From positions 203,738-267,737 of the forward strand of contig JAHECR010000001.1 of the NCBI GenBank assembly GCA_024641655.1: a DNA stretch of 64,000 bases, given 5' to 3'. Below, in pieces: positions 1 through 64,000 of the stretch. The position numbers and the translations under genes are program-made. The first letter of the stretch is position 1, and every line of letters starts with the position of its first letter. Source of the stretch: Acidimicrobiaceae bacterium (GTDB lineage: Bacteria > Actinomycetota > Acidimicrobiia > Acidimicrobiales > UBA8592). Below the pieces are notes generated by a model, which did no database searches, was not told where the DNA came from, and saw only the letters and a list, made by a program, of their open reading frames with translations.

Positions 1-147
1 GAGCGGCGGCACCAGGTAGCAGCCCTCCTGGCATCCGTCGGCGCATCTCGGACCGTGATCGCCGACGCCGGCCACCTGGTGCTCGCCGACGCACCCGTCG
101 CATTCGCCGACGCGATCACCGCGTTCCTCACGGAGGTGGCCTCGTGA
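1..147 (+). CDS. alpha/beta hydrolase, C-terminal end (partial)
   Basis: Frame 1 is open from the window edge to a TGA at 145-147 and encodes 48 residues. The segment D-A-G-H-L-V-L followed by a helix rich in Ala, Phe and Leu looks like the end of an alpha/beta hydrolase, where the His after Gly is the catalytic histidine. Its stop overlaps the GTG start of the next gene (GTGA), so it is the upstream member of the biuret operon. Substrate and N-terminus are not visible; the fold assignment rests on this short tail only. Confidence 0.55.
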
Positions 148-737
148 TCGTCGATTCGACCCCGTACCCCTGGCCGTTCACGGGCGCGATCGACCCGAGC
201 GCGACGGCACTGGTGATCTGCGGGTCGGGCCCGGAGTGGTCGGGGCGCACGCCGCTCGACCCCGCCTGCGAGGACAACCTCGCTCGACTCCGCTTGCTCG
301 CTCGTCGGCTTCCGATCCCGACCGTGCTGGTGCGACACGCTCGACCGAACGATCATCGGGTCACGTCACTGCCATCGGCGCCATCGCCCGTACTGGACCC
401 CGACACCGGCGATCTCGAGGTACACGCAGCAGGCATCGACGGGTTCTTCGGGAGCCCGCTGGCCAGCGTGTTGCGGAGGCAGGGACGGACCCACCTCCTC
501 ATCACCGGTCGCGGGTTCGAGACGGCGGTCCACAGCACGCTGCGCCGCGCCAACGACGACGGGTTCGAGTGTCTGACGGTCCACGACGCGTGCTCCCCCC
601 TCGATGCTGCCCTGACTGCCGCCTCCATCTCCTCGATCGAGATGTCCGGCGGCATCTTCGGCGCGGTCGCCACCACCGATGCCGTCATCGCGGCATTCTC
701 CCCCCTTCTCACCACCAGCTCGGAGGCACCCTCATGA
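144..737 (+). CDS. Isochorismatase-fold cysteine hydrolase paralogue lacking the catalytic triad
   Basis: A 197-residue protein of the cysteine hydrolase (isochorismatase) fold, clearly paralogous to the next gene: both begin with a P-Y-x-W-P-(F/Y)-x-G-A-I-D-P block and share the R-R/E-A-N-D-x-G-F-E-C segment and the G-G-(I/V)-F-G-A-V-A end. The family's Asp/Lys/Cys triad is absent: aligned with the neighbour's D31, K137 and C170 this protein has G27, A95 and A128. It starts with GTG overlapping the upstream stop, and its TGA overlaps the ATG of the next gene. It is shorter mainly in the region between the first and last thirds. It is probably a non-catalytic partner or binding subunit, but no function is proven. 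Confidence 0.8.
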
Positions 738-1426
738 CCACATTCCCGACCTTGTCCGCCGAACCGTACGACTGGCCATACGACGGCGCCATCGACCCCG
801 CTCGCACGGCGCTCATGATGATCGATTGGCAGACCGACTTCTGCGGTCCCGGCGGCTATGTCGATGCCATGGGATACGACCTCGACCTGACCAGGTCGGG
901 ACTCGCCCCTGCGGCAAGAGTCCTGGCTGCAGCCCGCGCAGTCGGCATGCACGTCATCCACACCCGCGAGGGGCACACTCCCGACCTCGCCGACCTGCCC
1001 GCCAACAAGCTCTGGCGCTCCAAGCGCATCGGTGCGGGGATCGGCGATGCCGGGCCCTGCGGCCGCATTCTCGTGCGAGGCGAACCTGGTTGGGACATCG
1101 TCCCCGAGGTCTACCCCATCGCCGGCGAGCACATCATCGACAAACCCGGCAAGGGAAGCTTCTACGCCACCGACCTCGACCTCGTGCTGCGCAACAAGGC
1201 CGTGACCCACATCATCTTCACCGGCATCACGACCGACGTCTGCGTGCACACGACGATGCGGGAAGCGAACGATCGCGGGTTCGAATGCCTGTTGCTGGAG
1301 GACTGCACCGGCGCGACCGACGTCGGCAACTACCAGGCCGCCCTCCACATGGTGAAGATGCAAGGCGGCGTTTTCGGCGCAGTCGCTTCCTCGGAGAACC
1401 TCCTGGCTGCACTCGGCGCCCCATGA
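734..1426 (+). CDS. biuH: Biuret amidohydrolase-like cysteine hydrolase
   Basis: This 230-residue cytoplasmic enzyme of the cysteine hydrolase family probably cleaves biuret to allophanate and ammonia. The triad is intact: D31 in I-D-W-Q-T-D-F, K137 in D-K-P-G-K-G-S-F and C170 in T-T-D-V-C-V-H. The stretch H-T-R-E-G-H[11 protein letters not shown] and the R-G-E-P-G-W-D-I motif match my recollection of Rhizobium BiuH; the related triuret hydrolase TrtA is the main alternative. ATG overlaps the stop of the dead paralogue, and its own TGA overlaps the ATG of atzF, the enzyme for its product. That context supports biuret or a closely related ureide as the substrate. Confidence 0.82.
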
Positions 1427-3111
1427 CGGCCACCGACGCCGTCGAGCGGTTCCTGCGCTCCCTCGACGAGCTCGACGATCCCGCGATCTTCATATCGACC
1501 AGGGGCGCCGCCGACCTACGCGCCCGCGCCGAGACCGTCGACGCGCAGGCAGCGGCAGAGGTACCGCTGCGCGGCCTGGTCTTCGGCGTCAAGGACAACA
1601 TCGATGTGGCGGGTCTGCCCACGACCGCAGCCTGTCCCGCCTACGCGTACCTGCCCGAACGGTCGGCCCACGTCGTGACGCTGCTCGAGGCGGCGGGTGC
1701 CATCGCCGTGGGGAAGACGAACCTCGATCAATTCGCAACCGGCCTCGTCGGAACCCGCTCTCCCCACGGCACGCCCAGGAACCCGTTCGCGCCCGAATTC
1801 GTGCCCGGCGGTTCGAGCTCGGGGTCGGCGGTCGCCGTTGCGCGTGGGCTGGTCGACTTCGCCCTGGGTACCGACACGGCGGGTTCCGGCCGCGTCCCCG
1901 CAGCCTTCTGCGGCATCATCGGGCTGAAACCGACGCCTGGCAGGCTGTCGTGTGACGGCGTGGTTCCCGCGGTCCGCAGCATCGACTGCGTGTCGGTCCT
2001 TGCTCCCGACATCGCGCTCTGCGCCCGTCTCCTGGCGGCGATGGACGGCTTCGACCCCGCCGATCCGTTCTGCCGACATCCACCGGTTGCGCCGATCGCA
2101 CCGACGCCGCTGCGGTTCGGTGTCGCCGACCCGGAGACACTCGCCCGTCTCGGCTGCACTGACACGACCGTCAGGGCCTACGAGGGGGCGCTGACGGCGC
2201 TGCGCGGCCCTCAGCGCACCATCGACCTCGACCCGTTCATGGAACTGGGAGACGAACTGTACGGCGGCCCGTGGGTCGCCGAACGCACCGCCGCCGTCGG
2301 CGGTTTCGTGGCCCTCCATGGCTCGGACTGCGACCCCGTTGTCGCCGGGGTGATTCTCGGGGGGTCGGCATGGTCTGCAGTCGACCAGCACGAGGCCGGC
2401 TACCGGCGTGTTGCGCTCGCACGGTCGATCGACGAGGTCTTCGACACCGTCGACATCGTGGCCCTCCCCACCACGCCTTCGGTCCCCACCCTCGCCGACG
2501 TCGAGTCCGATCCCGTTGGCGTCAACTCGGCGCTGGGCCGGTTCACGACCTTCGCGAACCTCGCCGACCTCTGTGCGGTCACGGTCCCCGTCGGGCCCTC
2601 GGCAACGGGCTCGGTTCGGGCGAGTATCACGGTGTATGCGCGTGCCTGGCACGAAGATTGGCTGATCGCCGTCGCGGCCGGCCTGACCGGCGTTGCCGCA
2701 CCGCCACCCGTCGGGCCATCGGCACCTGCCCAGCTCCGCCTGGTCGTCGCCGGCGCCCATCTGCGAGGCCAGCCGCTGGAGCATCAGCTCCTGGGACTCG
2801 GCGCGACCTGGGAGGCCACCACCAGGACCGCTCCGAACTATCGCCTGTACGCCCTCGCCGACAGCACCCCCGCCAAGCCGGGCCTCGTGTTCGATCCGAC
2901 CGGGGTGTCGATCGAGGTCGACACCTGGCTGCTGAGCCCGGACGCGCTCGGCCGCTTCTTGACCATGGTCCCACCACCGCTGGCTCTCGGTACGGTCTCG
3001 TTACAGGACGGTTCTCGGGCGACCGGATTCGTCTGCGAGCCTCGTGCCCTCGACGGCGCGATCGACGTCACCGAACTCGGTGGGTGGCGCGCCTACCAGG
3101 CCTCGCGCTGA
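1423..3111 (+). CDS. atzF: Allophanate hydrolase
   Basis: A 562-residue amidase-signature enzyme converting allophanate to ammonia and carbon dioxide. The Ser-cisSer-Lys triad is visible: K57 in G-V-K-D-N, the G-G-S-S-S-G-S loop near residue 131, and S155 in D-T-A-G-S-G-R-V-P. From about residue 435 follows the separate AtzF C-terminal domain (starting [13 protein letters not shown]), so this is the two-domain type close to the usual 600 residues and not a generic amidase. It overlaps the BiuH-like gene by four bases, giving translational coupling and a full route from biuret to ammonia. No atzE or atzG lies in the window. Confidence 0.9.
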
Positions 3112-3247
3112 GGCAGGTCCTCGAGCCGCCCTCGCACGCCTGGGGCAAGCCACGTGCCTGGCCCCACAGCCCGGGCGCTCAAGGTCCCCCGCGGACCCGC
3201 CGACAACGTGGAGAGCGGTCGGAGCACGCCCGACCAGGAGGTTCGAC

Positions 3248-3742
3248 GTGGCCAAGTATGCGATCGTGCACCAAGCGGCGGCAGACCTCGAGATCGTGGT
3301 CGCCGGAGACGACCCCGCCGAGCAGCTGATCATCTCCGCAGCGGCGAGCGACCTCGGCGCGACCACCCGCATCGAGTTCGTCGACGACGACATCGAATTG
3401 TTCGACCTGCTCGAGGCCCGCGACGACGACACCCTCCCGGACCTGTTGATCCTCGACGTGCGAAGCGCGGCGGTCGGTGGGCATGACGCGCTCGCCACGC
3501 TCGGCTCCCACGAACGCTTCTGGGAAGTGCCGGTGCTCGTCTTGGCTCCATCGGAAGACGCCGCCGAGGCCGACCGTTGCCGGCGCGCCGGCGCCGTGTG
3601 GTTCGAAGCGAAGCCCGCCACCTTCGGCGGCTACGTCGACCTGGTCGCCTCGCTGTCGCAACGATGCAGCGAGCTCCGGAGAGCCGAGGCCGGTCACGTC
3701 GACTGGAATCGGATCTTCGAACGCATCTTCACCGACCAGTAG
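3248..3742 (+). CDS. Single-domain response regulator
   Basis: A 164-residue CheY-like receiver with no output domain. Acidic residues D21 and D22, phospho-acceptor D70 in L-I-L-D-V-R, and a Lys in E-A-K-P near the end of the domain are present. The GTG start is preceded by AGGAGG at 3236-3241 with a six-base spacer, which favours it over longer readings. There is no histidine kinase beside it; the nearest one in the window is at 17531-19144. The C-terminal tail after the receiver (about 35 residues) is charged and unassigned. It may signal by protein contact or take part in a phosphorelay. Confidence 0.85.
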   Translation: MAKYAIVHQAAADLEIVVAGDDPAEQLIISAAASDLGATTRIEFVDDDIELFDLLEARDDDTLPDLLILDVRSAAVGGHDALATLGSHERFWEVPVLVLAPSEDAAEADRCRRAGAVWFEAKPATFGGYVDLVASLSQRCSELRRAEAGHVDWNRIFERIFTDQ

Positions 3743-3788
3743 TCCCCGAGCTTGCACGTTCCGGACGCAACGGTGCTATCACCGTGCC

Positions 3789-5282
3789 GTGTCCGAGAAC
3801 CTCTTCACGGTGTTACGTGCGGCATCGGCAACGCGCGACGATCAGCCGTTCCTGACGCAACCCGACGGGGTGTCGCACACCTACGGCGACCTGTTCCGCC
3901 GCAGCGGCCAGTTCGCGGCAGCGCTCGACGAGCGTGGCGTGGGGCCGGGCGATCGCGTGCTCGTGAAGGTTGCGAAGTCCATCGACGCCGTGGCGTTGTA
4001 TCTCGGCTGCCTGCAGCGCGGCGCGATCTACGTGCCCCTCAACACCACCTACACCGATGACGAGGTCCGGTTCTTCGTCGGGGATGCGGCCCCCGCCCTG
4101 AGCGTCTTCGACCCCGCCGCAGTGCCCGAGATTGCCGGCTCGACGTCGACTCTGGGCGATGACGGGACCGGCACCCTCACCGAGCTCGCGGACGCCTGCG
4201 ATCCGACCGCTGCGGTGACCAGGCGCGCCGGGGGCGATCAGGTCGCGATGTTGTACACGAGTGGGACGACGGGGCGGTCCAAGGGCGCGATGTTGACCCA
4301 CACCGGCCTGATCGCCAACGGACGAGCGCTGACCGAGTTGTGGGGCTTCAGCGCGGCGGACGTGCTGATCCACTCACTGCCGATGTTCCACGTCCATGGA
4401 CTCTTCGTCGCTCTGCACTGCACGATGCTGAGCGCGAGCGAGGCGATCTTCCTCCCCCGCTTCGACATCGACGAGATCGTCGCCGCACTCGACCGGGCAA
4501 CGGTCCTGATGGGCGTGCCGACGCACTACGTCCGCCTGATCGCCGACCCCCGCATCGACGCACGAGCGGTGAAGACCATGCGGCTCTTCACGTCCGGGTC
4601 GGCCCCGATGACCGAGGCGGTGCACGCGGCCTTCACCGACAAGACCGGGCACCGGATCCTCGAACGATACGGCATGACCGAGGCTGGGATCATCACGTCG
4701 AACCCACTCCAGGGGGACCGCTTCCCGGGCAGCGTCGGCTTCCCGCTGCCCGGGTACGAGCTGCGGATCGCCACCGATGAGGGGCCCTGCGGTCCCGGCG
4801 AGACGGGCGTGGTCGAGGTGCGCGGCGTGCACCTGTTCGCCGGGTACTGGCAACTTCCCGACAGGACCGCTGCCGAGCACCGACCCGACGGATTCTTCAT
4901 CACCGGCGATGTCGGATCAGTTGACGAGACCGGCCGACTGCGACTCGAAGGGCGCGCCGGCGACATGATCATCAGCGGCGGCGAGAACGTCTACCCGAAG
5001 GAGATCGAGCTCTGCCTCGACGAGGTCGACGGTGTCGAGGAGTCCGCAGTCGTCGGGCTGCCGCATCCCGATTTCGGCGAGGCGGTCACAGCGTTCCTCG
5101 TCGCCACGGACCGTTTCGACGAGGCGGCGGCGGGCGTCGCCCTGGAGTCGCGGCTGGCGCGCTTCAAGCACCCGAAGCGCTACGTGATCCTCGCCGCACT
5201 GCCCCGCAACGCGATGGGCAAGGTCCAAAAGGGTGTCCTTCGGGCCGAATACGCCACGCTCTTCACCGACACTGCCTCCTGA
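3789..5282 (+). CDS. matB: Malonyl-CoA synthetase-like AMP-binding ligase
   Basis: A 497-residue ANL-superfamily ligase. It has the P-loop Y-T-S-G-T-T-G-R-S-K-G, the L-P-M-F-H-V-H-G-L-F-V block, E-R-Y-G-M-T-E, the hinge region G-R-A-G-D-M-I-I-S-G-G-E-N and the C-terminal Lys in P-R-N-A-M-G-K-V-Q-K. The V-L-I-H-S-L-P-x-F-H-x-H-G and S-N-P-x-x-G-x-R-x-x-G-x-V-G-F-P-L-P-G segments are typical of MatB, which makes malonyl-CoA from malonate, CoA and ATP. GTG at 3789 is the first start that preserves the family N-terminus. No malonyl-CoA decarboxylase or malonate transporter is adjacent, so another short-chain acid remains possible. Confidence 0.8.
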   Translation: MSENLFTVLRAASATRDDQPFLTQPDGVSHTYGDLFRRSGQFAAALDERGVGPGDRVLVKVAKSIDAVALYLGCLQRGAIYVPLNTTYTDDEVRFFVGDAAPALSVFDPAAVPEIAGSTSTLGDDGTGTLTELADACDPTAAVTRRAGGDQVAMLYTSGTTGRSKGAMLTHTGLIANGRALTELWGFSAADVLIHSLPMFHVHGLFVALHCTMLSASEAIFLPRFDIDEIVAALDRATVLMGVPTHYVRLIADPRIDARAVKTMRLFTSGSAPMTEAVHAAFTDKTGHRILERYGMTEAGIITSNPLQGDRFPGSVGFPLPGYELRIATDEGPCGPGETGVVEVRGVHLFAGYWQLPDRTAAEHRPDGFFITGDVGSVDETGRLRLEGRAGDMIISGGENVYPKEIELCLDEVDGVEESAVVGLPHPDFGEAVTAFLVATDRFDEAAAGVALESRLARFKHPKRYVILAALPRNAMGKVQKGVLRAEYATLFTDTAS

Positions 5283-5374
5283 CGGGCAGGTCGCGAGCCC
5301 CGGGACCGCTTCACGAAACTCCGGCAGGTGCCGATTGGGATGACACCAGTCGTCGCCGGTCGACACGGAGTCTC

Positions 5375-6388
5375 GTGACAGCCACGCCAAAGCGCATCAC
5401 ACTCTTCATCGCCGCAGTCCTATCCCTTCCGGGAGCCTGCTCGCCGCCGGCGACCCCCAACGCGCTCGTCCAAACGCCGATGATCGTTCCCGGATCCCTT
5501 GCCGACTTCGGGATCGAGCCGCCCAGGGTGCTGGCCATGCGCGACCGGGCCGAGACCGGGCCCGTCGACCCGACGGTCGATCACCTCCTCGCCGCGCTCG
5601 GCATCGGCGACGCCGCGGCAAGGTGCATCGTCGAACACGCCGCAACCTCCCTGCCGGCCAACGACTTTCCGGCGCTGCGGTTTGCCGCGATGTACACCGA
5701 CGACCGGGAAGCATTGGCCGACGCCGTCGCCGCCTGCGTCGACCCGCGGTCGGTCGCCGGGCGCCTGGCCAGCGAGGATCCCCTGCTTGCGACCTGCATC
5801 GCGCACCGGGCCGACCCCGCTGCGGCGGCGCTCGTCGTGGCCGCGACCGCGGCCGCCGCGGTCGGCAACCTGGTCTCGGACTGGCCACAGTGGATGCCCG
5901 CTGCCGGTGACTGCCTCGACGACCCTTCGATCGGGAGCCTCCCGACCCCGGGCATGGACCCGACCGTGACGGCCGTACCCGCTCTCGCCGACCGACTCGT
6001 CGCCCCCGACGGCTGGAGATTCGTGCCCATCGAGCCGGGAACCAGCGGTGCGGCTCCTGTCACCGAAGCCATCGCCAAGGGCCACGACGCGGTTGCCTTC
6101 GAGATTCGCCGGCTCGACAGCGAGACTCCCGAGGCGCTCGTGTGGGCTATCGCCTGGGATCCCGGTGACGCGGTGGATCGGGCATTCGCCGAAAGCTGGT
6201 TGGCATGGATACGGGCGGGGCTGGAACCGTCGGCGGACACGATCGCCGGGGTCGCCGTGGAGCGGCTCTTCGACCCTGGAACGGGGCTCGAACAGACGCT
6301 GGCCGCACTCGACGGCCTCGCTCTGGTGGTGTCCGACACCGGCGGGGGCGACGCGGCGTTCGAAGCAGTGCTGTCGGTCACGGGGTGA
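5375..6388 (+). CDS. Hypothetical lipoprotein
   Basis: A 337-residue protein with a short positive N-terminus, a hydrophobic run and the lipobox L-P-G-A-C (Cys22), so it is probably lipid-anchored outside the membrane. The GTG start is preceded by GGAG at 5367-5370. The mature part is Ala- and Asp-rich with Cys pairs in the first half and no motif I recognise. It follows matB after 92 bases. Function unknown. Confidence 0.75.
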   Translation: MTATPKRITLFIAAVLSLPGACSPPATPNALVQTPMIVPGSLADFGIEPPRVLAMRDRAETGPVDPTVDHLLAALGIGDAAARCIVEHAATSLPANDFPALRFAAMYTDDREALADAVAACVDPRSVAGRLASEDPLLATCIAHRADPAAAALVVAATAAAAVGNLVSDWPQWMPAAGDCLDDPSIGSLPTPGMDPTVTAVPALADRLVAPDGWRFVPIEPGTSGAAPVTEAIAKGHDAVAFEIRRLDSETPEALVWAIAWDPGDAVDRAFAESWLAWIRAGLEPSADTIAGVAVERLFDPGTGLEQTLAALDGLALVVSDTGGGDAAFEAVLSVTG

Positions 6389-6483
6389 CCTCGGCCGGCA
6401 GCAGCGATCGGATCGGCGGAAGTGCTCCTGGACCGCGTCGGTGTGCGGCACACTGGAGGCCACCGCCCGCCCTCGGAGCCCAC

Positions 6484-7320
6484 ATGCACCTCCTCACCGT
6501 TCGCACGCCCTCGGGGACCCGCGCCGGACGCCTCGATGGCGACGACATCGTCCTGCTCGATGCTCCCGACGTCGGTTCCCTGCTGCGCGACGGCGTGCTC
6601 GGGGCGAACCGCTCTTCGAGCGGCCCGACCGTCGCTGCAGCCGACGCCGATCTGGCCCCGGTGATCCTCCATCCCGACAAGATCATCTGTGTCGGCGTGA
6701 ACTACGCCGACCACATCGCGGAGATGGGCCACGAGGCGCCCGATCACCCGACGTACTTCGCGAAGTACCACCGTGCACTGATCGGCGCCACCGACGACAT
6801 CTGGCTGCCGGACCCGTCCCTGTCGGTCTCGTGCGACTGGGAAGCCGAACTCGTGATCGTCGTCGGCGCTCGGCTGCGCCACGCCGACCACGATGAGGCC
6901 GTCGCTGCGATTGCCGGATTCACGGTGGGCAACGACTTCTCCGTCCGTGATTGGCAGCGGCGAACGAGCCAGTTCCTCGCCGGCAAGACGTTCGAGCACG
7001 CGTCGCCCGTCGGGCCAGCGTTGGTCACGAGCGACGAGATCGGCGACGGCAGCGGCCTCGCCATCCGTACCGAGGTCAACGGCGTGGTCAAACAGAACAG
7101 CAACACCTCACACCTGGTGTTCGGACCCATCGACATCCTCGTGGACCTCAGCCGAATCCTCACCCTCGATCCGGGCGACATCATCTTCACAGGCACGCCC
7201 GGCGGCGTCGGAGCCGCCCGCACGCCACCGGAGTGGTTGACCGCAGGCGATGTCGTCACCACGACGATCGAAGGTCTCGGCGCGCTGCGGAACCGCTGCG
7301 TCTCCGCCCCCGCCGGCTGA
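6484..7320 (+). CDS. Fumarylacetoacetate hydrolase (FAH) family protein
   Basis: A 278-residue protein of the FAH/2-keto-4-pentenoate hydratase-isomerase family. The conserved core opens with D-K-I-I-C-V-G-V-N-Y-A-D-H, followed by the metal-binding E-x-E in D-W-E-A-E-L, a Lys in L-A-G-K-T-F, and the G-D-I-I-F-T-G-T-P-G-G-V-G signature near the end. Members act on beta-diketo or acylpyruvate intermediates of aromatic and amino-acid catabolism. The ATG at 6484 gives the short N-terminal domain usual for the family. There is no adjacent ring-cleavage gene, so the substrate is open. Confidence 0.85.
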   Translation: MHLLTVRTPSGTRAGRLDGDDIVLLDAPDVGSLLRDGVLGANRSSSGPTVAAADADLAPVILHPDKIICVGVNYADHIAEMGHEAPDHPTYFAKYHRALIGATDDIWLPDPSLSVSCDWEAELVIVVGARLRHADHDEAVAAIAGFTVGNDFSVRDWQRRTSQFLAGKTFEHASPVGPALVTSDEIGDGSGLAIRTEVNGVVKQNSNTSHLVFGPIDILVDLSRILTLDPGDIIFTGTPGGVGAARTPPEWLTAGDVVTTTIEGLGALRNRCVSAPAG

Positions 7321-7545
7321 GCGGTGCTCAGCCTTCACACTGTGGCTCCATCGGTCGATTGACACCCGTGAAGACCCCGAGTTCGAGCGGCGCGGCCTCG
7401 AGTCTCGTGCACCGTCGGGTCCGCTTCGAGCTCCCGGCCGCTTCGACCCCATGTGGAGTCCCTGGCTGGCGCTGTACGACCCACGCGACGAGTCGCTCCG
7501 ACTGTGGAACGACGTCGGTCTGCGGTGACAGGAAGCCCGGGCCGA
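7321..7545. other. Convergent intergenic gap
   Basis: 225 bases lie between the FAH gene and the convergent LldD-like gene. Open frames here on both strands are extensions or shadows with no recognisable protein. I see no tRNA, strong hairpin or repeat. Confidence 0.5.
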
Positions 7546-8811
7546 TCAGAACGGTTCGTTCGGCCGCCGGATGAGCTCGGGGGTGACGTCGGCGAGCGTT
7601 CGCGCGCCCGTGAGCGCCATGGTCTGACGGACTCCCGCATCCATGAACTCGAGCATCCAGTCGACGCCGCGCTCCCCGGCAGCGGCGAGGGCGTAGAAAT
7701 GGGCCCGGCCGACCATGCATGCGGTCGCTCCCAGCGCGACCGCCTTGACGATGTCGCTCCCTCGCCGCACGCCGCCGTCGCAGTAGATCTCGAGACGCCC
7801 CCCGACGGCATCGGCCACCGGCGCGACGAGCTCGATCGGCGCAGGCGCATCCTCGAGCTGACGACCCCCGTGGTTCGACAACGCAATGGCGTCCACGCCG
7901 ATGTCGGCGGCGAGCCGGGCATCGGCCACCGTCTGAATGCCCTTGAGCACGACCGGACCACCCCAGGCTTCTCGGAACCAGCCGATGTCGTCCCACGACA
8001 GCGACGGGTCGAACTGTCGGTGCATGTGGTCGGCAAGTGAAACGCCGGAGGTGCCGTCATCGGTGTCCTTGCCGACCACGTTCGCGAACAGGATCGGTTC
8101 GGCATTCACGAAGGCCCAGGTCCAGCTCGGGTGCAGCGCACCGTCGATGAAGGTGTCGAGGCCGATCTTTGGAGGCAGCGTGAAACCACGACGCACGTCG
8201 CGTTCACGCCGGCCGAGCATCGCAGTGTCGACGGTGATGACGATCGCCTCGTAGCGAGCGCGACGCGCCCGTTCGAGGAGCTCACGCAACAGCGCTTTGT
8301 CGCGCCACACGTACACCTGGAACCAGCGACGGTTGTCGACGACGGCGTTGCCGGCGGTCGAACGGACGATGCCGTCGGAGGCGGCCGCCACCTCCTCGAT
8401 GGAGCGGGTTCCCATCGTGGACAAGGTGTAGGGGACCTGCGCCCGGGCCGCGGCGCGTGCGACCGCGAGCTCGCCCTGGGGATCCGCGATCCGGGCGAAG
8501 CCCGTCGGCGCCAGGATCAGCGGCAGGGGGATCTCACGCCCGAGGACCGTCGTGGATGGGTCGATCTCGCTCGTGTCCCGCATCACCCGGGGGCGGAACC
8601 CGATCTCCGCGAAGGCGGCAGTATTCCCCGCCAGGGTGCGCTCGTCGTCGGCGCCGCCGTCGATGTAGTCGAAGACACCTGCAGGGAGCCGACGCTTCGC
8701 AATGCGCCGAAGATCATCGATGTTCGCCGACTTCGCCAGCCGCCGCTCGACCGGGTCGAGCTCGAACCGACGCAGCTCGACCACGGACCGCAACGTCTCG
8801 AGAATGCTCAT
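7546..8811 (-). CDS. lldD: FMN-dependent alpha-hydroxy acid (L-lactate) dehydrogenase
   Basis: A 421-residue TIM-barrel flavoenzyme of the glycolate oxidase/L-lactate dehydrogenase family. Seen are F-D-Y-I-D-G-G-A near the N-terminus, A-P-T-G-F for FMN binding, W-F-Q-V-Y-V-W-R-D, the lysine in V-V-L-K-G-I-Q, and the catalytic S-N-H-G-G-R-Q-L-E motif followed by Y-C-D-G-G-V-R-R-G-S-D. It resembles mycobacterial LldD2 more than MftD. I chose the ATG at 8811 because it precedes the conserved helix; GTG 8862 or ATG 8838 would add up to 17 unconserved residues. The electron acceptor is probably the respiratory chain. Confidence 0.85.
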   Translation of the reverse strand: MSILETLRSVVELRRFELDPVERRLAKSANIDDLRRIAKRRLPAGVFDYIDGGADDERTLAGNTAAFAEIGFRPRVMRDTSEIDPSTTVLGREIPLPLILAPTGFARIADPQGELAVARAAARAQVPYTLSTMGTRSIEEVAAASDGIVRSTAGNAVVDNRRWFQVYVWRDKALLRELLERARRARYEAIVITVDTAMLGRRERDVRRGFTLPPKIGLDTFIDGALHPSWTWAFVNAEPILFANVVGKDTDDGTSGVSLADHMHRQFDPSLSWDDIGWFREAWGGPVVLKGIQTVADARLAADIGVDAIALSNHGGRQLEDAPAPIELVAPVADAVGGRLEIYCDGGVRRGSDIVKAVALGATACMVGRAHFYALAAAGERGVDWMLEFMDAGVRQTMALTGARTLADVTPELIRRPNEPF

Positions 8812-8950
8812 CCGAGGAGAATAGATCGGACGGACCATCTCCTCGGCTGTCGGCCCCGACACTCAAGTCGACCGGCCCGACGCCGATTGGCGTGTGGGAC
8901 ATTCCGAAGACTGCAGCGGAACGGCTCTGCAGCCGATCAGAAGAGGGCGG

Positions 8951-10684
8951 ATGCCCAGGCCGGGAAGTCCCGACACAACGCCACCAGCCGCCGACACCCG
9001 CGCGCGCTCGGTGCCGGGTCCACTCCCGGCGCGTCCGGTGCCCGAAGCGTCACGGCACCGAGGGCAGCTCCACCAGAGCCTCGACCGGGGTGCCGACCTG
9101 GTCGTTCGCGTCGACGACGAGCGCCGGATCGTCGAAGCCTGGGTGCAGCGCGCCACCGACCTCGGTGCCGACGCGCACGAACTCCTCGGATGCGACGTCG
9201 TCGAGGTGTTCGAACGCCTCCAACCTGATATCGCCGCGCTGCTGGCGCAGACCATCACGACCGGACTCCCGGGAATGTTCACGTTCACCTCCGCCGAGGG
9301 ATCGCGATGCCTCTCAGGTCAGATAGCGATCGATCCGAGCGGCGTCGTCATCGTCGCCCGCGACGTGACCGTCGAGTATCTACTGAAGCAACAACTCGAA
9401 TACCGATCGTTGCACGACGGGCTGACCGAACTGGCCAATCGCGCGAAGTTCCACGACGAGATCGAGCGCGCCTTGGAGCAGCACCCCATTGCCGGCGCGA
9501 TCGTCCTGCTCGACCTGGACGACTTCAAGCTCGTCAACGACGTGGCCGGTCACCACGCAGGAGACGCGGTGCTCACCCAGGTCGCGCAACGCCTCAGGGG
9601 CAATACGCGTCGCAACGACGTCGTCGCCCGGCTCGATGGCGACGAGTTCGCCGTCCTCCTCAGGGGTATCAAGAGCGTTGAGGACGCCCTGGCAGCGGCG
9701 CATCACCTGCACCAGGTGCTGCGTGCCCCGTTCCCGATCGGAGATCGGCTCCTGGTCCAGGGCTGTTCGGTCGGCGTCACCCAGCTCCTGCCCGGCGACG
9801 CCGTCCACGACATCTTGCGGCGGGCCGACGTGGCGCTCTACGCCGCCAAGACGCAGGGCAAAGACACGGTCGCGTCTTTCGACAGCGCACTGTTCCACAG
9901 CATGAAACAGCGCCACAGCCTCGTGCAGGACCTCGAACGAGCGATCCACCACGGAGAGGTCCGGGTCGCCTACCAGCCGATCTGCGACCTCGTCGGCGGC
10001 CGTGTACTCGCTGTCGAGGCGCTGGCGCGCTGGTCGGACCGAGACGGCCAGGAGGTCGCACCGGACGTATTCGTGCGCGCCGCGGAGGAACACGGCCTCA
10101 TCGCTCCGCTGTTCGAGGCGATGCTCACCGCCTCGCTCGACCGTGCGGCGCAGTGGTGCGCATGGTCACCCGACCTCCGCTTGAACGTGAACGTCTCAGC
10201 GGTCCAGGTGCGCCAAGCGGGCCTCGCGGCCGTGATCGACGCCGCGCTGTCGCGCGCAGGCGTGACTGCACGGAACCTCACTGTCGAGATCACCGAGTCG
10301 GTGCTGGCGTTGGACATGACGGCGGCCCGCACGAACCTCGAGGAGCTCCGCGAACTCGGCGTGGGGATCTGTCTCGACGACTTCGGTACCGGCTACTCGT
10401 CGCTCTCGTATCTCCAACGCTTCGGACCGACCTCGCTCAAGCTGGATCGCACCTTCGTCGAGCAGATGACCGCGACCGGCGACACCCGCCTGGCTGCGGG
10501 CATCCTGGGGCTGGCGAACCACCTGGAGATCGACGCGGTAGCCGAAGGCATCGAGACGGAACCGCAGTGGCGCGCCCTTCGAGACATGGGCTGGCGAACC
10601 GGTCAGGGGTTCCTGATGAGCCGGCCGGTGCCGGCATCCCAGGTACCCGTCCTGCTCGACCGGGTGCTCCTGCCGGCCGGCTGA
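8951..10684 (+). CDS. PAS-GGDEF-EAL cyclic di-GMP protein
   Basis: About 577 residues: an N-terminal tail, a PAS-like sensor, then a diguanylate cyclase domain and a phosphodiesterase domain. The cyclase active-site loop reads D-G-D-E-F instead of G-G-D-E-F. The EAL half keeps E-A-L, the N-V-S-A-V-Q segment, I-T-E-S-V, D-D-F-G-T-G-Y-S-S, K-L-D and A-E-G-I-E-T, so hydrolysis of c-di-GMP is likely. There are no membrane segments, so it is cytosolic. The ATG at 8951 has a purine-rich AGAGGG just before it; GTG 8894 would add 19 residues. Confidence 0.85.
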   Translation: MPRPGSPDTTPPAADTRARSVPGPLPARPVPEASRHRGQLHQSLDRGADLVVRVDDERRIVEAWVQRATDLGADAHELLGCDVVEVFERLQPDIAALLAQTITTGLPGMFTFTSAEGSRCLSGQIAIDPSGVVIVARDVTVEYLLKQQLEYRSLHDGLTELANRAKFHDEIERALEQHPIAGAIVLLDLDDFKLVNDVAGHHAGDAVLTQVAQRLRGNTRRNDVVARLDGDEFAVLLRGIKSVEDALAAAHHLHQVLRAPFPIGDRLLVQGCSVGVTQLLPGDAVHDILRRADVALYAAKTQGKDTVASFDSALFHSMKQRHSLVQDLERAIHHGEVRVAYQPICDLVGGRVLAVEALARWSDRDGQEVAPDVFVRAAEEHGLIAPLFEAMLTASLDRAAQWCAWSPDLRLNVNVSAVQVRQAGLAAVIDAALSRAGVTARNLTVEITESVLALDMTAARTNLEELRELGVGICLDDFGTGYSSLSYLQRFGPTSLKLDRTFVEQMTATGDTRLAAGILGLANHLEIDAVAEGIETEPQWRALRDMGWRTGQGFLMSRPVPASQVPVLLDRVLLPAG

Positions 10685-10826
10685 ACGCTGGAGCCTCGTC
10701 TGGAGCACCCATGCCCGCGACGAGCCCGGCACTGTAGTGTCGGGTCGCTCTACCACGTCGTGCGGGCCGGGTCCGGCACGCCGACGCATCCCGACCGGTC
10801 GCAAGCCAGCACGAAAGCGAGTACCC

Positions 10827-12365
10827 ATGCGGGTCAACATCGGCCAACTCCTCAGTCGTCGAGCTCGGCGAGACCCCGAGCTGGAAGGGGTCTACGAAGC
10901 CGCCAACGGGCGCCGCCTCACCTATCGAGCGCTGAACGAGCGAGCGAACCAGGTGGCGAACCAGCTCGGGTTCGGCGGCGTGGCGCCAGGCGACCGCGTC
11001 GCGCTGCTGCTCGGCAACGGCACCGAGTTCCTCGAATGCTTCTTCGGGGCAGCCAAGATCGGCGCGGTGACCGTACCGCTGAACACCCGCCTCGTGGCCG
11101 AGGAATATGCCTTCATCCTCGGCGACGCCGGAGCCGCGACCTTGGTGTTCGACGAAGCCTTCGCGGACGTGGCTGCCGAGCTGAGGTCACGGGAAGAACC
11201 CGTCGCGGTCACGACCTGGCTCCAGGTCGGCGGAACACCGGCAGAGGGCGCGATCGCCTACGACGAGTGGCGCTCCGCGGGCGATACGGCCGAACCCGCC
11301 ACGGGGGCAGGTGGCGAGGACCTCCTGTTCATCATGTACACCTCAGGGACGACCGGGCTCCCGAAGGGAGTCATGCACAGCCACGACACGATCGTGGCCA
11401 TGCTCATGACCGTGACCGCGAGCGTCGATGCCCACCACGGGGACCGCTACCTGAACGCATTGCCGCTCTTCCACGTCGGCGCCCTGAGCCCGGTCCTGTT
11501 CCAGGTGTTCGTCGGCGGCACGGTCGTCCTCCAAAGAGCGTTCGACCCGCTCGAAGCCTGGCAGTTGATCGGAAACGAGCAGGTGACCTCCACCCTGCTC
11601 GTACCCGCCATGCTGCAGTTCATGCTCGCGACCTACGACGAGACCACCCATGACCCGGCTTCCTTGCGTTGGGTGCTCAGCGGTGCCGCTCCGGTACCCG
11701 TGTCGCTCATCGAGACCTACACCGGGATGGGGATCGAGATCCATCAGGTCTACGGCCTCACCGAGACTGCCGGTTGCGCGTGTGTCATCTCCGCCGAAGA
11801 CGCCCCGGACCATGTCGGATCCACCGGCAAGGCGTTCTTCCTCACCGACGTCCGCGTCGTCGACGAAAACGGCACCGACTGCCCGCCCGGCGTGCCCGGC
11901 GAAGTACTCGTCAGCGCCCCCCACGTGATGGTCGGCTACTGGAACCGGCCCGACGCCACGGCCGAGGCGATCGTCGACGGGTGGCTCCACACCGGCGACG
12001 TGGCCACCGTCGACGAAAACGGTTTCGTCACCATCGTTGACCGCATCAAGGACATGGTGATCTCCGGCGGTGAGAACGTCTACCCCGCCGAGATCGAGAA
12101 CGTGCTGCTCGGCCACGAGAAGATCCTCGACGTCGCCGTCGTCGGCATCCCCTCGGCGAAATGGGGTGAGTCCCCCCTCGCCGTCGTGGTACGCGGCGAC
12201 GAGACACTGACCGCGGACGAGGTGATCGCCCACTGCCGCGGCCGACTTGCCCCGTTCAAGACGGTCAAAGCCGTCGAGTTCGTCGACGTCATCCCGCGCA
12301 ACCCCAGCGGCAAGGTGCTCAAGCGCGAGCTGCGGACACGATTCACATACGACGCACCCGAATAG
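10827..12365 (+). CDS. AMP-dependent acyl-CoA synthetase (FadD-like)
   Basis: A 512-residue ANL ligase with M-Y-T-S-G-T-T-G-L-P-K-G, V-Y-G-L-T-E-T, H-T-G-D-V-A, the D-R-I-K-D-M-V-I-S-G-G-E-N-V-Y hinge and the catalytic lysine in P-R-N-P-S-G-K-V-L-K. This is the organisation of medium- and long-chain or aromatic acyl-CoA ligases. The longer reading from 10737 adds an Arg/Pro-rich N-terminus without family similarity, so ATG 10827 is preferred. It sits alone between a c-di-GMP gene and selO, giving no clue to the substrate. Confidence 0.82.
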   Translation: MRVNIGQLLSRRARRDPELEGVYEAANGRRLTYRALNERANQVANQLGFGGVAPGDRVALLLGNGTEFLECFFGAAKIGAVTVPLNTRLVAEEYAFILGDAGAATLVFDEAFADVAAELRSREEPVAVTTWLQVGGTPAEGAIAYDEWRSAGDTAEPATGAGGEDLLFIMYTSGTTGLPKGVMHSHDTIVAMLMTVTASVDAHHGDRYLNALPLFHVGALSPVLFQVFVGGTVVLQRAFDPLEAWQLIGNEQVTSTLLVPAMLQFMLATYDETTHDPASLRWVLSGAAPVPVSLIETYTGMGIEIHQVYGLTETAGCACVISAEDAPDHVGSTGKAFFLTDVRVVDENGTDCPPGVPGEVLVSAPHVMVGYWNRPDATAEAIVDGWLHTGDVATVDENGFVTIVDRIKDMVISGGENVYPAEIENVLLGHEKILDVAVVGIPSAKWGESPLAVVVRGDETLTADEVIAHCRGRLAPFKTVKAVEFVDVIPRNPSGKVLKRELRTRFTYDAPE

Positions 12366-12404
12366 ACCGGCGGTACCCGCCCCGACGCCAGCTAGGGTCG
12401 CTTC

Positions 12405-14030
12405 ATGACGGTTCCCTCGATCGCCCCGGACACGGTCGGGCTCCGCGGGCTGCGGTTCGACAACCGCTTCACACGGGAGCTGCCTGCAGACCCGTCCGAC
12501 GTCGTGCGTCCCCGTCAGGTGATCGGGGCCGCGTACTCGCGGGTGTCGCCAACGCCGACGGCGGGCCCGGCACTCATCGCGTACTCGCCCGAAGTCGCCG
12601 AGAAGGTCGGCGTCGACGAACGCGCCCTGCAGTCGCCCGCTTTCACTGCGGTCTTCTCGGGCAATGCGGTTGTATCGGGTATGGACCCCCACGCGGCCTG
12701 CTACGGGGGCCATCAGTTCGGCAACTGGGCCGGCCAGCTCGGTGACGGGCGCGCCATCACCCTGGGCGAGGTGATCGGCCCCCATGGGACGCACCACACC
12801 CTCCAGCTCAAGGGCGCAGGCCCGACGCCGTACTCGAGGGGCGCCGACGGGCGCGCCGTGCTGCGGTCGTCGGTGCGCGAGTTCCTCTGCAGTGAAGCGA
12901 TGCACCATCTCGGTGTTCCCACGACTCGGGCGCTCAGCCTGTGCAGCACCGGTGATCAGGTCGTGCGCGACATGTTCTACGACGGGCGCCCCGAGCCTGA
13001 ACCCGGAGCCGTGGTCTGCCGGGTCGCGCCGTCGTTCATCCGGTTCGGGAACTTCCAGCTGTTCGCGGCACGGGACGATCTCGACGGTCTCCGCGCCCTG
13101 CTCGACCACACGATCCGTCACCACTTCACGGAGCTTCTGCCGGCAGCTTCGGAGCCGACCGCCGACACCTACGTCGCCCTCCTGCACGAGGTCGTCGACC
13201 GCACCGCTGAGATGGTGGTGCACTGGCAACGGGTCGGCTTCGTCCACGGCGTCATGAACACCGACAACATGTCGATCCACGGACTCACCATCGACTACGG
13301 GCCCTACGGTTGGCTCGAGGGCTACGACCCGAACTGGACGCCGAACACCACCGATGCCGCGGGCCGTCGCTACCGGTTCGGACAGCAGCCGACGATTGCG
13401 CACTGGAACCTCGTACAGCTGGCCAACGCGCTGCATCTCGTGGTCGGCGCCGTCGAGCCGCTCCAGGAAGCACTCGACTCGTTCGTGCCGGCCTTCGAAA
13501 CGCGCTGGTTCGCCATGATGGCCGCCAAGCTCGGGCTGCGTACCCTCGACCCCGCCGGGGACGAGGCTTTCCTCGGGAGCCTGTTCGACGCACTGGGTGC
13601 CACCGAGACCGACATGACCCTCTTCTTCCGTGGCCTCGCCGACGTCGATGGCTCCCATGACGACGCCGACGCGCTGCTGGCGCCGGTTCGTGCCGCGTAC
13701 TACCGGCCCGAAGAGCTCGTCGGAGATGTCCACCATCGGGTGGTCGACTGGCTTCGCGCCTATGGCGCCAGGGTCCGCGACGAGGCCACCGCCGACGATG
13801 CTCGGCGTACGGCGATGCACGCGGTGAACCCCCGGTACGTGCTGCGCAACTACCTCGCGCAGCTCGCGATCGACGACGCCACCGCCGGCGACGCCACGAC
13901 CCTCGTCGAGCTGCTCGACACCCTGCGTTGCCCCTACACCGATCAGCCCGGTCGTGAACACTTCGCCGAGAAGCGCCCCGAGTGGGCCCGTAACCGCCCC
14001 GGCTGCTCGATGCTCAGTTGCAGCAGCTGA
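12405..14030 (+). CDS. selO: Protein adenylyltransferase SelO
   Basis: A 541-residue SelO (YdiU/UPF0061) pseudokinase that transfers AMP to proteins in redox homeostasis. Family blocks are Y-G-G-H-Q-F-G-N-W-A-G-Q-L-G-D-G-R-A, L-Q-L-K-G-A-G-P-T-P-Y-S-R-x-A-D-G-R-A, V-H-G-V-M-N-T-D-N-M-S and D-Y-G-P-Y-G. The extreme C-terminus is C-S-M-L-S-C-S-S, with Cys where vertebrate SelO carries selenocysteine; this terminal Cys can pair with another Cys to gate activity. The following TGA is an ordinary stop. Start ATG lies 39 bases after the ligase stop, so cotranscription is possible. Confidence 0.93.
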   Translation: MTVPSIAPDTVGLRGLRFDNRFTRELPADPSDVVRPRQVIGAAYSRVSPTPTAGPALIAYSPEVAEKVGVDERALQSPAFTAVFSGNAVVSGMDPHAACYGGHQFGNWAGQLGDGRAITLGEVIGPHGTHHTLQLKGAGPTPYSRGADGRAVLRSSVREFLCSEAMHHLGVPTTRALSLCSTGDQVVRDMFYDGRPEPEPGAVVCRVAPSFIRFGNFQLFAARDDLDGLRALLDHTIRHHFTELLPAASEPTADTYVALLHEVVDRTAEMVVHWQRVGFVHGVMNTDNMSIHGLTIDYGPYGWLEGYDPNWTPNTTDAAGRRYRFGQQPTIAHWNLVQLANALHLVVGAVEPLQEALDSFVPAFETRWFAMMAAKLGLRTLDPAGDEAFLGSLFDALGATETDMTLFFRGLADVDGSHDDADALLAPVRAAYYRPEELVGDVHHRVVDWLRAYGARVRDEATADDARRTAMHAVNPRYVLRNYLAQLAIDDATAGDATTLVELLDTLRCPYTDQPGREHFAEKRPEWARNRPGCSMLSCSS

Positions 14031-14142
14031 GCGACTTCGCGCCTGCTACCTGCGAGGCGACAGATCACCGATCGCGCGACGTTGCTCGTCGACGCGGGTT
14101 TGGCCAGCACTGACGGTGACGCTTCGGCGGCGATGCCGTGGA

Positions 14143-15183
14143 TCAGTTGGCGAGCTCGTTGAGCGTTTCGATGATGCGGACCTGCTCGGCCGGAGAACCC
14201 ATCGGTGTGATGTTGAGGTACGTCACCCCCGACTCGGAGAACTCGGCGAGACGTTCCTTCACGTAGCCCTCCGGTCCGATCAGGTTGAGCCCTTCGAGGA
14301 GCTCCACCGGCAGCGCCGCTTCGGCTTCGGCCTTCTTGCCAGCGAGGTACAAGTCCTGCACATCAGCGGCAGCGGCCTCGAAGCCGTAGCGCTGAACCAG
14401 GGCGTTGTAGAAGTTCTGGCCTCGGGCGCCCATGCCACCGACGTACAGCGCGGTGTGGCCACGCGTGTGATCGAGCATCGCCTTGACGTCATCGCCGATC
14501 GCGACGAAACCCCCGGCGACGACCTCGAGCGGGCCGAGCTCGGGATCGCGTTTGGCCGTCCCCGCAGCGAGCGCATCACCGAAGGCCTCCTTGGCCTTGG
14601 AGGGCAGATAGAACAGCGGCATCCAGCCATCGGCGATCTCAGCGGCGAGCTCGATGTTCTTCGGACCGAGCGCGGCGATGTGGACGGGAACCCGCGGCCG
14701 CAGCGGACGGCCGATGATTTTCAGCGGCTTGCCCAGACCCGTCCCCCGGTCCTCGGGCAGCGGGACGGTGAAATGCCGTCCCTGGTACGTGAGCTTCTCC
14801 TCGCGCGCCCACACCTTCCGGCAGATCTCGATGACCTCGCGCGTGTGTCCCAGTGGCGCCTCGTACGGGACGCCGTGGAAGCCCTCGATGACCTGGGGAC
14901 CCGAAGCACCCAGACCGAGGATGAAGCGGCCGTTGCTCACGTCGTCCATACCGACGGCGGTCATCGCGAGCAGCGTCGGGGTGCGCGTGAACACCGGCAG
15001 GATGCCCGACCCGATCTGGATCGTGCTGGTCTTCGCAGCGAGGTACCCCATCGCCGAGACGGCGTCGGCCGAATACGCCTCAGGGACATAGACGAGGTCC
15101 AGACCGGCCTTCTCGAGGGCGACGACCTGGTCGGCCGCCTCGGAGAACCGGCCGGCGTAGGACAACATCATCGAGAACTTCAT
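14143..15183 (-). CDS. LLM-class F420-dependent oxidoreductase
   Basis: A 346-residue luciferase-like TIM-barrel protein. The N-terminus M-K-F-S-M-M-L-S-Y, the E-A-Y-S-A-D-A segment, G-S-G-I-L-P-V-F-T-R-T-P and G-R-F-I-L-G-L-G-A-S-G-P are typical of mycobacterial F420-dependent LLM enzymes. GGAGA lies about eight bases before the ATG. It follows the hydroxyacyl-CoA dehydrogenase gene on the same strand by 85 bases and could belong to that lipid or steroid unit. Substrate unknown. Confidence 0.85.
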   Translation of the reverse strand: MKFSMMLSYAGRFSEAADQVVALEKAGLDLVYVPEAYSADAVSAMGYLAAKTSTIQIGSGILPVFTRTPTLLAMTAVGMDDVSNGRFILGLGASGPQVIEGFHGVPYEAPLGHTREVIEICRKVWAREEKLTYQGRHFTVPLPEDRGTGLGKPLKIIGRPLRPRVPVHIAALGPKNIELAAEIADGWMPLFYLPSKAKEAFGDALAAGTAKRDPELGPLEVVAGGFVAIGDDVKAMLDHTRGHTALYVGGMGARGQNFYNALVQRYGFEAAAADVQDLYLAGKKAEAEAALPVELLEGLNLIGPEGYVKERLAEFSESGVTYLNITPMGSPAEQVRIIETLNELAN

Positions 15184-15268
15184 CGGTACGTCTCCACTGA
15201 GCGGCAGGGGTTTGGGCGGCATCAGCCTATGCGGACCCGACCCCCACGGCGAGCGGCGGGCCCGGTTC

Positions 15269-16051
15269 TCACTTCGGCGGCAGACGGGTGCCCGCGTCGA
15301 CCCGGACGACTTCGGCATTCATGTAGTCGTTGGTGAGGACCTCGACCACCATCGACGCCAGCTCGTCGGGTCGACCGAGCCGCCGAGGGAACAGCACATT
15401 GGCTGCAAGCGAGGCCTTTACCGCCTCGACCTGGCTCTCGTCGGCTGCGATCGACGAGTAGATCGGGGTGTCGATGAGGCCCGGCGCCACAGCATTGACC
15501 CGGATCCCCACCGGGACGAGATCACGGGCGATCGGCAGGGTCATGCCGACGACACCGCCCTTGGACGCCGAATAGGCGTTCTGACCGGTCTGTCCGTCGA
15601 AGGCCGCGGTCGACGCGATGTTCACGATCGAGCCCCGCTGCCCGTCGTCGTCGATCGGCTCGGTCTTGGACATGGCGCTCGCCGCGAGGCGCAGGCAGTT
15701 GAACGTGCCGACGAGATTGACACGCAGGACGAACTCGAAATCCTTCAACGGCATCGGGTTGCCGTGTCGGTCGAGGGTGCGGGCCGCGCTGCCGATGCCC
15801 GCGGCGTTCACCAGGCCCCGCAGCGGTCCCAGTTCGCACGCGGCGTCCACGGCCGCCTGTACCTGCTCCTCGTCGGCGACGTCGGCTCTGACGAAGACGC
15901 CACCGAGCTCCTTGGCCACCGCCTCGCCCCGTTCCTCCTGCAGGTCCACGATGACAACCCGGGCGCCTAGCGACGCGACGAGGCGCGCGCAGCCCAGGCC
16001 GATGCCGGACGCGCCCCCGGTGACGATGACCGATGCTCCCGTGAGGTCCAT
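15269..16051 (-). CDS. SDR, type II 3-hydroxyacyl-CoA dehydrogenase-like
   Basis: A 260-residue NAD(P) short-chain dehydrogenase. It has the cofactor motif T-G-G-A-S-G-I-G, N-A-A-G, catalytic Ser in N-I-A-S-T-A-A, and Y-S-A-S-K in the segment Q-N-A-Y-S-A-S-K-G-G-V. The P-I-A-R-D-L and R-V-N-A-V-A-P-G-L-I-D-T-P blocks resemble HSD17B10/type II hydroxyacyl-CoA dehydrogenase, which oxidises 3-hydroxyacyl-CoA for a thiolase. A thiolase gene lies directly upstream on the same strand, fitting two successive beta-oxidation steps. AAGGAG precedes ATG 16051; a 17-bp palindrome at 16077-16093 sits in the leader. Confidence 0.85.
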   Translation of the reverse strand: MDLTGASVIVTGGASGIGLGCARLVASLGARVVIVDLQEERGEAVAKELGGVFVRADVADEEQVQAAVDAACELGPLRGLVNAAGIGSAARTLDRHGNPMPLKDFEFVLRVNLVGTFNCLRLAASAMSKTEPIDDDGQRGSIVNIASTAAFDGQTGQNAYSASKGGVVGMTLPIARDLVPVGIRVNAVAPGLIDTPIYSSIAADESQVEAVKASLAANVLFPRRLGRPDELASMVVEVLTNDYMNAEVVRVDAGTRLPPK

Positions 16052-16076
16052 GCGTTCGCTGTGCTCCTTGTTGCGT

Positions 16077-16093
16077 TGCAGACGTGTTCTGCA
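16077..16093. promoter_or_regulatory. Inverted repeat upstream of the SDR gene
   Basis: TGCAGA-cgtgt-TCTGCA is a perfect six-base inverted repeat with a five-base spacer, 26 bases before the SDR start and inside the 181-base gap behind the thiolase gene. Size and position suit a TetR-type operator, but no TetR gene is in the window. Confidence 0.4.
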
Positions 16094-16232
16094 GAGTGGT
16101 TGTGCAGGATTGCGTCGCCGAAAGCGGTTCCGAGCGGGCACCGCCGACACCAGCCGGTGGTGTCACCTGTCGGCACGCCCGCCATGGTTGTCGCGCCAGC
16201 AGCGCGCCGACACATCATCGCATCGGCACGCG

Positions 16233-17408
16233 TCACCCGCGGCGAAGCAGGGTGCCGGTCCCCAGTCCCCCGCCGCAGCACATCGTGACCAGCGCGGTCT
16301 CCTTGTCGGCCCGGTGCAGTTCGTGGATCGCCTTGCTCAGCAAGATCGCGCCCGTGCCACCGAGCGGGTGACCCAACGCAATGGCTCCCCCGTTGGGGTT
16401 GACCGTCGCCATGTCCGGGCGGAGTTCCTTCTCCCATGCCAGCACCACCGACGCGAACGCCTCGTTGATCTCGACGATGTCAATGTCGCTCATGGCCATG
16501 GCGTTGTCCGCGAGCAGCTTGCGGGTCGCGGTGATCGGACCCGTCAACATGAGCTCCGGGTCGGAACCGACCAGGCAGGTGTCCACGATCGTCGCGAGCA
16601 CCGTGGCGCCGATCTGCTCGGCCTTCTCCCGGGTCATCAACAGCACCGCTCCGGCGCCGTCGGTGATCTGTGACGACGTCCCCGCCGTGTGCACGCCATT
16701 GGGCTGGTTCGTGCGTAGACCCGCGAGCGCCTCGAGGGTGGTGTCGCGCAGGCCTTCGTCGCGGTCGACCCGATGTGTGGTGGTCGCCGGCTTCCCGTCC
16801 TCGCCCATGTCCGGAGCGTCGATGGCCACGATCTGGCCACCGAAACGATCCTCGGCCCAGGCCTGCGCCGCAAGGTCCTGGGATCGCTTGCCGAAGGCGT
16901 CGGTGTCGGCTCGGGTGATCCCCCACGCCGTGGCAATGCGCTCCGACCCCTCGAACTGCGAGGTGTACTCGTAGTTCTTCCAGTAGTTCTTGTTCACCGG
17001 TTTGCCGACGAAGGGGTCTCGCGGCGACGTCGCACCCATCGGGACGGCGCTCATGTTCTCGACCCCACATCCGACCGCCACGTCGACGACCCCGGCAGCC
17101 ACGAGCGCATACGCGAGGTTCGTGGCCTGCTGTGACGAACCGCACTGCGCATCGACGGTGGTCGCAGCCACCTCGAGGGGGAGGCCTGCGGTGAGCCAGG
17201 CATTGCGGGTCACGTTGCTCGTCTGCATGCCGACCTGGCCGACACAACCGCCGATCACCTGCCCCACGATCGCGGGGTCGACACCACTGCGAGCGAACAG
17301 TTCGGCCTGCACCGCTCCCAGCAGATCGATGGAGTGCATGGCGGCGAACCCACCGTTGCGCTTCCCGAGCGCGCTCCGGACCGCCTCGACGATCACTACT
17401 TCTTCCAT
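16233..17408 (-). CDS. Thiolase (acetyl-CoA acyltransferase), steroid-type
   Basis: A 391-residue thiolase. Catalytic Cys lies in D-A-Q-C-G-S-S-Q-Q-A, His in G-G-A-I-A-L-G-H-P-L-G-G-T-G, and the second Cys in T-M-C-C-G-G-G-L-G-T-G-T; N-E-A-F-A-S-V-V is also present. The N-terminal E-A-x-R-S-x-x-G-K-R-N-G and the Q-x-x-N-x-x-R-x-A-W-L-T-A-G-L-P segment resemble FadA5 (3-ketoacyl-CoA thiolase of sterol side-chain degradation), so it may act on bulky substrates. ATG 17408 starts the conserved N-terminus; the in-frame extension is Pro/Gly-rich. Confidence 0.88.
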   Translation of the reverse strand: MEEVVIVEAVRSALGKRNGGFAAMHSIDLLGAVQAELFARSGVDPAIVGQVIGGCVGQVGMQTSNVTRNAWLTAGLPLEVAATTVDAQCGSSQQATNLAYALVAAGVVDVAVGCGVENMSAVPMGATSPRDPFVGKPVNKNYWKNYEYTSQFEGSERIATAWGITRADTDAFGKRSQDLAAQAWAEDRFGGQIVAIDAPDMGEDGKPATTTHRVDRDEGLRDTTLEALAGLRTNQPNGVHTAGTSSQITDGAGAVLLMTREKAEQIGATVLATIVDTCLVGSDPELMLTGPITATRKLLADNAMAMSDIDIVEINEAFASVVLAWEKELRPDMATVNPNGGAIALGHPLGGTGAILLSKAIHELHRADKETALVTMCCGGGLGTGTLLRRG

Positions 17409-17530
17409 GAGGTTCCTCTCGATGGTGCCGGGCCGTGGTCCACCCGGAGTGGAGCGCGGTCCTCCAGGCATTCCACCGTAGTGCGGCCACCGTGAACGTC
17501 GCCGAGGCGCCGCATGGGGACCAGCTCTCC

Positions 17531-19144
17531 TCAGTGCCCCGCGACGACCTCGAGGGGGAGTCGAATCGACGCGACCGCACCAGCGACGGACCCATCGGCC
17601 TCGAGTCGATTCCCGATGACGACCGTGCCACCGTGCTGCTCCACGATCTGACGGACGATCGCCAAACCTTGGCCGGTGCCGCTGCCGACGGTCTTCGTGG
17701 AGAAGAACGGCTCGAAGGCTCGAGCCGCCACGTCCTCCTCGAGACCGGGCCCGTCGTCGCGAACGTCGATACAGAGGCCGTCGGCCTCCCGTGAGACGTA
17801 CAGCTCCACCCGATGAGCATGGTTCGGTCGGGCGCCCATCGTGCCCTCGATCGCATGCACGGCGTTGAGGAGCAGATTCAGCAGTGCCTGCTGGAACAGT
17901 CCCGGGTGTACCCGGATCCCGAGCGACGTCTCACCGCGCAAGACCAGGCCGACCCCCGGCGCCGCCAGTCCCCGGGCAATCGCCACGGGGAACCGCAGGA
18001 GATCGGCGATCGGCAGCTCCTCGCGCTCGCGGGCACGCGAGGCAACGGCGTTGATCCCGGTCACGATGTCGCGAACGCGAGTGAGTCCCTCGGAGATCTC
18101 CCCGTGTGCCAGACGCATCTCATCGACGAGGTGGGGGTCGAAGAGCGACGGGCCGTCGAACACGAGGCGCTCGAGCGAGTCCTCCAGGAAGCGGGCACTC
18201 GTCGTCACGAACTGGAGCGGGCCGCGGATCTCGTGCGCGACTCCTGCCGCGAGTCGTCCAAGGTCCTCGAGTGCCTTGTGATGGACGTCCTGGAGGGCAC
18301 GAGCACGTTCCTCGGTGCGGTCGGTGAAGCCGATCAGGACCCGATCACCCTCATCGAGGGCACCCGCGACGGGCAGATACTGGAACGCTGCCAGCCGCTC
18401 ACTGCCGTCGCTCCGGGCGAAACGACCGGTCCGTTCGACGGCATGACGGTCCGCGAACGTGTGCGACAACACGAGGGTGGTGTCACGACCGTCGGGTGCA
18501 TCGTCGTCGAAGAGGTCGGCGACTCGGCTCCCCACCACCTGGCCGGTGGGCCGATCCAGCAATCGCGTTGCGGCCGCGTTGGCCGCCACGATGGTCCCCG
18601 CCGCGTCGACCTGCACCATTCCCGAGAACGAGAGTCGGAAGATCTCGTCATTGGTACGTGCGAGCTCGTCGATCTTGCCGCGCAACTGCCCTCGGGTGGC
18701 CCGGAGTTCGACCTCGACCTGCTTGCGAGTGCGCGCGTGCACCAGCCGGCGGTACAACGCGCCCGGGTCGCCGCCATCGTCGGACAGATAGTCCTGCGCG
18801 CCGAGGGCGAGGGCAGCGATGCCGACGCCCTCGTCACCGTCGGCGACACGAACGATGAGCGCGACCTGGGGGAGCTGCTCGGTGAACCGCAGTACCGCCT
18901 CGAGACCACCCGTGTCAGGAAGGTCCATGCTGACGATCGCTCCGTCGGCTCCTGCGCTCGCATTGAGGCCGTGCTCGAGCGTGGCCGCCTGGGTCAGCAC
19001 CACGGCGGGGTCGTGCCTCCGCAGCATTGCGGCGGCGTGGGCTGCGTACTCGGGGTCGGCATCGACAATGGCAATGTGCGCGACTGCGAGGGCGGGCCCG
19101 GAGCCGGGGAGCGGGGTGACGGCGAAAGACGACGTATTGGGCAC
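17531..19144 (-). CDS. Sensor histidine kinase with receiver and PAS domains
   Basis: A 537-residue soluble kinase: receiver (residues 20-135, D28/D30 acidic pair and D74 as candidate phospho-acceptor in S-M-D-L-P), a coiled linker, PAS (165-275), HisKA with H304 in G-V-A-H-E-I-R-G-P-L, and an ATPase domain with N-box L-L-N-A-V-H-A, D-D-G-P-G, F-E-P-F-F-S-T-K and G-T-G-Q-G-L-A-I. In the receiver the usual Lys after D-Y-L is replaced (D-Y-L-S-D-D). There are no membrane segments. The partner regulator is not adjacent. Three palindromes lie 63 to 114 bases upstream of its start. Confidence 0.88.
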   Translation of the reverse strand: MPNTSSFAVTPLPGSGPALAVAHIAIVDADPEYAAHAAAMLRRHDPAVVLTQAATLEHGLNASAGADGAIVSMDLPDTGGLEAVLRFTEQLPQVALIVRVADGDEGVGIAALALGAQDYLSDDGGDPGALYRRLVHARTRKQVEVELRATRGQLRGKIDELARTNDEIFRLSFSGMVQVDAAGTIVAANAAATRLLDRPTGQVVGSRVADLFDDDAPDGRDTTLVLSHTFADRHAVERTGRFARSDGSERLAAFQYLPVAGALDEGDRVLIGFTDRTEERARALQDVHHKALEDLGRLAAGVAHEIRGPLQFVTTSARFLEDSLERLVFDGPSLFDPHLVDEMRLAHGEISEGLTRVRDIVTGINAVASRAREREELPIADLLRFPVAIARGLAAPGVGLVLRGETSLGIRVHPGLFQQALLNLLLNAVHAIEGTMGARPNHAHRVELYVSREADGLCIDVRDDGPGLEEDVAARAFEPFFSTKTVGSGTGQGLAIVRQIVEQHGGTVVIGNRLEADGSVAGAVASIRLPLEVVAGH

Positions 19145-19206
19145 TCAAGCTCCGGGACAGGCGAATCGGGGCGGGCGAACTGCTCCCCAATCGGCCCGCA
19201 CCTCTA

Positions 19207-19260
19207 GGTCTTTAGACCCATGACCCGGTCTTTAGACCCATGACCCGGTCTCCAGACCCC
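19207..19260. repeat. Three GGTCTnnAGACC palindromes on a 20-bp pitch
   Basis: A 20-base unit ggtctttagacccatgaccc occurs at 19207-19226 and 19227-19246, followed by a partial third copy. Each copy opens with GGTCT-NN-AGACC (19207-19218, 19227-19238, 19247-19258; the third has CC in the centre). They sit in the gap between the divergent sensor kinase and lipoprotein genes. The pitch of about two helical turns puts all three on one face of the DNA, which suggests cooperative binding of a dimeric regulator. Confidence 0.6.
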
Positions 19261-19292
19261 GACCAGCCGCAGCGAGTCGCGGCGCTCCCAAC

Positions 19293-20663
19293 GTGCCGCT
19301 TCCGGCGAGGGCTCGGCATGCACCGGCCGATCCTGGAGTGTGTCACGCGCACGGGAACGGGGACTGCCGCGACCGCTCAACGGGGCGTCCCGGAGGTATT
19401 CTCGGGTCCCTGTCACGTTCCCCGCTCACTCGTCACAGCAGCCATCGGGGCTTCGCAGGCCTGACCCTTTCCCTCTGTCTGGCCGCCGCTGCGTGCACGG
19501 AGGGTCCGAGCCTCGCAGCGCCGGTGACCCCGAGCCCGGTGCCGACTGCGACGACCGCACCCACGGCCACGCCGGTGCCGACGGCCACGCCCGTGCCGAT
19601 CACGCTGGGTGCGACGCAGGACCCGTCGAGTGGCCTCGTCGAGCTGCGGCTCGACCCGGAACCGCTTCCGGGGCCCGTCGGCGTCACCGTCGACGGAGTC
19701 CTTCGCTCGGTGTCGACGATCCCTCCCGACGAACCCGGGGGGACCGCGCGGGTGTGGATCCCACCTGGCCCCCATGTCGTGTGCCTGACTCCCGTCGGCC
19801 CCGACAGCGAGCCGGTGCCCTGGGAGGCCGGCGCCCCCGCTCCGGCGACGAACGACGACGGCAGATGCACGACGGTTGCCGGCACCACCGATGTGCCGAC
19901 GCGGCTGTTCCCCGACCATCGCGTCATCGCGCACTACGGCACCGGCGCCACCCGGTTCCTCGGCGTGCTCGGCGAGGGATCGGCCGACGAGGCCCTCGAT
20001 CGCGTCGTCGCGGCTGCCGCCGCGTACGAGGGATTCGACGAACGGACCATCCTCCCGGCGTTCGAGTTCATCGCCACCGTTGCACTGGGTTCCCCCGGGC
20101 CCGACGGCAGCTACAGCGGCAGGCGGCCCGCCGAGGAGGCGTGGCCGTATCTCGAACGCATCCGTAGCGTCGGCGGCATCATGGTGCTCGACTTCCAACC
20201 CGGACGTACACCGTTCATCGATCAGGTGCGCACCTACGAGGAGCTCCTCCGCGAGCCCGACGTACACATCGCCCTCGACCCTGAGTGGTCCATGGGGCCG
20301 AGCCAGGTGCCGGCGAAGGTCATCGGCCACACCGACCCTGAGGCCGTCGGTGCGGTCATCGACTACCTCGACGGCCTGGTCCGCACCCACGGGCTCCCGC
20401 AGAAGCTGCTGATCCTGCACCAGTTCAAGATCTCGATGATCGAGCGGCGCAACGAGATCACACCGATCCCCAATGTGGCCGTGATGTTCCACGTCGACGG
20501 TCAGGGCCCGGTTCCCACCAAGTACGAGACCTACAGCGTGCTGAGAACGGGTCCGCCCTGGTGGATGGGGTTCAAGCTGTTCTTCGACGAGGACTCACGA
20601 GTGATGACACCGGCGGAGGTGATGGGGCTCGACCCCGTTCCCGACTACGTCTCGTACCAGTAG
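19293..20663 (+). CDS. Secreted lipoprotein of unknown family
   Basis: Up to 456 residues. A hydrophobic stretch ending A-A-A-A-C-T-E suggests export and lipidation, followed by a Pro/Thr linker (P-T-A-T-P-V-P repeats) and a conserved-looking domain with G-V-L-G-E-G, V-L-D-F-Q-P-G-R and H-I-A-L-D-P-E-W-S-M-G, then a Lys/Trp-containing end. Alternating strands and helices could form a TIM-like barrel, with Asp/Glu pairs resembling a glycosidase site, but this is inference. The start is unsure: no ATG, GTG or TTG fits a normal signal length, and GTG 19341 is a second option. Confidence 0.65.
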   Translation: MPLPARARHAPADPGVCHAHGNGDCRDRSTGRPGGILGSLSRSPLTRHSSHRGFAGLTLSLCLAAAACTEGPSLAAPVTPSPVPTATTAPTATPVPTATPVPITLGATQDPSSGLVELRLDPEPLPGPVGVTVDGVLRSVSTIPPDEPGGTARVWIPPGPHVVCLTPVGPDSEPVPWEAGAPAPATNDDGRCTTVAGTTDVPTRLFPDHRVIAHYGTGATRFLGVLGEGSADEALDRVVAAAAAYEGFDERTILPAFEFIATVALGSPGPDGSYSGRRPAEEAWPYLERIRSVGGIMVLDFQPGRTPFIDQVRTYEELLREPDVHIALDPEWSMGPSQVPAKVIGHTDPEAVGAVIDYLDGLVRTHGLPQKLLILHQFKISMIERRNEITPIPNVAVMFHVDGQGPVPTKYETYSVLRTGPPWWMGFKLFFDEDSRVMTPAEVMGLDPVPDYVSYQ

Positions 20664-20739
20664 GGAACCAGCGAGAGCCCGCCGCAGCCGCGCCCACAGA
20701 ACGAGCCGCCTTGCGGAGCGTGTTCTACGCTGCTCGGCC

Positions 20740-21489
20740 ATGGACCTTCGACTCGATGGACGTCGCGCCCTGGTCACCGCAGGATCGAGCGGCATGGGGA
20801 AGGCTATTGCCAAGGCGTTCGCCGAAGCCGGAGCGCGGGTGATGATCACCAGCCGCAAGGCCGAGCGCTGCGAGGAGGCTGCGGCCGAGATCGGCCACGG
20901 ATGCGTGTGGGAGGCCGGCCATGTGGCGGTGCTCGAGGACGCCGAGCGGGTCAGCGCCGCAGCGATGGAACGCCTCGGTGGGATCGACATCCTCCTCAAC
21001 AACGCGGGCACCAACCCATACCCGGGGCTGCTCATCGACGCCGATCTGCCCAGATGGCAGAAGACCTTCGACGTCAACCTCACGGCGCCGCTCGTTTGGA
21101 CGCAGCTCGCTTGGCGCCACTACCTGCAAGACCACGGCGGGGTGGTCATCAACATGGCATCGGTCGGTGCGTTCAGGACCTCACCCGTGTTGGGCGTCTA
21201 TGACATCACCAAGGCGGCACTCGTCCAGATGACGCGACAGCTCGCCGCCGAGCTCGGTCCGCAAGTGCGCGTCAACGCCCTGGCCCCGGGTGTCGTCAAG
21301 ACGGACTTCAGCCGCATCCTGTGGGACGGTCCCGACGCCGTGAAGGAAGCGCGTCGCTATCCGCTGCAGCGATTCGGCACCGTCGACGACATCACCGCAG
21401 CGGCGCTGTTCCTCGCTTCCGATGCCAGCAGCTGGATCACCGGCCAGGTGATCGTGCTCGACGGCGGCGACCTCGTGAAGTTCGACTGA
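20740..21489 (+). CDS. Short-chain dehydrogenase/reductase
   Basis: A 249-residue SDR with cofactor motif T-A-G-S-S-G-M-G, N-N-A-G-T-N-P, catalytic Ser in M-A-S-V-G-A, Tyr-Lys in Y-D-I-T-K-A-A-L, and the R-V-N-A-L-A-P-G-V-V-K-T-D-F block with V-L-D-G-G at the end. This is the pattern of FabG-like or DHRS4-like oxidoreductases of unknown substrate. The ATG lies just after a small inverted repeat, AGCGT-gttct-ACGCT (20717-20731), which could bind a regulator. Confidence 0.82.
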   Translation: MDLRLDGRRALVTAGSSGMGKAIAKAFAEAGARVMITSRKAERCEEAAAEIGHGCVWEAGHVAVLEDAERVSAAAMERLGGIDILLNNAGTNPYPGLLIDADLPRWQKTFDVNLTAPLVWTQLAWRHYLQDHGGVVINMASVGAFRTSPVLGVYDITKAALVQMTRQLAAELGPQVRVNALAPGVVKTDFSRILWDGPDAVKEARRYPLQRFGTVDDITAAALFLASDASSWITGQVIVLDGGDLVKFD

Positions 21490-21581
21490 TACCGCTCGAC
21501 GTGATCGGGTCGGCTCGATCGAGCCGGCGCGGTCCGGGCTGCTTCGCTCGACGACGAGTGCCGCCGACCAGGAGCCGAGTC

Positions 21582-22922
21582 CTACTCCGAGCGGCGCGGC
21601 GGCGGACCTGGGATCACCCAACCCACGTCCTCGACCCACCGCGCCGTCTGTGGCCGGGGCCGCGGGTCGTTCGGGTGCAGGACCCAACCATGGTCGGGAT
21701 GCCAGCGGGGCCGGTACAGCTCCTCGACGCCGGACGCGCCCTCCGCTGCGGCAGCCACCGGCCGATCGGGCTCGAACGCTGACTGCACCGCCGTGGGCTC
21801 CGGAACCGGTGACGAGGTCGGCCAGTCGAGCGTGCTGCCGTGACGCGGCACTCCCCGCGCCGGCGGCGGGTACGCCGGCTCCGGAGCGGGCGGCGTCGGC
21901 CGAGGAGACGGCGCCGGTGGCGCAGGCGCCGCCGCTTGCCGTCTCGGCTCCTGCGGGAGTCGAGCCGGTTGCGGCGCGGCTAGTGGGCGATAGACCGGTG
22001 CAGGGTAGGGATCAACCTGATCGGGCCGCCCGATGGGCTGGCTCTGCGCTCCGGGGCGCGCCGGTGGGGCTCCCCGCCGCGGCTGCGGCCGCTCCGGCTT
22101 GGGCCCCCCGGCGCTACGGGCAACGCGCGCGGGTGCCCCCCACACCACCGAAAGCCCGAGCAGGCCCGCACCGCAGACCCCGAGGACGATCGAGGGCCGC
22201 AACGTGGTGCGCAGCAGCGCCGTGAGCAAGGCCGCGACGACCTCGCCCTGATCAGGTGCGAGGCGCCGAACCAACCGGGGAAGGCCGAGACCGACGACGA
22301 GGTAGAACGCCGTCGTCCCGAGCGCCCAGAATCCGGCGCGCCGCAAGATCCCGGGGCGATCGTTGGTGAAGACCAGCGCGAAGAATGCTCCAAGCGCCGC
22401 GAGGACCGCCATAGTCGGGACAACACGTTCCAACAAGCTCCGCAGTGGCGATGCGTCGGGCACGTGCTCTGTGGGCAAGGGCACGACGAGCGCCGGAGCG
22501 GCCGGCACGACGGTGGCAAGCGCCGGCACTGCGGTGACGAGCGACGTGCGTACCGATTCGGCCACCGCTGAGAGGTCGATCTCGCTGGGCGCCTCACCGT
22601 CACCCAGGAAGGCCCGGTGGGTGTCGGCGAAGGCGACCAGCAGCAACTCCCGGACCGCGGGATCGTCGAGTGCCGCGCTGGCAGCCTGCTCGACCGCCCC
22701 CTCAGGCACCGGGACCTCCGACGGGATCAGCGCATCGAGCGATGACCCGAGGTTCGCTGCGAGCTGCGATCGCACGTTGTCGTTGTCGAGCAACTCCTCC
22801 GCGACCTGTCGTGACCGGTCGGGTTCGAACACGGTGCGCAACGCCAGGAACCCCGACCACGCGAGCGAACCCAGCAACAACGAGACGCCGAGGATGGCGC
22901 CGGCCACGGATCGACGGATCAT
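21582..22922 (-). CDS. Membrane protein with Pro-rich cytoplasmic tail
   Basis: A 446-residue protein: one N-terminal membrane segment (residues 5-30), an extracellular region of about 130 residues containing a D-D-P-A-V-R-E-L-L segment, then three membrane segments between roughly 160 and 270. A Pro/Ala/Arg-rich tail follows, ending in two related Trp motifs, P-R-W-H-P-D-H-G-W-V-L and A-R-W-V-E-D-V-G-W-V-I. Family not recognised. It is convergent with the SDR gene and is followed upstream, on the same strand, by alanine dehydrogenase. Confidence 0.7.
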   Translation of the reverse strand: MIRRSVAGAILGVSLLLGSLAWSGFLALRTVFEPDRSRQVAEELLDNDNVRSQLAANLGSSLDALIPSEVPVPEGAVEQAASAALDDPAVRELLLVAFADTHRAFLGDGEAPSEIDLSAVAESVRTSLVTAVPALATVVPAAPALVVPLPTEHVPDASPLRSLLERVVPTMAVLAALGAFFALVFTNDRPGILRRAGFWALGTTAFYLVVGLGLPRLVRRLAPDQGEVVAALLTALLRTTLRPSIVLGVCGAGLLGLSVVWGAPARVARSAGGPKPERPQPRRGAPPARPGAQSQPIGRPDQVDPYPAPVYRPLAAPQPARLPQEPRRQAAAPAPPAPSPRPTPPAPEPAYPPPARGVPRHGSTLDWPTSSPVPEPTAVQSAFEPDRPVAAAAEGASGVEELYRPRWHPDHGWVLHPNDPRPRPQTARWVEDVGWVIPGPPPRRSE

Positions 22923-22969
22923 CGACTTCCTCCGAACATCGATCGCACCTCCACTGCTACGGCACCTGC

Positions 22970-24082
<1,113 letters not shown>

Positions 24083-24230
24083 GTGAGGAGACTACGACGT
24101 GGCGGGGCTCGATCCGGGTACGCCCGCCGGTGGGTGCCACGGTACTGTCGGAATGTCCGGCCATTTCGTCGGGTTGACAACGACCGGACCTGCCGCCTGG
24201 TGGTCCGGCCGACATCAAGGAGGCCCGCCC

Positions 24231-24623
24231 ATGAGCACCATCGACATCACCCTCGACCAGTTCGAGGACCTCGTCACCGCCGACGGGACCGTGATCATGG
24301 ATTTCTGGGCCAGCTGGTGCGGTCCGTGCCGCAGCTTCGCACCCGTGTTCGAAGCCGCCGCCGAGCGTCACGCCGACGTGACCTTCGCGAAGGTCGACAC
24401 CGAGGCCGAGCAGACACTGTCGGGCGCACTGGGCATCCAGTCGATCCCCACCCTCATGGTCTTCCGTGACGGCATCCAGATCTTCCGGCAGGCCGGTGCC
24501 CTGCCCGCCGCCGCGCTGGAGGACCTGCTGTCGCAGGTCGCGGCGCTCGACATGGACGATGTGCGGCGACAGATGGCCGAACACCAGGCCGCGCACGAGC
24601 ACGGGCCCGACTGCGACCACTGA
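24231..24623 (+). CDS. Thioredoxin with His/Asp-rich tail
   Basis: A 130-residue thioredoxin with active site W-A-S-W-C-G-P-C-R and cis-Pro in S-I-P-T-L. AAGGAGG at 24218-24224 lies seven bases before the ATG, fixing the start. It reduces protein disulfides in the cytosol. The last 25 residues go beyond the fold and are rich in His, Asp and Cys (A-A-H-E-H-G-P-D-C-D-H), which could bind a metal. Confidence 0.9.
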   Translation: MSTIDITLDQFEDLVTADGTVIMDFWASWCGPCRSFAPVFEAAAERHADVTFAKVDTEAEQTLSGALGIQSIPTLMVFRDGIQIFRQAGALPAAALEDLLSQVAALDMDDVRRQMAEHQAAHEHGPDCDH

Positions 24624-24650
24624 CGACGCCGAGCGCGTTCCCGGCGAGGA

Positions 24651-25517
24651 TCAGACGCGGTAACGCCGGATGATCGCCGTCGCGTCGCTCCGGTTGTCAC
24701 CGGCAGCCTGCGACGCGGCGAGGAACTTCGAGGTCAACTCGGTGAGGGGAACCGGAGCGCCGAGACGGTCGGCCTCGTCGTGGACCAGGCCGAGGTCCTT
24801 GGCCATCCAGTCCACCGCAAAGCCGAAGTCGAACTGGTCGGCGAGCATCGTCTCGCCGCGGTTCTGGAGGTACCAACTGGCGGCGGCACCCTTGGTGACG
24901 GCAGCGAAGACCCGTTCCATGTCGAGGCCGGCGCGCTCGCCGAAGGCCAGAGCCTCAGCGGCACCCTGGATCGCACCGGCACAGAGGATCTGGTTGACCA
25001 TCTTGGCGCGCTGGCCCGATCCCGCCGGTCCGATGAGCACGGTGTTCGCCGCGTAGGCATCGATCACGGGCGCAGCAGCATCGAAGTCCGCCTGGTCGCC
25101 TCCGCACATCACGCTCAGGGTCCCGTTCTCGGCGCCGGCCTGCCCGCCCGAGATCGGCGCGTCGACGAATCCGATCCCACGCGCCGCGCACTCCCGGTGC
25201 AGTTCCTCCGCGAGTGAAGCCGACGCCGTGGTGTGATCGACGATCACTGCTCCCGGTGCCAGACCGGCGAGGGCTCCGTCATCGCCGTAGACCACCGCCT
25301 GCACGTCTGCGTCGGCGCCGACGCAGACGAACACGAACGATGCTTCCGAGCCGGCCTCGCGCGGCGACGCCGCAGCGACGCCGGGGTGGTGCCGCACCCA
25401 CTGCGCCGACTTCGCCGAGGTTCGGTTGAACACCCGAACCTCGTGACCGGCCGCTGCCAGGTGTCCCGCCATTGGGTAGCCCATGTTCCCGAGCCCGATG
25501 AATGCACACGTCGCCAT
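24651..25517 (-). CDS. NAD(P)-dependent beta-hydroxyacid dehydrogenase
   Basis: A 288-residue member of the 3-hydroxyisobutyrate dehydrogenase/tartronate semialdehyde reductase family. Rossmann motif F-I-G-L-G-N-M-G-Y-P-M, substrate signature D-A-P-I-S-G-G-Q-A-G-A, and catalytic Lys in G-Q-R-A-K-M-V-N-Q are present. The 3' end is convergent with thioredoxin. It may serve valine or glyoxylate metabolism; the neighbours do not decide. Confidence 0.87.
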   Translation of the reverse strand: MATCAFIGLGNMGYPMAGHLAAAGHEVRVFNRTSAKSAQWVRHHPGVAAASPREAGSEASFVFVCVGADADVQAVVYGDDGALAGLAPGAVIVDHTTASASLAEELHRECAARGIGFVDAPISGGQAGAENGTLSVMCGGDQADFDAAAPVIDAYAANTVLIGPAGSGQRAKMVNQILCAGAIQGAAEALAFGERAGLDMERVFAAVTKGAAASWYLQNRGETMLADQFDFGFAVDWMAKDLGLVHDEADRLGAPVPLTELTSKFLAASQAAGDNRSDATAIIRRYRV

Positions 25518-25680
25518 GCCGACACTGTGTCACCGCTTGGGCTGACGTCACCAGTGGGGGGCTGCGCCGCGCCGCAGCGTGGCGACCCCGGCGCTGGGGC
25601 CCCGAAGCGAACCCTCGACCCACCGGCAGGCGGAGGTCTCGTCGAGGCTCGGCGAAACACGGGAGTGCGGTGGGTGCGCG

Positions 25681-26478
25681 CTACTCCTGGTCCCATCCTG
25701 GGCGCCGGATGGCGCCCGTGTTGATCCGGGCCATCATCTCGTCATCGAATGTGCGGCCGAAGGAGCGGTAGAGCGCCTCGGCCTGGGGGTGGGGCAGCAC
25801 CACCCGCTCGCCCGCGTCGATGGCGTCGACGGTCTTTCGGGCGACCTCGTCGATCACTTCGGGACCGCCGTCGGCCTCGGACGGAACGTCGAGGTCCGGC
25901 GTCAGGTTCGTCGCGAGTGCAGGGGGGAACACTTCGACCACCGTGACCGGGGTATCACGGAGCTGCCATCGCAGCGAAAGCGTGAAGCTGTGCAATCCCG
26001 CCTTGGTCGTGGAGTAGAGCGGGTTGGCCTCCAGAGGCAGCAGCCCCGCAGGTGAGGAGATCATTGCGATCGTCGCCGGATCGTGGGCGCGGCCGGACTC
26101 GAGGCGCCACCGGAGGAACAGGCGGGTGAGCTCGATCGGCGCGGCGAGGTTGATCGCAAGCTCCTCGGCGGCTCGGTCCGAAGCGAGCGTGAAGGGATTC
26201 GTGTAGTCGTGAGCCCGGGCGATGGCGGCGTTGTTGACGAGCACGTCGAGTGATCCATCCCGTGTCACCTGCTCGAGGAGCCCGATCCGGTCGCCGGCGA
26301 CACTCACGTCGGCGCGCACGCCCCGGATCTCAGGGACCTCCCGGATCGCCTCGGCGAGCGTCGCCTCGTTCCGACCACACACGTAGACGGTGTCGCCCCC
26401 GATGACGAAGTGGCGGGCGAGAGCTCGGCCGAGCCCTGCCGACCCGCCGGTGATCAATACGGTGCGAGAACCAGTCAT
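25681..26478 (-). CDS. Short-chain dehydrogenase, DltE-like
   Basis: A 265-residue SDR with T-G-G-S-A-G-L-G-R-A-L-A, N-N-A-A-I, catalytic Ser in I-S-S-P-A-G, and Y-S-T-T-K-A-G-L. The V-V-E-V-F-P-P block in place of the usual V-N-x-x-x-P-G and the F-T-L-S-L-R-W-Q-L segment mark the DltE/short C-terminal group. The start M-T-G-S-R-T-V at 26478 is preferred; an upstream reading to 26535 adds 19 unconserved residues. Confidence 0.8.
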   Translation of the reverse strand: MTGSRTVLITGGSAGLGRALARHFVIGGDTVYVCGRNEATLAEAIREVPEIRGVRADVSVAGDRIGLLEQVTRDGSLDVLVNNAAIARAHDYTNPFTLASDRAAEELAINLAAPIELTRLFLRWRLESGRAHDPATIAMISSPAGLLPLEANPLYSTTKAGLHSFTLSLRWQLRDTPVTVVEVFPPALATNLTPDLDVPSEADGGPEVIDEVARKTVDAIDAGERVVLPHPQAEALYRSFGRTFDDEMMARINTGAIRRPGWDQE

Positions 26479-26778
26479 GGCCACCATCGTGTGCTCGTCG
26501 GTACCAGCGCGCAAACCGCGACGGCTCACCAGCATCGGCCGTTACGGCTGATCCTTGCGGTTCGGTCGGAGATTGTCCGCCTCCGAGACCGGTGGGGAAC
26601 GGTGCTGCTCGTCCACCATCACGATCGGCCTCGACGACCGCTCACCCCACGGCAACCCGCCGCAAACCGGACCCACCCGTTGGCACCTCCGCTCTGCCCG
26701 GCAGGGGCGGCTCGAGGCTCCCGTTGTACGATGCTGCGTTGATGGCGTCGTGTCCCGCACTCCCGGTCCGTTGAAGCA
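26479..26778. other. Divergent intergenic region
   Basis: 300 bases lie between the divergent SDR and GlsB genes. Apart from an 11-bp palindrome GCCGT-t-ACGGC at 26538-26548, which might be an operator, I see no RNA gene, repeat or supported small protein. Short open frames here are antisense shadows of one another. Confidence 0.45.
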
Positions 26779-27072
26779 ATGGCGTTGTTCGCGTGGATCG
26801 CAGTCGGGTTCGTCGCCGGGCTGCTGGCGCGCATCGTCGTGCGGCCGCGTCGACGCCTGGGCTGCCTGGGAACCGTTGCCGTCGGACTCGCCGGTTCGGT
26901 CGTCGGAGGGACCCTTGCGAACATCGTGGCCGGCGACGGCTTCGACGTCGCCGCGAGCGGGATCATCGGTTCGGCCCTGGGGGCCGCGTTGATCCTCGCG
27001 TTGGCTCGAGCCCAGAACCCGCCCCGGTACGACGGTCGAGGCCGCAACGCTCGAGGACCCGCCGGTTGGTGA
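26779..27072 (+). CDS. GlsB/YeaQ/YmgE family membrane protein
   Basis: A 97-residue protein with three short Gly/Ala-rich hydrophobic segments; W-I-x-V-G-F-V-A-G-L-L-A-R and G-C-L-G-T-V-A-V-G-L-x-G-S-V-V-G-G are family hallmarks (transglycosylase-associated protein). Members are stress-induced inner-membrane proteins of unclear role. The C-terminal 20 residues are Arg-rich and polar. Confidence 0.85.
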   Translation: MALFAWIAVGFVAGLLARIVVRPRRRLGCLGTVAVGLAGSVVGGTLANIVAGDGFDVAASGIIGSALGAALILALARAQNPPRYDGRGRNARGPAGW

Positions 27073-27088
27073 GGGGTCCGTGGCCGCC

Positions 27089-27295
27089 TCAGGCCACGTC
27101 GTAGCCCGCCTCGTCGATCGCGGCGACGATGGCCTCGTCGTCTCCACCGGTCACGGCGACGGTCTTCGTGGCAAGGTCGACGTCGATGGCCGAGACGCCC
27201 GGCACCGGTGTCACGTGCTCGGTGATGGCCTTCACGCAGTGTTCGCAACTGATCGCAGGCACGGAGAAGATACGGGTTTCGGTGTCGGTGCTCAT
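27089..27295 (-). CDS. copZ: Copper chaperone CopZ-like HMA protein
   Basis: A 68-residue heavy-metal-associated domain with the metal site C-E-H-C (C17 and C20), one residue pattern off the usual C-x-x-C with Met before it. Single-domain proteins like this carry Cu(I) to CopA. Its ATG overlaps the stop of copA by four bases, so the two are translationally coupled. Confidence 0.9.
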
Positions 27296-29499
27296 GGCAG
27301 AGGGGGCTCCTCGGGAGATGGGACCGGACGGGGAAAGGCTGCGGATCTGCTGCGACGATACCCACGGAACCGGCGCAGACGCAGACTGTTGGTGACGACG
27401 AACACCGACGACAGACCCATCGCCCCGGCCGCGATCATGGGGTTGAGGACGCCGCTCGCGGCGAGGGGGATGGCGGCGGCGTTGTAGGCGAAGGCCCAGA
27501 ACAGGTTGCCCTTGATCGTCGCGAGGGTTCGTCGGGACAAGGCGATGGCGTCAGCGACCGCGCGCAGGTCGCCCGACACGATGGTGAGATCCGACGCCTC
27601 CATGGCGACGTCGGTGCCCGTGCCGACGGCAATGCCCAGGTCGGCCTGCGCGAGTGCCGGAGCGTCGTTGATGCCGTCGCCCACCATGGCGACCCGGTGG
27701 CCCTGCTCCTGCAGGCGACGGATCTCGGCGACCTTGTCTTCGGGGAGCACGTCGGCGATGACCCGGTCGACACCGACCGCCGCGCCCACGGTGGCCGCAG
27801 TGCGTGCATTGTCGCCGGTGAGCAAGGTCACGCTGAGGTCCTGGTCGTGGAAGGCCTCGATGGCCGACGCCGAGGTGTCGCGTATCCGATCGGCGACGAC
27901 GAAGACCACCTCGGCGATGCCAGCTCGTCCCGCCAGGACGGCGGTCGCACCCGCCACTTCGGCGGCGGCGGCAGCGGCCTCGACGTCGTCGGGAACGGTG
28001 TCGAACAGCAGTCGTCGCCCGACCGACACCCGAACGCCCTCGACCGATCCTGTCACGCCCCGGCCGGCATGGTTCGTGAAGTCCGACACCGCGCCGTCGG
28101 GCGCGACGGTGCCGGCGCTGATCGCTCGCGCGATCGGGTGCTCCGAGCGCGACTCGAGCGCCGCGGCGATGGCGAGAAGCCCGGCGCCCCCGCCGCGGGG
28201 GGCGACCACGTTCTGCAACTCCATTCGGCCCTCGGTGATGGTGCCCGTCTTGTCGAGGACGACCACATCGATGGCTCTGGTGTCCTCGAGCACCTCGCCG
28301 CCCTTGATGAGCACGCCGAGCTGCGCGCCGCGTCCGGTGCCCACCATGATCGCAAGGGGCGTGGCCAGACCGAGCGCGCACGGACACGCGATGATGAGCA
28401 CCGCGACCGACGCGGTGAACGCCTCGCTGAGCTGATGGCCGGCGACGAGCCACCCGGCGAGGGTCAGCAGTGCCGTCCCGATCGCCAGCGGAACGAACAC
28501 CGACGACACCCGATCGGCCAGGCGCTGCACCTCGGCCCGACTGCCCTGGGCCTGGTCCACCATCTCGATGATCTGGCTGAGCGCAGTGTCCGCACCCACC
28601 CGAGTGGCCTCGACCACGATCGATCCGTCGGTGTTGATGGTGGCCCCGATCACCTCGTCGCCTGGCGCCTTGTCCACGGGCACCGGCTCCCCCGTCACCA
28701 TCGAGGTGTCGACGGCGGCTCGACCGTCGACGATGATGCCGTCGGTGGCGATCTTCTCCCCAGGTTGCACGACGAATCGCATTCCGACCGCCACGTCCGC
28801 GAGCGCGATCTCCCGACCATCTTCGAGTCGCGCCGTCCGCGCACCCAGGTCGGCAAGCGCTCGGATCGCATCGCCCGAGCGGCGCTTGGCACTTGCCTCG
28901 AACCACTTCCCGAGCAGGATCAAGGTGATGATGACCGCGGAGGTCTCGAAGTACACCGACTGGTCGACCCCACCGACGAGGACCACCGTCGACCAGGTCC
29001 ACGACGCCAGCGAACCCATCGAGACGAGGGTGTCCATCGTGGTCGCACCGTGACGGGCGTTGCGCCATGCGTGGCGATGGAACAGCGAACCCGACCAGAA
29101 CACCACCGGCGTGGCGAGCGCGCCGGCAACCCAGCGCCATCCTGCGAAGTGGAAGGGCCCGACCATCGACAGGACCATGAGCGGCGCGGCCAGGATCGCC
29201 GCGACCACGAAACGGCGCCAGAGATCGCCGGCTCGTGCCGCCTCGGCATCATCGGCGCGGTCGATGTCGACCACTGCGTACCCGAGCTTCTCGACCGTGG
29301 CGTTCAGCTCGTCGATGGGAAGCCCGGGCGCGTGGAGCACCGTAGCCCTGCCGTTGGCGAAGTTCACCCGTGCGTCGGTGACACCGTCGAGGCGGCCCAG
29401 GCCGCGCTGGATCCGGTTGGAGCAGGCCGAACAGGTCATACCTTCGATGGCGAGGTTCGTGCGAACCTGCCTGTCCTGGGGTGCTACCGGCTGAGCCAT
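27292..29499 (-). CDS. copA: Cu(I)-exporting P-type ATPase CopA
   Basis: A 735-residue P1B-type pump exporting Cu(I) across the inner membrane. An N-terminal HMA domain carries G-M-T-C-S-A-C (C23, C26). Then follow eight predicted membrane segments, T-G-E-P actuator motif, the C-P-C of segment six, D-K-T-G-T phosphorylation site, H-P nucleotide motif and [10 protein letters not shown] in segment seven and M-x-x-S-S in segment eight are the P1B-1 copper markers. The promoter lies immediately upstream against the merR gene (29506-29537). Confidence 0.95.
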
Positions 29500-29505
29500 G
29501 GCCCC

Positions 29506-29537
29506 ACCATAGACCTTCCATCCGGGTGGAAGGTCAA
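29506..29537 (-). promoter_or_regulatory. MerR-type promoter and operator of copA
   Basis: On the minus strand TTGACC (29537-29532) and TATGGT (29511-29506) are separated by 20 bases, the long spacer of MerR-family promoters. A perfect nine-base inverted repeat GACCTTCCA-N6-TGGAAGGTC (29512-29535) fills the spacer and is close to the known CueR box. The -35 element includes the TGA stop of merR. The expected start of transcription falls on or next to the A of the copA ATG (29499), so the mRNA is probably leaderless. Confidence 0.75.
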
Positions 29538-29968
29538 GACCTCGTGATTGCAGACGCCGATCCCTGGGTCGGCGGCGGTGCGATCACCTGGCACCGGTTC
29601 GGGTCGGTGCACCCGGCGGGGTCGAGCATTGCGGCGCGTTCGGCCAGTACCGCCAGATCGGCTCGGGCCCGCACCAATCGGGCGATCTGCTCGTCGAGCG
29701 CGGCCAAATGGCGTCCGAGGAGCTGCCCCGTGTGCTCGCATGACCGCGCACCTGCGTCCTTGAGCTCCAGGATCGACGAGATCTCGGTGAGCGACAGTCC
29801 GCTCGCCTGCGCATCGCGTACGAACCGGAGGCGCTCGAGTGCGTCGTTGTCGTAGTCGCGGTATCCCGACGCGGTGCGCGCCGGATCGGCGAGGAGGCCG
29901 ATCAATTCGTAGTACCGGACCGTCTTGGTGGACACCTCCGCCTTGGCCGCGAGCTCGCCGATACGCAT
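29534..29968 (-). CDS. MerR-family heavy-metal regulator
   Basis: A 144-residue activator with N-terminal winged helix (M-R-I-G-E-L-A, T-V-R-Y-Y-E, S-G-Y-R-D-Y), dimerisation helix and C-terminal metal loop containing C120 and C126. It sits directly upstream of copA on the same strand with its operator between them, so it should switch copA-copZ in response to metal. Position 77, Ser in the Cu(I) sensor CueR, is Cys here (R-S-C-E-H), as in divalent sensors such as ZntR. Confidence 0.88.
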
Positions 29969-30044
29969 GCCCCGAGCCTAGTCAGATTCCAGTCGGCTGG
30001 AGGGTTCAACGATCGGCCGGGGCGGCGGAGAAGAGGACACAGGT

Positions 30045-30827
30045 CTACCCCAGCACGACCGACGGGTCCGGGACGAGATCACGCGCCAACCACTGGAACG
30101 CACGCCAGCCGACACGACCCAGCGCGAGCCCGGCGGCGACTTCCTTCGCCGCGTCGTCGGAGATCGCGATGGCGTCGGGCGCCTTGACATGGACCTCGGC
30201 GACTCGCTCGGCGGTGACGAACCACCCGACGGCCTCGGCGGGAGAGCGGCCACCCGTGAGGAGCCCGTGGTTGCGCAGGATGCACAGCTTCGCGTCACCG
30301 AGGGCCGCGGCGATGCGTTCGCCCCCACGACGATCGATCACCTCGAGGTCCTCGCCCGCGTACAGCGATTGATCGAATACGAACGAGCACGACTCCTGGC
30401 TGATCGCCCGGAACGCCGTCACGTTCGCCGACCACGAGGTGCCATGGGGTGTGTGGGTGTGCGCTGCCGAGATCAGGTCGCGGCGCGCCGCCAACACCGG
30501 ATGATGGATGTTGTACGCGGCGAAGTTGACGCCGCTCGACGCCGGCCCCTCGACGACACGTCCGTCGGGGCTCACGAGCGTCAGCTTGTCGATCGTGGCG
30601 TCACGGAACGGCACGCCGTAACCGAGCACCCAGAAGTGGTCGATGCGCTCGGGGTCGCGCGCGGTGATGTGTCCGTCTCCGAGCTGTCCCCAGCGCAGAG
30701 CGGCGAAGATCCGGTACCCGATCGCCATCTCCCACTGGCGCAGCCGTCGCAGCTCGGCGAGGTCGTCGGGTGTGATCGGCCCGGCGTCATAGGTGATGTC
30801 GGGGTAGCGCTCGAGGTCGAGACCCAT
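30045..30827 (-). CDS. Class II aldolase/adducin family protein
   Basis: A 260-residue protein with the metal site H-T-H-T-P-H-G and the third ligand in L-R-N-H-G-L-L, plus D-G-H-I-T-A-R-D-P near the N-terminus. This is the fold of fuculose-phosphate aldolase; homologues of this length often decarboxylate or cleave small hydroxy acids. The stand-alone gene gives no substrate. Confidence 0.83.
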   Translation of the reverse strand: MGLDLERYPDITYDAGPITPDDLAELRRLRQWEMAIGYRIFAALRWGQLGDGHITARDPERIDHFWVLGYGVPFRDATIDKLTLVSPDGRVVEGPASSGVNFAAYNIHHPVLAARRDLISAAHTHTPHGTSWSANVTAFRAISQESCSFVFDQSLYAGEDLEVIDRRGGERIAAALGDAKLCILRNHGLLTGGRSPAEAVGWFVTAERVAEVHVKAPDAIAISDDAAKEVAAGLALGRVGWRAFQWLARDLVPDPSVVLG

Positions 30828-30851
30828 GGGGCGAGCCTAGGAGACCATGAG

Positions 30852-31307
30852 TCAGGAGGTGACCTCGGCGTGGAGCGCGCCCCGAACGATGCGCCCACTG
30901 ATGTCGTGGGGCATGATCTTGACCCACTCGGTCTGCTGGTCGGATCCGGCCCATGGCTCGAGACCCAGCGCGTCGAGCTGGTGGATCTCGGTCGGATCGG
31001 TGACCAGGGTTGCGACCCCTTCGACGATGACGCTCCACCCGTGGCGGTCCTTCGCGTTCCATGCATCGACCTCGAATGCGATGGGCTGCTGCACCACCGC
31101 TGCCGACAACTTCGTGCCGGGAGCAGTGAGGAACACCACGTGATGTCCGACGAGGAGGTGGTTGATCGGCAGGATGACCGGCTGCCCGGCCGCCACGACC
31201 GCCACCCGCCCGACAGGCGCCGAACCCACCAAACGCCAGCACTCCTCGTCGGAGAGAACCTCCAGACCCAATCGGTCGAGACTCCGGGGCGCGTTCGCAT
31301 CGTTCAT
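30852..31307 (-). CDS. Pyridoxamine 5'-phosphate oxidase-like flavin protein
   Basis: A 151-residue split-barrel protein. The C-W-R-L-V-G-S-A-P-V-G-R-V-A-V start, P-I-N-H-L-L-V-G-H-H-V-V-F and the W-S-V-I-V-E-G-V-A strand are typical of small PNPOx-like FMN/F420-binding proteins in actinomycetes. Role unknown. It ends 25 bases before the aldolase start, both on the minus strand, so the pair may be cotranscribed. Confidence 0.78.
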   Translation of the reverse strand: MNDANAPRSLDRLGLEVLSDEECWRLVGSAPVGRVAVVAAGQPVILPINHLLVGHHVVFLTAPGTKLSAAVVQQPIAFEVDAWNAKDRHGWSVIVEGVATLVTDPTEIHQLDALGLEPWAGSDQQTEWVKIMPHDISGRIVRGALHAEVTS

Positions 31308-31396
31308 AGGCTGAGCCTGCGCCTCGCGTGGCAGATACTCAAGGGTCTTAGGGCCCGCGCCCGTGGGTGAGGTTCGGCGAGGCCTGGGGCGCGCCC

Positions 31397-33943
31397 TCAG
31401 CTCGAGGCGATGGCCCGCAGGACGTCGAGCTTCGACGCCCGCCGCGCCGGGAGCACCGCTGCGGCCACCCCGGCGATCACCGCGAGCACAACGATCACGC
31501 CGACCTCGACGATCGGGACGACGAACTCGCTGAACCCCTGATCGGCGAGCGCCTGCACCATCGCCCAGCCGAAGAAGACGCCCACCGCACCACCGAGGAA
31601 CGTACCGAGCAGGGCGATCAACACCGATTCGAGGCGGACCGCTCGTCGGAGCTGCCTGCGCGTCATGCCCACCGCCCGCAGCAGCCCGAGTTCCCGGGTG
31701 CGCTCGATGATCGACAACGCCAAGGTGTTGGCGATTCCGATCAGTGCGATGAACACGGCCAGGAACAACAGGCCATAGATCAGGGTGAGGAGCTGGTCGA
31801 TCTGTTCGGCCTGCGACTGCTTGTACTGGCTCAGATCCTGGACCTCGGCGTTTGCATACCGCGCTGCGGTCGCCTCCACGGCGCGTCGCACGGCTGCAGG
31901 ATCGGCATCGGGCGACCGCAGCACGTAGACCTGGAAGTCGAAGACATCGCTGTAGTTGGCCTCGTAGGCCGGGTTCCCGATGAAGAAGTTCCCGGTGAGC
32001 TCGTTTCGCTCGAAGATCACGCTCACCCGGAACCGTTGCACCCCCGTCTCCGCAAAGGTCACGTCGAGGAGATCACCGAACGCCAGATCATGATCCTCGG
32101 CATACTTCTCGTAGACGGCGATGTCGGAGACACCCATGTCCTCGATCCGGCCGGCCATGATCCCGACGTCGACGATCTGGCCCATGGTGGCCGGGTCCAC
32201 GCTGTAGAGCGTTCGGACCGCGCCCTCGATCTCGGCGAACCCGAGCCGAACCCCCGACGCCGCCTCCACCCCGGGGACATCGCGCAGCTCCGAGGCAAGC
32301 TCGGGGCTGAGACCGCCGAACCCGAAGGTGCCGGAGTCGATGACGAGATCACCCAGGAACGCGTTGTCGATGATCTTGTTGATCGATGCCTTGGCGGAGG
32401 CGGCAAAGACCGAGATCGTCAGGACGAGCCCGACGCCGATCATGAGGGCGGCGGCCGTCGTCGCGGTGCGCTTGGGGCTGCGCATCGCGTTCTCCCGGGC
32501 GATCTCCCCAGGAACGCCGCCCAGGCGCGCGATCGGGAGACCGACCACGGCCACGAATGGCACCGCGATCACCGGCCCCAGCACGGCGAGGGCCAGGAAC
32601 ACCCCTGCCATCCCCAGGCCGACCAGCGCGACCGCCGACGGTGGGCTCCCGAAGAGACCCCACGACAACGCGGCGACGCCGCCGACGAGCATGCTCACGC
32701 CGATCGCGAGGCGCACACGCGACTGACCCGATTCGTCCACTGCGGCGGCGCGCAGCGCGGCCATGGGGGCCACGCGCGACGCCCGGCGCGACGGGACCAC
32801 CGCCGCGAGACCAGTCACGCCCACGCCCACGACGAGGGCCCAGACGGCCGTCGCAGGCGCGAACACCAGGCCGGCCCCCGGCAGCGCCAGGCCCACCGCC
32901 GCCAACAGGCCTCGCAACGCCATTGCCACCAGGACACCCACCCCCAGACCGAGCAGCGCGGCGATCAGCCCGATCGCGACCGCCTCCATCAGCACCGCGC
33001 CCAGAATCTGGCGCCGTCGGGCACCGAGCGCTCGGAGCAGCGCCGTCTCCCTCGTGCGCTGGGCCACCAGGATCGAGAACGTGTTGTAGATGATGAACGA
33101 GGCGACGAAGAGGGCGATAGCCGCGAAGACCAACATGAACGTGTTGAAGAACCCGAGCGCGTCGGCAACCTCGTTCTGATTCTCCGTCGTGAGATCTTCG
33201 CCGGTGATGACTTCGAGATCGTCGCCGAGAGCCGTGTCGAGGCGGTCGCGTAGCTCGGTCTGGCTCACCCCATCGGCTGCCACCACGTCGACCGCGTCGA
33301 CCTTGCCCGGTTCGGCCAGCACTGCTTGAGCGGTAGCCGGTTCGAAGAGGGCGACCGATGCCCCCAGTGGCGAGTCGGCGGTACCGAACCGGGCGATACC
33401 GACGATCTCGAACTCCTGCGGTGGACCCTGCAACAGGATCGTGACACTGTCACCGACGGCAAACGGCCCGTCGTTCGCGCTCTTGAGGTCGATCACGACC
33501 TCTCCGGCGGCCACCGGTGCTCGCCCTCCCCCGAGCAGTCGCATGGGGTTGAGTTCGGCGACGTCGGTCCAGGAGAAACCGAGCGTCGGCGCCCCCTGCC
33601 CCGGGTTGCCCATGGCTTCCCCATTGGGCGCCACGAGTTGTGCGTAGCCGAACACCGACCCCGCCGCAGCCTTCACGCCGGGAACCTCCTCGACTTCGGC
33701 GACAACGGACGCGTCGATGCGACCACGTATCGTGCCGAAGTCGGTCTCGAGGGCTTCGCTGCTACGCACCTCGGCGTCCACCCCTTGGTTCACGTCGGCG
33801 AACAAATCGTCGAAGGACCGGCTGATCGTGTCGATCAGCACCAGCGATCCGACGAGAAACGCCACCCCGATCACCACCGACAACGCGGTCGACAAGAGCC
33901 GGAACTTCCGGGCCACCAGATTGTCGAGCATCAATCGGAACAT
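31397..33943 (-). CDS. ABC transporter permease, FtsX/MacB type
   Basis: An 848-residue integral membrane protein: one N-terminal membrane segment, a large extracytoplasmic domain (residues about 45-265), a first FtsX-like group of three segments, a middle membrane pair, a second extracytoplasmic domain and a C-terminal FtsX group ending in R-R-A-S-K-L-D-V-L-R-A-I. Typical of actinobacterial lipoprotein or peptide exporters driven mechanically. ATG 33943 lies four bases from the stop of the ATPase gene; longer readings lack similarity. Confidence 0.88.
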   Translation of the reverse strand: MFRLMLDNLVARKFRLLSTALSVVIGVAFLVGSLVLIDTISRSFDDLFADVNQGVDAEVRSSEALETDFGTIRGRIDASVVAEVEEVPGVKAAAGSVFGYAQLVAPNGEAMGNPGQGAPTLGFSWTDVAELNPMRLLGGGRAPVAAGEVVIDLKSANDGPFAVGDSVTILLQGPPQEFEIVGIARFGTADSPLGASVALFEPATAQAVLAEPGKVDAVDVVAADGVSQTELRDRLDTALGDDLEVITGEDLTTENQNEVADALGFFNTFMLVFAAIALFVASFIIYNTFSILVAQRTRETALLRALGARRRQILGAVLMEAVAIGLIAALLGLGVGVLVAMALRGLLAAVGLALPGAGLVFAPATAVWALVVGVGVTGLAAVVPSRRASRVAPMAALRAAAVDESGQSRVRLAIGVSMLVGGVAALSWGLFGSPPSAVALVGLGMAGVFLALAVLGPVIAVPFVAVVGLPIARLGGVPGEIARENAMRSPKRTATTAAALMIGVGLVLTISVFAASAKASINKIIDNAFLGDLVIDSGTFGFGGLSPELASELRDVPGVEAASGVRLGFAEIEGAVRTLYSVDPATMGQIVDVGIMAGRIEDMGVSDIAVYEKYAEDHDLAFGDLLDVTFAETGVQRFRVSVIFERNELTGNFFIGNPAYEANYSDVFDFQVYVLRSPDADPAAVRRAVEATAARYANAEVQDLSQYKQSQAEQIDQLLTLIYGLLFLAVFIALIGIANTLALSIIERTRELGLLRAVGMTRRQLRRAVRLESVLIALLGTFLGGAVGVFFGWAMVQALADQGFSEFVVPIVEVGVIVVLAVIAGVAAAVLPARRASKLDVLRAIASS

Positions 33944-33947
33944 GGAG

Positions 33948-34703
33948 TCAACCCTCCAGGTGGGCGAGTTCCTCGAGCACCTTCTCCGCGGTGGGGTCGG
34001 CCATCTCGGCGACGATGTCGCCGTCGACGAGGAAGACCACGCGATCGGCGTAGGCGGCGGCAAACGCGTCATGGGTCACCATGACGACCGTCTGGCCGAA
34101 CTCGTCGACGGCGCGTCGGAGGAAGCCGAGGACCTCGCGTCCGCTCGTCGTATCGAGGTTGCCCGTTGGTTCGTCGGCCAAGATGAGGTCCGGTCGGTTG
34201 ATCAACGCCCTGGCCACTGCGACCCGCTGCTGCTGACCACCGGAGAGCTCTGACGGGCGATGACTGAGCCGGTCGCGCAGCCCGAGCGAGTCCACGACCG
34301 TCGCAAACCACCCCTCATCGACGGGGTTGCGGCCCAGCCGCCGCTGGAGCGTGATGTTTCGCTCGGCGTTCATGGTCGGCACCAGGTTGAAGGTCTGGAA
34401 GACGAACCCGATGCGGTCACGACGCAACTCGGTGAGCGCCGCATCCGAGAGTTGCACCAGATCGGTGTCGCCTATCAGGATGCGACCCGACGTGACGTGC
34501 TCGAGTCCGGCGAGGACGTGCAACAACGTCGACTTCCCGGAGCCGCTCGGGCCCATGATCGCGCTGAAGCGCCCCTTCTCGAACGCCACCGTGATGTCGT
34601 CGAGCGCCGTGACCTCGGTCGTGCCGATGCCGAAGACCTTGCTGACATGGTCGGCTCGGGCGGCTATGGGCGCGGCCACCAACAGTGATTCTGTGTTCCC
34701 CAT
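33948..34703 (-). CDS. ABC transporter ATP-binding protein, LolD/MacB type
   Basis: A 251-residue ATPase with Walker A G-P-S-G-S-G-K-S-T, Q-loop F-Q-T-F-N-L, signature L-S-G-G-Q-Q-Q-R, Walker B L-I-L-A-D-E-P and H-loop V-T-H-D. It energises the permease encoded four bases downstream. ATG 34703 follows a GAGGAG-like stretch; the upstream in-frame ATG would add 12 Arg/Gly-rich residues. Confidence 0.9.
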   Translation of the reverse strand: MGNTESLLVAAPIAARADHVSKVFGIGTTEVTALDDITVAFEKGRFSAIMGPSGSGKSTLLHVLAGLEHVTSGRILIGDTDLVQLSDAALTELRRDRIGFVFQTFNLVPTMNAERNITLQRRLGRNPVDEGWFATVVDSLGLRDRLSHRPSELSGGQQQRVAVARALINRPDLILADEPTGNLDTTSGREVLGFLRRAVDEFGQTVVMVTHDAFAAAYADRVVFLVDGDIVAEMADPTAEKVLEELAHLEG

Positions 34704-34941
34704 ACCCCTCACTCTCCTCATGCCACGGCCCGCGGGCAAGGGACCTTGGCCACCGTTGTCTCTCCTTCCGGCCGGTTCTCCGCCGGTGGGAGCTGCCTGG
34801 CCGATGCTTCGATGGGTGTCGCTGACCAGCGGCCACCGACCCGTGCGCAGCGCTGCCAGAGCGGCGATGAGGGCCTTCGACCCTTGCGGGTGCGGGAACG
34901 CCGGGCCATGGTCGGAGTCGACCCCCTCGGGAGGTGCGTTC

Positions 34942-36354
34942 GTGTCCCAGACGTCTACTCACCCAGCACTGCGCTTTCTCGGTGCGACCCGCACCGTCAC
35001 CGGCAGCCGGTTCCTCGTCGAGACGTCCGATCGGCGGATCCTCGTCGACTGCGGCCTGTTCCAGGGCCTCAAGGAGGACCGGGAGCGCAACTGGAAGCCG
35101 TTCCCCATCTCCCCCTCCGACATCGACGCAGTCGTGCTGACCCATGCCCACATCGACCACAGCGGCTACCTTCCGGCCCTCGTGCGCGACGGGTTCTCCG
35201 GGCCCATCGTGACGAGCGACGACACCGCGAAGCTGTGCGAGATCCTGCTGCGCGACGCGGCGCACCTCCAGGAGGAGGAAGCGCGCTACGCGAACGAGGC
35301 CGGATACTCGAAGCACCACCCCGCGCTCCCGCTCTACACCCGCGAGGACGCCGAGGCCGTGCTGCCAATGTTCACGCCCCATGCGCTCGAAGCCCCCATC
35401 GACATCGGTGGCGGCATCATGGTCGAGCTGCAGTGGGCCGGGCACATCCTGGGAGCAGCGTCGGCGACCGTCGACCTCCTCGCCGCAGACGGCAGCGACC
35501 GACGCGTCTTCTTCAGCGGCGACATCGGACGCCCGACCCATCCGCTGCTGGAGCCGCCTGCCGACCCTCCCGACGCCGACGTCTTCGTGGTCGAGTCCAC
35601 CTACGGCGATCGCACCCATCCGCCGGCCGAAGCCGAGATGCAACGTCTCGCGGCAGCGATCAACGGCGCGGCCGACCGCGGCGGCATGGTCGTCATCCCC
35701 GCGTTCGCCGTCGACCGCACCGAGGTCGTCTTGCAGGCGCTCCACGAGCTCGAAACCGCCGAGCGCATCCCTCGGCTGCCGATCCATGTCGACTCCCCCA
35801 TGGCCCTGTCGGTCCTCGGCCTCTACCGCGCCGCCATCGCCGGCAACGACTCCGGGATCCGCAGCGACATGCTCGGATCCTCGCCGTTCGACACCTCCCG
35901 GATCCACGAGTGCCGCACGACGCAGGAATCGATGAAGCTGGCCGAGCTGACCTACCCGTCGATCATCATCTCGGCCTCGGGGATGGCCACCGGCGGCCGG
36001 GTCCTGCATCATCTCGCGCGCTTGCTGCCCGACCCGGCCAATGCGGTGATCCTGACCGGGTTCCAAGCCGACGGAACCCGCGGTCAACGCCTCGCCGGCG
36101 GTGAACGGGCGGTCAAGATGTTCGGCCACTACATCCCGGTTCGTGCCCAGGTCGAAGTCATCCAGAGCTTCTCGGTCCATGCCGACGCCGACGAGATCGT
36201 GGCCTGGCTCCGCCGAGCACCACGTGAGCCGCAGACCTGCTTCCTCGTCCACGGCAACGAGTCGGCCAGTCGAGCGCTGCAGGACCGTGTCATCGCCGAA
36301 CTGGGCTGGTGCGTCGCCGTGCCCCGTCGCATGGAACGCGTGCTCGTCGACTGA
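34942..36354 (+). CDS. Metallo-beta-lactamase/beta-CASP RNase
   Basis: A 470-residue nuclease of the CPSF73-like group. The metal motif H-A-H-I-D-H, later H-I-L-G-A, D-I-G-R, the beta-CASP domain (V-I-P-A-F-A-V-D-R-T-E and the I-I-S-A-S-G-M-A-T-G-G-R-V segment), and the final H-A-D and H-G-N motifs are present. Members process RNA in the cytosol. GTG 34942 has GGGAGG eight bases upstream; the frame is open for 600 bases before it but without similarity. Confidence 0.88.
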   Translation: MSQTSTHPALRFLGATRTVTGSRFLVETSDRRILVDCGLFQGLKEDRERNWKPFPISPSDIDAVVLTHAHIDHSGYLPALVRDGFSGPIVTSDDTAKLCEILLRDAAHLQEEEARYANEAGYSKHHPALPLYTREDAEAVLPMFTPHALEAPIDIGGGIMVELQWAGHILGAASATVDLLAADGSDRRVFFSGDIGRPTHPLLEPPADPPDADVFVVESTYGDRTHPPAEAEMQRLAAAINGAADRGGMVVIPAFAVDRTEVVLQALHELETAERIPRLPIHVDSPMALSVLGLYRAAIAGNDSGIRSDMLGSSPFDTSRIHECRTTQESMKLAELTYPSIIISASGMATGGRVLHHLARLLPDPANAVILTGFQADGTRGQRLAGGERAVKMFGHYIPVRAQVEVIQSFSVHADADEIVAWLRRAPREPQTCFLVHGNESASRALQDRVIAELGWCVAVPRRMERVLVD

Positions 36355-37845
36355 TCAGGCCAGAGCTCGCTCGGCGAGCTCCCTGAGTTTGACCCGCTGG
36401 ATCTTGGTTCCGTTCGCACTCGGCGTCGTCGGGAACGCGTCGACCTCGATGACGGCAACCGGGCACTTGTAGATCGCGAGCCGCTCCCGGCAGTGGGCGA
36501 TCACCGCCTCCTCGTCGATCGCTCGGTCCGAGATGACGATCGCCACCGGCCGCACCCCTCCGGGGCGCGCCACCGAGACCACCTGCGCATCAGCGATGCC
36601 GACGAACTCGAGCAGTACCTGCTCGATCTCCGACGGACTGACGAGGAACCCGCCGAGACGGAGCACATCTCCCATGCGCGACAGGTAGGTGAATGTTGCG
36701 TCGGCTTCCACCCTGGCCAGGTCGCCAGTGCGAAACCATCGATGACCGGCCTCGTCGACCACGTGATTGGCGTCGGTGAGCGCGCCGTCGATCCCCTCGC
36801 CCCCCTCGGCGAGATAGCCGGCGAAGAGGCTGGGTCCGCTCAGTTGGAGCTCGCCGTCGACCCCGGGGGGCACCGGCTCGCCCGTGTCAGGGTCGACGAT
36901 GCGGACGTGCGCCTCGACCGACGCGGTCGTACCTCCCGCGCGTTCACGGCCGCGGACGGGTTCGGAAGGGTCGCGGAGAGCGAACAGCGCCTGAACCTCG
37001 CTCATGCCGTAGAGCCCCGACAGCACCACGCCGGCTTCGTCGGCCCGGCCGACGATGCCGTCGAGCGAAGCGTTGAAGCGGGCGTACCCTCCCATTGCGA
37101 TCGAGGACAGATCGGCCCCGACCGCGAGCAGCCGGTGAAAGAGGTCGTCGGAGCCGTTGACGCCGGTGATGGCCGCCGAGGCAATCGTCGTGGCAGCCGC
37201 CCGGGCGTCGAAGTGATCGGGGAGCCAGATCTCGGCGTCTCCGGCCAGCGCTCCCATGAGGCTGGACAGTCCGAACACCCCGCACAGGGGCATCGCCACC
37301 AGGATGCGTGCGTCCCGGTCATAGGAGAACAGCCGAGCGACATCGTGGGCGTGGTGTGTGATCGAGCGCTGGTGATGCAGCACCATCTTCGGTCGACTCG
37401 TGGTCCCCGACGTGGTGAACACGACATAGGGGTCGTCGGGGTGCGCGTCGTCAATGGGCACCGGCCGTCCGGCGAGCACCATCGAATTGATATCCGAAGT
37501 GTGAATGACGACAACGTCCGGTCCGAGACGCTCGTCGATCGGCTGGTCGGTGACGAGCACCCCCGCGCCCGAACGACGGGTCAGGTCCTGGGCCTCGTCG
37601 GCCGAGAACCGGGTGTTGACCGACACGACGACGAAACGACCGACCGCCGCGGCGGCCAGGCAATGCAGATAGGGCAGGCCGTTCCGAGCCCAAACGGCGA
37701 TGCGATCGCCCGGCGCCATGCCGACGGCGGCGAGTGCACCCGCCAGGTGTGTGCCATCAGCCGCGATCTGCTGCGCCGTCGTCGAACCCTCGTCGAGGTG
37801 GACCGTCGACCGCGAGCCGGTGAAGAGCGAATGGACCAGATGCAC
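36355..37845 (-). CDS. AMP-dependent ligase (acyl-CoA synthetase-like)
   Basis: A 496-residue ANL enzyme. The P-loop reads T-T-S-G-T-T-S-R-P-K (Ser for the usual Gly), followed by L-Y-G-M-S-E-V, F-R-T-G-D-L, a hinge S-R-M-G-D-V-L-R-L-G-G-F, and a C-terminal Lys in S-A-N-G-T-K-I-Q-R. It is divergent from the CoA-transferase gene with an 88-base gap; both handle acyl-CoA and may serve one pathway. GTG 37845 gives a normal N-terminus. Confidence 0.78.
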   Translation of the reverse strand: MHLVHSLFTGSRSTVHLDEGSTTAQQIAADGTHLAGALAAVGMAPGDRIAVWARNGLPYLHCLAAAAVGRFVVVSVNTRFSADEAQDLTRRSGAGVLVTDQPIDERLGPDVVVIHTSDINSMVLAGRPVPIDDAHPDDPYVVFTTSGTTSRPKMVLHHQRSITHHAHDVARLFSYDRDARILVAMPLCGVFGLSSLMGALAGDAEIWLPDHFDARAAATTIASAAITGVNGSDDLFHRLLAVGADLSSIAMGGYARFNASLDGIVGRADEAGVVLSGLYGMSEVQALFALRDPSEPVRGRERAGGTTASVEAHVRIVDPDTGEPVPPGVDGELQLSGPSLFAGYLAEGGEGIDGALTDANHVVDEAGHRWFRTGDLARVEADATFTYLSRMGDVLRLGGFLVSPSEIEQVLLEFVGIADAQVVSVARPGGVRPVAIVISDRAIDEEAVIAHCRERLAIYKCPVAVIEVDAFPTTPSANGTKIQRVKLRELAERALA

Positions 37846-37933
37846 GAACCGACGATACGGCAACGTCGGACCACGGCGCCCACAGGAGACGGCTACCCTC
37901 GCCTGGGTCCCGCCCCCGAGACGAGTCCCACGC

Positions 37934-39211
37934 ATGAAGATCCCCGATCCCGTCGCCGCCGAGTCGGTGCTCGACCACTTGGGCCCCGGCGCCGACCTCA
38001 TCGTCCCCCTCGCAGCAGGCGAACCGAGAGCGATCCTCGACGCCGTGGAGGCCGTCGCCGATCGACTCGAACGCGTCCGGGTCCACCAGATGCACGCGTC
38101 GGTGACGCGGGCGTACTTCGACGGCCGCTACGGCGATCGACTCCGACACGTCTCCTACTTCCTTTCGGGCGCAACCCGCCAGGCGTTTGCCGATGGCACG
38201 ATCGATCTCGTTCCGAACCACTTCAGCGACGTGCCCGAGCTGTTGCGCGAACGCTGCCCGGACCCGTTGATCATCGCCCAGGCCTCACCCCCCGACAACC
38301 ACGGCTATTTCTCGCTCGGGACCAACGCGGACTATGTGGCCTCTTTCATCGGGAGGGCACGGTTCTTCCTCGAGGTCAACGAGAACATGCCCCGCACGTT
38401 CGGTCGTAACCAGCTGCACTGCAGCCAGATCGTCGGATGGTGCCGCCACGACGCTCCGTTGGAGACGATCGACCTCACCCCGCCGACCGAGATCGACTTC
38501 GCGATCGCCGCCGGCGTCGCCGGGTTGATTCGGGACGGTTCCACCATCCAGGTGGGCATCGGCGGGACTCCGAACGCCATTCTGGCGGCGCTCGAGAACC
38601 ACCGGAACCTCGGGATCCACACCGAGCTCATCTCCGACGGCACGGTCGACCTCATCGAAAGTGGCGTGGCCAACGGCGTGTCGAAACGGCTCAATCGCAC
38701 CAAGGCCGTCGGCACGTTCGCGCTGGGCACGAAGCGGGTCTACGACTTCATCCACGAGAACACCGCGGTCGAGCTCTGGCCCGTGAGCTACGTCAACAGT
38801 CCTCGCGTCATCGGGCGGGAGCCGAACTTCGTCTCGATCAACGCTGCGGTCGAAGTCGACCTCCTCGGCCAATGCGCCTCGGAGACGATCGGGTCCCGCT
38901 ACTGGTCGTCGAGCGGCGGCCAAGCCGACTTCGCCCAGGGCGCGATGTTCTCCGAGGGCGGTCAGGCCTTCATCGTCCTCCCGTCGACGGCGAAGGACGG
39001 TGCCCTGTCGCGCATCTCGGTGTCGCTGCGGCCCGGCACGGTCGTGACAACGCTCAAGAACACGGTCGACCACGTCGCGACCGAATGGGGCGTGGCCCAC
39101 CTCCGGGGCCGCTCGATCAACGAACGCGCCCGGGCTCTCATTGCCATCGCGGACCCGGCCCATCGCGAGGACCTCGAACGCGGGGCTTGGGGGCTGGGCT
39201 ACCTGCGCTGA
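37934..39211 (+). CDS. Acetyl-CoA hydrolase/4-hydroxybutyrate CoA-transferase family
   Basis: A 425-residue class I CoA-transferase. Seen are the H-x-x-x-P-D-x-H-G-Y-x-S-L-G-T-N block, G-G-T-P-N-A-I, H-T-E-L-I-S-D-G, the catalytic Glu region S-I-N-A-A-V-E-V-D-L-L-G-Q, and G-G-Q-A-D-F-A-Q-G-A. It probably transfers CoA between acetyl-CoA and a hydroxyacid or short fatty acid. ATG 37934 is the first start after the divergent promoter region. Confidence 0.87.
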   Translation: MKIPDPVAAESVLDHLGPGADLIVPLAAGEPRAILDAVEAVADRLERVRVHQMHASVTRAYFDGRYGDRLRHVSYFLSGATRQAFADGTIDLVPNHFSDVPELLRERCPDPLIIAQASPPDNHGYFSLGTNADYVASFIGRARFFLEVNENMPRTFGRNQLHCSQIVGWCRHDAPLETIDLTPPTEIDFAIAAGVAGLIRDGSTIQVGIGGTPNAILAALENHRNLGIHTELISDGTVDLIESGVANGVSKRLNRTKAVGTFALGTKRVYDFIHENTAVELWPVSYVNSPRVIGREPNFVSINAAVEVDLLGQCASETIGSRYWSSSGGQADFAQGAMFSEGGQAFIVLPSTAKDGALSRISVSLRPGTVVTTLKNTVDHVATEWGVAHLRGRSINERARALIAIADPAHREDLERGAWGLGYLR

Positions 39212-39302
39212 CCGAACGCGCGCCGGGCGGGGATCACCCCCCATGCGATCAGGAGCGCGACCACGACCAGGCGGTTTCGGATCGGGCCGAGCTCGGCGAG
39301 GG

Positions 39303-39500
39303 TCAGCCTTTGAGCGTTCTGAAGCCGAGCGCGGTGTACAGCGGGCACCAGCCCACAGCACCGGTCACGAGGGGGATGAGCCCGACGATGCCCAAGATGA
39401 CGCCGCCGACGCCGCCGATCACGGCGAAGCCGACGATCACAAGGACGATCCCGAGCACGACGCGTACCCCACGGTCCCACATTGCCTCATTGGTCTTCAT
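39303..39500 (-). CDS. DUF2892 (YgaP-type) membrane protein
   Basis: A 65-residue protein with M-W-D-R-G-V-R-V-V-L-G at the start, two membrane helices and the hallmark W-C-P-L-Y-T-A-L-G-F. In YgaP this domain is fused to a rhodanese. Here the two functions are separate genes and stand next to one another. ATG 39500 is preferred; a 13-residue extension to 39539 is unconserved. Confidence 0.85.
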   Translation of the reverse strand: MKTNEAMWDRGVRVVLGIVLVIVGFAVIGGVGGVILGIVGLIPLVTGAVGWCPLYTALGFRTLKG

Positions 39501-39635
39501 TGACGATGCCTCCTGGTTGACGATTCGAGGGGCTGCCACTGGCAGCCGCGATCAGAGATCTTGCCCAGCGAACACCACACCCGTGCCCGCCCGACAGGGA
39601 CCTTGGGCCTTTGCGTTGCCGGGCCGGTGCGGTGC

Positions 39636-41018
39636 TCACGTCGCGCTCGCCACGAGCTCACTCCAGGCGCCGTAGCCGCCCAGGATGTCCGAGACATCGG
39701 TGAACCCCTGTTGGCGGAGCAAGCTCGCCGCCACCGACGAGCGATACCCGCCGGCGCAGAACACCACCGTGGGCGTGGCCGGATCGAGCTCGCGGCCACG
39801 CACCGAAAGCTGACCCACGGGTATCTCGGCGGCCCCGGGGATGCTTCCGAGCTTGATCTCCCCCGGGTTGCGGACATCGACCACCTGGAGGCCGTCGATC
39901 TCGGCCCGACGGCCTTGGAACTCGAACGCGGTGAGGCGAGACGCCTGCGAAACCTTGTCCGGATTCTCGCTCATGGCGACCAGGGGCGACGCCAGGTACC
40001 CGACGACGCGGTCGAAACCGATCCGGGCGAGGCGATTCTTCGCCTCGAGCGCGAAGCCGTCGTCGACCACCAACACGATGTCCGCATCGGTCGGGATCAC
40101 CGATCCCGCGAATTCGGCGTAACGACCCTTCAGCCCGACGTTGATGGATCCGAGCAGATGGCCGTGGGCGAAGTCCTCGGGGTCACGCCCGTCGAGGATC
40201 ATCGCCCCACCGGCCACGCGTGCCTCGAACTCGGCGAGGCCGAGCGCATCGGGCATCGCACTCTCGTCGAGCAGCTCGCGGTCCTGACGGTTGAGGACGG
40301 CGTCATAGACGAAGTACTCGGGGGCAGGCGGCTGGCCCTCGGTCACGAGGTCGATGAACGTCGCCTTGTCACCTGCGAGGAGCGCGTAGTTGTTCACCTT
40401 CTGGTCCCCCATCGTCGACCACGTGTCGGTACTGAGGTTCTTCCCGCAGGCCGACCCGGCGCCGTGTCCCGGATACACACGGGTCGCGTCGGGCAGCGGG
40501 AGCAGCTTCTGGTGGATGCTGTCGTAGAGCTTCTCCGCGAGCTCATCGCGCGTGAAACCGATCGATGCCAGCAGATCGGGGCGACCCACATCACCGATGA
40601 AGAGGGTGTCACCGGTGAGGACCCCGTAGGGCACGGCGTCGCCGGCATGCTCCCACACGACGATGCTCATCGACTCGGGCGTGTGCCCCGGCGTGTGGAG
40701 GATCTCGAGCTCGACCTCCCCGAGAACGATGCGCTCCCCGTCGGCGAGCTTGCGCGACGCGAACTCCGGAGTGGCCACCGACGAGAAGGCGATCTCGGCT
40801 CCCGTTGCCGCAGCCAACTCGAGGTGGCCGGACAGGAAGTCTGCATGGAAGTGCGTTTCCAGGATGAGCTCGATGGTCAAGCCCATCTCGGCGGCATCCC
40901 GGACGTACTCGTCGATGTCGCGGCGGGGGTCGACCACGACGGCGCGGCCGGTGGACTCATCGCCGACCAGATAGGAGGCCTGGGAAAGGCAGTCCAGGTA
41001 GTACTGCACGAACTTCAT
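39636..41018 (-). CDS. Persulfide dioxygenase-rhodanese fusion (CstB/Blh-like)
   Basis: A 460-residue protein. Residues 1-245 form an ETHE1-like metallo-beta-lactamase with E-T-H-F-H-A-D-F-L-S-G-H, H-T-P-G-H-T-P-E-S and G-D-T-L-F-I-G-D-V-G-R-P-D-L; it should oxidise low-molecular-weight persulfides to sulfite. Two rhodanese domains follow; the first lacks the catalytic Cys (I-V-L-V-V-D-D-G-F), the second has it in V-F-C-A-G-G-Y-R-S. Its own promoter lies at 41049-41077 overlapped by two operator types. AGAGGGG precedes the ATG. Confidence 0.9.
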   Translation of the reverse strand: MKFVQYYLDCLSQASYLVGDESTGRAVVVDPRRDIDEYVRDAAEMGLTIELILETHFHADFLSGHLELAAATGAEIAFSSVATPEFASRKLADGERIVLGEVELEILHTPGHTPESMSIVVWEHAGDAVPYGVLTGDTLFIGDVGRPDLLASIGFTRDELAEKLYDSIHQKLLPLPDATRVYPGHGAGSACGKNLSTDTWSTMGDQKVNNYALLAGDKATFIDLVTEGQPPAPEYFVYDAVLNRQDRELLDESAMPDALGLAEFEARVAGGAMILDGRDPEDFAHGHLLGSINVGLKGRYAEFAGSVIPTDADIVLVVDDGFALEAKNRLARIGFDRVVGYLASPLVAMSENPDKVSQASRLTAFEFQGRRAEIDGLQVVDVRNPGEIKLGSIPGAAEIPVGQLSVRGRELDPATPTVVFCAGGYRSSVAASLLRQQGFTDVSDILGGYGAWSELVASAT

Positions 41019-41038
41019 GGCGGATCCCCTCTTGCGAT

Positions 41039-41050
41039 ATGTCCGGACAT
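41039..41050. promoter_or_regulatory. ATGTCCGGACAT palindrome at the dioxygenase promoter
   Basis: A perfect 12-bp palindrome overlapping the end of the -10 box and the expected start of transcription of the persulfide dioxygenase gene. Near-identical copies lie at 43245-43256 (SulP promoter) and at 43607-43618 and 43656-43667 before the GntR gene, so the GntR protein is the likely ligand and a repressor here. Confidence 0.6.
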
Positions 41051-41077
41051 TATACCCTATGGGGTACTTAGTGTCGA
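41049..41077 (-). promoter_or_regulatory. Promoter of the persulfide dioxygenase gene
   Basis: On the minus strand TCGACA (41077-41072), a 17-base spacer and TATAAT (41054-41049) make a near-consensus promoter. Transcription should start about 24 bases before the ATG at 41018. The spacer holds the CstR-type operator and the -10 abuts the second palindrome. Confidence 0.7.
41053..41066. promoter_or_regulatory. CsoR/CstR-type operator
   Basis: TACCCTATGGGGTA is a pseudopalindrome of the TACCCnnnnGGGTA type bound by CsoR-family proteins. It lies inside the spacer of the dioxygenase promoter. A sister site, TACCCCTATAGGTA, precedes the CstR-like gene at 43277-43290. Confidence 0.65.
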
Positions 41078-41097
41078 GCCGGTGGCGCCGCTGAGCG

Positions 41098-41388
41098 TCA
41101 ACCGGTGTACGCGAGCATGCCCCCGGAGAGGTTGACCACGTCGCCGAACCCGGCGCTGGTGAGGAACCGGGCGGCTTGGGTGCTGCGGTTTCCGCTGCGA
41201 CACAACAGGACGACCCGTCGATCCTTCGACAAGTCCGCCAGCCGATCCGCCAACTCGCCGAGCGGGATGTTCACGGCGCCCGGAAGCGAGCCTTGGGCCA
41301 CCTCCGCGGGCTCGCGCACGTCGACGAGCTGGCCGTCGGCACCGACCGCCGCCGACCAGTCGTTCACCGGATGATCTCGATGGCCCAC
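41098..41388 (-). CDS. Single-domain rhodanese
   Basis: A 96-residue sulfurtransferase with L-V-D-V-R-E-P-A-E and active-site loop L-C-R-S-G-N-R-S. It carries sulfane sulfur on Cys, probably feeding or draining the persulfide pool. It lies 33 bases behind SulP on the same strand and 79 bases ahead of the dioxygenase gene. The start is GTG at 41388. Confidence 0.88.
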   Translation of the reverse strand: MGHRDHPVNDWSAAVGADGQLVDVREPAEVAQGSLPGAVNIPLGELADRLADLSKDRRVVLLCRSGNRSTQAARFLTSAGFGDVVNLSGGMLAYTG

Positions 41389-41421
41389 CGTCGGGCCTCC
41401 TTTCGGGTTGCCGGGTCGAGG

Positions 41422-43236
41422 TCATCGACTCGGGTTCTCGGCGCTTGGCATCGTGCCGTGGCGCTCGTCGATGCCGACCGATCGCTGATTGCTCGGCGCC
41501 GGCCGTTCCCCCACGATGGCGCGTACCGCGTCGTGGGTGGAGGTGTGGATGCGGCCCGCCAACGCGTCCCAGATGCCGGCCCGATGGAGAACGTCGCGCA
41601 CCGGCCCCTTCACATCGGCGACGTGCAACGTCACGTCGAGCTCGTCGAGCTCGGCCAGCAGGTCGCGCACCATGGCGGCGCCGGTGGCGTCGATGTCGTT
41701 GATGCCCGAGGCATCGAGCACGAGCGCACGCGGCCGCGGAACCACGTCGCGCGCGTGCGACAGGAGCAGTTTCTTCACCTTCGTGGCGTTGACGAACGAG
41801 AGGGCAGCATCGACACGGACGATCCGGATACCGGGGTAGGTCGTGACCTCGGGAAAGCGGGACACGTTGCGGTAGCTCGTCGTGTCCTCCACATGGCCGA
41901 GCACCGCGCTGTGGGGCATGGACATACGGGCGAAGACGACGAGCATCGACGCCACCACGGCGAGGAGCATCCCGAGCTCGATGCCGAATGCCAATGTCGC
42001 GAAGAACGCGACGGCAAGACCGATCAGGTCGCTGCGTTTGACCCGGGCGATCTCGCGCATTTCGGTGAGGTCGATGAGGCCCACCACGGCCATCACGATG
42101 ATGGCGCCGAGCGAGGCGTTGGGCAGTGACGACAACAGCGGGGTCAGGAACAGGATCGTTCCGAAGACGACGCCTGCGGCGACGATCGACGCCAGCTGTG
42201 TGCGCGCGCCTGCGCTCTCGTTCACCGCGCTCCGCGAGAGGCCCACGGTGACCGGGAAGCCACCGAAGAGCCCAGCAGCCACGTTTGCCGCACCCAGGGC
42301 GACCAGCTCGCGATTCGGGTCGACCTCGTATCGGTGCCTGTGCCCGTAGGTCTTGGCGATCGCGATCGAGCCCATGAAGCCGACGATGGTGATCACCAGC
42401 GCGGCAGCCGCGAGATCACCGACGAGCGACGCGGTCATCGATGGCACACCGAACGCCGGAAGCGCAGCGGGCACATCACCGACGACCGCGATTCCCCTCG
42501 CCTCGAGATGCGCCAAGTTCGACACGACGATCGAGCCGATCACCACCACCAGCGACGCCGGGGCGCGCGGGGTCAACCGCTTCATCGCGATGAGCGTCAT
42601 GAGCGCCGTAGCACCGACCACCACCGTCAACCCATGGGTCTCCGAGACATGGTTGGCCAGCTCCCGCACCGTGTCGACGAACGCGTCCGAGCGAGCGGCC
42701 GGCACGCCGAGCAAGTGCTTGATCTGGGAGATTGCGATGAGGGCGGCGGCCGCGGCCATGAACCCCACGAGCACCGATCGCGAGAGGAAGTTGACCAGGT
42801 ACCCGAGCCGACCCGCACCGAGAACAATGTGCACGATCCCGACCATGAGCGCGAGCAAGGCCGCCGCCTCCCCGTAGGCGAGGCTCCCTTCATCGACGAT
42901 GCCGGCGAGCGCCGAGGCGGTCAGCAGCGAGATCAGAGCGAACGGCCCAACTGAAACCTGCCGCGAGGTTCCGAACACGGCATAGGCGATGACGGGCACG
43001 GTGGCTGCGTAGAGGCCGACCTCGGGCGGCAGCCCGGCGAGAAGTGCATACGCCATCGCCTGCGGCACGAGCATCGCGCCGACGGTCACACCCGCGGCGA
43101 GATCACCCCGCAGGTCCTCGCGCCGGTAGTGCGGGGCCCAGGAGAAGATGGGTAGCAAGCCGACGAGTCCACCCACGAGTCCGCCCGCACGTCCCGCGCT
43201 CGGTGCCTGCGCTTTCCGCGGCGGACGATCGGACAT
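41422..43236 (-). CDS. SulP-family anion transporter with STAS domain
   Basis: A 604-residue permease: about 12 membrane segments, P-Q-A-M-A-Y-A-L-L-A-G-L-P-P-E-V-G-L-Y and V-G-L-S-R-S-A-V-N-E-S-A-G signatures, and a STAS domain from about residue 440 with V-L-D-A-S-G-I-N-D-I-D-A-T-G-A. It probably moves sulfate, though bicarbonate is also known for the family. ATG 43236 fits the promoter TTGTCG-N17-TATATT just upstream, which would give a leaderless message. Confidence 0.87.
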   Translation of the reverse strand: MSDRPPRKAQAPSAGRAGGLVGGLVGLLPIFSWAPHYRREDLRGDLAAGVTVGAMLVPQAMAYALLAGLPPEVGLYAATVPVIAYAVFGTSRQVSVGPFALISLLTASALAGIVDEGSLAYGEAAALLALMVGIVHIVLGAGRLGYLVNFLSRSVLVGFMAAAAALIAISQIKHLLGVPAARSDAFVDTVRELANHVSETHGLTVVVGATALMTLIAMKRLTPRAPASLVVVIGSIVVSNLAHLEARGIAVVGDVPAALPAFGVPSMTASLVGDLAAAALVITIVGFMGSIAIAKTYGHRHRYEVDPNRELVALGAANVAAGLFGGFPVTVGLSRSAVNESAGARTQLASIVAAGVVFGTILFLTPLLSSLPNASLGAIIVMAVVGLIDLTEMREIARVKRSDLIGLAVAFFATLAFGIELGMLLAVVASMLVVFARMSMPHSAVLGHVEDTTSYRNVSRFPEVTTYPGIRIVRVDAALSFVNATKVKKLLLSHARDVVPRPRALVLDASGINDIDATGAAMVRDLLAELDELDVTLHVADVKGPVRDVLHRAGIWDALAGRIHTSTHDAVRAIVGERPAPSNQRSVGIDERHGTMPSAENPSR

Positions 43237-43243
43237 AAGACCG

Positions 43244-43272
43244 AATATACGTACATTTGAGGCGGACGACAA
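43244..43272 (-). promoter_or_regulatory. SulP promoter with overlapping palindrome
   Basis: On the minus strand TTGTCG (43272-43267) and TATATT (43249-43244) have a 17-base spacer. ATATACGTACAT (43245-43256), a variant of the ATGTmCGkACAT box, overlaps the -10. The CstR-type operator lies five bases upstream of the -35. The start of transcription should be within a base or two of the SulP ATG (43236). Confidence 0.55.
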
Positions 43273-43276
43273 GAAG

Positions 43277-43290
43277 TACCCCTATAGGTA
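43277..43290. promoter_or_regulatory. CstR-type operator in the SulP/cstR divergent region
   Basis: TACCCCTATAGGTA lies between the divergent genes, at the -35 position expected for cstR whose probable -10 is TATCCT (43304-43309), six bases before the ATG. Autoregulation of cstR and control of SulP from one site is likely. Confidence 0.65.
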
Positions 43291-43315
43291 TGTGGGAACG
43301 CGCTATCCTGCTGCC

Positions 43316-43561
43316 ATGCAGTTCCCCAGCGACGTCACCGACGACGTGGTCAAACGCCTGCGTCGCCTCGAAGGACAGGTACGCGGCATCGAGCGCATGG
43401 TCGCCGAAGGCAACGAATGCCGCGACATCGTGACGCAGCTGGCCGCGGCCAAAGGAGCACTCGATCGCGTGGGCTTCCGCCTGATGGCATCGGCGATCTC
43501 CGAGTGCGCCGACACCGACGATCTCGACGAGCTCGAGCGACTCTTCCTCAAGCTGAGCTGA
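43316..43561 (+). CDS. cstR: CsoR-family repressor, CstR-like persulfide sensor
   Basis: An 81-residue all-helical repressor starting near V-K-R-L-R-R-L-E-G-Q-V-R-G-I. CsoR copper sensors use Cys-His-Cys; here C35 and C64 are present but the His position four residues before C64 is Ala60 (M-A-S-A-I-S-E-C). Loss of the His is the CstR pattern, sensing persulfides by Cys modification. Neighbouring persulfide dioxygenase, rhodanese and operators agree. ATG 43316 is chosen because the upstream frame overlaps the operator. Confidence 0.87.
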   Translation: MQFPSDVTDDVVKRLRRLEGQVRGIERMVAEGNECRDIVTQLAAAKGALDRVGFRLMASAISECADTDDLDELERLFLKLS

Positions 43562-43606
43562 CGCGGGCCCGGCACCCCGTGCCGTTCGGCGGCACAGCCG
43601 GCGCAA

Positions 43607-43667
43607 ATGTACGGACATCCGTATTGCCGGTCAACCGCGACTCCGTTACGGTTGCAGGTCCGGACAT
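43607..43667. promoter_or_regulatory. Two palindromes upstream of the GntR gene
   Basis: ATGTACGGACAT (43607-43618) and AGGTCCGGACAT (43656-43667) are 49 bases apart, centre to centre. Between them TTGCCG (43624-43629) and TACGGT (43647-43652) with 17 bases spacing form a weak promoter candidate. The arrangement suits autoregulation by the GntR protein. Confidence 0.5.
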
Positions 43668-43690
43668 TCGTGTCACCACGAGGAGAGGCA

Positions 43691-44452
43691 GTGACTGTCC
43701 AGCCGCTCGACCGCAACAGCCCACTGCCCCTTTGGGCCCAACTCGAGAAGGAACTGCTGCGGCGGCTCGATTCGGGTGACTTCGACTCAGGCATCTTCCC
43801 CACCGATCTCGAGCTCACCGAGGCCTACGGCGTGAGCAGGCACACCGTGCGAGAAGCGGTGCGGCACCTCAACCGCACCGGCTTGCTCAAGCGCGAGCGC
43901 GGCCGGGGCACGGTGGTCAACCGCTCCGAGTTCGAGCAGTCCCTCGGCACGCTCTACAGCCTCTTCCAGTCGGTCGAATCGACGGGGACCGACCAGACGA
44001 GTCGGGTGCTGCAACTCGACCAGATCGTCGACTCGCAGGCCGCCAACCAGCTCGGCCTGCCCGAGGACGCGCCACTGGTGCTCCTCGCACGCCTCCGGCT
44101 CGCCGGTGGCGTCCCCCTCGCCGTCGACCGCGCCTGGCTTCCCTACGAGGTCGGCGCCCGGCTGCTCGACGTGGACTGGACACATACCGCGCTGTACGCC
44201 GAGCTCGCTCGGCTCGGCCTTCCCGTGCCGAACCAGGGGTGGGAACGGCTGACACCGATCGTCCCGACGCCGAGCGACCGGCAGCTCCTCGAGCTGCGCC
44301 GGGGCGATGCGGCCTTCTTCCTCGAGCGACTCGGCGTGCGAGACGGCCGACCGGTGGAGTGGCGCACGACCATCATCCGCGGCGACCGGTATCGCTTCGT
44401 CAGCGACTGGTCCACCGGGTCGAGCACGGCGCTGCGTCCCTCCTCCCGCTGA
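43691..44452 (+). CDS. GntR-family regulator with UTRA domain (HutC type)
   Basis: A 253-residue regulator: N-terminal winged helix with L-T-E-A-Y-G-V-S-R-H-T-V-R-E-A-V and G-R-G-T-V-V, then a UTRA effector domain. GTG 43691 follows AGGAG closely; the frame extends upstream over the operators. Recurring 12-bp palindromes suggest it regulates itself, SulP and the dioxygenase. The effector, perhaps a sulfur compound, is not known. Confidence 0.87.
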   Translation: MTVQPLDRNSPLPLWAQLEKELLRRLDSGDFDSGIFPTDLELTEAYGVSRHTVREAVRHLNRTGLLKRERGRGTVVNRSEFEQSLGTLYSLFQSVESTGTDQTSRVLQLDQIVDSQAANQLGLPEDAPLVLLARLRLAGGVPLAVDRAWLPYEVGARLLDVDWTHTALYAELARLGLPVPNQGWERLTPIVPTPSDRQLLELRRGDAAFFLERLGVRDGRPVEWRTTIIRGDRYRFVSDWSTGSSTALRPSSR

Positions 44453-44598
44453 GGACACGAGCGGTGCCCTGATCGAGCCGACATCGGACCGGCGCAGGCC
44501 GCCAGCAAGGGCACGGAAGCGTCCGAATCGAGGCGGGAAGCCGCTGGACTGGCGACGCTGCCGTCCCTGAGTCACCTGGCGTCCCTACAATCCCCCCC

Positions 44599-45168
44599 GT
44601 GGATGCAGAGCAAGTCGCCACGTTCTCGGCCCTCCTCCTCATCGGAGGCAGCGTCGGCGGACTCGTCGTCATCGCCGTTCCGGCCGCGCGCGCCCGCGTT
44701 CGCGAGTCGGCCCTCGTGCTCGCGGCCGTGGTTGCGATCGGAGCGATGGCCGGCAGCCTCTACTTCTCCGAGTCGGCCGGCTATGTGCCCTGCGAGCTGT
44801 GTTGGTTCCAGCGCATCGCCATGTACCCCTTGGGTCTCATGCTGACGATCGCCGCCTTCAGCCGAGACCGGCGCGTGTGGAACTACGTCGTGCCGCAGGC
44901 CTCGATCGGGCTCCTGGTCTCGCTGTACCACATCCAGCTCCAGGCGTTCCCCGACCAGTCCTCGTTCTGCGACGCGTACAACCCCTGCAGCGCCAAATGG
45001 GTGGAGGCCTTGGGGTTCATCACCATCCCCATGATGGCGGGTGCCTCGTTCGCGCTGATCATCGGCCTCGGTATCGTCGCGGTGACCGACGATCGCGACC
45101 GGGAGCCGGCCCCCACGCCCCGGCGCGCCGTGCCCACGGCCGCGCCCACGACCCAGGAGTACCCGTGA
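44599..45168 (+). CDS. dsbB: Disulfide bond formation protein DsbB
   Basis: A 189-residue protein with four membrane helices. The first periplasmic pair is C-E-L-C in P-C-E-L-C-W-F-Q-R and the second is in F-C-D-A-Y-N-P-C-S-A-K-W, the classic DsbB arrangement passing electrons to quinone. GTG start. It overlaps the next gene, a thioredoxin-fold protein, which likely takes the DsbA role. Confidence 0.9.
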   Translation: MDAEQVATFSALLLIGGSVGGLVVIAVPAARARVRESALVLAAVVAIGAMAGSLYFSESAGYVPCELCWFQRIAMYPLGLMLTIAAFSRDRRVWNYVVPQASIGLLVSLYHIQLQAFPDQSSFCDAYNPCSAKWVEALGFITIPMMAGASFALIIGLGIVAVTDDRDREPAPTPRRAVPTAAPTTQEYP

Positions 45169-45848
45169 GCAACAGGCCCAACACCAAGGCACGACCGCGC
45201 CCGGCCGTCGCGGCGACTCCGGACCGTCGCATCTGGCAGTCACCGATCTGGTGGGTCGGGTTCCTGCTCGTGGTCGCTGTCATCGTCACCATCGCGCTGA
45301 CGAGCGGGGGCGGCGACTCGACGGCATCGGCGGCCACCGAGACCGCACCGGCGGAGGCGATCGGGACGCCGTTGCCGCGCTTCGCGACCATGACCGATGC
45401 CGCCGGCCTCACCGCTCCGACGATCGCGGCATCGACCACCGACGGTACGCGGGTCCAGGTGCTCGACGACGGGACGCCGCGACTGTACGGGTTCTTCGCC
45501 CACTGGTGCCCCCACTGCCAACGAGAGGTGCCGCGCACGGTGGCGTGGCTCGCCCAGCACGATCTCCCAGCGGGGGTCGAGCTCGTTGCCATCTCGACGT
45601 CGGTCGACCCGACGGTCGACAACTACCCACCATCGGCCTGGTTCGAACGGGAAGGGTGGCCGTTGCCGGTGCTCGTCGACAGCGAAACCGGAACCCTCGC
45701 GAAGGCATTCGGGCTCAGCGGGTTCCCGTTCTGGGTCGCGGTCGATGCCGATGGCAAGGTCGTGGCCCGCCAATCCGGCGAGCTCGACACGGCGCAGTTC
45801 GAGGCGCTGCTCGACGCTGCGGCGACGGGCCAGATCAGCGTCGGCTGA
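45165..45848 (+). CDS. Membrane-anchored TlpA-like thioredoxin
   Basis: A 227-residue protein with a single N-terminal membrane segment (about 27-47) and an extracytoplasmic thioredoxin domain with W-C-P-H-C (C-P-H-C as in DsbA) and cis-Pro region G-F-P-F-W. GTG overlaps the dsbB stop by four bases. C-P-H-C is an oxidising active site, so it is probably the substrate oxidase re-oxidised by DsbB. Confidence 0.88.
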   Translation: MSNRPNTKARPRPAVAATPDRRIWQSPIWWVGFLLVVAVIVTIALTSGGGDSTASAATETAPAEAIGTPLPRFATMTDAAGLTAPTIAASTTDGTRVQVLDDGTPRLYGFFAHWCPHCQREVPRTVAWLAQHDLPAGVELVAISTSVDPTVDNYPPSAWFEREGWPLPVLVDSETGTLAKAFGLSGFPFWVAVDADGKVVARQSGELDTAQFEALLDAAATGQISVG

Positions 45849-45863
45849 GTCGACCCTGCCCAC

Positions 45864-46298
45864 ATGCACCTCTCGACCACCCCGTCGCGGCTGTTCGCCG
45901 TCATCGCCGCGGGGTTGCTGCTGGCCGGTCTTGGCGGCTGCGGCGGCCGGAGCGCTGGCGAAGGGCGCGCCGGGCTGCGCCTGGTTTCACCCTCCGACGC
46001 GGCGGGCCTCATTGCGGCGGCGCCCGACGATCTGGTCGTCCTCGACATCCGCACGGCGGCGGAGTTCTCCGAAGGCCACCTCGAGCACGCGACGATGCTC
46101 GACTTCTACGCGGCGGACTTCGCTGCTTCCCTGGGGGCGCTCGACCGCGACGTGCCCTACGTCCTGTATTGCCGGTCCGGCAACCGCAGCGCGCAGGCGG
46201 CCGATTTGATGGCCGAACTCGGATTCACCGATGTCGCGGAGATCGACGGCGGGGTACTCGCCTGGTCCTCCATCGGCCTCCCCCTCGTCGGGGGCTGA
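45864..46298 (+). CDS. Rhodanese-like lipoprotein
   Basis: A 144-residue protein with signal peptide and lipobox L-G-G-C (Cys26), then a rhodanese domain with V-L-D-I-R-T-A-A-E and active loop Y-C-R-S-G-N-R-S. It would act outside the membrane, unusual for a sulfurtransferase. It starts 15 bases after the TlpA-like gene, so it belongs to the dsbB operon. Confidence 0.87.
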   Translation: MHLSTTPSRLFAVIAAGLLLAGLGGCGGRSAGEGRAGLRLVSPSDAAGLIAAAPDDLVVLDIRTAAEFSEGHLEHATMLDFYAADFAASLGALDRDVPYVLYCRSGNRSAQAADLMAELGFTDVAEIDGGVLAWSSIGLPLVGG

Positions 46299-46330
46299 CG
46301 CTCCGCCGTCCCGGCCGAGCCGACCGGGGC

Positions 46331-47302
46331 TCAGCGGAAGCCGACGAGCTCGTGGGGCGTGTAGGGCTCCTCGAGCCGCTCGATCTCCTCGGCCGACAAC
46401 GCGAGCTCCGCGGCCGCCACCGCATCATCGAGGTGGAGCGGCTTGGTGACACCCACGATGGGAGCGGTGACGAAGGGCTTGGACAACATCCACGCCAGGG
46501 CGACCTGCGCACGCGACACGCCGCGCTCCGCTGCGACCTCGGCCACCCGTTCGACGATTGTCCTGTCCTCGGTCTTGTACAGCGCCTTGCCGAACTCGTC
46601 GGTCTCGGACCGAGCCGTGGTGGTGTCCCAGTCGCGCGTGAGGCGACCGCGCGCGAGCGGGCTCCAGGGAATCACGCCCACGCCCTGGTCGGCACACAGC
46701 GGCATCATCTCGCGCTCTTCTTCGCGGTTGAGCAGGTTGTAGTGGTTCTGCATCGACACGAACTTGGTCCAACCTCGTATCTCCGCGAGGTACTGCGCCT
46801 TCGAGAACTGCCAGGCGTACATCGACGACGCGCCGATGTAGCGCACCTTGCCGGACTTGACGACGTCATGGAGAGCCTCCATGGTCTCCTCGATCGGCGT
46901 GCGGTAGTCCCAACGGTGGATCTGGTACAGATCGACGTAATCGGTCCCGAGGCGACGCAAGCTCGCGTCGATCTCGGTCATGATCGACTTGCGGGACAGG
47001 CCGATCGCGTTCGGCCCCTTGCGCATCGGCCCGTTGACCTTCGTTGCCAGCACGATCTCGTCACGGTTGCCGAAATCGGCCAGCGCCCGCCCCACGAACT
47101 CCTCGCTGGATCCCGCCGAGTAGACGTTGGCGGTGTCGAAGAAGTTGATCCCGGCGTCGATGGCCTGCTTCAGCAATGTCCGGCTGGTCTGTTCGTCGAG
47201 CGACCAGGGATGACCTCCACGATCGGACGCACCGAAGCTCATGCACCCCAGACAGATGCGGGAGACCTCGAGACCGGTAGCGCCGAGCTTGACATACTTC
47301 AT
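46331..47302 (-). CDS. Aldo/keto reductase
   Basis: A 323-residue AKR with M-K-Y-V-K-L-G-A-T-G-L-E-V-S, catalytic D-T-A-N-V-Y-S, K in A-T-K-V, H in Y-Q-I-H-R-W-D, and the N-H-Y-N-L-L-N-R substrate/cofactor segment. NADPH reductase of YajO/Tas type acting on aldehydes or ketones. ATG 47302; upstream in-frame residues show no similarity. Confidence 0.88.
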   Translation of the reverse strand: MKYVKLGATGLEVSRICLGCMSFGASDRGGHPWSLDEQTSRTLLKQAIDAGINFFDTANVYSAGSSEEFVGRALADFGNRDEIVLATKVNGPMRKGPNAIGLSRKSIMTEIDASLRRLGTDYVDLYQIHRWDYRTPIEETMEALHDVVKSGKVRYIGASSMYAWQFSKAQYLAEIRGWTKFVSMQNHYNLLNREEEREMMPLCADQGVGVIPWSPLARGRLTRDWDTTTARSETDEFGKALYKTEDRTIVERVAEVAAERGVSRAQVALAWMLSKPFVTAPIVGVTKPLHLDDAVAAAELALSAEEIERLEEPYTPHELVGFR

Positions 47303-47408
47303 GGATCGACCTTTCGTCGCGTCACCGGCGAATGCGCCGGTGACAGCCCGTGGGCGGACTCGCGAGCTGCTGTTGTGTTGCCGACGGTTCGTCCTCGCCA
47401 GGACGTGA

Positions 47409-47846
47409 TCAGGCGGTGCGCTCGGTGACGGGGATTTCGCGTCCCTCGAGCTTTTCGACGCCGGCCCAGAAATCCTCGGGGACACTCACCGCGCCCTCAC
47501 CCGGCACGACGAAGACCGTCACCATCTCGGCACTGTGCACGAGACGGCCGTCCTCGGGATGCCACACCGCGGCGGCGAAGGTCACCGCCCGCCGGCTACG
47601 GCCGACCACCTTGATGCCCCGCTTGAGGGTCTGACCGCCGAAGGCCTCGTTGTCGAGCGCATAGCTGACGCGCCGCATCGCAGGCACCGCTCCCGACGCG
47701 GTCTGCTGGGAGCCCGCTTCGACGAGGTAGCGCGACCAGAGGCGAGAGACCATCTCCTGGGTCTGGTAGTCCACCAGGTGATGGTGTTCGCCGCCGGGGC
47801 CCGACGGAGCGGTGATCTCTTCGATGAGCGTAAAGTCGTGGTCCAC
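47409..47846 (-). CDS. Hot-dog fold thioesterase-like protein
   Basis: A 145-residue protein with strand-helix pattern of hot-dog thioesterases: A-M-R-R-V-S-Y-A-L-D-N-E-A-F-G-G-Q-T-L, R-S-R-R-A-V-T-F-A-A-A-V-W and V-H-S-A-E-M-V-T-V-F. Probably acyl-CoA hydrolysis. GTG 47846 has GGGAGA just before it; the start from 47888 adds a basic leader. Confidence 0.7.
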   Translation of the reverse strand: MDHDFTLIEEITAPSGPGGEHHHLVDYQTQEMVSRLWSRYLVEAGSQQTASGAVPAMRRVSYALDNEAFGGQTLKRGIKVVGRSRRAVTFAAAVWHPEDGRLVHSAEMVTVFVVPGEGAVSVPEDFWAGVEKLEGREIPVTERTA

Positions 47847-47953
47847 GGGCTCTCCCTTGCGTGGCTCGCCGGTCTTGGTGCGGCGCACAACCTACCAGGT
47901 CGGCAAATTCCAGACCTTCTGGCAGCGCGGCCGGCCCCTTCGAGGAGTCACCC

Positions 47954-48853
47954 ATGAAGATCGGCATCAGTCGCCCGCCAACCCCACCCCACCCGCTCCC
48001 CGACGTCGACGGCGCGTTGGTGGCGCAGCAGGCGGAGGCGCTCGGCTTCGAGTCGGTGTTCTATGGCGAACATCCCATCCGGCCCGTCGACCAACCCGGT
48101 CGGGGCGTCCATGCCCACGGGATCCCCTTCTTCCAGGACACGATCGTGATGCTGGCGCGGGCCTCGGCCATGACCAGCACCATCACCCTCGGCGGCGGCG
48201 TGTTCCTCGTGCCCGAACACAACCCGGTGCTGTTCGCGAAGCAACTCGCCAGCATCGATCACTACAGCGGTGGTCGCCTGATCGTCGGTGCCGGGATCGG
48301 CTGGAGTCGCGCGGAGTGCGAGATCCTCGGGGGCAACTTCGACCGTCGCTGGGCGCAGACCAGGGAAGCGGTCGAGTTGATGAAGCGGCTCTGGACCGAA
48401 GAGACCGTCGAGTACCACGGGGAGCTCTTCGACATCCCCCCCGTGCAGCTCTATCCGCAGCCGAAGACCCCAGGTGGACCACCGGTACTCATCGGCGCCG
48501 GAGCCGGCGAAGCGGCCTTCCGCAGAGTCGCGCGGTACGCAGACGGATGGTTGCCGGCGTTCACCACCCGGGAGTCGATCGAGACCGCCCCCGACACCAT
48601 CGAGGCGGGCCGGCGCCGCATCGCCGAGCTCCGAACCCAGCACGGACGCGAAGACGACCCGCTGGAGATCACGGCGATCGTTCGGGGGCCGCAGATCGAC
48701 GGCGACCTCGGTCCGACACAACGCGTCGATCGCGACCAGCTGCGCCGGCTCGCCGATGCCGGATGCGACCGCGCCCTCGTCTCGCTGTCGACACTACGCA
48801 CCGATGAGGACATCGAAGGCGCTCTGGCACATATTGCGGAACACTGTCTCTGA
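47954..48853 (+). CDS. LLM-class F420-dependent oxidoreductase
   Basis: A 299-residue TIM-barrel flavin/F420 enzyme: M-K-I-G-I-S start, E-S-V-F-Y-G-E-H, G-G-R-L-I-V-G-A-G-I-G-W, and P-P-V-L-I-G-A-G-A-G-E in the C-terminal half. GAGGAG lies eight bases upstream. Followed after 23 bases by a Ddn-family gene, which also binds F420. Confidence 0.87.
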   Translation: MKIGISRPPTPPHPLPDVDGALVAQQAEALGFESVFYGEHPIRPVDQPGRGVHAHGIPFFQDTIVMLARASAMTSTITLGGGVFLVPEHNPVLFAKQLASIDHYSGGRLIVGAGIGWSRAECEILGGNFDRRWAQTREAVELMKRLWTEETVEYHGELFDIPPVQLYPQPKTPGGPPVLIGAGAGEAAFRRVARYADGWLPAFTTRESIETAPDTIEAGRRRIAELRTQHGREDDPLEITAIVRGPQIDGDLGPTQRVDRDQLRRLADAGCDRALVSLSTLRTDEDIEGALAHIAEHCL

Positions 48854-48876
48854 CACACCCGGCCCCGGAGGCACCC

Positions 48877-49338
48877 ATGGGAATCAACGAGATCGTGAAT
48901 CAGGCCAATGTCGACGGTTGGATCGCCCGGCACCGGGCCCACTACCTCCAAGACGGCACCGCGGCGCACCTGTGGGACTCGGCGGAGGTCGGCGGACCAG
49001 GCCCGGTCCCCACCCTGCTGTTGACGACGGTGGGGCGCCGCTCCGGCAACACCAGCATCATGCCGCTCATCTATGGCGAGTTCGACGGGACCTTCGTCGT
49101 CATCGCCTCCAAGGGCGGCACCGATCACCACCCGGGCTGGTTCCACAACCTGCTCGAGCAGGAGACGGTCGGGGTGCAGGTTGCCGACCGCGTCTTCCAG
49201 GCGACCGCGAGGGTGGCGACCGGTGAGGAACGCGCTCAGATCTGGGAACGCATGAGCGTCATCTACCCTCCCTACGACGACTACCAGAAGCGAACGACGC
49301 GCGAGATCCCCGTCGTCGTCCTCACACCGGCGCCATGA
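48877..49338 (+). CDS. Deazaflavin (F420)-dependent nitroreductase-family protein
   Basis: A 153-residue Ddn/DUF385 protein. T-T-V-G-R-R-S-G, V-V-I-A-S-K-G-G and the H-P-G-W-F-H-N-L motif are the F420-binding hallmarks. Members reduce quinones or nitro compounds with F420H2. It follows an LLM gene in a likely operon, strong evidence that the host makes F420. Confidence 0.9.
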   Translation: MGINEIVNQANVDGWIARHRAHYLQDGTAAHLWDSAEVGGPGPVPTLLLTTVGRRSGNTSIMPLIYGEFDGTFVVIASKGGTDHHPGWFHNLLEQETVGVQVADRVFQATARVATGEERAQIWERMSVIYPPYDDYQKRTTREIPVVVLTPAP

Positions 49339-49459
49339 GGCCGGTGAACTTGACGAACACCACCATCGCTGGGACCTTGTGCTCTGGGGAGCGCAACCCG
49401 CACGGTGCTGCACTGGAGTTGTACCGAAACGCGGCACGATCGAGCACAGGAGGACCGCC

Positions 49460-49945
49460 ATGCAGGGAACGGTGACCGAGTACATGACCGCCGATGTCGT
49501 GACGGCTACCCCTTCGATGACACTCAAGCAGGTCGATCAGCTCCTGCTCAAGAACGGCATCACCGGGATGCCCGTGGTCGACGACGGGATGCTGGTGGGC
49601 GTGGTGTCGCAGTCCGACATTGTGCGAACGATCTATGACGAGCAACTGCACGCGCAGAGGGTGTCGGACATCTATCAGAGCCCGTTCCCGATCCCGATCG
49701 CCGCGATCGAGGAGTTGTCGAGCCAGAACCGCAAGATCTCCGACCACATCGTGAGCACCACCGTGAAGGAGGTGATGAGCCCGGTGCCGGTCACCGTCGA
49801 GGTGGACACGGCCATCTCCGAGGTCGCTCGTCTCATGGTCACCGAACGCATCCACCGGGTGCTGGTCACCGATCGCGGCCGGCTCGTCGGGATCGTTTCC
49901 GCCCTCGACCTCGTGAACGCCATGGTCGACCCGGTCGACGACTGA
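49460..49945 (+). CDS. CBS-domain protein
   Basis: A 161-residue protein of two CBS motifs: residues 6-55 (G-I-T-G-M-P-V-V-D-D) and about 100-160 (R-I-H-R-V-L-V-T-D-R-G). CBS pairs bind adenine nucleotides. AGGAGG precedes the ATG. The last codons and stop coincide with the first unit of a 26-bp tandem array, so the array may have arisen from the 3' end. Confidence 0.9.
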   Translation: MQGTVTEYMTADVVTATPSMTLKQVDQLLLKNGITGMPVVDDGMLVGVVSQSDIVRTIYDEQLHAQRVSDIYQSPFPIPIAAIEELSSQNRKISDHIVSTTVKEVMSPVPVTVEVDTAISEVARLMVTERIHRVLVTDRGRLVGIVSALDLVNAMVDPVDD

Positions 49946-50067
49946 ACACTGTCGACCCGGTCGACGAATGAACACTGTCGACCCGGTCGACGAATGAACA
50001 CTGGCGACCCGGTCGACGACTGAACACTGGCGACCCGGTCGACGACTGAACACTGTCGACCCGGTCG
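49927..50067. repeat. 26-bp tandem array, five full units and a partial
   Basis: Units start at 49927, 49953, 49979, 50005 and 50031 with an 11-base remainder to 50067. Consensus is CGACCCGGTCGACGA followed by (c/a)TGAACACTG(t/g). Variants form a pattern: c-t, a-t, a-g, c-g, c-t. Each unit with its flank holds GTCGACCCGGTCGAC, nearly a perfect palindrome. The array overlaps the CBS stop codon and fills the gap before the convergent LLM gene. Confidence 0.85.
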
Positions 50068-50091
50068 CGAGGTGACCGGAGCCGCTTCAGG

Positions 50092-51300
50092 TCAGGAGAT
50101 GACGCTCTTGGTCTCTGGATCGGGGTGGGCTGTGCCGGGGGCGTGCGGTGCTGCCGCGCCGCGTTCGGCCTCGTGTTGGGCGAACATGGCGTTGGCTGCG
50201 TTGACACGCTTCTCGACGAGTTCGCCCTGGTTCACCGTCACCCAGTCGTAGGAGCGGTCTCGATTCACGTTCGCCTGCGCGAAGTGCGGGATGACGTACT
50301 GGGCGTACAGCTCCATCGAGCGCCTCAGCTGGGGCCAGTCGGCCCACTGGTTCACCATCAACAACACGGCGCCGAACTCGCCCTGCTTCTCGTAGAGCTT
50401 CTCGATCCTGGCAATCGCGTCGTCGGGCGTGCCGACGACCGCGATCTCGTTCTCGATCACCCAGTCGACGTAGTCGGCCCCCTCGGGTACGTCGTAACGG
50501 GGCTGGTTGTTGTTGAAGTAGCGGATGAACTCCTCGATGCCGTAGCGAACGTTCTCACGGGCCTGCTCGCGGGTCTCGGCGATGTGCATGCTCAGCACCG
50601 CACGGAGCCCGCTCCGATCCATCTCGCGGCCATCCTCGGCAGCGATGTCACAAGCGACCTGCCAGTTGGTGGCCAACGCGTCGAACCCGGCACGCTCGCC
50701 GGCGGCCACGCAGAGCATGCCCAGGTTGTACTTGCCGGCAAGACGTCCGCCCGAGGGCGTGACCGCACTGGCGACGCAGACCTCGGGATGGGGCTGCGTG
50801 TAGGGACGAAGGTGGGTGTGCGCCTCGCGCATCGTGTACCAGTCGGTCTCCTCGGTGACCCACTCGCCCTTGAAGAGCCGCATGATGACGTCGATGCCCT
50901 CGGCCATGCGGCGCCTCGTGTCACCGGGCTCGATCCCCATCATGAGCGCGTCGGAGGCGAGCAGGCCGGGCCCGGCGCCGAACATGACCCGCCCACGCGT
51001 CATGTGGTCGAGCTGGATGATGCGGTTCGCGACGTTGAGCGGATGGTGGTACGGCAACGACACGACGCCTGTGCCGAACTTGAGGTGTTTGGTCCGCTCC
51101 GCCGCCGCAGCGATGAACAGCTCGGGCGAGTCGATGGTCTCCATGCCGGCTGAGTGATGTTCTCCGACCCAGGCCTCGTGGAAACCGAGGTGGTCGAGCC
51201 ATTCACAGAGCTGCAGGTCGCGCTCCATCGCCAGCGTCGGGTTCTCCGCGCGGCCGTGGAAGGGGGCGAGAAAGATGCCGTGGCGCAGTGGGATCGTCAT
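50092..51300 (-). CDS. LLM-class flavin-dependent monooxygenase
   Basis: A 402-residue luciferase-like protein: G-I-F-L-A-P-F-H, W-V-G-E-H-H-S-A-G, S-L-P-Y-H-H-P, G-R-V-M-F-G-A-G-P-G and a C-terminal half with an extra helical section beyond the 300-350 residue forms. Closer to bacterial luciferase and limonene-type monooxygenases than to the other two LLM genes here. ATG 51300 fits the family start. Confidence 0.85.
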   Translation of the reverse strand: MTIPLRHGIFLAPFHGRAENPTLAMERDLQLCEWLDHLGFHEAWVGEHHSAGMETIDSPELFIAAAAERTKHLKFGTGVVSLPYHHPLNVANRIIQLDHMTRGRVMFGAGPGLLASDALMMGIEPGDTRRRMAEGIDVIMRLFKGEWVTEETDWYTMREAHTHLRPYTQPHPEVCVASAVTPSGGRLAGKYNLGMLCVAAGERAGFDALATNWQVACDIAAEDGREMDRSGLRAVLSMHIAETREQARENVRYGIEEFIRYFNNNQPRYDVPEGADYVDWVIENEIAVVGTPDDAIARIEKLYEKQGEFGAVLLMVNQWADWPQLRRSMELYAQYVIPHFAQANVNRDRSYDWVTVNQGELVEKRVNAANAMFAQHEAERGAAAPHAPGTAHPDPETKSVIS

Positions 51301-51412
51301 GGCCGCAGACCGTAGCGCGCAACCACTTCCGGAGTGGGATGAACCGCGCGGGTCGAGAAGTTGCACCATCATGTTGGGAGGCATCGTCTCGCCCCCGACA
51401 GAAGGGCAACAG

Positions 51413-52003
51413 ATGAAGCAACTCGACCTGATCGGAATCCACGTCACGGCTGGAGCCCGGCTCCCGGTGCTGCTGCTGCGTGAAACCGAGGAGCCCCGCC
51501 GTGTCCTACAGCTCTTCATCGGCCCCGCCGAGGCCAATTCGATCGCGTTGGCGGTGAGCGGCCGCGTCCCACCCCGACCGATGACCCACGATCTCATGAC
51601 CGACGTCCTCACCCGCCTCGGCGGCCATGTCGACGCCGTTGAGGTCACCGGACTCACCGACGGCACGTTCTACGCAGCGCTCGTGGTGGGAGCCCCCGAC
51701 GGTTCGCATCGGGTCGACACCCGACCATCGGATGCCATCGCCCTCGCCGTGCGCAACGGCGCCCCCATCTACGCCGCCGACTCCGTCCTCGACGAGGCCG
51801 GATCGTTCGTGGCCGACGACGGCACGATCACCGACCCCGAGCGCATCGAGGCCGAGGTCGCCGAGTTTCGTTCGCTGCTCGAGCGCCTCGACGTAGACGA
51901 TCTCGCAGGATCCGACGACCTCCCTCCCAACGACCTCCCTCCCAACGACCTCCCTCCCCAGGACCCCCCTCCCCGGGACGGCCCTCCGGAGGACAGCGCC
52001 TGA
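51413..52003 (+). CDS. Bifunctional nuclease (DUF151) with DLPPN-repeat tail
   Basis: A 196-residue protein. The N-terminal 130 residues are a DUF151 bifunctional nuclease domain (L-P-V-L-L-L-R-E, I-G-x-A-E-A-x-S-I-A, H-R-V-D-T-R-P-S-D-A-I-A-L-A-V-R). The C-terminus carries repeats of D-L-P-P-N type. AGAAGGG lies before ATG 51413. DNA/RNA cleavage is known for homologues. Confidence 0.82.
   Translation: MKQLDLIGIHVTAGARLPVLLLRETEEPRRVLQLFIGPAEANSIALAVSGRVPPRPMTHDLMTDVLTRLGGHVDAVEVTGLTDGTFYAALVVGAPDGSHRVDTRPSDAIALAVRNGAPIYAADSVLDEAGSFVADDGTITDPERIEAEVAEFRSLLERLDVDDLAGSDDLPPNDLPPNDLPPQDPPPRDGPPEDSA
51917..51976. repeat. 15-bp coding tandem repeat
   Basis: Four units of 15 bases (gacctccctcccaac and decaying copies) encode D-L-P-P-N, D-L-P-P-N, D-L-P-P-Q, D-P-P-P-R at the C-terminus of the DUF151 protein. 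Copies degrade from 5' to 3'. Confidence 0.75.
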
Positions 52004-52011
52004 ACGGCGGG

Positions 52012-52310
52012 TCACACCCCGGGCAGCACCGACGCCTCGTCGCCCACGTCGCCCACGTCGAGCTCGGTGGGGAGGTCCCGGTGACGGACGAACAAGAAGA
52101 CCACGAAGGCCAACGCCATCGGCGGCACGGCGAACAGGAACGCCCGCTCGAGTGCGTCTGCGAACGCGGCGATGAGCGCGGCGGAGGTCTGCGGGTCGAG
52201 CGCCCGAATGGCATGGGACTGCCACGCAGGGCCTCGGGACTGATCGAGGCCTGCTCGGCCGGGGTGAAAAGCCGGTCGAGGTTCTCGGCGAGCAACCGTG
52301 CCCTGGGACG
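52012..52310 (-). pseudogene. C-terminal fragment of an MFS drug transporter, frameshifted
   Basis: Two frames on the minus strand join to the end of a DHA2-type exporter. One frame (about 52295-52215) encodes A-E-N-L-D-R-L-F-T-P-A-E-Q-A; the next (from about 52210) gives A-L-I-A-A-F-A-D-A-L-E-R-A-F-L-F-A-V-P and a last membrane helix, then a charged tail to the stop. The body of the transporter is missing; a lipoprotein gene abuts it. Confidence 0.5.
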
Positions 52311-52362
52311 GCTGGGCGCCGACGACAGCCGTGCGCTTGCGGCGCACCGGGGAATCGAAGCG

Positions 52363-52746
52363 TCAGCGAATGCCGGTGTCGCAGGCGACGTCGGCCATGA
52401 CCTCGGCGTCGGCCTCCACGTCGACCTCGACGCGACCACAGATGGGGAACGGCCGGTCGCCGACATCGATGCGCACGAGGTAGTGACCTGGTGCCAGGTC
52501 CACGGCGAACCGTCCGCTCTCGTCGAGGGCCGCGGACGCCACGACGCGATCGTCTTCGACGAGCTCGACGAACCCGCTCACCGGCACTGGTCGACACGAC
52601 GGATCCTCCGGGCGCTCCACCGGACACGTCGGCCCGGCCAGGACCTGGCCGCTCACGCGACCGGTGGGGCCCGAAGTGCCGTCGGGCCCGCGGCCACAGC
52701 CCAACGACACCGTTGCGATCAACACGACCAGGAGCACGAGACGCAC
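52363..52746 (-). CDS. Small lipoprotein with carboxypeptidase-regulatory-like domain
   Basis: A 127-residue protein with signal peptide and lipobox V-S-L-G-C (Cys16 from GTG 52746), then a beta-sandwich with V-S-G-F-V-E-L and G-R-F-A-V-D-L-A-P-G-H-Y-L-V, typical of small surface domains. The open frame upstream continues but reads through the META gene's complement, so GTG 52746 is chosen. Confidence 0.7.
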   Translation of the reverse strand: MRLVLLVVLIATVSLGCGRGPDGTSGPTGRVSGQVLAGPTCPVERPEDPSCRPVPVSGFVELVEDDRVVASAALDESGRFAVDLAPGHYLVRIDVGDRPFPICGRVEVDVEADAEVMADVACDTGIR

Positions 52747-52884
52747 GTCCCTACGACGCCTGGCCCGACGCCGGGGTTCCGCGGACCGAAGACGTCTCTC
52801 GCCGCCGCGGCCGTCGCGAGCGCCAATCGGGTCGAAACAGGCCTTCGAAGGGAACCGTGCGCCACCGCGCGACGTCTCAGCGGT

Positions 52885-53661
52885 GTGCGTAATTGTGCCA
52901 TTCTCCTGCTCCTGGTCTCTTTGGCCACCGGCCTCTCGTCCTGCGGCGACGGTTCCGCGGGCGTGAGCGCGGACCTGGCTGGTCGGACGTTCATCTCCAC
53001 ATCGGTGGTCGAGAACGGCCAGCCGATCTCCCTGGTGGCGGGCACCCGCATCCGCCTCGGTTTCGGGGCGTCCACGCTGAGCGTCTCGGCGGGATGCAAC
53101 ACCGGCGGCGGCGACTACACCGTCGAAGGCGGTCGGCTCCTCGTCGACGCGATCGCCATGACCGAGATGGCGTGCGACGACGACAAGATGGCGCAGGACG
53201 ACTGGCTCCTCGCGCTGCTCGGTCAACATCCGGCGATCAGCCTCAACGGCGATCGCCTCACGCTTCGGACCGCGAACGTCACCCTGGAGCTCCAGGATCG
53301 CGAGATCGTCGACCCCGACCGCCCGCTGGTCGCAACGGTCTGGCGGGGCACGACGATCATCGATGGGCAGTCGGCATCGAACCTGCCCGGGCTCGGGAAC
53401 GTACAGCTCGTGTTCGACACCGATGGATCGGTCGCGTTGGCCACGGGCTGCAACACCGGTGGCGCCACGTACCGGGTCGACGGCTCGACCATCGTCTTCG
53501 GCCCACTGACGCTGACGGAAATCGCCTGTGACGAGCCGCTGGCAACCATCGAGGCTCACGTCGTAGCGGTGCTCTCCGGAGACGCCACGTTCACCATCGA
53601 GGCATCCTCGCTGACCTTGATGCACGGCGACGTTGGGCTCGGCCTGGCCGCTGTCCGCTGA
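52885..53661 (+). CDS. Lipoprotein with two META domains
   Basis: A 258-residue protein with lipobox L-S-S-C (Cys18 from GTG 52885) and two META (DUF306/HslJ-like) domains: S-A-G-C-N-T-G-G-G with M-T-E-M-A-C-D, then A-T-G-C-N-T-G-G-A with L-T-E-I-A-C-D. The Cys pairs likely form disulfides outside the membrane. Divergent from the small lipoprotein with a 138-base gap. Confidence 0.82.
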   Translation: MRNCAILLLLVSLATGLSSCGDGSAGVSADLAGRTFISTSVVENGQPISLVAGTRIRLGFGASTLSVSAGCNTGGGDYTVEGGRLLVDAIAMTEMACDDDKMAQDDWLLALLGQHPAISLNGDRLTLRTANVTLELQDREIVDPDRPLVATVWRGTTIIDGQSASNLPGLGNVQLVFDTDGSVALATGCNTGGATYRVDGSTIVFGPLTLTEIACDEPLATIEAHVVAVLSGDATFTIEASSLTLMHGDVGLGLAAVR

Positions 53662-53689
53662 CGCTGCCCACGACCCCGGTCGCGCCAGG

Positions 53690-54294
53690 GGCGCGAGCGC
53701 CCACGCGGGCACCGCTCCGCCGTTGCAGCACCAGTCGAACGCGCCCTGGTTCGGGAGGAGACGGTGGGCGGTTTCGGCGATGACCGCCGAGATCTCCGGG
53801 GTGATGCCATCTTCGGCGCTCTTCCCGGTCTGGCCTCTGCGAATCATGGCGCCTGGGTCCAACGGCGCGATGTCCGACACTTTTCGAAGCTCGAACTTGT
53901 CCTCGTGCGTCTTCATCCACCCGAAGGAGGTGTACTCGAGGATTTCCGCCCACTGGTCTTCGCCGCGCTCGAAGCCGAGGAACCCGGCGATCCGGCGAAC
54001 CGAGGCTTCGAGGTCACGCTTCATGTCGGCGAAATGGAGCAACAGCACGTTGTCGTTGTGGCGCAACGGCCACCAGGACGCGACGACCTCGAAGATCCCA
54101 CCGACCATTCCCATCTCCGACACCGCAGCGAAGAAGGAGGGGAAGTCCGGCCCCAGGACGGCCTCTTTCGGCATCTGCCAGAGATCGAACCACGCGTCGG
54201 AGTGCGACGCAATGAACGGCCGCAGCGACGCAACGGCCTCGTCGGGATTGCCGGCCCGGTCCGCTGAGGCCACACGCTGCGTTTGGGTGTCCAC
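53690..54294 (-). pseudogene. Sulfotransferase, truncated at both ends
   Basis: From 54294 the minus frame matches the C-terminal half of a PAPS sulfotransferase: the 3'-phosphate region N-P-D-E-A-V-A-S-L, then L-H-F-A-D-M-K-R-D and I-R-R-G-Q-T-G-K. The N-terminal P-loop (K-S-G-T-T-W type) is missing, and the frame has no stop after its natural end near 53700 but runs antisense through the META gene. Probably a relic, less likely a short active protein. Confidence 0.55.
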
Positions 54295-54413
54295 GCGAGA
54301 CGGTAGCGCTGTCGGCGGTGCAGCTGCGGGCGACCAGCCGAACGCGGCGTCCGTGGTCGGGCCACCTCGAAATCACCAACGCCTTCCCGACTGCACCAGA
54401 CGAATGCATTCGG

Positions 54414-55187
54414 TCAGCTCGAGGTTCGGTCCCGGGCAACGGCCTGCCATCCGTCGACCGCGTCGTGGCGGCGCACGATGCGTGCGGGGACGCCGGCAAC
54501 GACGCAGTGATCGGGGAACTCACCTCGAACCACAGCGTTGGCGGCAACGACGACATTGCGGCCGATGACCGAGCCGGGAAGGATCACGGCTCCGGTTCCG
54601 ATCCAGCTGCCCGAGCCGATCTTCACGGCCTCGTCTTTCGGGTTCTGCACTCCGATGGGGCAGTCGAGGTCGAGGTACGTGTGGTTCTGGTCGGTGATGT
54701 ACACGTTCATGCCGGTGTACACCTGATCGCCGATGTCGATGTCGAGATGGCCGACGATGGCCGTTCCCCGTCCGATCACACAACCATCGCCGATGCGGAT
54801 CACCGGGTCTGTCGCCATGATCTGGTCGACCACCATGCCGACAGAAAGCGTCACATGGGGACCGACGAGGGTGCCGGCACCGAGACGGATGTACCGCTCG
54901 CCGTAGATCGCCCCCTGTGGGAAGACGATGATCGAGCCTGCACCGAACGCACCGAAACGCGACGCCGCGCTGGTGTCGGGACCGATGCTCGCGACGTCCG
55001 AACCGAGCCGCCAGGCTGCTCGAAGGACTCGTCCGATGCCCCGTCGAGCCGACCGTCGAAGCGGCAAGGGGATGTGTTGGATCGGTCGCTTCCTCGGCAC
55101 GAGCCGCGACCATACTGCGCCGGCGAACTCGGATCGGCCGAAGGGGGACCTTCGGCAGTCCGCACCCGATGTGCCGAGCTGCGGCAC
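54414..55187 (-). CDS. Hexapeptide-repeat acyltransferase
   Basis: A 257-residue left-handed beta-helix acyltransferase. Residues about 85-235 show I-G-x-G-x-x-I-G hexapeptides, the H-x-Y-x-D loop (Q-N-H-T-Y-L-D), and the family end V-V-A-G-V-P-A-R-I-V-R. Probable acetyltransfer to a sugar or cell-surface intermediate. GTG 55187 has AGGGG upstream, but lies within the inverted repeat at 55171-55187; GTG 55100 is a second option. Confidence 0.75.
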   Translation of the reverse strand: MPQLGTSGADCRRSPFGRSEFAGAVWSRLVPRKRPIQHIPLPLRRSARRGIGRVLRAAWRLGSDVASIGPDTSAASRFGAFGAGSIIVFPQGAIYGERYIRLGAGTLVGPHVTLSVGMVVDQIMATDPVIRIGDGCVIGRGTAIVGHLDIDIGDQVYTGMNVYITDQNHTYLDLDCPIGVQNPKDEAVKIGSGSWIGTGAVILPGSVIGRNVVVAANAVVRGEFPDHCVVAGVPARIVRRHDAVDGWQAVARDRTSS

Positions 55188-55221
55188 CGCCCCTGATGTG
55201 CCGAGCTACGGCACCGCTCCC
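55168..55221. repeat. Duplicated 27-bp unit with inverted repeats
   Basis: Two 27-base copies (55168-55194 and 55195-55221, four differences) each contain GTGCCG-N5-CGGCAC (55171-55187 and 55198-55214). They lie between the SDR stop (55239) and the acyltransferase start. They could be paired hairpins in mRNA or protein sites. Confidence 0.6.
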
Positions 55222-55238
55222 ACCCGGCCCCGCAGGCG

Positions 55239-55976
55239 TCACGTGACGAGGCTGATGCCCCCGTCCACGGGCAGGATCGCGCCGGTCATATACCGCGTGC
55301 GGATACAGCTCAACACCGCTTCGGCAACATCGTCGGGATCGCCCGTGCGCGCGAGCGGCGCACGAGCGCGGACCTCCTCCTTGCGCTCGTCCCACCCCAC
55401 CGTCCAGGGCGTGTCGATCTGTCCCGGAGCGACGGCGTTGACCCGAACCGGCCCGCAGCTCTTCGCCAACAGCACGGTCAGCTGGTTCAGTGCAGCCTTC
55501 GTCATCGAGTAGGCGATCGAGCTGCCGACCGGACGCAGCCCGGCCACCGACGTCACGTTCACGATGCAGGCGTCGTCGGCCTGCAGGAGATGGGGCATGG
55601 CTGCACGGCAGAGCCACCAGGTCCCGTAGACGTTCACCTCGAAGGTGCGCCGCAGGATGTCGTCGGTGAGCGCGTCGAGGTCGGCGTGGGGCACCACCGT
55701 CGTCCATCCCGCGTTGTTGACAAGGATGTCGAGGGCGCCGAAGCGCTCCACGGTGGCGGCGATCATGGCCTCGCCGGCGGCCCGATCGCTGATATCGCAG
55801 CGGTGGTAGCCGGCCTCGGAGCCGAGCTCTGCAGCCAGGGCCTCCCCCGCCTCGACCGAGGAGACGGAGTTGACCATCACCTTCGCTCCCGATGCCGCGA
55901 GCCGCCGAGCAACCGCAGCACCGATGCCGCTGGAGGAGCCCGTCACCAGCGCCACGCGTCCGTCCAGATCTCCCAT
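55239..55976 (-). CDS. Short-chain dehydrogenase/reductase
   Basis: A 245-residue SDR: T-G-S-S-S-G-I-G, N-N-A-G-W, catalytic Ser in V-T-S-V-A-G, Y-S-M-T-K-A-A-L, R-V-N-A-V-A-P-G-Q-I-D-T-P, V-D-G-G end. FabG-like; substrate unknown. ATG 55976; a 15-residue N-terminal extension is unconserved. Confidence 0.82.
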   Translation of the reverse strand: MGDLDGRVALVTGSSSGIGAAVARRLAASGAKVMVNSVSSVEAGEALAAELGSEAGYHRCDISDRAAGEAMIAATVERFGALDILVNNAGWTTVVPHADLDALTDDILRRTFEVNVYGTWWLCRAAMPHLLQADDACIVNVTSVAGLRPVGSSIAYSMTKAALNQLTVLLAKSCGPVRVNAVAPGQIDTPWTVGWDERKEEVRARAPLARTGDPDDVAEAVLSCIRTRYMTGAILPVDGGISLVT

Positions 55977-56053
55977 GCTGCTCCCTCCGACGCCGCACCA
56001 CGGAGACGGCGAACTGGGCACGAGCTTATGGCCCGGCGCGAGCAGTCGACGGC

Positions 56054-56980
56054 TCAGCGCAAGGTCACGGCGATGCGTTGCGCGTCGACCAGCAAGAGCC
56101 CGACATAGGTGTCCGCACCGCTGCCGGCCTCGCCGAGAGCACCGGTGTAGAGCTCCACGACCTCGACGCCAGCGCGCGAAGCGACCTGCTCCGCGTCGAC
56201 GGTGGCGGCACCGATGTCGACGAACACCGCCTCGACGCCCAGCCCGGTGATCCGCTCGACCAGTGCCGCGAGGTCCGCCGGGTTCGCTTCCGCCAGCGTC
56301 GACGACGACGGCAGGACGTTGCCGACCACGGTGAGCCCGTAACGGTCGGCGAACCGGCCGAGCGCGTCGTGGTTCGTCACGATCAATCGTCGATCGGCGG
56401 CGACGGGCCCGAACATCGCGGCGATCGCGCGGTCGGCTTCGGTCAGCTCTGCGATGTAGACGTCGAGACAGCCGTCGACAGCGACCCGATCGAGGCCGGC
56501 GTCAGCCACGAGCGCGTCGGCCAGCGCCGGCAAGGCATCGACCACGGCCACGGGGTCGAACCACAGATGCGGGTCCTCGCCACTGTCGACGCCCATCAGC
56601 TCGGCAATCCGTACCACGGGCGTGCCGCCGTCTTCCACCGCTGCGATCGTGCGGCCGACACGACCCTCGAGCCCGGCTCCGTTCGCGACCACCACGACCG
56701 CGGACTCGAGCCGTCCACGGTCGGCCAGAGACGGCTCGTAATCGTGGGGATCGGCGCCCGCGGGCATCAGCGAAACGACCGACGCCTGCCCGTCACAGAC
56801 CAGGTTCGTGACGACGTCGGCCCAGATCGACGTGGTGGCCACAACCGTCGGCAAGACGTCAGGATCCGACGTCGATCCGGTGCCCCCGCACCCCGCCGCA
56901 ACGCCGACACTGGCCAGGACGCAAACGGCGAGCACGACCTGGGTCGACGACCACTTCCCGGAGCCCAAGACACGCAGCAT
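56054..56980 (-). CDS. Metal ABC transporter substrate-binding protein (ZnuA-type), orphan
   Basis: A 308-residue lipoprotein with lipobox A-A-G-C (Cys31). The cluster A-I metal site has His in G-A-D-P-H-D-Y-E, His in E-D-P-H-L-W-F-D-P, His in V-T-N-H-D-A-L, and an Asp in V-F-V-D-I-G. It should bind Zn or Mn. No cognate ATPase or permease is adjacent on either side. No His-rich loop is present. Confidence 0.88.
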   Translation of the reverse strand: MLRVLGSGKWSSTQVVLAVCVLASVGVAAGCGGTGSTSDPDVLPTVVATTSIWADVVTNLVCDGQASVVSLMPAGADPHDYEPSLADRGRLESAVVVVANGAGLEGRVGRTIAAVEDGGTPVVRIAELMGVDSGEDPHLWFDPVAVVDALPALADALVADAGLDRVAVDGCLDVYIAELTEADRAIAAMFGPVAADRRLIVTNHDALGRFADRYGLTVVGNVLPSSSTLAEANPADLAALVERITGLGVEAVFVDIGAATVDAEQVASRAGVEVVELYTGALGEAGSGADTYVGLLLVDAQRIAVTLR

Positions 56981-57163
56981 GACCCGACGAAGCCTACGAG
57001 ACCAGCTGCGCGTTTCTCGCCCGACGGACCCCCGGGGCCACAGGAGATCGAGCGGTCGACCGGACCGGGCTGAACGGTGCGCCTACCATGGCGGCAATCG
57101 GCACAAGCCTGACACCACCCGAGGAGCACCGTTGAGGGACCTGACCGAAAGGGAGGCCCAACG

Positions 57164-58063
57164 ATGAAGCGTCTCCCCGGAGTCGACCGGGTCGATCTGG
57201 CGTCGCTCCCCTACTTCGCCATCACGATGGTCGCCGAGGGCCGAGCGCTGGCCAAGCACACCACTCGCGAGCCGGGCTCGCTCCTCGAACCGAGCGACCC
57301 CGGCACCGATCCCGACCCGTTGATTCCCGTCGGATTCGAGCGGCGCGACACCGTCGCCAGCTTGGCGATGCTCGTCGGGAACATCGCGGTCAACACCGCG
57401 ACACGAGCGCCTCTCGCTCGGCTCGGCGAGCGCCTCTTCCGGCGCCGCGTCTTCGGGCTGCGGAGCGGGCCGGGTTCGTTCATCGCGGCACTGGTCGTCT
57501 GGGATCTCCTCTATTACTGGAGCCACCGACTCCAACATGAACATCGCGTCCTGTGGGCGAATCACGTGACACACCATTCGAGTCGCCGGTACAACCTGTC
57601 CACCGCGTTGCGCCAGCCCTGGTCGGGCTTCCTGGTGTCGTGGGTGTACTTCCCGATGCCGTTGCTCGGCATCCCGGTGGCCCAGACGGCCCGGTCGGGG
57701 CAGCTCAACCTGCTGTACCAGTACTGGATCCACACCGAGGCCATCGATCGGCTTCCCTCACCCGTGGAACGCGTGTTCAACACCCCCTCGCACCATCGGG
57801 TCCACCACGGCACGAATCCCCAGTACCTCGACAAGAACTACGGGGGCATCCTGATCGTGTGGGACAAGCTGTTCGGAACCTTCGAGCCGGAGGTACGTCG
57901 AGTCGACTACGGGCTCACGACGAACGTCTCGACGTTCAATCCGGTCCGAATCGCCTACCACGAGTTCAGCGACATCTGGCGAGACCTGAGGGCGACGCCC
58001 GGACTCGCCGACAAGCTACGCACCCTGTGGCGGCGGCCCGGGTGGCGGCCCGAGCCGACCTGA
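57164..58063 (+). CDS. Sterol desaturase/fatty acid hydroxylase family protein
   Basis: A 299-residue membrane diiron enzyme with His boxes S-H-R-L-Q-H-E, H-V-T-H-H-S and H-H-R-V-H-H-G. Several hydrophobic helices lie in the first two thirds. It hydroxylates or desaturates a lipid at the membrane. GGGAGG precedes the ATG. The neighbouring regulator (MarR) is convergent, so linkage is unsure. Confidence 0.88.
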   Translation: MKRLPGVDRVDLASLPYFAITMVAEGRALAKHTTREPGSLLEPSDPGTDPDPLIPVGFERRDTVASLAMLVGNIAVNTATRAPLARLGERLFRRRVFGLRSGPGSFIAALVVWDLLYYWSHRLQHEHRVLWANHVTHHSSRRYNLSTALRQPWSGFLVSWVYFPMPLLGIPVAQTARSGQLNLLYQYWIHTEAIDRLPSPVERVFNTPSHHRVHHGTNPQYLDKNYGGILIVWDKLFGTFEPEVRRVDYGLTTNVSTFNPVRIAYHEFSDIWRDLRATPGLADKLRTLWRRPGWRPEPT

Positions 58064-58076
58064 CCCACCGAGCCGG

Positions 58077-58532
58077 TCAGGTCGTCGCGCGTGCGGCGAT
58101 GCGAGCCAGCACCCGTGCGACCACGGCCCGCTCCCCCGGTGCCACGAGGTCGACGATGAGCCTCCGCACCTCGGCGACGTGGCCCGGCGCTGCAGCCTCG
58201 AGGGTGCGCAGTCCATCGGGGGTCAAGACCGCGAACATGCCTCGTCGGTCATCAGGGCACTTCTCGCGCGCGACCCAGCCCCGACCGACCAGGCGATCGA
58301 CGCGCTGGGTGAGCCGGCTCTGGGAGTGCAGGCAGAGTCGGGAGAGGTCGGTCATGCGCAGCTTTCCGTCGGAGGCCTCCGAGAGGTGCACGAGCACCTC
58401 GTAGTCCTCGAAGGCCATGTCGGCGTCGGCCTTCAGCGCGGCGCCGAGCAGCGGGAACACCGAACCGGCGGCGTCGACGAACGCCCTCCAGAGCGCCATC
58501 TCCTCTCCGTCGAGCCACTCCGTTTCTCCCAC
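58077..58532 (-). CDS. MarR-family regulator
   Basis: A 151-residue winged-helix regulator with L-R-M-T-D-L-S-R-L, S-Q-S-R-L-T-Q-R-V-D-R-L and the wing D-D-R-R-G. It is divergent from pirin, with an A+T-rich palindrome in the 98-base gap. A repressor of pirin and itself is likely; ligand unknown. Confidence 0.87.
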   Translation of the reverse strand: MGETEWLDGEEMALWRAFVDAAGSVFPLLGAALKADADMAFEDYEVLVHLSEASDGKLRMTDLSRLCLHSQSRLTQRVDRLVGRGWVAREKCPDDRRGMFAVLTPDGLRTLEAAAPGHVAEVRRLIVDLVAPGERAVVARVLARIAARATT

Positions 58533-58553
58533 GCGACCATCCTAGCCCGCGAT

Positions 58554-58565
58554 ATATTTCAATAT
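58554..58565. promoter_or_regulatory. A+T-rich palindrome between marR and pirin
   Basis: ATATT-tc-AATAT is the only strongly A+T-rich run in this high-GC window, lying between the divergent genes 22 bases from the marR start. It fits a MarR operator overlapping both promoters. Confidence 0.5.
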
Positions 58566-58630
58566 TTAATAACTCTTGTCGTGCACCGCTCCCACAGCCT
58601 GCACACGACATCGACAACGGAGTACCCCCG

Positions 58631-59359
58631 ATGATCAACACAATCGCGACCACGGTCGACCCTCGGCCGGGCGCGAGCAGGTTCCGCACCCGGCTCGGAT
58701 GGCTCGACAGCCATCACAGTTTCAGTTTCGCCAACCACTACGACCCCGCCAACGTCGGCCACGGGCTGCTCATCGTCTCCAACGACGACGTCGTCGCCCC
58801 TGGCGCCGGCTTCGGCTCGCACCCCCATCGCGACATGGAGATCGTCACCTGGGTGCTGGAGGGCCGACTCGAGCACCGCGACTCTGCGGGCAACCACGGC
58901 ATCCTCGAACCGGGCATCGTCCAGCGCATGTCGGCAGGGACGGGGATCGTCCACAGCGAGGTGAACCACAGCGCCACCGAGCCCGTCCACTTCCTGCAGA
59001 TGTGGGTCCCACCCGACGGCAAGGGTCGCCCCCCGGCGTACGAACAACGTGACGTCTCCGATGCGCTCGCCGGACACCAGTTGATCCCCGTGGCGTCGGG
59101 CACGCGACACGCGGGCGCGATCGTGATCGGCCAGCGAGACGCGACGATGTGGGTGGGCCGACTGGAGAGTGGGTCACAGCACCTGCTTCCGGACGCTACC
59201 TTCGTCCACGTCTTCGTGGCCCGAGGCACGATCACCCTCGACGGCTCACACACCCTCGGAGCCGGTGATGCGGCTCGACTCGCGGCAACGAACCACACCG
59301 TCGTCGAGGCAACCGAGGACGCCGAGGTAGTCGTATGGGAAAGTGCCCACAGCCGATGA
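58631..59359 (+). CDS. Pirin-family quercetinase-like cupin
   Basis: A 242-residue bicupin with the metal motif F-G-S-H-P-H-R-D-M-E and G-T-G-I-V-H-S-E-V-N-H-S. Members bind iron and some open quercetin. Divergent from the MarR gene and probably controlled by it. Followed by a VOC gene 46 bases later. Confidence 0.9.
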   Translation: MINTIATTVDPRPGASRFRTRLGWLDSHHSFSFANHYDPANVGHGLLIVSNDDVVAPGAGFGSHPHRDMEIVTWVLEGRLEHRDSAGNHGILEPGIVQRMSAGTGIVHSEVNHSATEPVHFLQMWVPPDGKGRPPAYEQRDVSDALAGHQLIPVASGTRHAGAIVIGQRDATMWVGRLESGSQHLLPDATFVHVFVARGTITLDGSHTLGAGDAARLAATNHTVVEATEDAEVVVWESAHSR

Positions 59360-59405
59360 TCGCGACGACCACCAGCCGACCACCGCGCGACCCAGGAGGC
59401 CAGCC

Positions 59406-59912
59406 ATGAGCACGACCCACCACGGAGACGACGTCGACCGCAGCAAGGAGTGGGAGGCCCTGCGCCGCGCCCACCTCCGACCTCGGGGCGAACGCCCGGC
59501 CTCAACCGCTCGGGGCGTACACCACTTCGCCCTGTTGAGCTCGAGCGTGGAACGGACGATCGAGTTCTACCAGGGCATCCTCGAGTTCCCGCTCACCGAG
59601 TTGTTCGAGAATCGCGACTACCAGGGATCGACGCACTTCTTCTTCGACATCGGCAACGGCAACCTGCTCGCCTTCTTCGACTTCCCCGGGCTCGGGTTGC
59701 ATCCGTACGCCGAAGTACTCGGGGGATTCCACCACCTGGCGATCTCGGTGACCCCCGAGCAGCAAGCCCGGCTGCGAGAGAAGCTCGAAGCCGCAGGCAT
59801 CGCCATCGACTTCGAAGACCGCACCTCGATCTACTTCAAGGGCCCCGACGGCGAGCGGCTCGAACTCCTGGCCGATCCCCTCGGCGAGATGTACGGCGCC
59901 ACCGTGTCCTGA
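59406..59912 (+). CDS. VOC-family (glyoxalase/dioxygenase-like) protein
   Basis: A 168-residue protein with V-H-H-F-A-L, a G-G-F-H-H-L-A-I-S-V second module and a metal-ligand Glu in G-E-R-L-E-L-L. Single VOC domain, possibly a ring-cleavage dioxygenase or isomerase. GGAGG lies before the ATG. It may share a transcript with pirin. Confidence 0.85.
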   Translation: MSTTHHGDDVDRSKEWEALRRAHLRPRGERPASTARGVHHFALLSSSVERTIEFYQGILEFPLTELFENRDYQGSTHFFFDIGNGNLLAFFDFPGLGLHPYAEVLGGFHHLAISVTPEQQARLREKLEAAGIAIDFEDRTSIYFKGPDGERLELLADPLGEMYGATVS

Positions 59913-59999
59913 TCCCGGGGCCAAGGCGCCCGCCCCGGAGGGCGCTGGTAGTGTCGGGGGTTCGATGAGGGGATCCCGACCAGGCACGACGGCGCGCGC

Positions 60000-61352
60000 G
60001 TGAGCCAGACGACCACCCCACCCTTCGCGCCCGACGGTGACTCATTGGAGGATCCACTCCCCGAGCTCGTCGACGACCATTCGCGCTGGGTCCCCCGTAC
60101 CTTCGACGGGCTCCGGTTCCGTCCGTTCCGGTTCTACATGGGCGCGATGATCTGGTGGAACGCCGCCATGAGCATGCAGATGCTCGTGCGGGGCTACCTC
60201 GCCTACCACCTCACGGACTCCTTCGCCTCCCTCGGCGTCGTCGGCCTCGGCTCGGCCATCCCGATGCTGCTCCTGTCGCCGGTCGGCGGCGTCATTGCCG
60301 ACCGCACGTCGAAGCGGCTCGTGCTGCAGCTGGGTCAGATCTTCAGCGCCGTCGTCGCGGTCGTCGTCGCCGTGCTGCTCTTCAACGGCGCGCTCGAGTT
60401 CTGGCACCTGTTCGTGGCGTCGTTCGCCCAGGGCGTGATGTCGTCGCTGGTCATGCCTTCTCGACAGGCGTTACTGCCCGAGGTCGTCGGCATGCGGCGG
60501 CTCATGAACGCGATCCCGCTGCAGACGGCGGGCATGAACCTCATGCAGATCCTGGCCCCGACACTCGGCGGGTTCATGCTCGACTGGACCGACCCTGCGT
60601 GGGTCTACGTGTTCATGGCCGTCATGTACGCCATGTCGGTCCTCATGCTCTTCCTCGTCGATGTCCTCTCGCCAGAGGAGCTCGAGGAGAGCCGAGCGGG
60701 AACGAACGCTGCCGGTGGCGGGGCGGGTGCCGCGGCACACGTCGACCGCGCGGGCGCCTTCGGTCAGCTCGCGGCGGGGTTCTCGTACCTGCGACGTGAC
60801 GCCACAGTGCGCAACATCTTGGCCTTCACGTTCATCGGGTCCGTTCTCGGCATGCCCATCCGGATGCTCTTGCCCGGCTACGTCAGCGAAGTCTTCGGCG
60901 ACGGCGGTTCCACCCTCGGCCTCCTGCAGATGGGCATGGGCGTCGGGGCCCTGCTGGGCGCGCTCGTCCTCGCCTCGCTGCGCATGGCCCGCCGACGCGG
61001 CCTGTTGCTCGCTGCGAGTGCGATCCTGCTCGGCACGGCCATGATCGGGTTCTCGGTCACCGGCGTCATGTGGCTGGCGTGGATCGGGCTCCTCGTCGTC
61101 GGCGTCGGGTCGTCGGGACGCCAGGCCATGGGCCAGGTGCTGATCCAGGAGTACGTCGCCGACGACTACCGCGGCCGGGTCATGGCCGTCTTCATGATGC
61201 AGTTCAGCCTCATGTCGGTTGGGACGTTCTTCGTCAGCCTCTACATGGAACGGGTCGGACCGGAGTTCGCGATCGGCTCGCTCGGCGGGCTGCTCGTCGC
61301 CTCATCGATGGCGTTCCTCTTCTTCGTGCCGCGCTTTCGCGCACTCGACTGA
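60000..61352 (+). CDS. MFS transporter (EntS-like)
   Basis: A 450-residue 12-helix major facilitator with G-G-V-I-A-D-R-T-S-K-R after helix two, S-R-Q-A-L-L-P-E-V in the first half, and a central loop (residues 225-255) rich in Ala/Gly. The MFS_3 subgroup exports siderophores or drugs. GTG start, no close partner. Confidence 0.85.
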   Translation: MSQTTTPPFAPDGDSLEDPLPELVDDHSRWVPRTFDGLRFRPFRFYMGAMIWWNAAMSMQMLVRGYLAYHLTDSFASLGVVGLGSAIPMLLLSPVGGVIADRTSKRLVLQLGQIFSAVVAVVVAVLLFNGALEFWHLFVASFAQGVMSSLVMPSRQALLPEVVGMRRLMNAIPLQTAGMNLMQILAPTLGGFMLDWTDPAWVYVFMAVMYAMSVLMLFLVDVLSPEELEESRAGTNAAGGGAGAAAHVDRAGAFGQLAAGFSYLRRDATVRNILAFTFIGSVLGMPIRMLLPGYVSEVFGDGGSTLGLLQMGMGVGALLGALVLASLRMARRRGLLLAASAILLGTAMIGFSVTGVMWLAWIGLLVVGVGSSGRQAMGQVLIQEYVADDYRGRVMAVFMMQFSLMSVGTFFVSLYMERVGPEFAIGSLGGLLVASSMAFLFFVPRFRALD

Positions 61353-61406
61353 CGTCAGGCGGACAGGCCGACATAGCCGCAGGAGCGCGGCCGCAGCGGC
61401 CGTGGC

Positions 61407-61823
61407 ATGCTCGATGACGTGGACCGCCGCGCCTACCTCGACCACCTCAAGCTCGACGCCATGACCACCGCGGCGATCGAAGCATTCTTCCGGGGCCTGC
61501 ACCGCCGAGTCCCACGGCCCGAGAGCGCCGAAGCCGTCCAGGCGCGCAGCCGTATCGCCGAGCGGCTCGCCACCCTCAACGCGCAGATGCTCGGGCGCCA
61601 GGTCGACCACCGGGTGCCGGTCGACATCGATGCCATGGCGTCGACCATCGCAGACCGGGTCGACCGGTACGGCTCCGTGGACTGGAACCGGGTGGCCGAC
61701 GGATCTGCGCTGATCGAGCTCGCCCGCCGGACGGTGGGCGAGATCTCCGCAGACCTTCATGAAGCCGAGCCCGCAGGCGGGCCTGCATCCGTAGACGACG
61801 GCGAAGACGACCCGAGCGTCTGA
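61407..61823 (+). CDS. Hypothetical protein
   Basis: A 138-residue soluble protein, mainly helical, with an acidic end (D-D-G-E-D-D-P). No motif recognised. It follows the MFS gene by 54 bases and is convergent with the Fur-family gene. Confidence 0.55.
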   Translation: MLDDVDRRAYLDHLKLDAMTTAAIEAFFRGLHRRVPRPESAEAVQARSRIAERLATLNAQMLGRQVDHRVPVDIDAMASTIADRVDRYGSVDWNRVADGSALIELARRTVGEISADLHEAEPAGGPASVDDGEDDPSV

Positions 61824-61857
61824 GGCGACGACCCTGCGACACGGGGCTCTGCCCCGA

Positions 61858-62304
61858 TCAACCACAGGTCTTGCAGATCCCCGAGGCACGCACGTCGATC
61901 GACCGCGCGTCGAAGTCCACGCCGCTGCGCAACTGGCCGCGCAGTTCGTCGACGAGCGCAGCGTCGTGGTGGGTGACGCCACCGCAGACGGTGCACACGA
62001 GATGGATCACCGCATCGTCGTGTGATCGCTCCCACGTGGCGGTGGCCTGATCACCCAGGTGCGACGCCCGCACCAGGTCGAGCTCGTCGAACAATGCGAG
62101 CGTGCGGTACACCGACGAGACGTTGATCCCCGGGTCGCGCTCGGCGGCCTGGTCGGCGATCTCCTGCGCGTTGAGATGACCATGGTTGGTCGCGAGCACA
62201 TCCCACACCACCTGCCGGGGGCGGGTGAGGCGGTAGCCGCTCGAGCGCAACGCCTCCTCGAGGTCCATCTCGACAGCGTAGGACCGACCGAGCAGCGGAG
62301 CCAT
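61858..62304 (-). CDS. Fur-family metalloregulator
   Basis: A 148-residue regulator: winged helix with Y-R-L-T-R-P-R-Q-V-V and S-S-V-Y-R-T-L, a metal segment with H-L-V-C-T-V-C-G-G and terminal C-K-T-C for the structural zinc. Divergent from cbiM with a Fur-like box between. ATG 62304 has GGAG five bases upstream; ATG 62268 is possible. Zinc (Zur) or nickel is more likely than iron given the neighbour. Confidence 0.88.
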   Translation of the reverse strand: MAPLLGRSYAVEMDLEEALRSSGYRLTRPRQVVWDVLATNHGHLNAQEIADQAAERDPGINVSSVYRTLALFDELDLVRASHLGDQATATWERSHDDAVIHLVCTVCGGVTHHDAALVDELRGQLRSGVDFDARSIDVRASGICKTCG

Positions 62305-62376
62305 CCCAACTCCGCCCCGAGGACCTCGCGGCACCGTCGGTTTTCGCCGGCCGGCCTGGTGCCACGGCAGCCTTAT

Positions 62377-62391
62377 TGCGAATGGTTTGCA
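62377..62391. promoter_or_regulatory. Candidate Fur-family box
   Basis: TGCGAA-tgg-TTTGCA is an imperfect palindrome (five of six arm bases) in the 158-base gap between the Fur-family gene and cbiM. Position suits repression of both. Confidence 0.4.
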
Positions 62392-62462
62392 GGCGATGCG
62401 GGCCAGGCTTAGGCTCCTCGTCAGGCCCGACCCTCGTTCTGGAGAGCCCGTTGATCCTCGCG

Positions 62463-63440
62463 ATGCACGCGCCCGACGGGTTCCTCGAACCCCCGGTTGC
62501 CATCGTCACCGCCGTCATCAGTCTGCTGATCCTGGGGCGCGCGCTGCGCCTGTCGTCGCGCGAACTGGGCGATCGCATGGTGCCGTTCGCGGGCATCGCC
62601 GCAGCCTTCGTGTTCGCCGCCCAGATGGTCAACTTCCCCATTGCGTCGGGGACCAGTGGCCACCTGATCGGTGGAGCTCTGGTCGCCGTGCTGCTCGGGC
62701 CGTGGGCGGCGACACTCGTGGTCGCAATCGTCGTGGGGGTCCAGGCCCTGGTGTTCGCCGACGGCGGCGTCACCGCCCTCGGCTACAACACCCTGAACAT
62801 GGCGATCGTCACGACGTTCGGGGGCTGGGCGTTGTTCGTGCTGTTCCGTCGCGTCTTCCCGGCGACGACTTCCGGCGTCGTTGCGGCAACCGCGCTCGCG
62901 TCGGCGGGATCGGTCGTCTTGTCGGCGGCCACGTTCTCGCTCGAGTGGCTGTTCGGAGCCTCGGTCCCCGTGCCGTTCGACACCGTGTTCGCCGCGATGG
63001 TTGGCACGCACGCGATCATCGGGGTCGGCGAAGCGTTCATCAGCGCGACCGTTGTCAGCTCCGTGCTCGCGAGCCGACCGGACCTCGTGGTCGGAGCGCG
63101 CGACCTCGACAAGACGGCACTCCACCGGCGGGCGCCGACGCGGATGCGCACCGTCGTCACGACCGGGATCCTGGCCGCCCTGCTCGTGGCCGGCGTCGGT
63201 TCACAGTTCGCAGCCGACAGCCCCGACGGACTCGACCGCGTCGCCCAGGAGAACGGAATCGTCGGCTCCGGCACGCACCTGCTCGACAGTGGACCCTTCG
63301 CCGACTACGCCACCGCCGGAATCGGCAACGCCGCCGCGTCGCTGACCGTCGCCGGGGTCGCGGGCGTTGCCCTCACGTTCCTGGTCGGCTACGGCCTTCT
63401 CGCACGCCCATGGCGCGCCCGCGACACGTCGCTGCGCTGA
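62463..63440 (+). CDS. cbiM: CbiM-type ECF metal transporter with PDGLE/CbiN-like domain
   Basis: A 325-residue membrane protein starting M-H-A-P-D-G-F-L; the Met-His N-terminus binds Co or Ni in this family, which fixes the start. CbiM part has seven or so helices (S-G-T-S-G-H-L-I-G-G, F-A-D-G-G, N-M-A-I-V). The C-terminal third carries one periplasmic S-P-D-G-L-D-R-V-A motif between two helices, a CbiN-like PDGLE module fused in cis. Confidence 0.88.
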   Translation: MHAPDGFLEPPVAIVTAVISLLILGRALRLSSRELGDRMVPFAGIAAAFVFAAQMVNFPIASGTSGHLIGGALVAVLLGPWAATLVVAIVVGVQALVFADGGVTALGYNTLNMAIVTTFGGWALFVLFRRVFPATTSGVVAATALASAGSVVLSAATFSLEWLFGASVPVPFDTVFAAMVGTHAIIGVGEAFISATVVSSVLASRPDLVVGARDLDKTALHRRAPTRMRTVVTTGILAALLVAGVGSQFAADSPDGLDRVAQENGIVGSGTHLLDSGPFADYATAGIGNAAASLTVAGVAGVALTFLVGYGLLARPWRARDTSLR

Positions 63441-64000
63441 TGGCATCCCACGCGCCGAGCCACCACCACCTCCACGTGCCCGGTGCCTCGATCGTCCACC
63501 GGCTGGCTCCCGACGCCAAGGTTCTCGGCCTGCTGGTGTTCGTGATCGCCGCAGCACTGACGCCCAGGGAGGCGTTCTGGGCCTTTGCCCTCGACGCGAC
63601 GGTCGTGTTCGGTGTTCTCGTTGTCGCGGGGCTCCCTTGGCGCCCCATCGTGCGGCGGCTCGCGGTCATCGTCCCCTTCCTGAGCTTCGCCGCGCTCCTG
63701 CCGTTCATCGCCGGCGGCGACCGCGTCGACCTCGCGGGCATCGCATTGTCGAGAGCCGGCCTGTGGGGAAGCTGGAACGTCGCCGCGAAAGGCCTGCTCG
63801 GCGCCGCAGCGGCGATCATCGTCTCGGCCACCACACCCGTCCCCGACCTGCTCCGTGGCCTCCAGTCCATGCGGGTACCGACCGTCGTCGTGGGGATCAT
63901 CTCATTCATGTTCCGCTACCTCGACGTGCTCGCGGCGCAGCTCCAGCGGATGAGAACGGCGATGATCGCGCGCTGCCACGACCCGCGGTGGGCGTGGCAG
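63440..64000 (+). CDS. cbiQ: CbiQ-type ECF transporter component (partial)
   Basis: ATG at 63440 overlaps the cbiM stop (TGATG); 187 codons run to the window edge. His-rich N-terminus (S-H-H-H-L-H), four or more membrane helices, and the coupling segment beginning Q-R-M-R-T-A-M-I-A-R. The second coupling motif is beyond the edge. The ATPase (CbiO) should lie downstream. Confidence 0.88.
   Translation, partial: MASHAPSHHHLHVPGASIVHRLAPDAKVLGLLVFVIAAALTPREAFWAFALDATVVFGVLVVAGLPWRPIVRRLAVIVPFLSFAALLPFIAGGDRVDLAGIALSRAGLWGSWNVAAKGLLGAAAAIIVSATTPVPDLLRGLQSMRVPTVVVGIISFMFRYLDVLAAQLQRMRTAMIARCHDPRWAWQ

Follow-up and report, generated by a model that had tools for sequence, protein, structure and literature searches.

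A 26-bp palindromic tandem array at the 3' end of a CBS-domain gene, probably grown from the gene end, and similar arrays in the same family

The window analysed here is a 64,000-nucleotide stretch of contig C106 from the genome of an Acidimicrobiaceae bacterium (G000; 3.9 Mb in 121 contigs), and positions given without a locus label are those of the window. A plus-strand gene at 49460-49945 encodes a 161-aa protein with two CBS domains (ORF; Pfam PF00571, E-value 5.1e-28, two stretches). The protein ends with the residues V-D-P-V-D-D and the gene ends with a TGA stop at 49943-49945 on the plus strand. A convergent gene for a luciferase-like monooxygenase is located on the minus strand at 50092-51300 as placed by our own gene caller (Pfam PF00296, E-value 3.2e-43, frame from 51411), and the two genes are separated by a gap of 146 bp at 49946-50091. 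The end of the CBS gene and this gap feature a tandem array of 26 bp × 5.5 on the plus strand at 49925-50067, which Tandem Repeats Finder scored at 258 with a 96% match. The array proposed by the sequence-only reading is therefore real, and its start lies 2 bp before the 49927 given there. The 26-bp pattern, with at most one mismatch, has five matches in the window and none in 100 dinucleotide shuffles. The extra copies occupy 122 of the 146 bp and leave a residual 24 bp with no strand assigned (50068-50091), so the earlier description of an array that fills the convergent gap is slightly strong. Two other repeats are present in the window, a 15-bp coding repeat at 51915-51994 that forms a D-L-P-P-N type run at the C-terminus of a bifunctional-nuclease-domain protein, and a 20-bp × 2.7 array at 19207-19259, with the hairpin GGTCTTTAGACC, that is located between divergent genes.

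The array consists of five full units and a partial copy, all read on the plus strand. Unit 1 (49925-49950) is the seed unit and comprises the coding end with the last six codons, the stop, and 5 bp beyond it. It is the only unit that overlaps the CBS gene, which narrows the earlier claim that five full units overlap the gene end. Units 2 (49951-49976) and 3 (49977-50002) have the same sequence, as do units 4 (50003-50028) and 5 (50029-50054). The TGA of the CBS gene recurs in every full unit. The partial copy of 13 bp (50055-50067) has an abrupt edge, and the bases beyond it are unlike a decayed continuation. Two bases of the unit are variable, T/G at base 2 and C/A at base 18, and their order in units 1-5 is TC, TA, TA, GC, GC, with T in the partial copy and at most two identical units in a row. 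This confirms the block pattern that had been described, and such blocks are as expected from whole-unit copying or exchange. Stepwise unequal exchange, the process proposed for them, is compatible with the pattern but falls short of proof. The composition of the array is 23% A and 62% G+C. Its head-to-tail, near-identical units fall within the size of about 10-100 bp that defines a minisatellite or VNTR, and they abut directly with spacers absent, unlike the units of a CRISPR array. The alignments of six near-full-length CBS homologues reach residue 156-158 of 161, and the array starts at codon 156.

Units 1-3 contain a perfect 6-bp stem, GTCGAC-CCG-GTCGAC, and the TGA stop of the gene lies 3 nt past the hairpin of unit 1. 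Units 1 and 3 have a folding energy of -7.9 kcal/mol each, and unit 4 folds differently at -4.2 kcal/mol. A hairpin had been predicted for each unit; it is exact for units 1-3, but in units 4-5 the stem is broken by the T-to-G change at base 2. In comparison with shuffled sequences, the window unit gives p values of 0.062 for the stem and 0.01 for the energy.

Searches for the unit elsewhere in the 3.9 Mb genome with up to three mismatches found only the five array units and no further place, so the unit is not dispersed in the manner of REP/REPIN sequences. The exact unit is also absent from the viral contigs that were searched, and a mobile or dispersed family was ruled out on these two results. 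A DNA search of 99 genomes, G000 included, gave just short weak matches outside G000, and at five of these matches (L037-L041, 29-69 bp) the repeat finder found no 26-bp-like array. The relatives listed by the protein and DNA searches include no other genome of this genus. Tandem GTCGAC-N3-GTCGAC pairs occur in 13 of 397 genomes of the order, G000 included, as sequence matches among those listed.

A second array of the same build, 28 bp × 5.2, was found by DNA search on contig C66 of G000 (locus L042). Its unit 1 consists of the last codons and the stop of a thiolase-like gene (Pfam TLP1_add_C), and the array occupies most of a convergent gap. The unit has the GTCGAC-N3-GTCGAC core in common with the window unit and differs in the remainder. 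Relatives of the thiolase-like gene were obtained from 25 loci, of which 16 with 57-63% identity were compared and nine proteobacterial ones with 34-38% were omitted. The closest homologues are mostly from records titled Acidimicrobiales, Acidimicrobiaceae, Acidimicrobiia or Candidatus Microthrix, and the 16 include one record titled Neomarinimicrobiota and one titled only Actinobacteria. An array at the gene end was found in none of these 16 homologues, which indicates that the C66 array grew at the gene's own end. Counted by eye, 5-7 residues follow a conserved glycine in the 16 homologues and 9 follow it in the array gene, so that the homologues end 2-4 codons earlier. The last codons of the thiolase-like gene may have been gained together with the array.

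The search for additional arrays, with the repeat finder and our own simple gene caller, covered 1.26 Mb of G000 (including the window) as well as 133 kb of sequence from G001 and 757 kb from six further genomes. G001 belongs to the same family and another genus, and the six others are G003, from the same family, and five genomes of the same order. The filter required a period of 15-70 bp, 2.5 or more copies, a match of 88% or more, a score of 80 or more, and less than 70% coding sequence, and 13 arrays in G000 and 5 in G001 are within it. Gene 3' ends are overlapped by 6 of the 13 arrays in G000 (by 14-25 bp) and 3 of the 5 in G001 (by 2-19 bp), and random placement of a 26-bp stretch in G000 hits a gene 3' end with a frequency of 0.173. 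The binomial p value is 0.015 for 6/13 and 0.0016 for 9/18. Without the two starting arrays, those of the window and of L076, the overlap is 7/16 in both genera (p = 0.013), and in G000 alone it is 4/11 (p = 0.11), which is counter-evidence to the bias. The earlier claim that the window array has grown from a stop codon is supported by this placement and by the C66 array, which has the same build at an unrelated gene with array-free homologues. The stop bias may reflect tolerance rather than cause.

The genes associated with arrays are diverse. Pfam matches identify CBS, thiolase-like, HlyIII, and nucleotidyl transferase genes and two transport permeases, and the gene at L061 is an Mrp-type ATPase by eye. 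The genes at L074a and L169 have no Pfam match, and the match of the plus-strand gene at L167 is below the cut-off. The array at L139 overlaps only a called gene start, that at L172 merely the last 2 bp of its gene, and that at L107 both a stop and a start. The L107 array (10881-10965 of that locus, 29 bp × 3) repeats the ATGA stop/start junction of two ABC permease genes, and its later units form the hairpin GCGCGT-CATGA-ACGCGC, which has a shorter stem in unit 1. Palindromic arrays of 23-25 bp and 5-7 copies are also located at L061:19738-19883, L071:15870-16029, L074:2614-2738, and L137:19111-19262. In the L061 array the stop codon of the gene directly follows the hairpin. The true copy numbers at L061 and L137 may be higher because the former adjoins N and the latter is at a contig end. 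Three other G000 arrays have a 100% match, three more lie outside the filter, and the A content of the 13 G000 units is 4-24%, with the strand not set to that of the gene.

When the 18 units of G000 and G001 are compared with dinucleotide shuffles they show an excess of hairpins (Fisher p = 7e-4 for the stem and 1.5e-4 for the energy). Taken singly, 5 of the 18 are at p < 0.05 on the stem and 6 reach 0.05 on the energy. The stems near the stop measure 6, 7, 7, 7, 5, and 4 bp in the G000 array genes, where the stretch includes part of the next copy, and just 4 bp in the G001 array genes.

The arrays are unevenly distributed among the sampled genomes. Within the filter, arrays of at least 2.9 copies number 12 in G000 (9.5 per Mb), 5 in G001, and 0 in the six other genomes (757 kb), which gives p = 6e-4. 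This sampling was not random, since C66, with 4 of the 12, had been picked on account of its array; when the window and C66 are set aside, 7 G000 arrays remain in 1.12 Mb, a density of 6.3 per Mb (p = 0.027 versus the six others). G025 has a 72-bp × 3.6 array just beyond the period limit, and when it is counted the p values become 0.004 for all arrays and 0.10 when only the unselected G000 sequence is compared. Duplications of fewer than 2.9 copies number 7 in G000 (1.26 Mb) and 7 in the six others (757 kb). Since short duplications are found in both groups, the longer class looks like something added. The copy numbers in G000 are 4-7 in 11 arrays versus 2-4 in 8. An excess of 1.5-copy seeds was sought and 4 were found versus 3 in one shuffle, so pre-existing seeds of this kind were rejected as an origin. 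Among the 13 arrays tested for decayed copies past their edges, one (L155) beats all 500 shuffles.

The sequence-only reading had suggested that the array is a two-way terminator. A bidirectional terminator or insulator for convergent genes, which in the window would be 29 bp apart without the extra copies, could have been kept and multiplied by selection. In the three convergent arrays of G000 the gap has grown from 29 to 146 bp, from 12 to 131 bp, and from 10 to 111 bp, and RNA of the whole window array is predicted to fold at -71 kcal/mol on the plus strand and -83 kcal/mol on the minus strand (z = -6.0 and -8.5), however, this strong folding is the automatic outcome of repeating a palindrome. 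No U-tract or T-run was found after the stem, and terminator-like sites number zero on the plus strand and one marginal site on the minus strand, where shuffles yield 0.5. In addition, two of the five stems are broken, and the broken state has itself been duplicated. A classical terminator is thus poorly supported. An Rfam search of 49300-50600 gave no matches at E ≤ 1. Arrays are located in convergent gaps in 3 of 13 cases in G000 and 1 of 5 in G001, where placement expects 15% and 21%, and at the usual gene ends a slight rise in structure is located 24-36 nt downstream and not at the stop. A stem of at least 6 bp at the stop is present in 11.8% of ordinary G000 ends (n = 1020), compared with 13.9% for internal controls (n = 1049); the arrays thus do not simply repeat a usual terminator. 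The terminator or insulator explanation is considered unlikely. A protein-binding array had been suggested as well, and a palindromic unit at a constant 26-bp spacing would suit it. Some pairs of units are alike beyond chance (8 of 91 have p ≤ 0.05, against an expectation of 4.6, and five of these reach the floor of 0.007), in several cases via a shared GTCGAC; however, the units of different arrays are mostly dissimilar, the exact unit is missing from the viral contigs, and the DNA matches outside G000 are weak and short, which together make a binding array extremely improbable. Invention or inflation of the copies by the assembly has to be weighed for a genome in 121 contigs in which some arrays are at contig ends or adjoin N runs, and array lengths of 85-174 bp in G000 may suggest that read or k-mer length limits the copy number. 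Among 59 contig ends inspected, 3 carry such arrays, in addition to one coding repeat, and one array adjoins N, which makes the copy numbers unreliable. The ordered variants among the copies, and the recurrence of the same build at other loci and in another genus, argue against an artefact of this kind, which is judged highly improbable; it could alter the copy count but hardly the existence of the array.

A dedicated activity could also concatenate a hairpin-bearing stretch in one burst. Such a hairpin-handling enzyme, an HUH nuclease that might be the RAYT-type transposase of G000, or another polymerase, would make gene-end concatemers of 3-7 copies with few intermediates at unrelated loci. 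G000 features a Y1 transposase ORF of 217 aa (Pfam PF01797; G000:C106:333403-333738; L223:1384-2037), and the palindrome GGTGTC[A/T]GACACC is located near both of its ends. The palindrome has 40 copies in G000, often paired 39 bp apart, and 6 copies in G024, which is without a Y1 match, and it is absent in the other 24 of 26 genomes. The ORF and its palindromes look like a RAYT with a REPIN population of the type described by Bertels and Rainey (PMC3116915). A 31-bp × 2.4 array in a convergent gap at L066:14281-14354 is built on the same REP palindrome. Y1 matches were found in 3 of 31 genomes, G000, G001, and G025, and these are exactly the three of the eight sampled genomes that have non-coding near-identical arrays of about three copies or more. 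This association was noticed post hoc; the contrast of 3/3 with and 0/5 without gives a one-sided chance of 1 in 56, calculated by hand, among related genomes. The Y1 gene of G025 is flanked on both sides by arrays, L225:1273-1375 (36 bp × 2.9) and 2299-2423 (32 bp × 3.9), which are outside the sample and were not filtered for coding status. One of the two Y1 loci of G001 has a 30-bp × 2.7 array about 1 kb away, but the other has none. The excess of G000 arrays with 4-7 copies over those with 2-4 would also fit a burst. Against it, a genome without Y1, G030, contains a 147-bp × 9.8 array, which is diverged (66% match) and falls outside the filter. The array units are also unlike the REP palindrome, no pair with it being in the ten best of 91. 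The dedicated activity is therefore regarded as very unlikely and the association of Y1 with arrays as a weak lead.

Several known systems resemble the window array in part. Bacterial VNTR or minisatellite loci consist of head-to-tail, near-identical units of tens of bp with variants in block patterns. The window array shares the head-to-tail units and the variant blocks, whereas the arrays described here overlap gene ends beyond the placement expectation. The MIRU of mycobacteria are one dispersed family with longer units that is arrayed in tandem where a stop and a start codon meet. The L107 array is similar by description in that it repeats an ATGA junction, but here the units mostly differ between loci. 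The closest precedent is provided by the tandem repeats of Borgs, which are archaeal extrachromosomal elements. According to Schoelmerich et al. (2023, PMC9879509), Borg repeats have units of 20, 18, and 21 nt in an example and an independent, recent origin, and about half of them are intergenic or begin with a unit that lies wholly or partly inside a gene end. They are often flanked by partial copies, and some have predicted hairpins; they are defined without mismatch, with at least three units and at least 50 nt, and they are A-rich (PMC9879509). The window array appears to share with these repeats the unit size, the independence of the arrays, the partial copy, the hairpins, and a first unit in a gene end. 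It differs in its bacterial genome, its GC-rich units, and its inter-unit variants, and neither the perfection nor the A bias is found. REP/REPIN sequences, according to Bertels and Rainey (2011, PMC3116915), are short extragenic palindromes that can cluster in tandem. G000 has a RAYT-type gene beside paired palindromes of this sort, but the 26-bp unit is undispersed and has no notable likeness to the G000 REPIN. The window array is real and belongs to a known kind, of which it is a somewhat unusual case, and the pattern extends across the genome.

Judged from sequence comparisons, the window array is probably a minisatellite that grew locally, with the 3' end of the CBS gene as its seed, and it is one of a class of arrays in G000 and a second genus, a reading held with moderate confidence. 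Some other gene ends show the same build with mostly different sequences, which speaks for copying in place rather than for a single special element. In such a process the gene-end hairpin would stall or misalign DNA synthesis, and backward slippage or template switching would copy the stretch repeatedly, probably several copies at once. Unequal exchange may have shuffled the variants afterwards. The synthesis of several copies at once is hinted at by the lack of an excess of 1.5-copy forms, by the 11 of 19 arrays with at least 4 copies, and by the sharp end of the 13-bp partial copy; this partial copy also exceeds the homology of ordinary slippage, which counts against the slippage step. The gene end would tolerate the array because the first copy leaves the coding sequence and the stop intact. 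Loss of SbcD, a hairpin nuclease, was considered as a cause; SbcD is below the cut-off in the family, but the result does not discriminate because only 6 of 41 genomes pass. Loss of NucS as a cause in G000 was ruled out, since NucS is present there (24 of 31 genomes are over the cut-off), and G001 has partial matches only. The arrays are probably near neutral. Transcripts of both strands would fold strongly, and an effect on transcript ends may be a by-product.

With the same build present at several gene ends that are unrelated, and with array-free homologues available for one of them, the origin of tandem repeats becomes testable at its first step, that of hairpin, stop codon, and burst. If a one-burst process is true, it would be a bacterial counterpart to the unexplained process that makes the Borg repeats. 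Given their likeness to the arrays described here, repeats of the Borg type seem to reach beyond archaeal giant elements. If copy number shifts the ends of convergent transcripts, these arrays would offer a simple route to heritable changes in expression.
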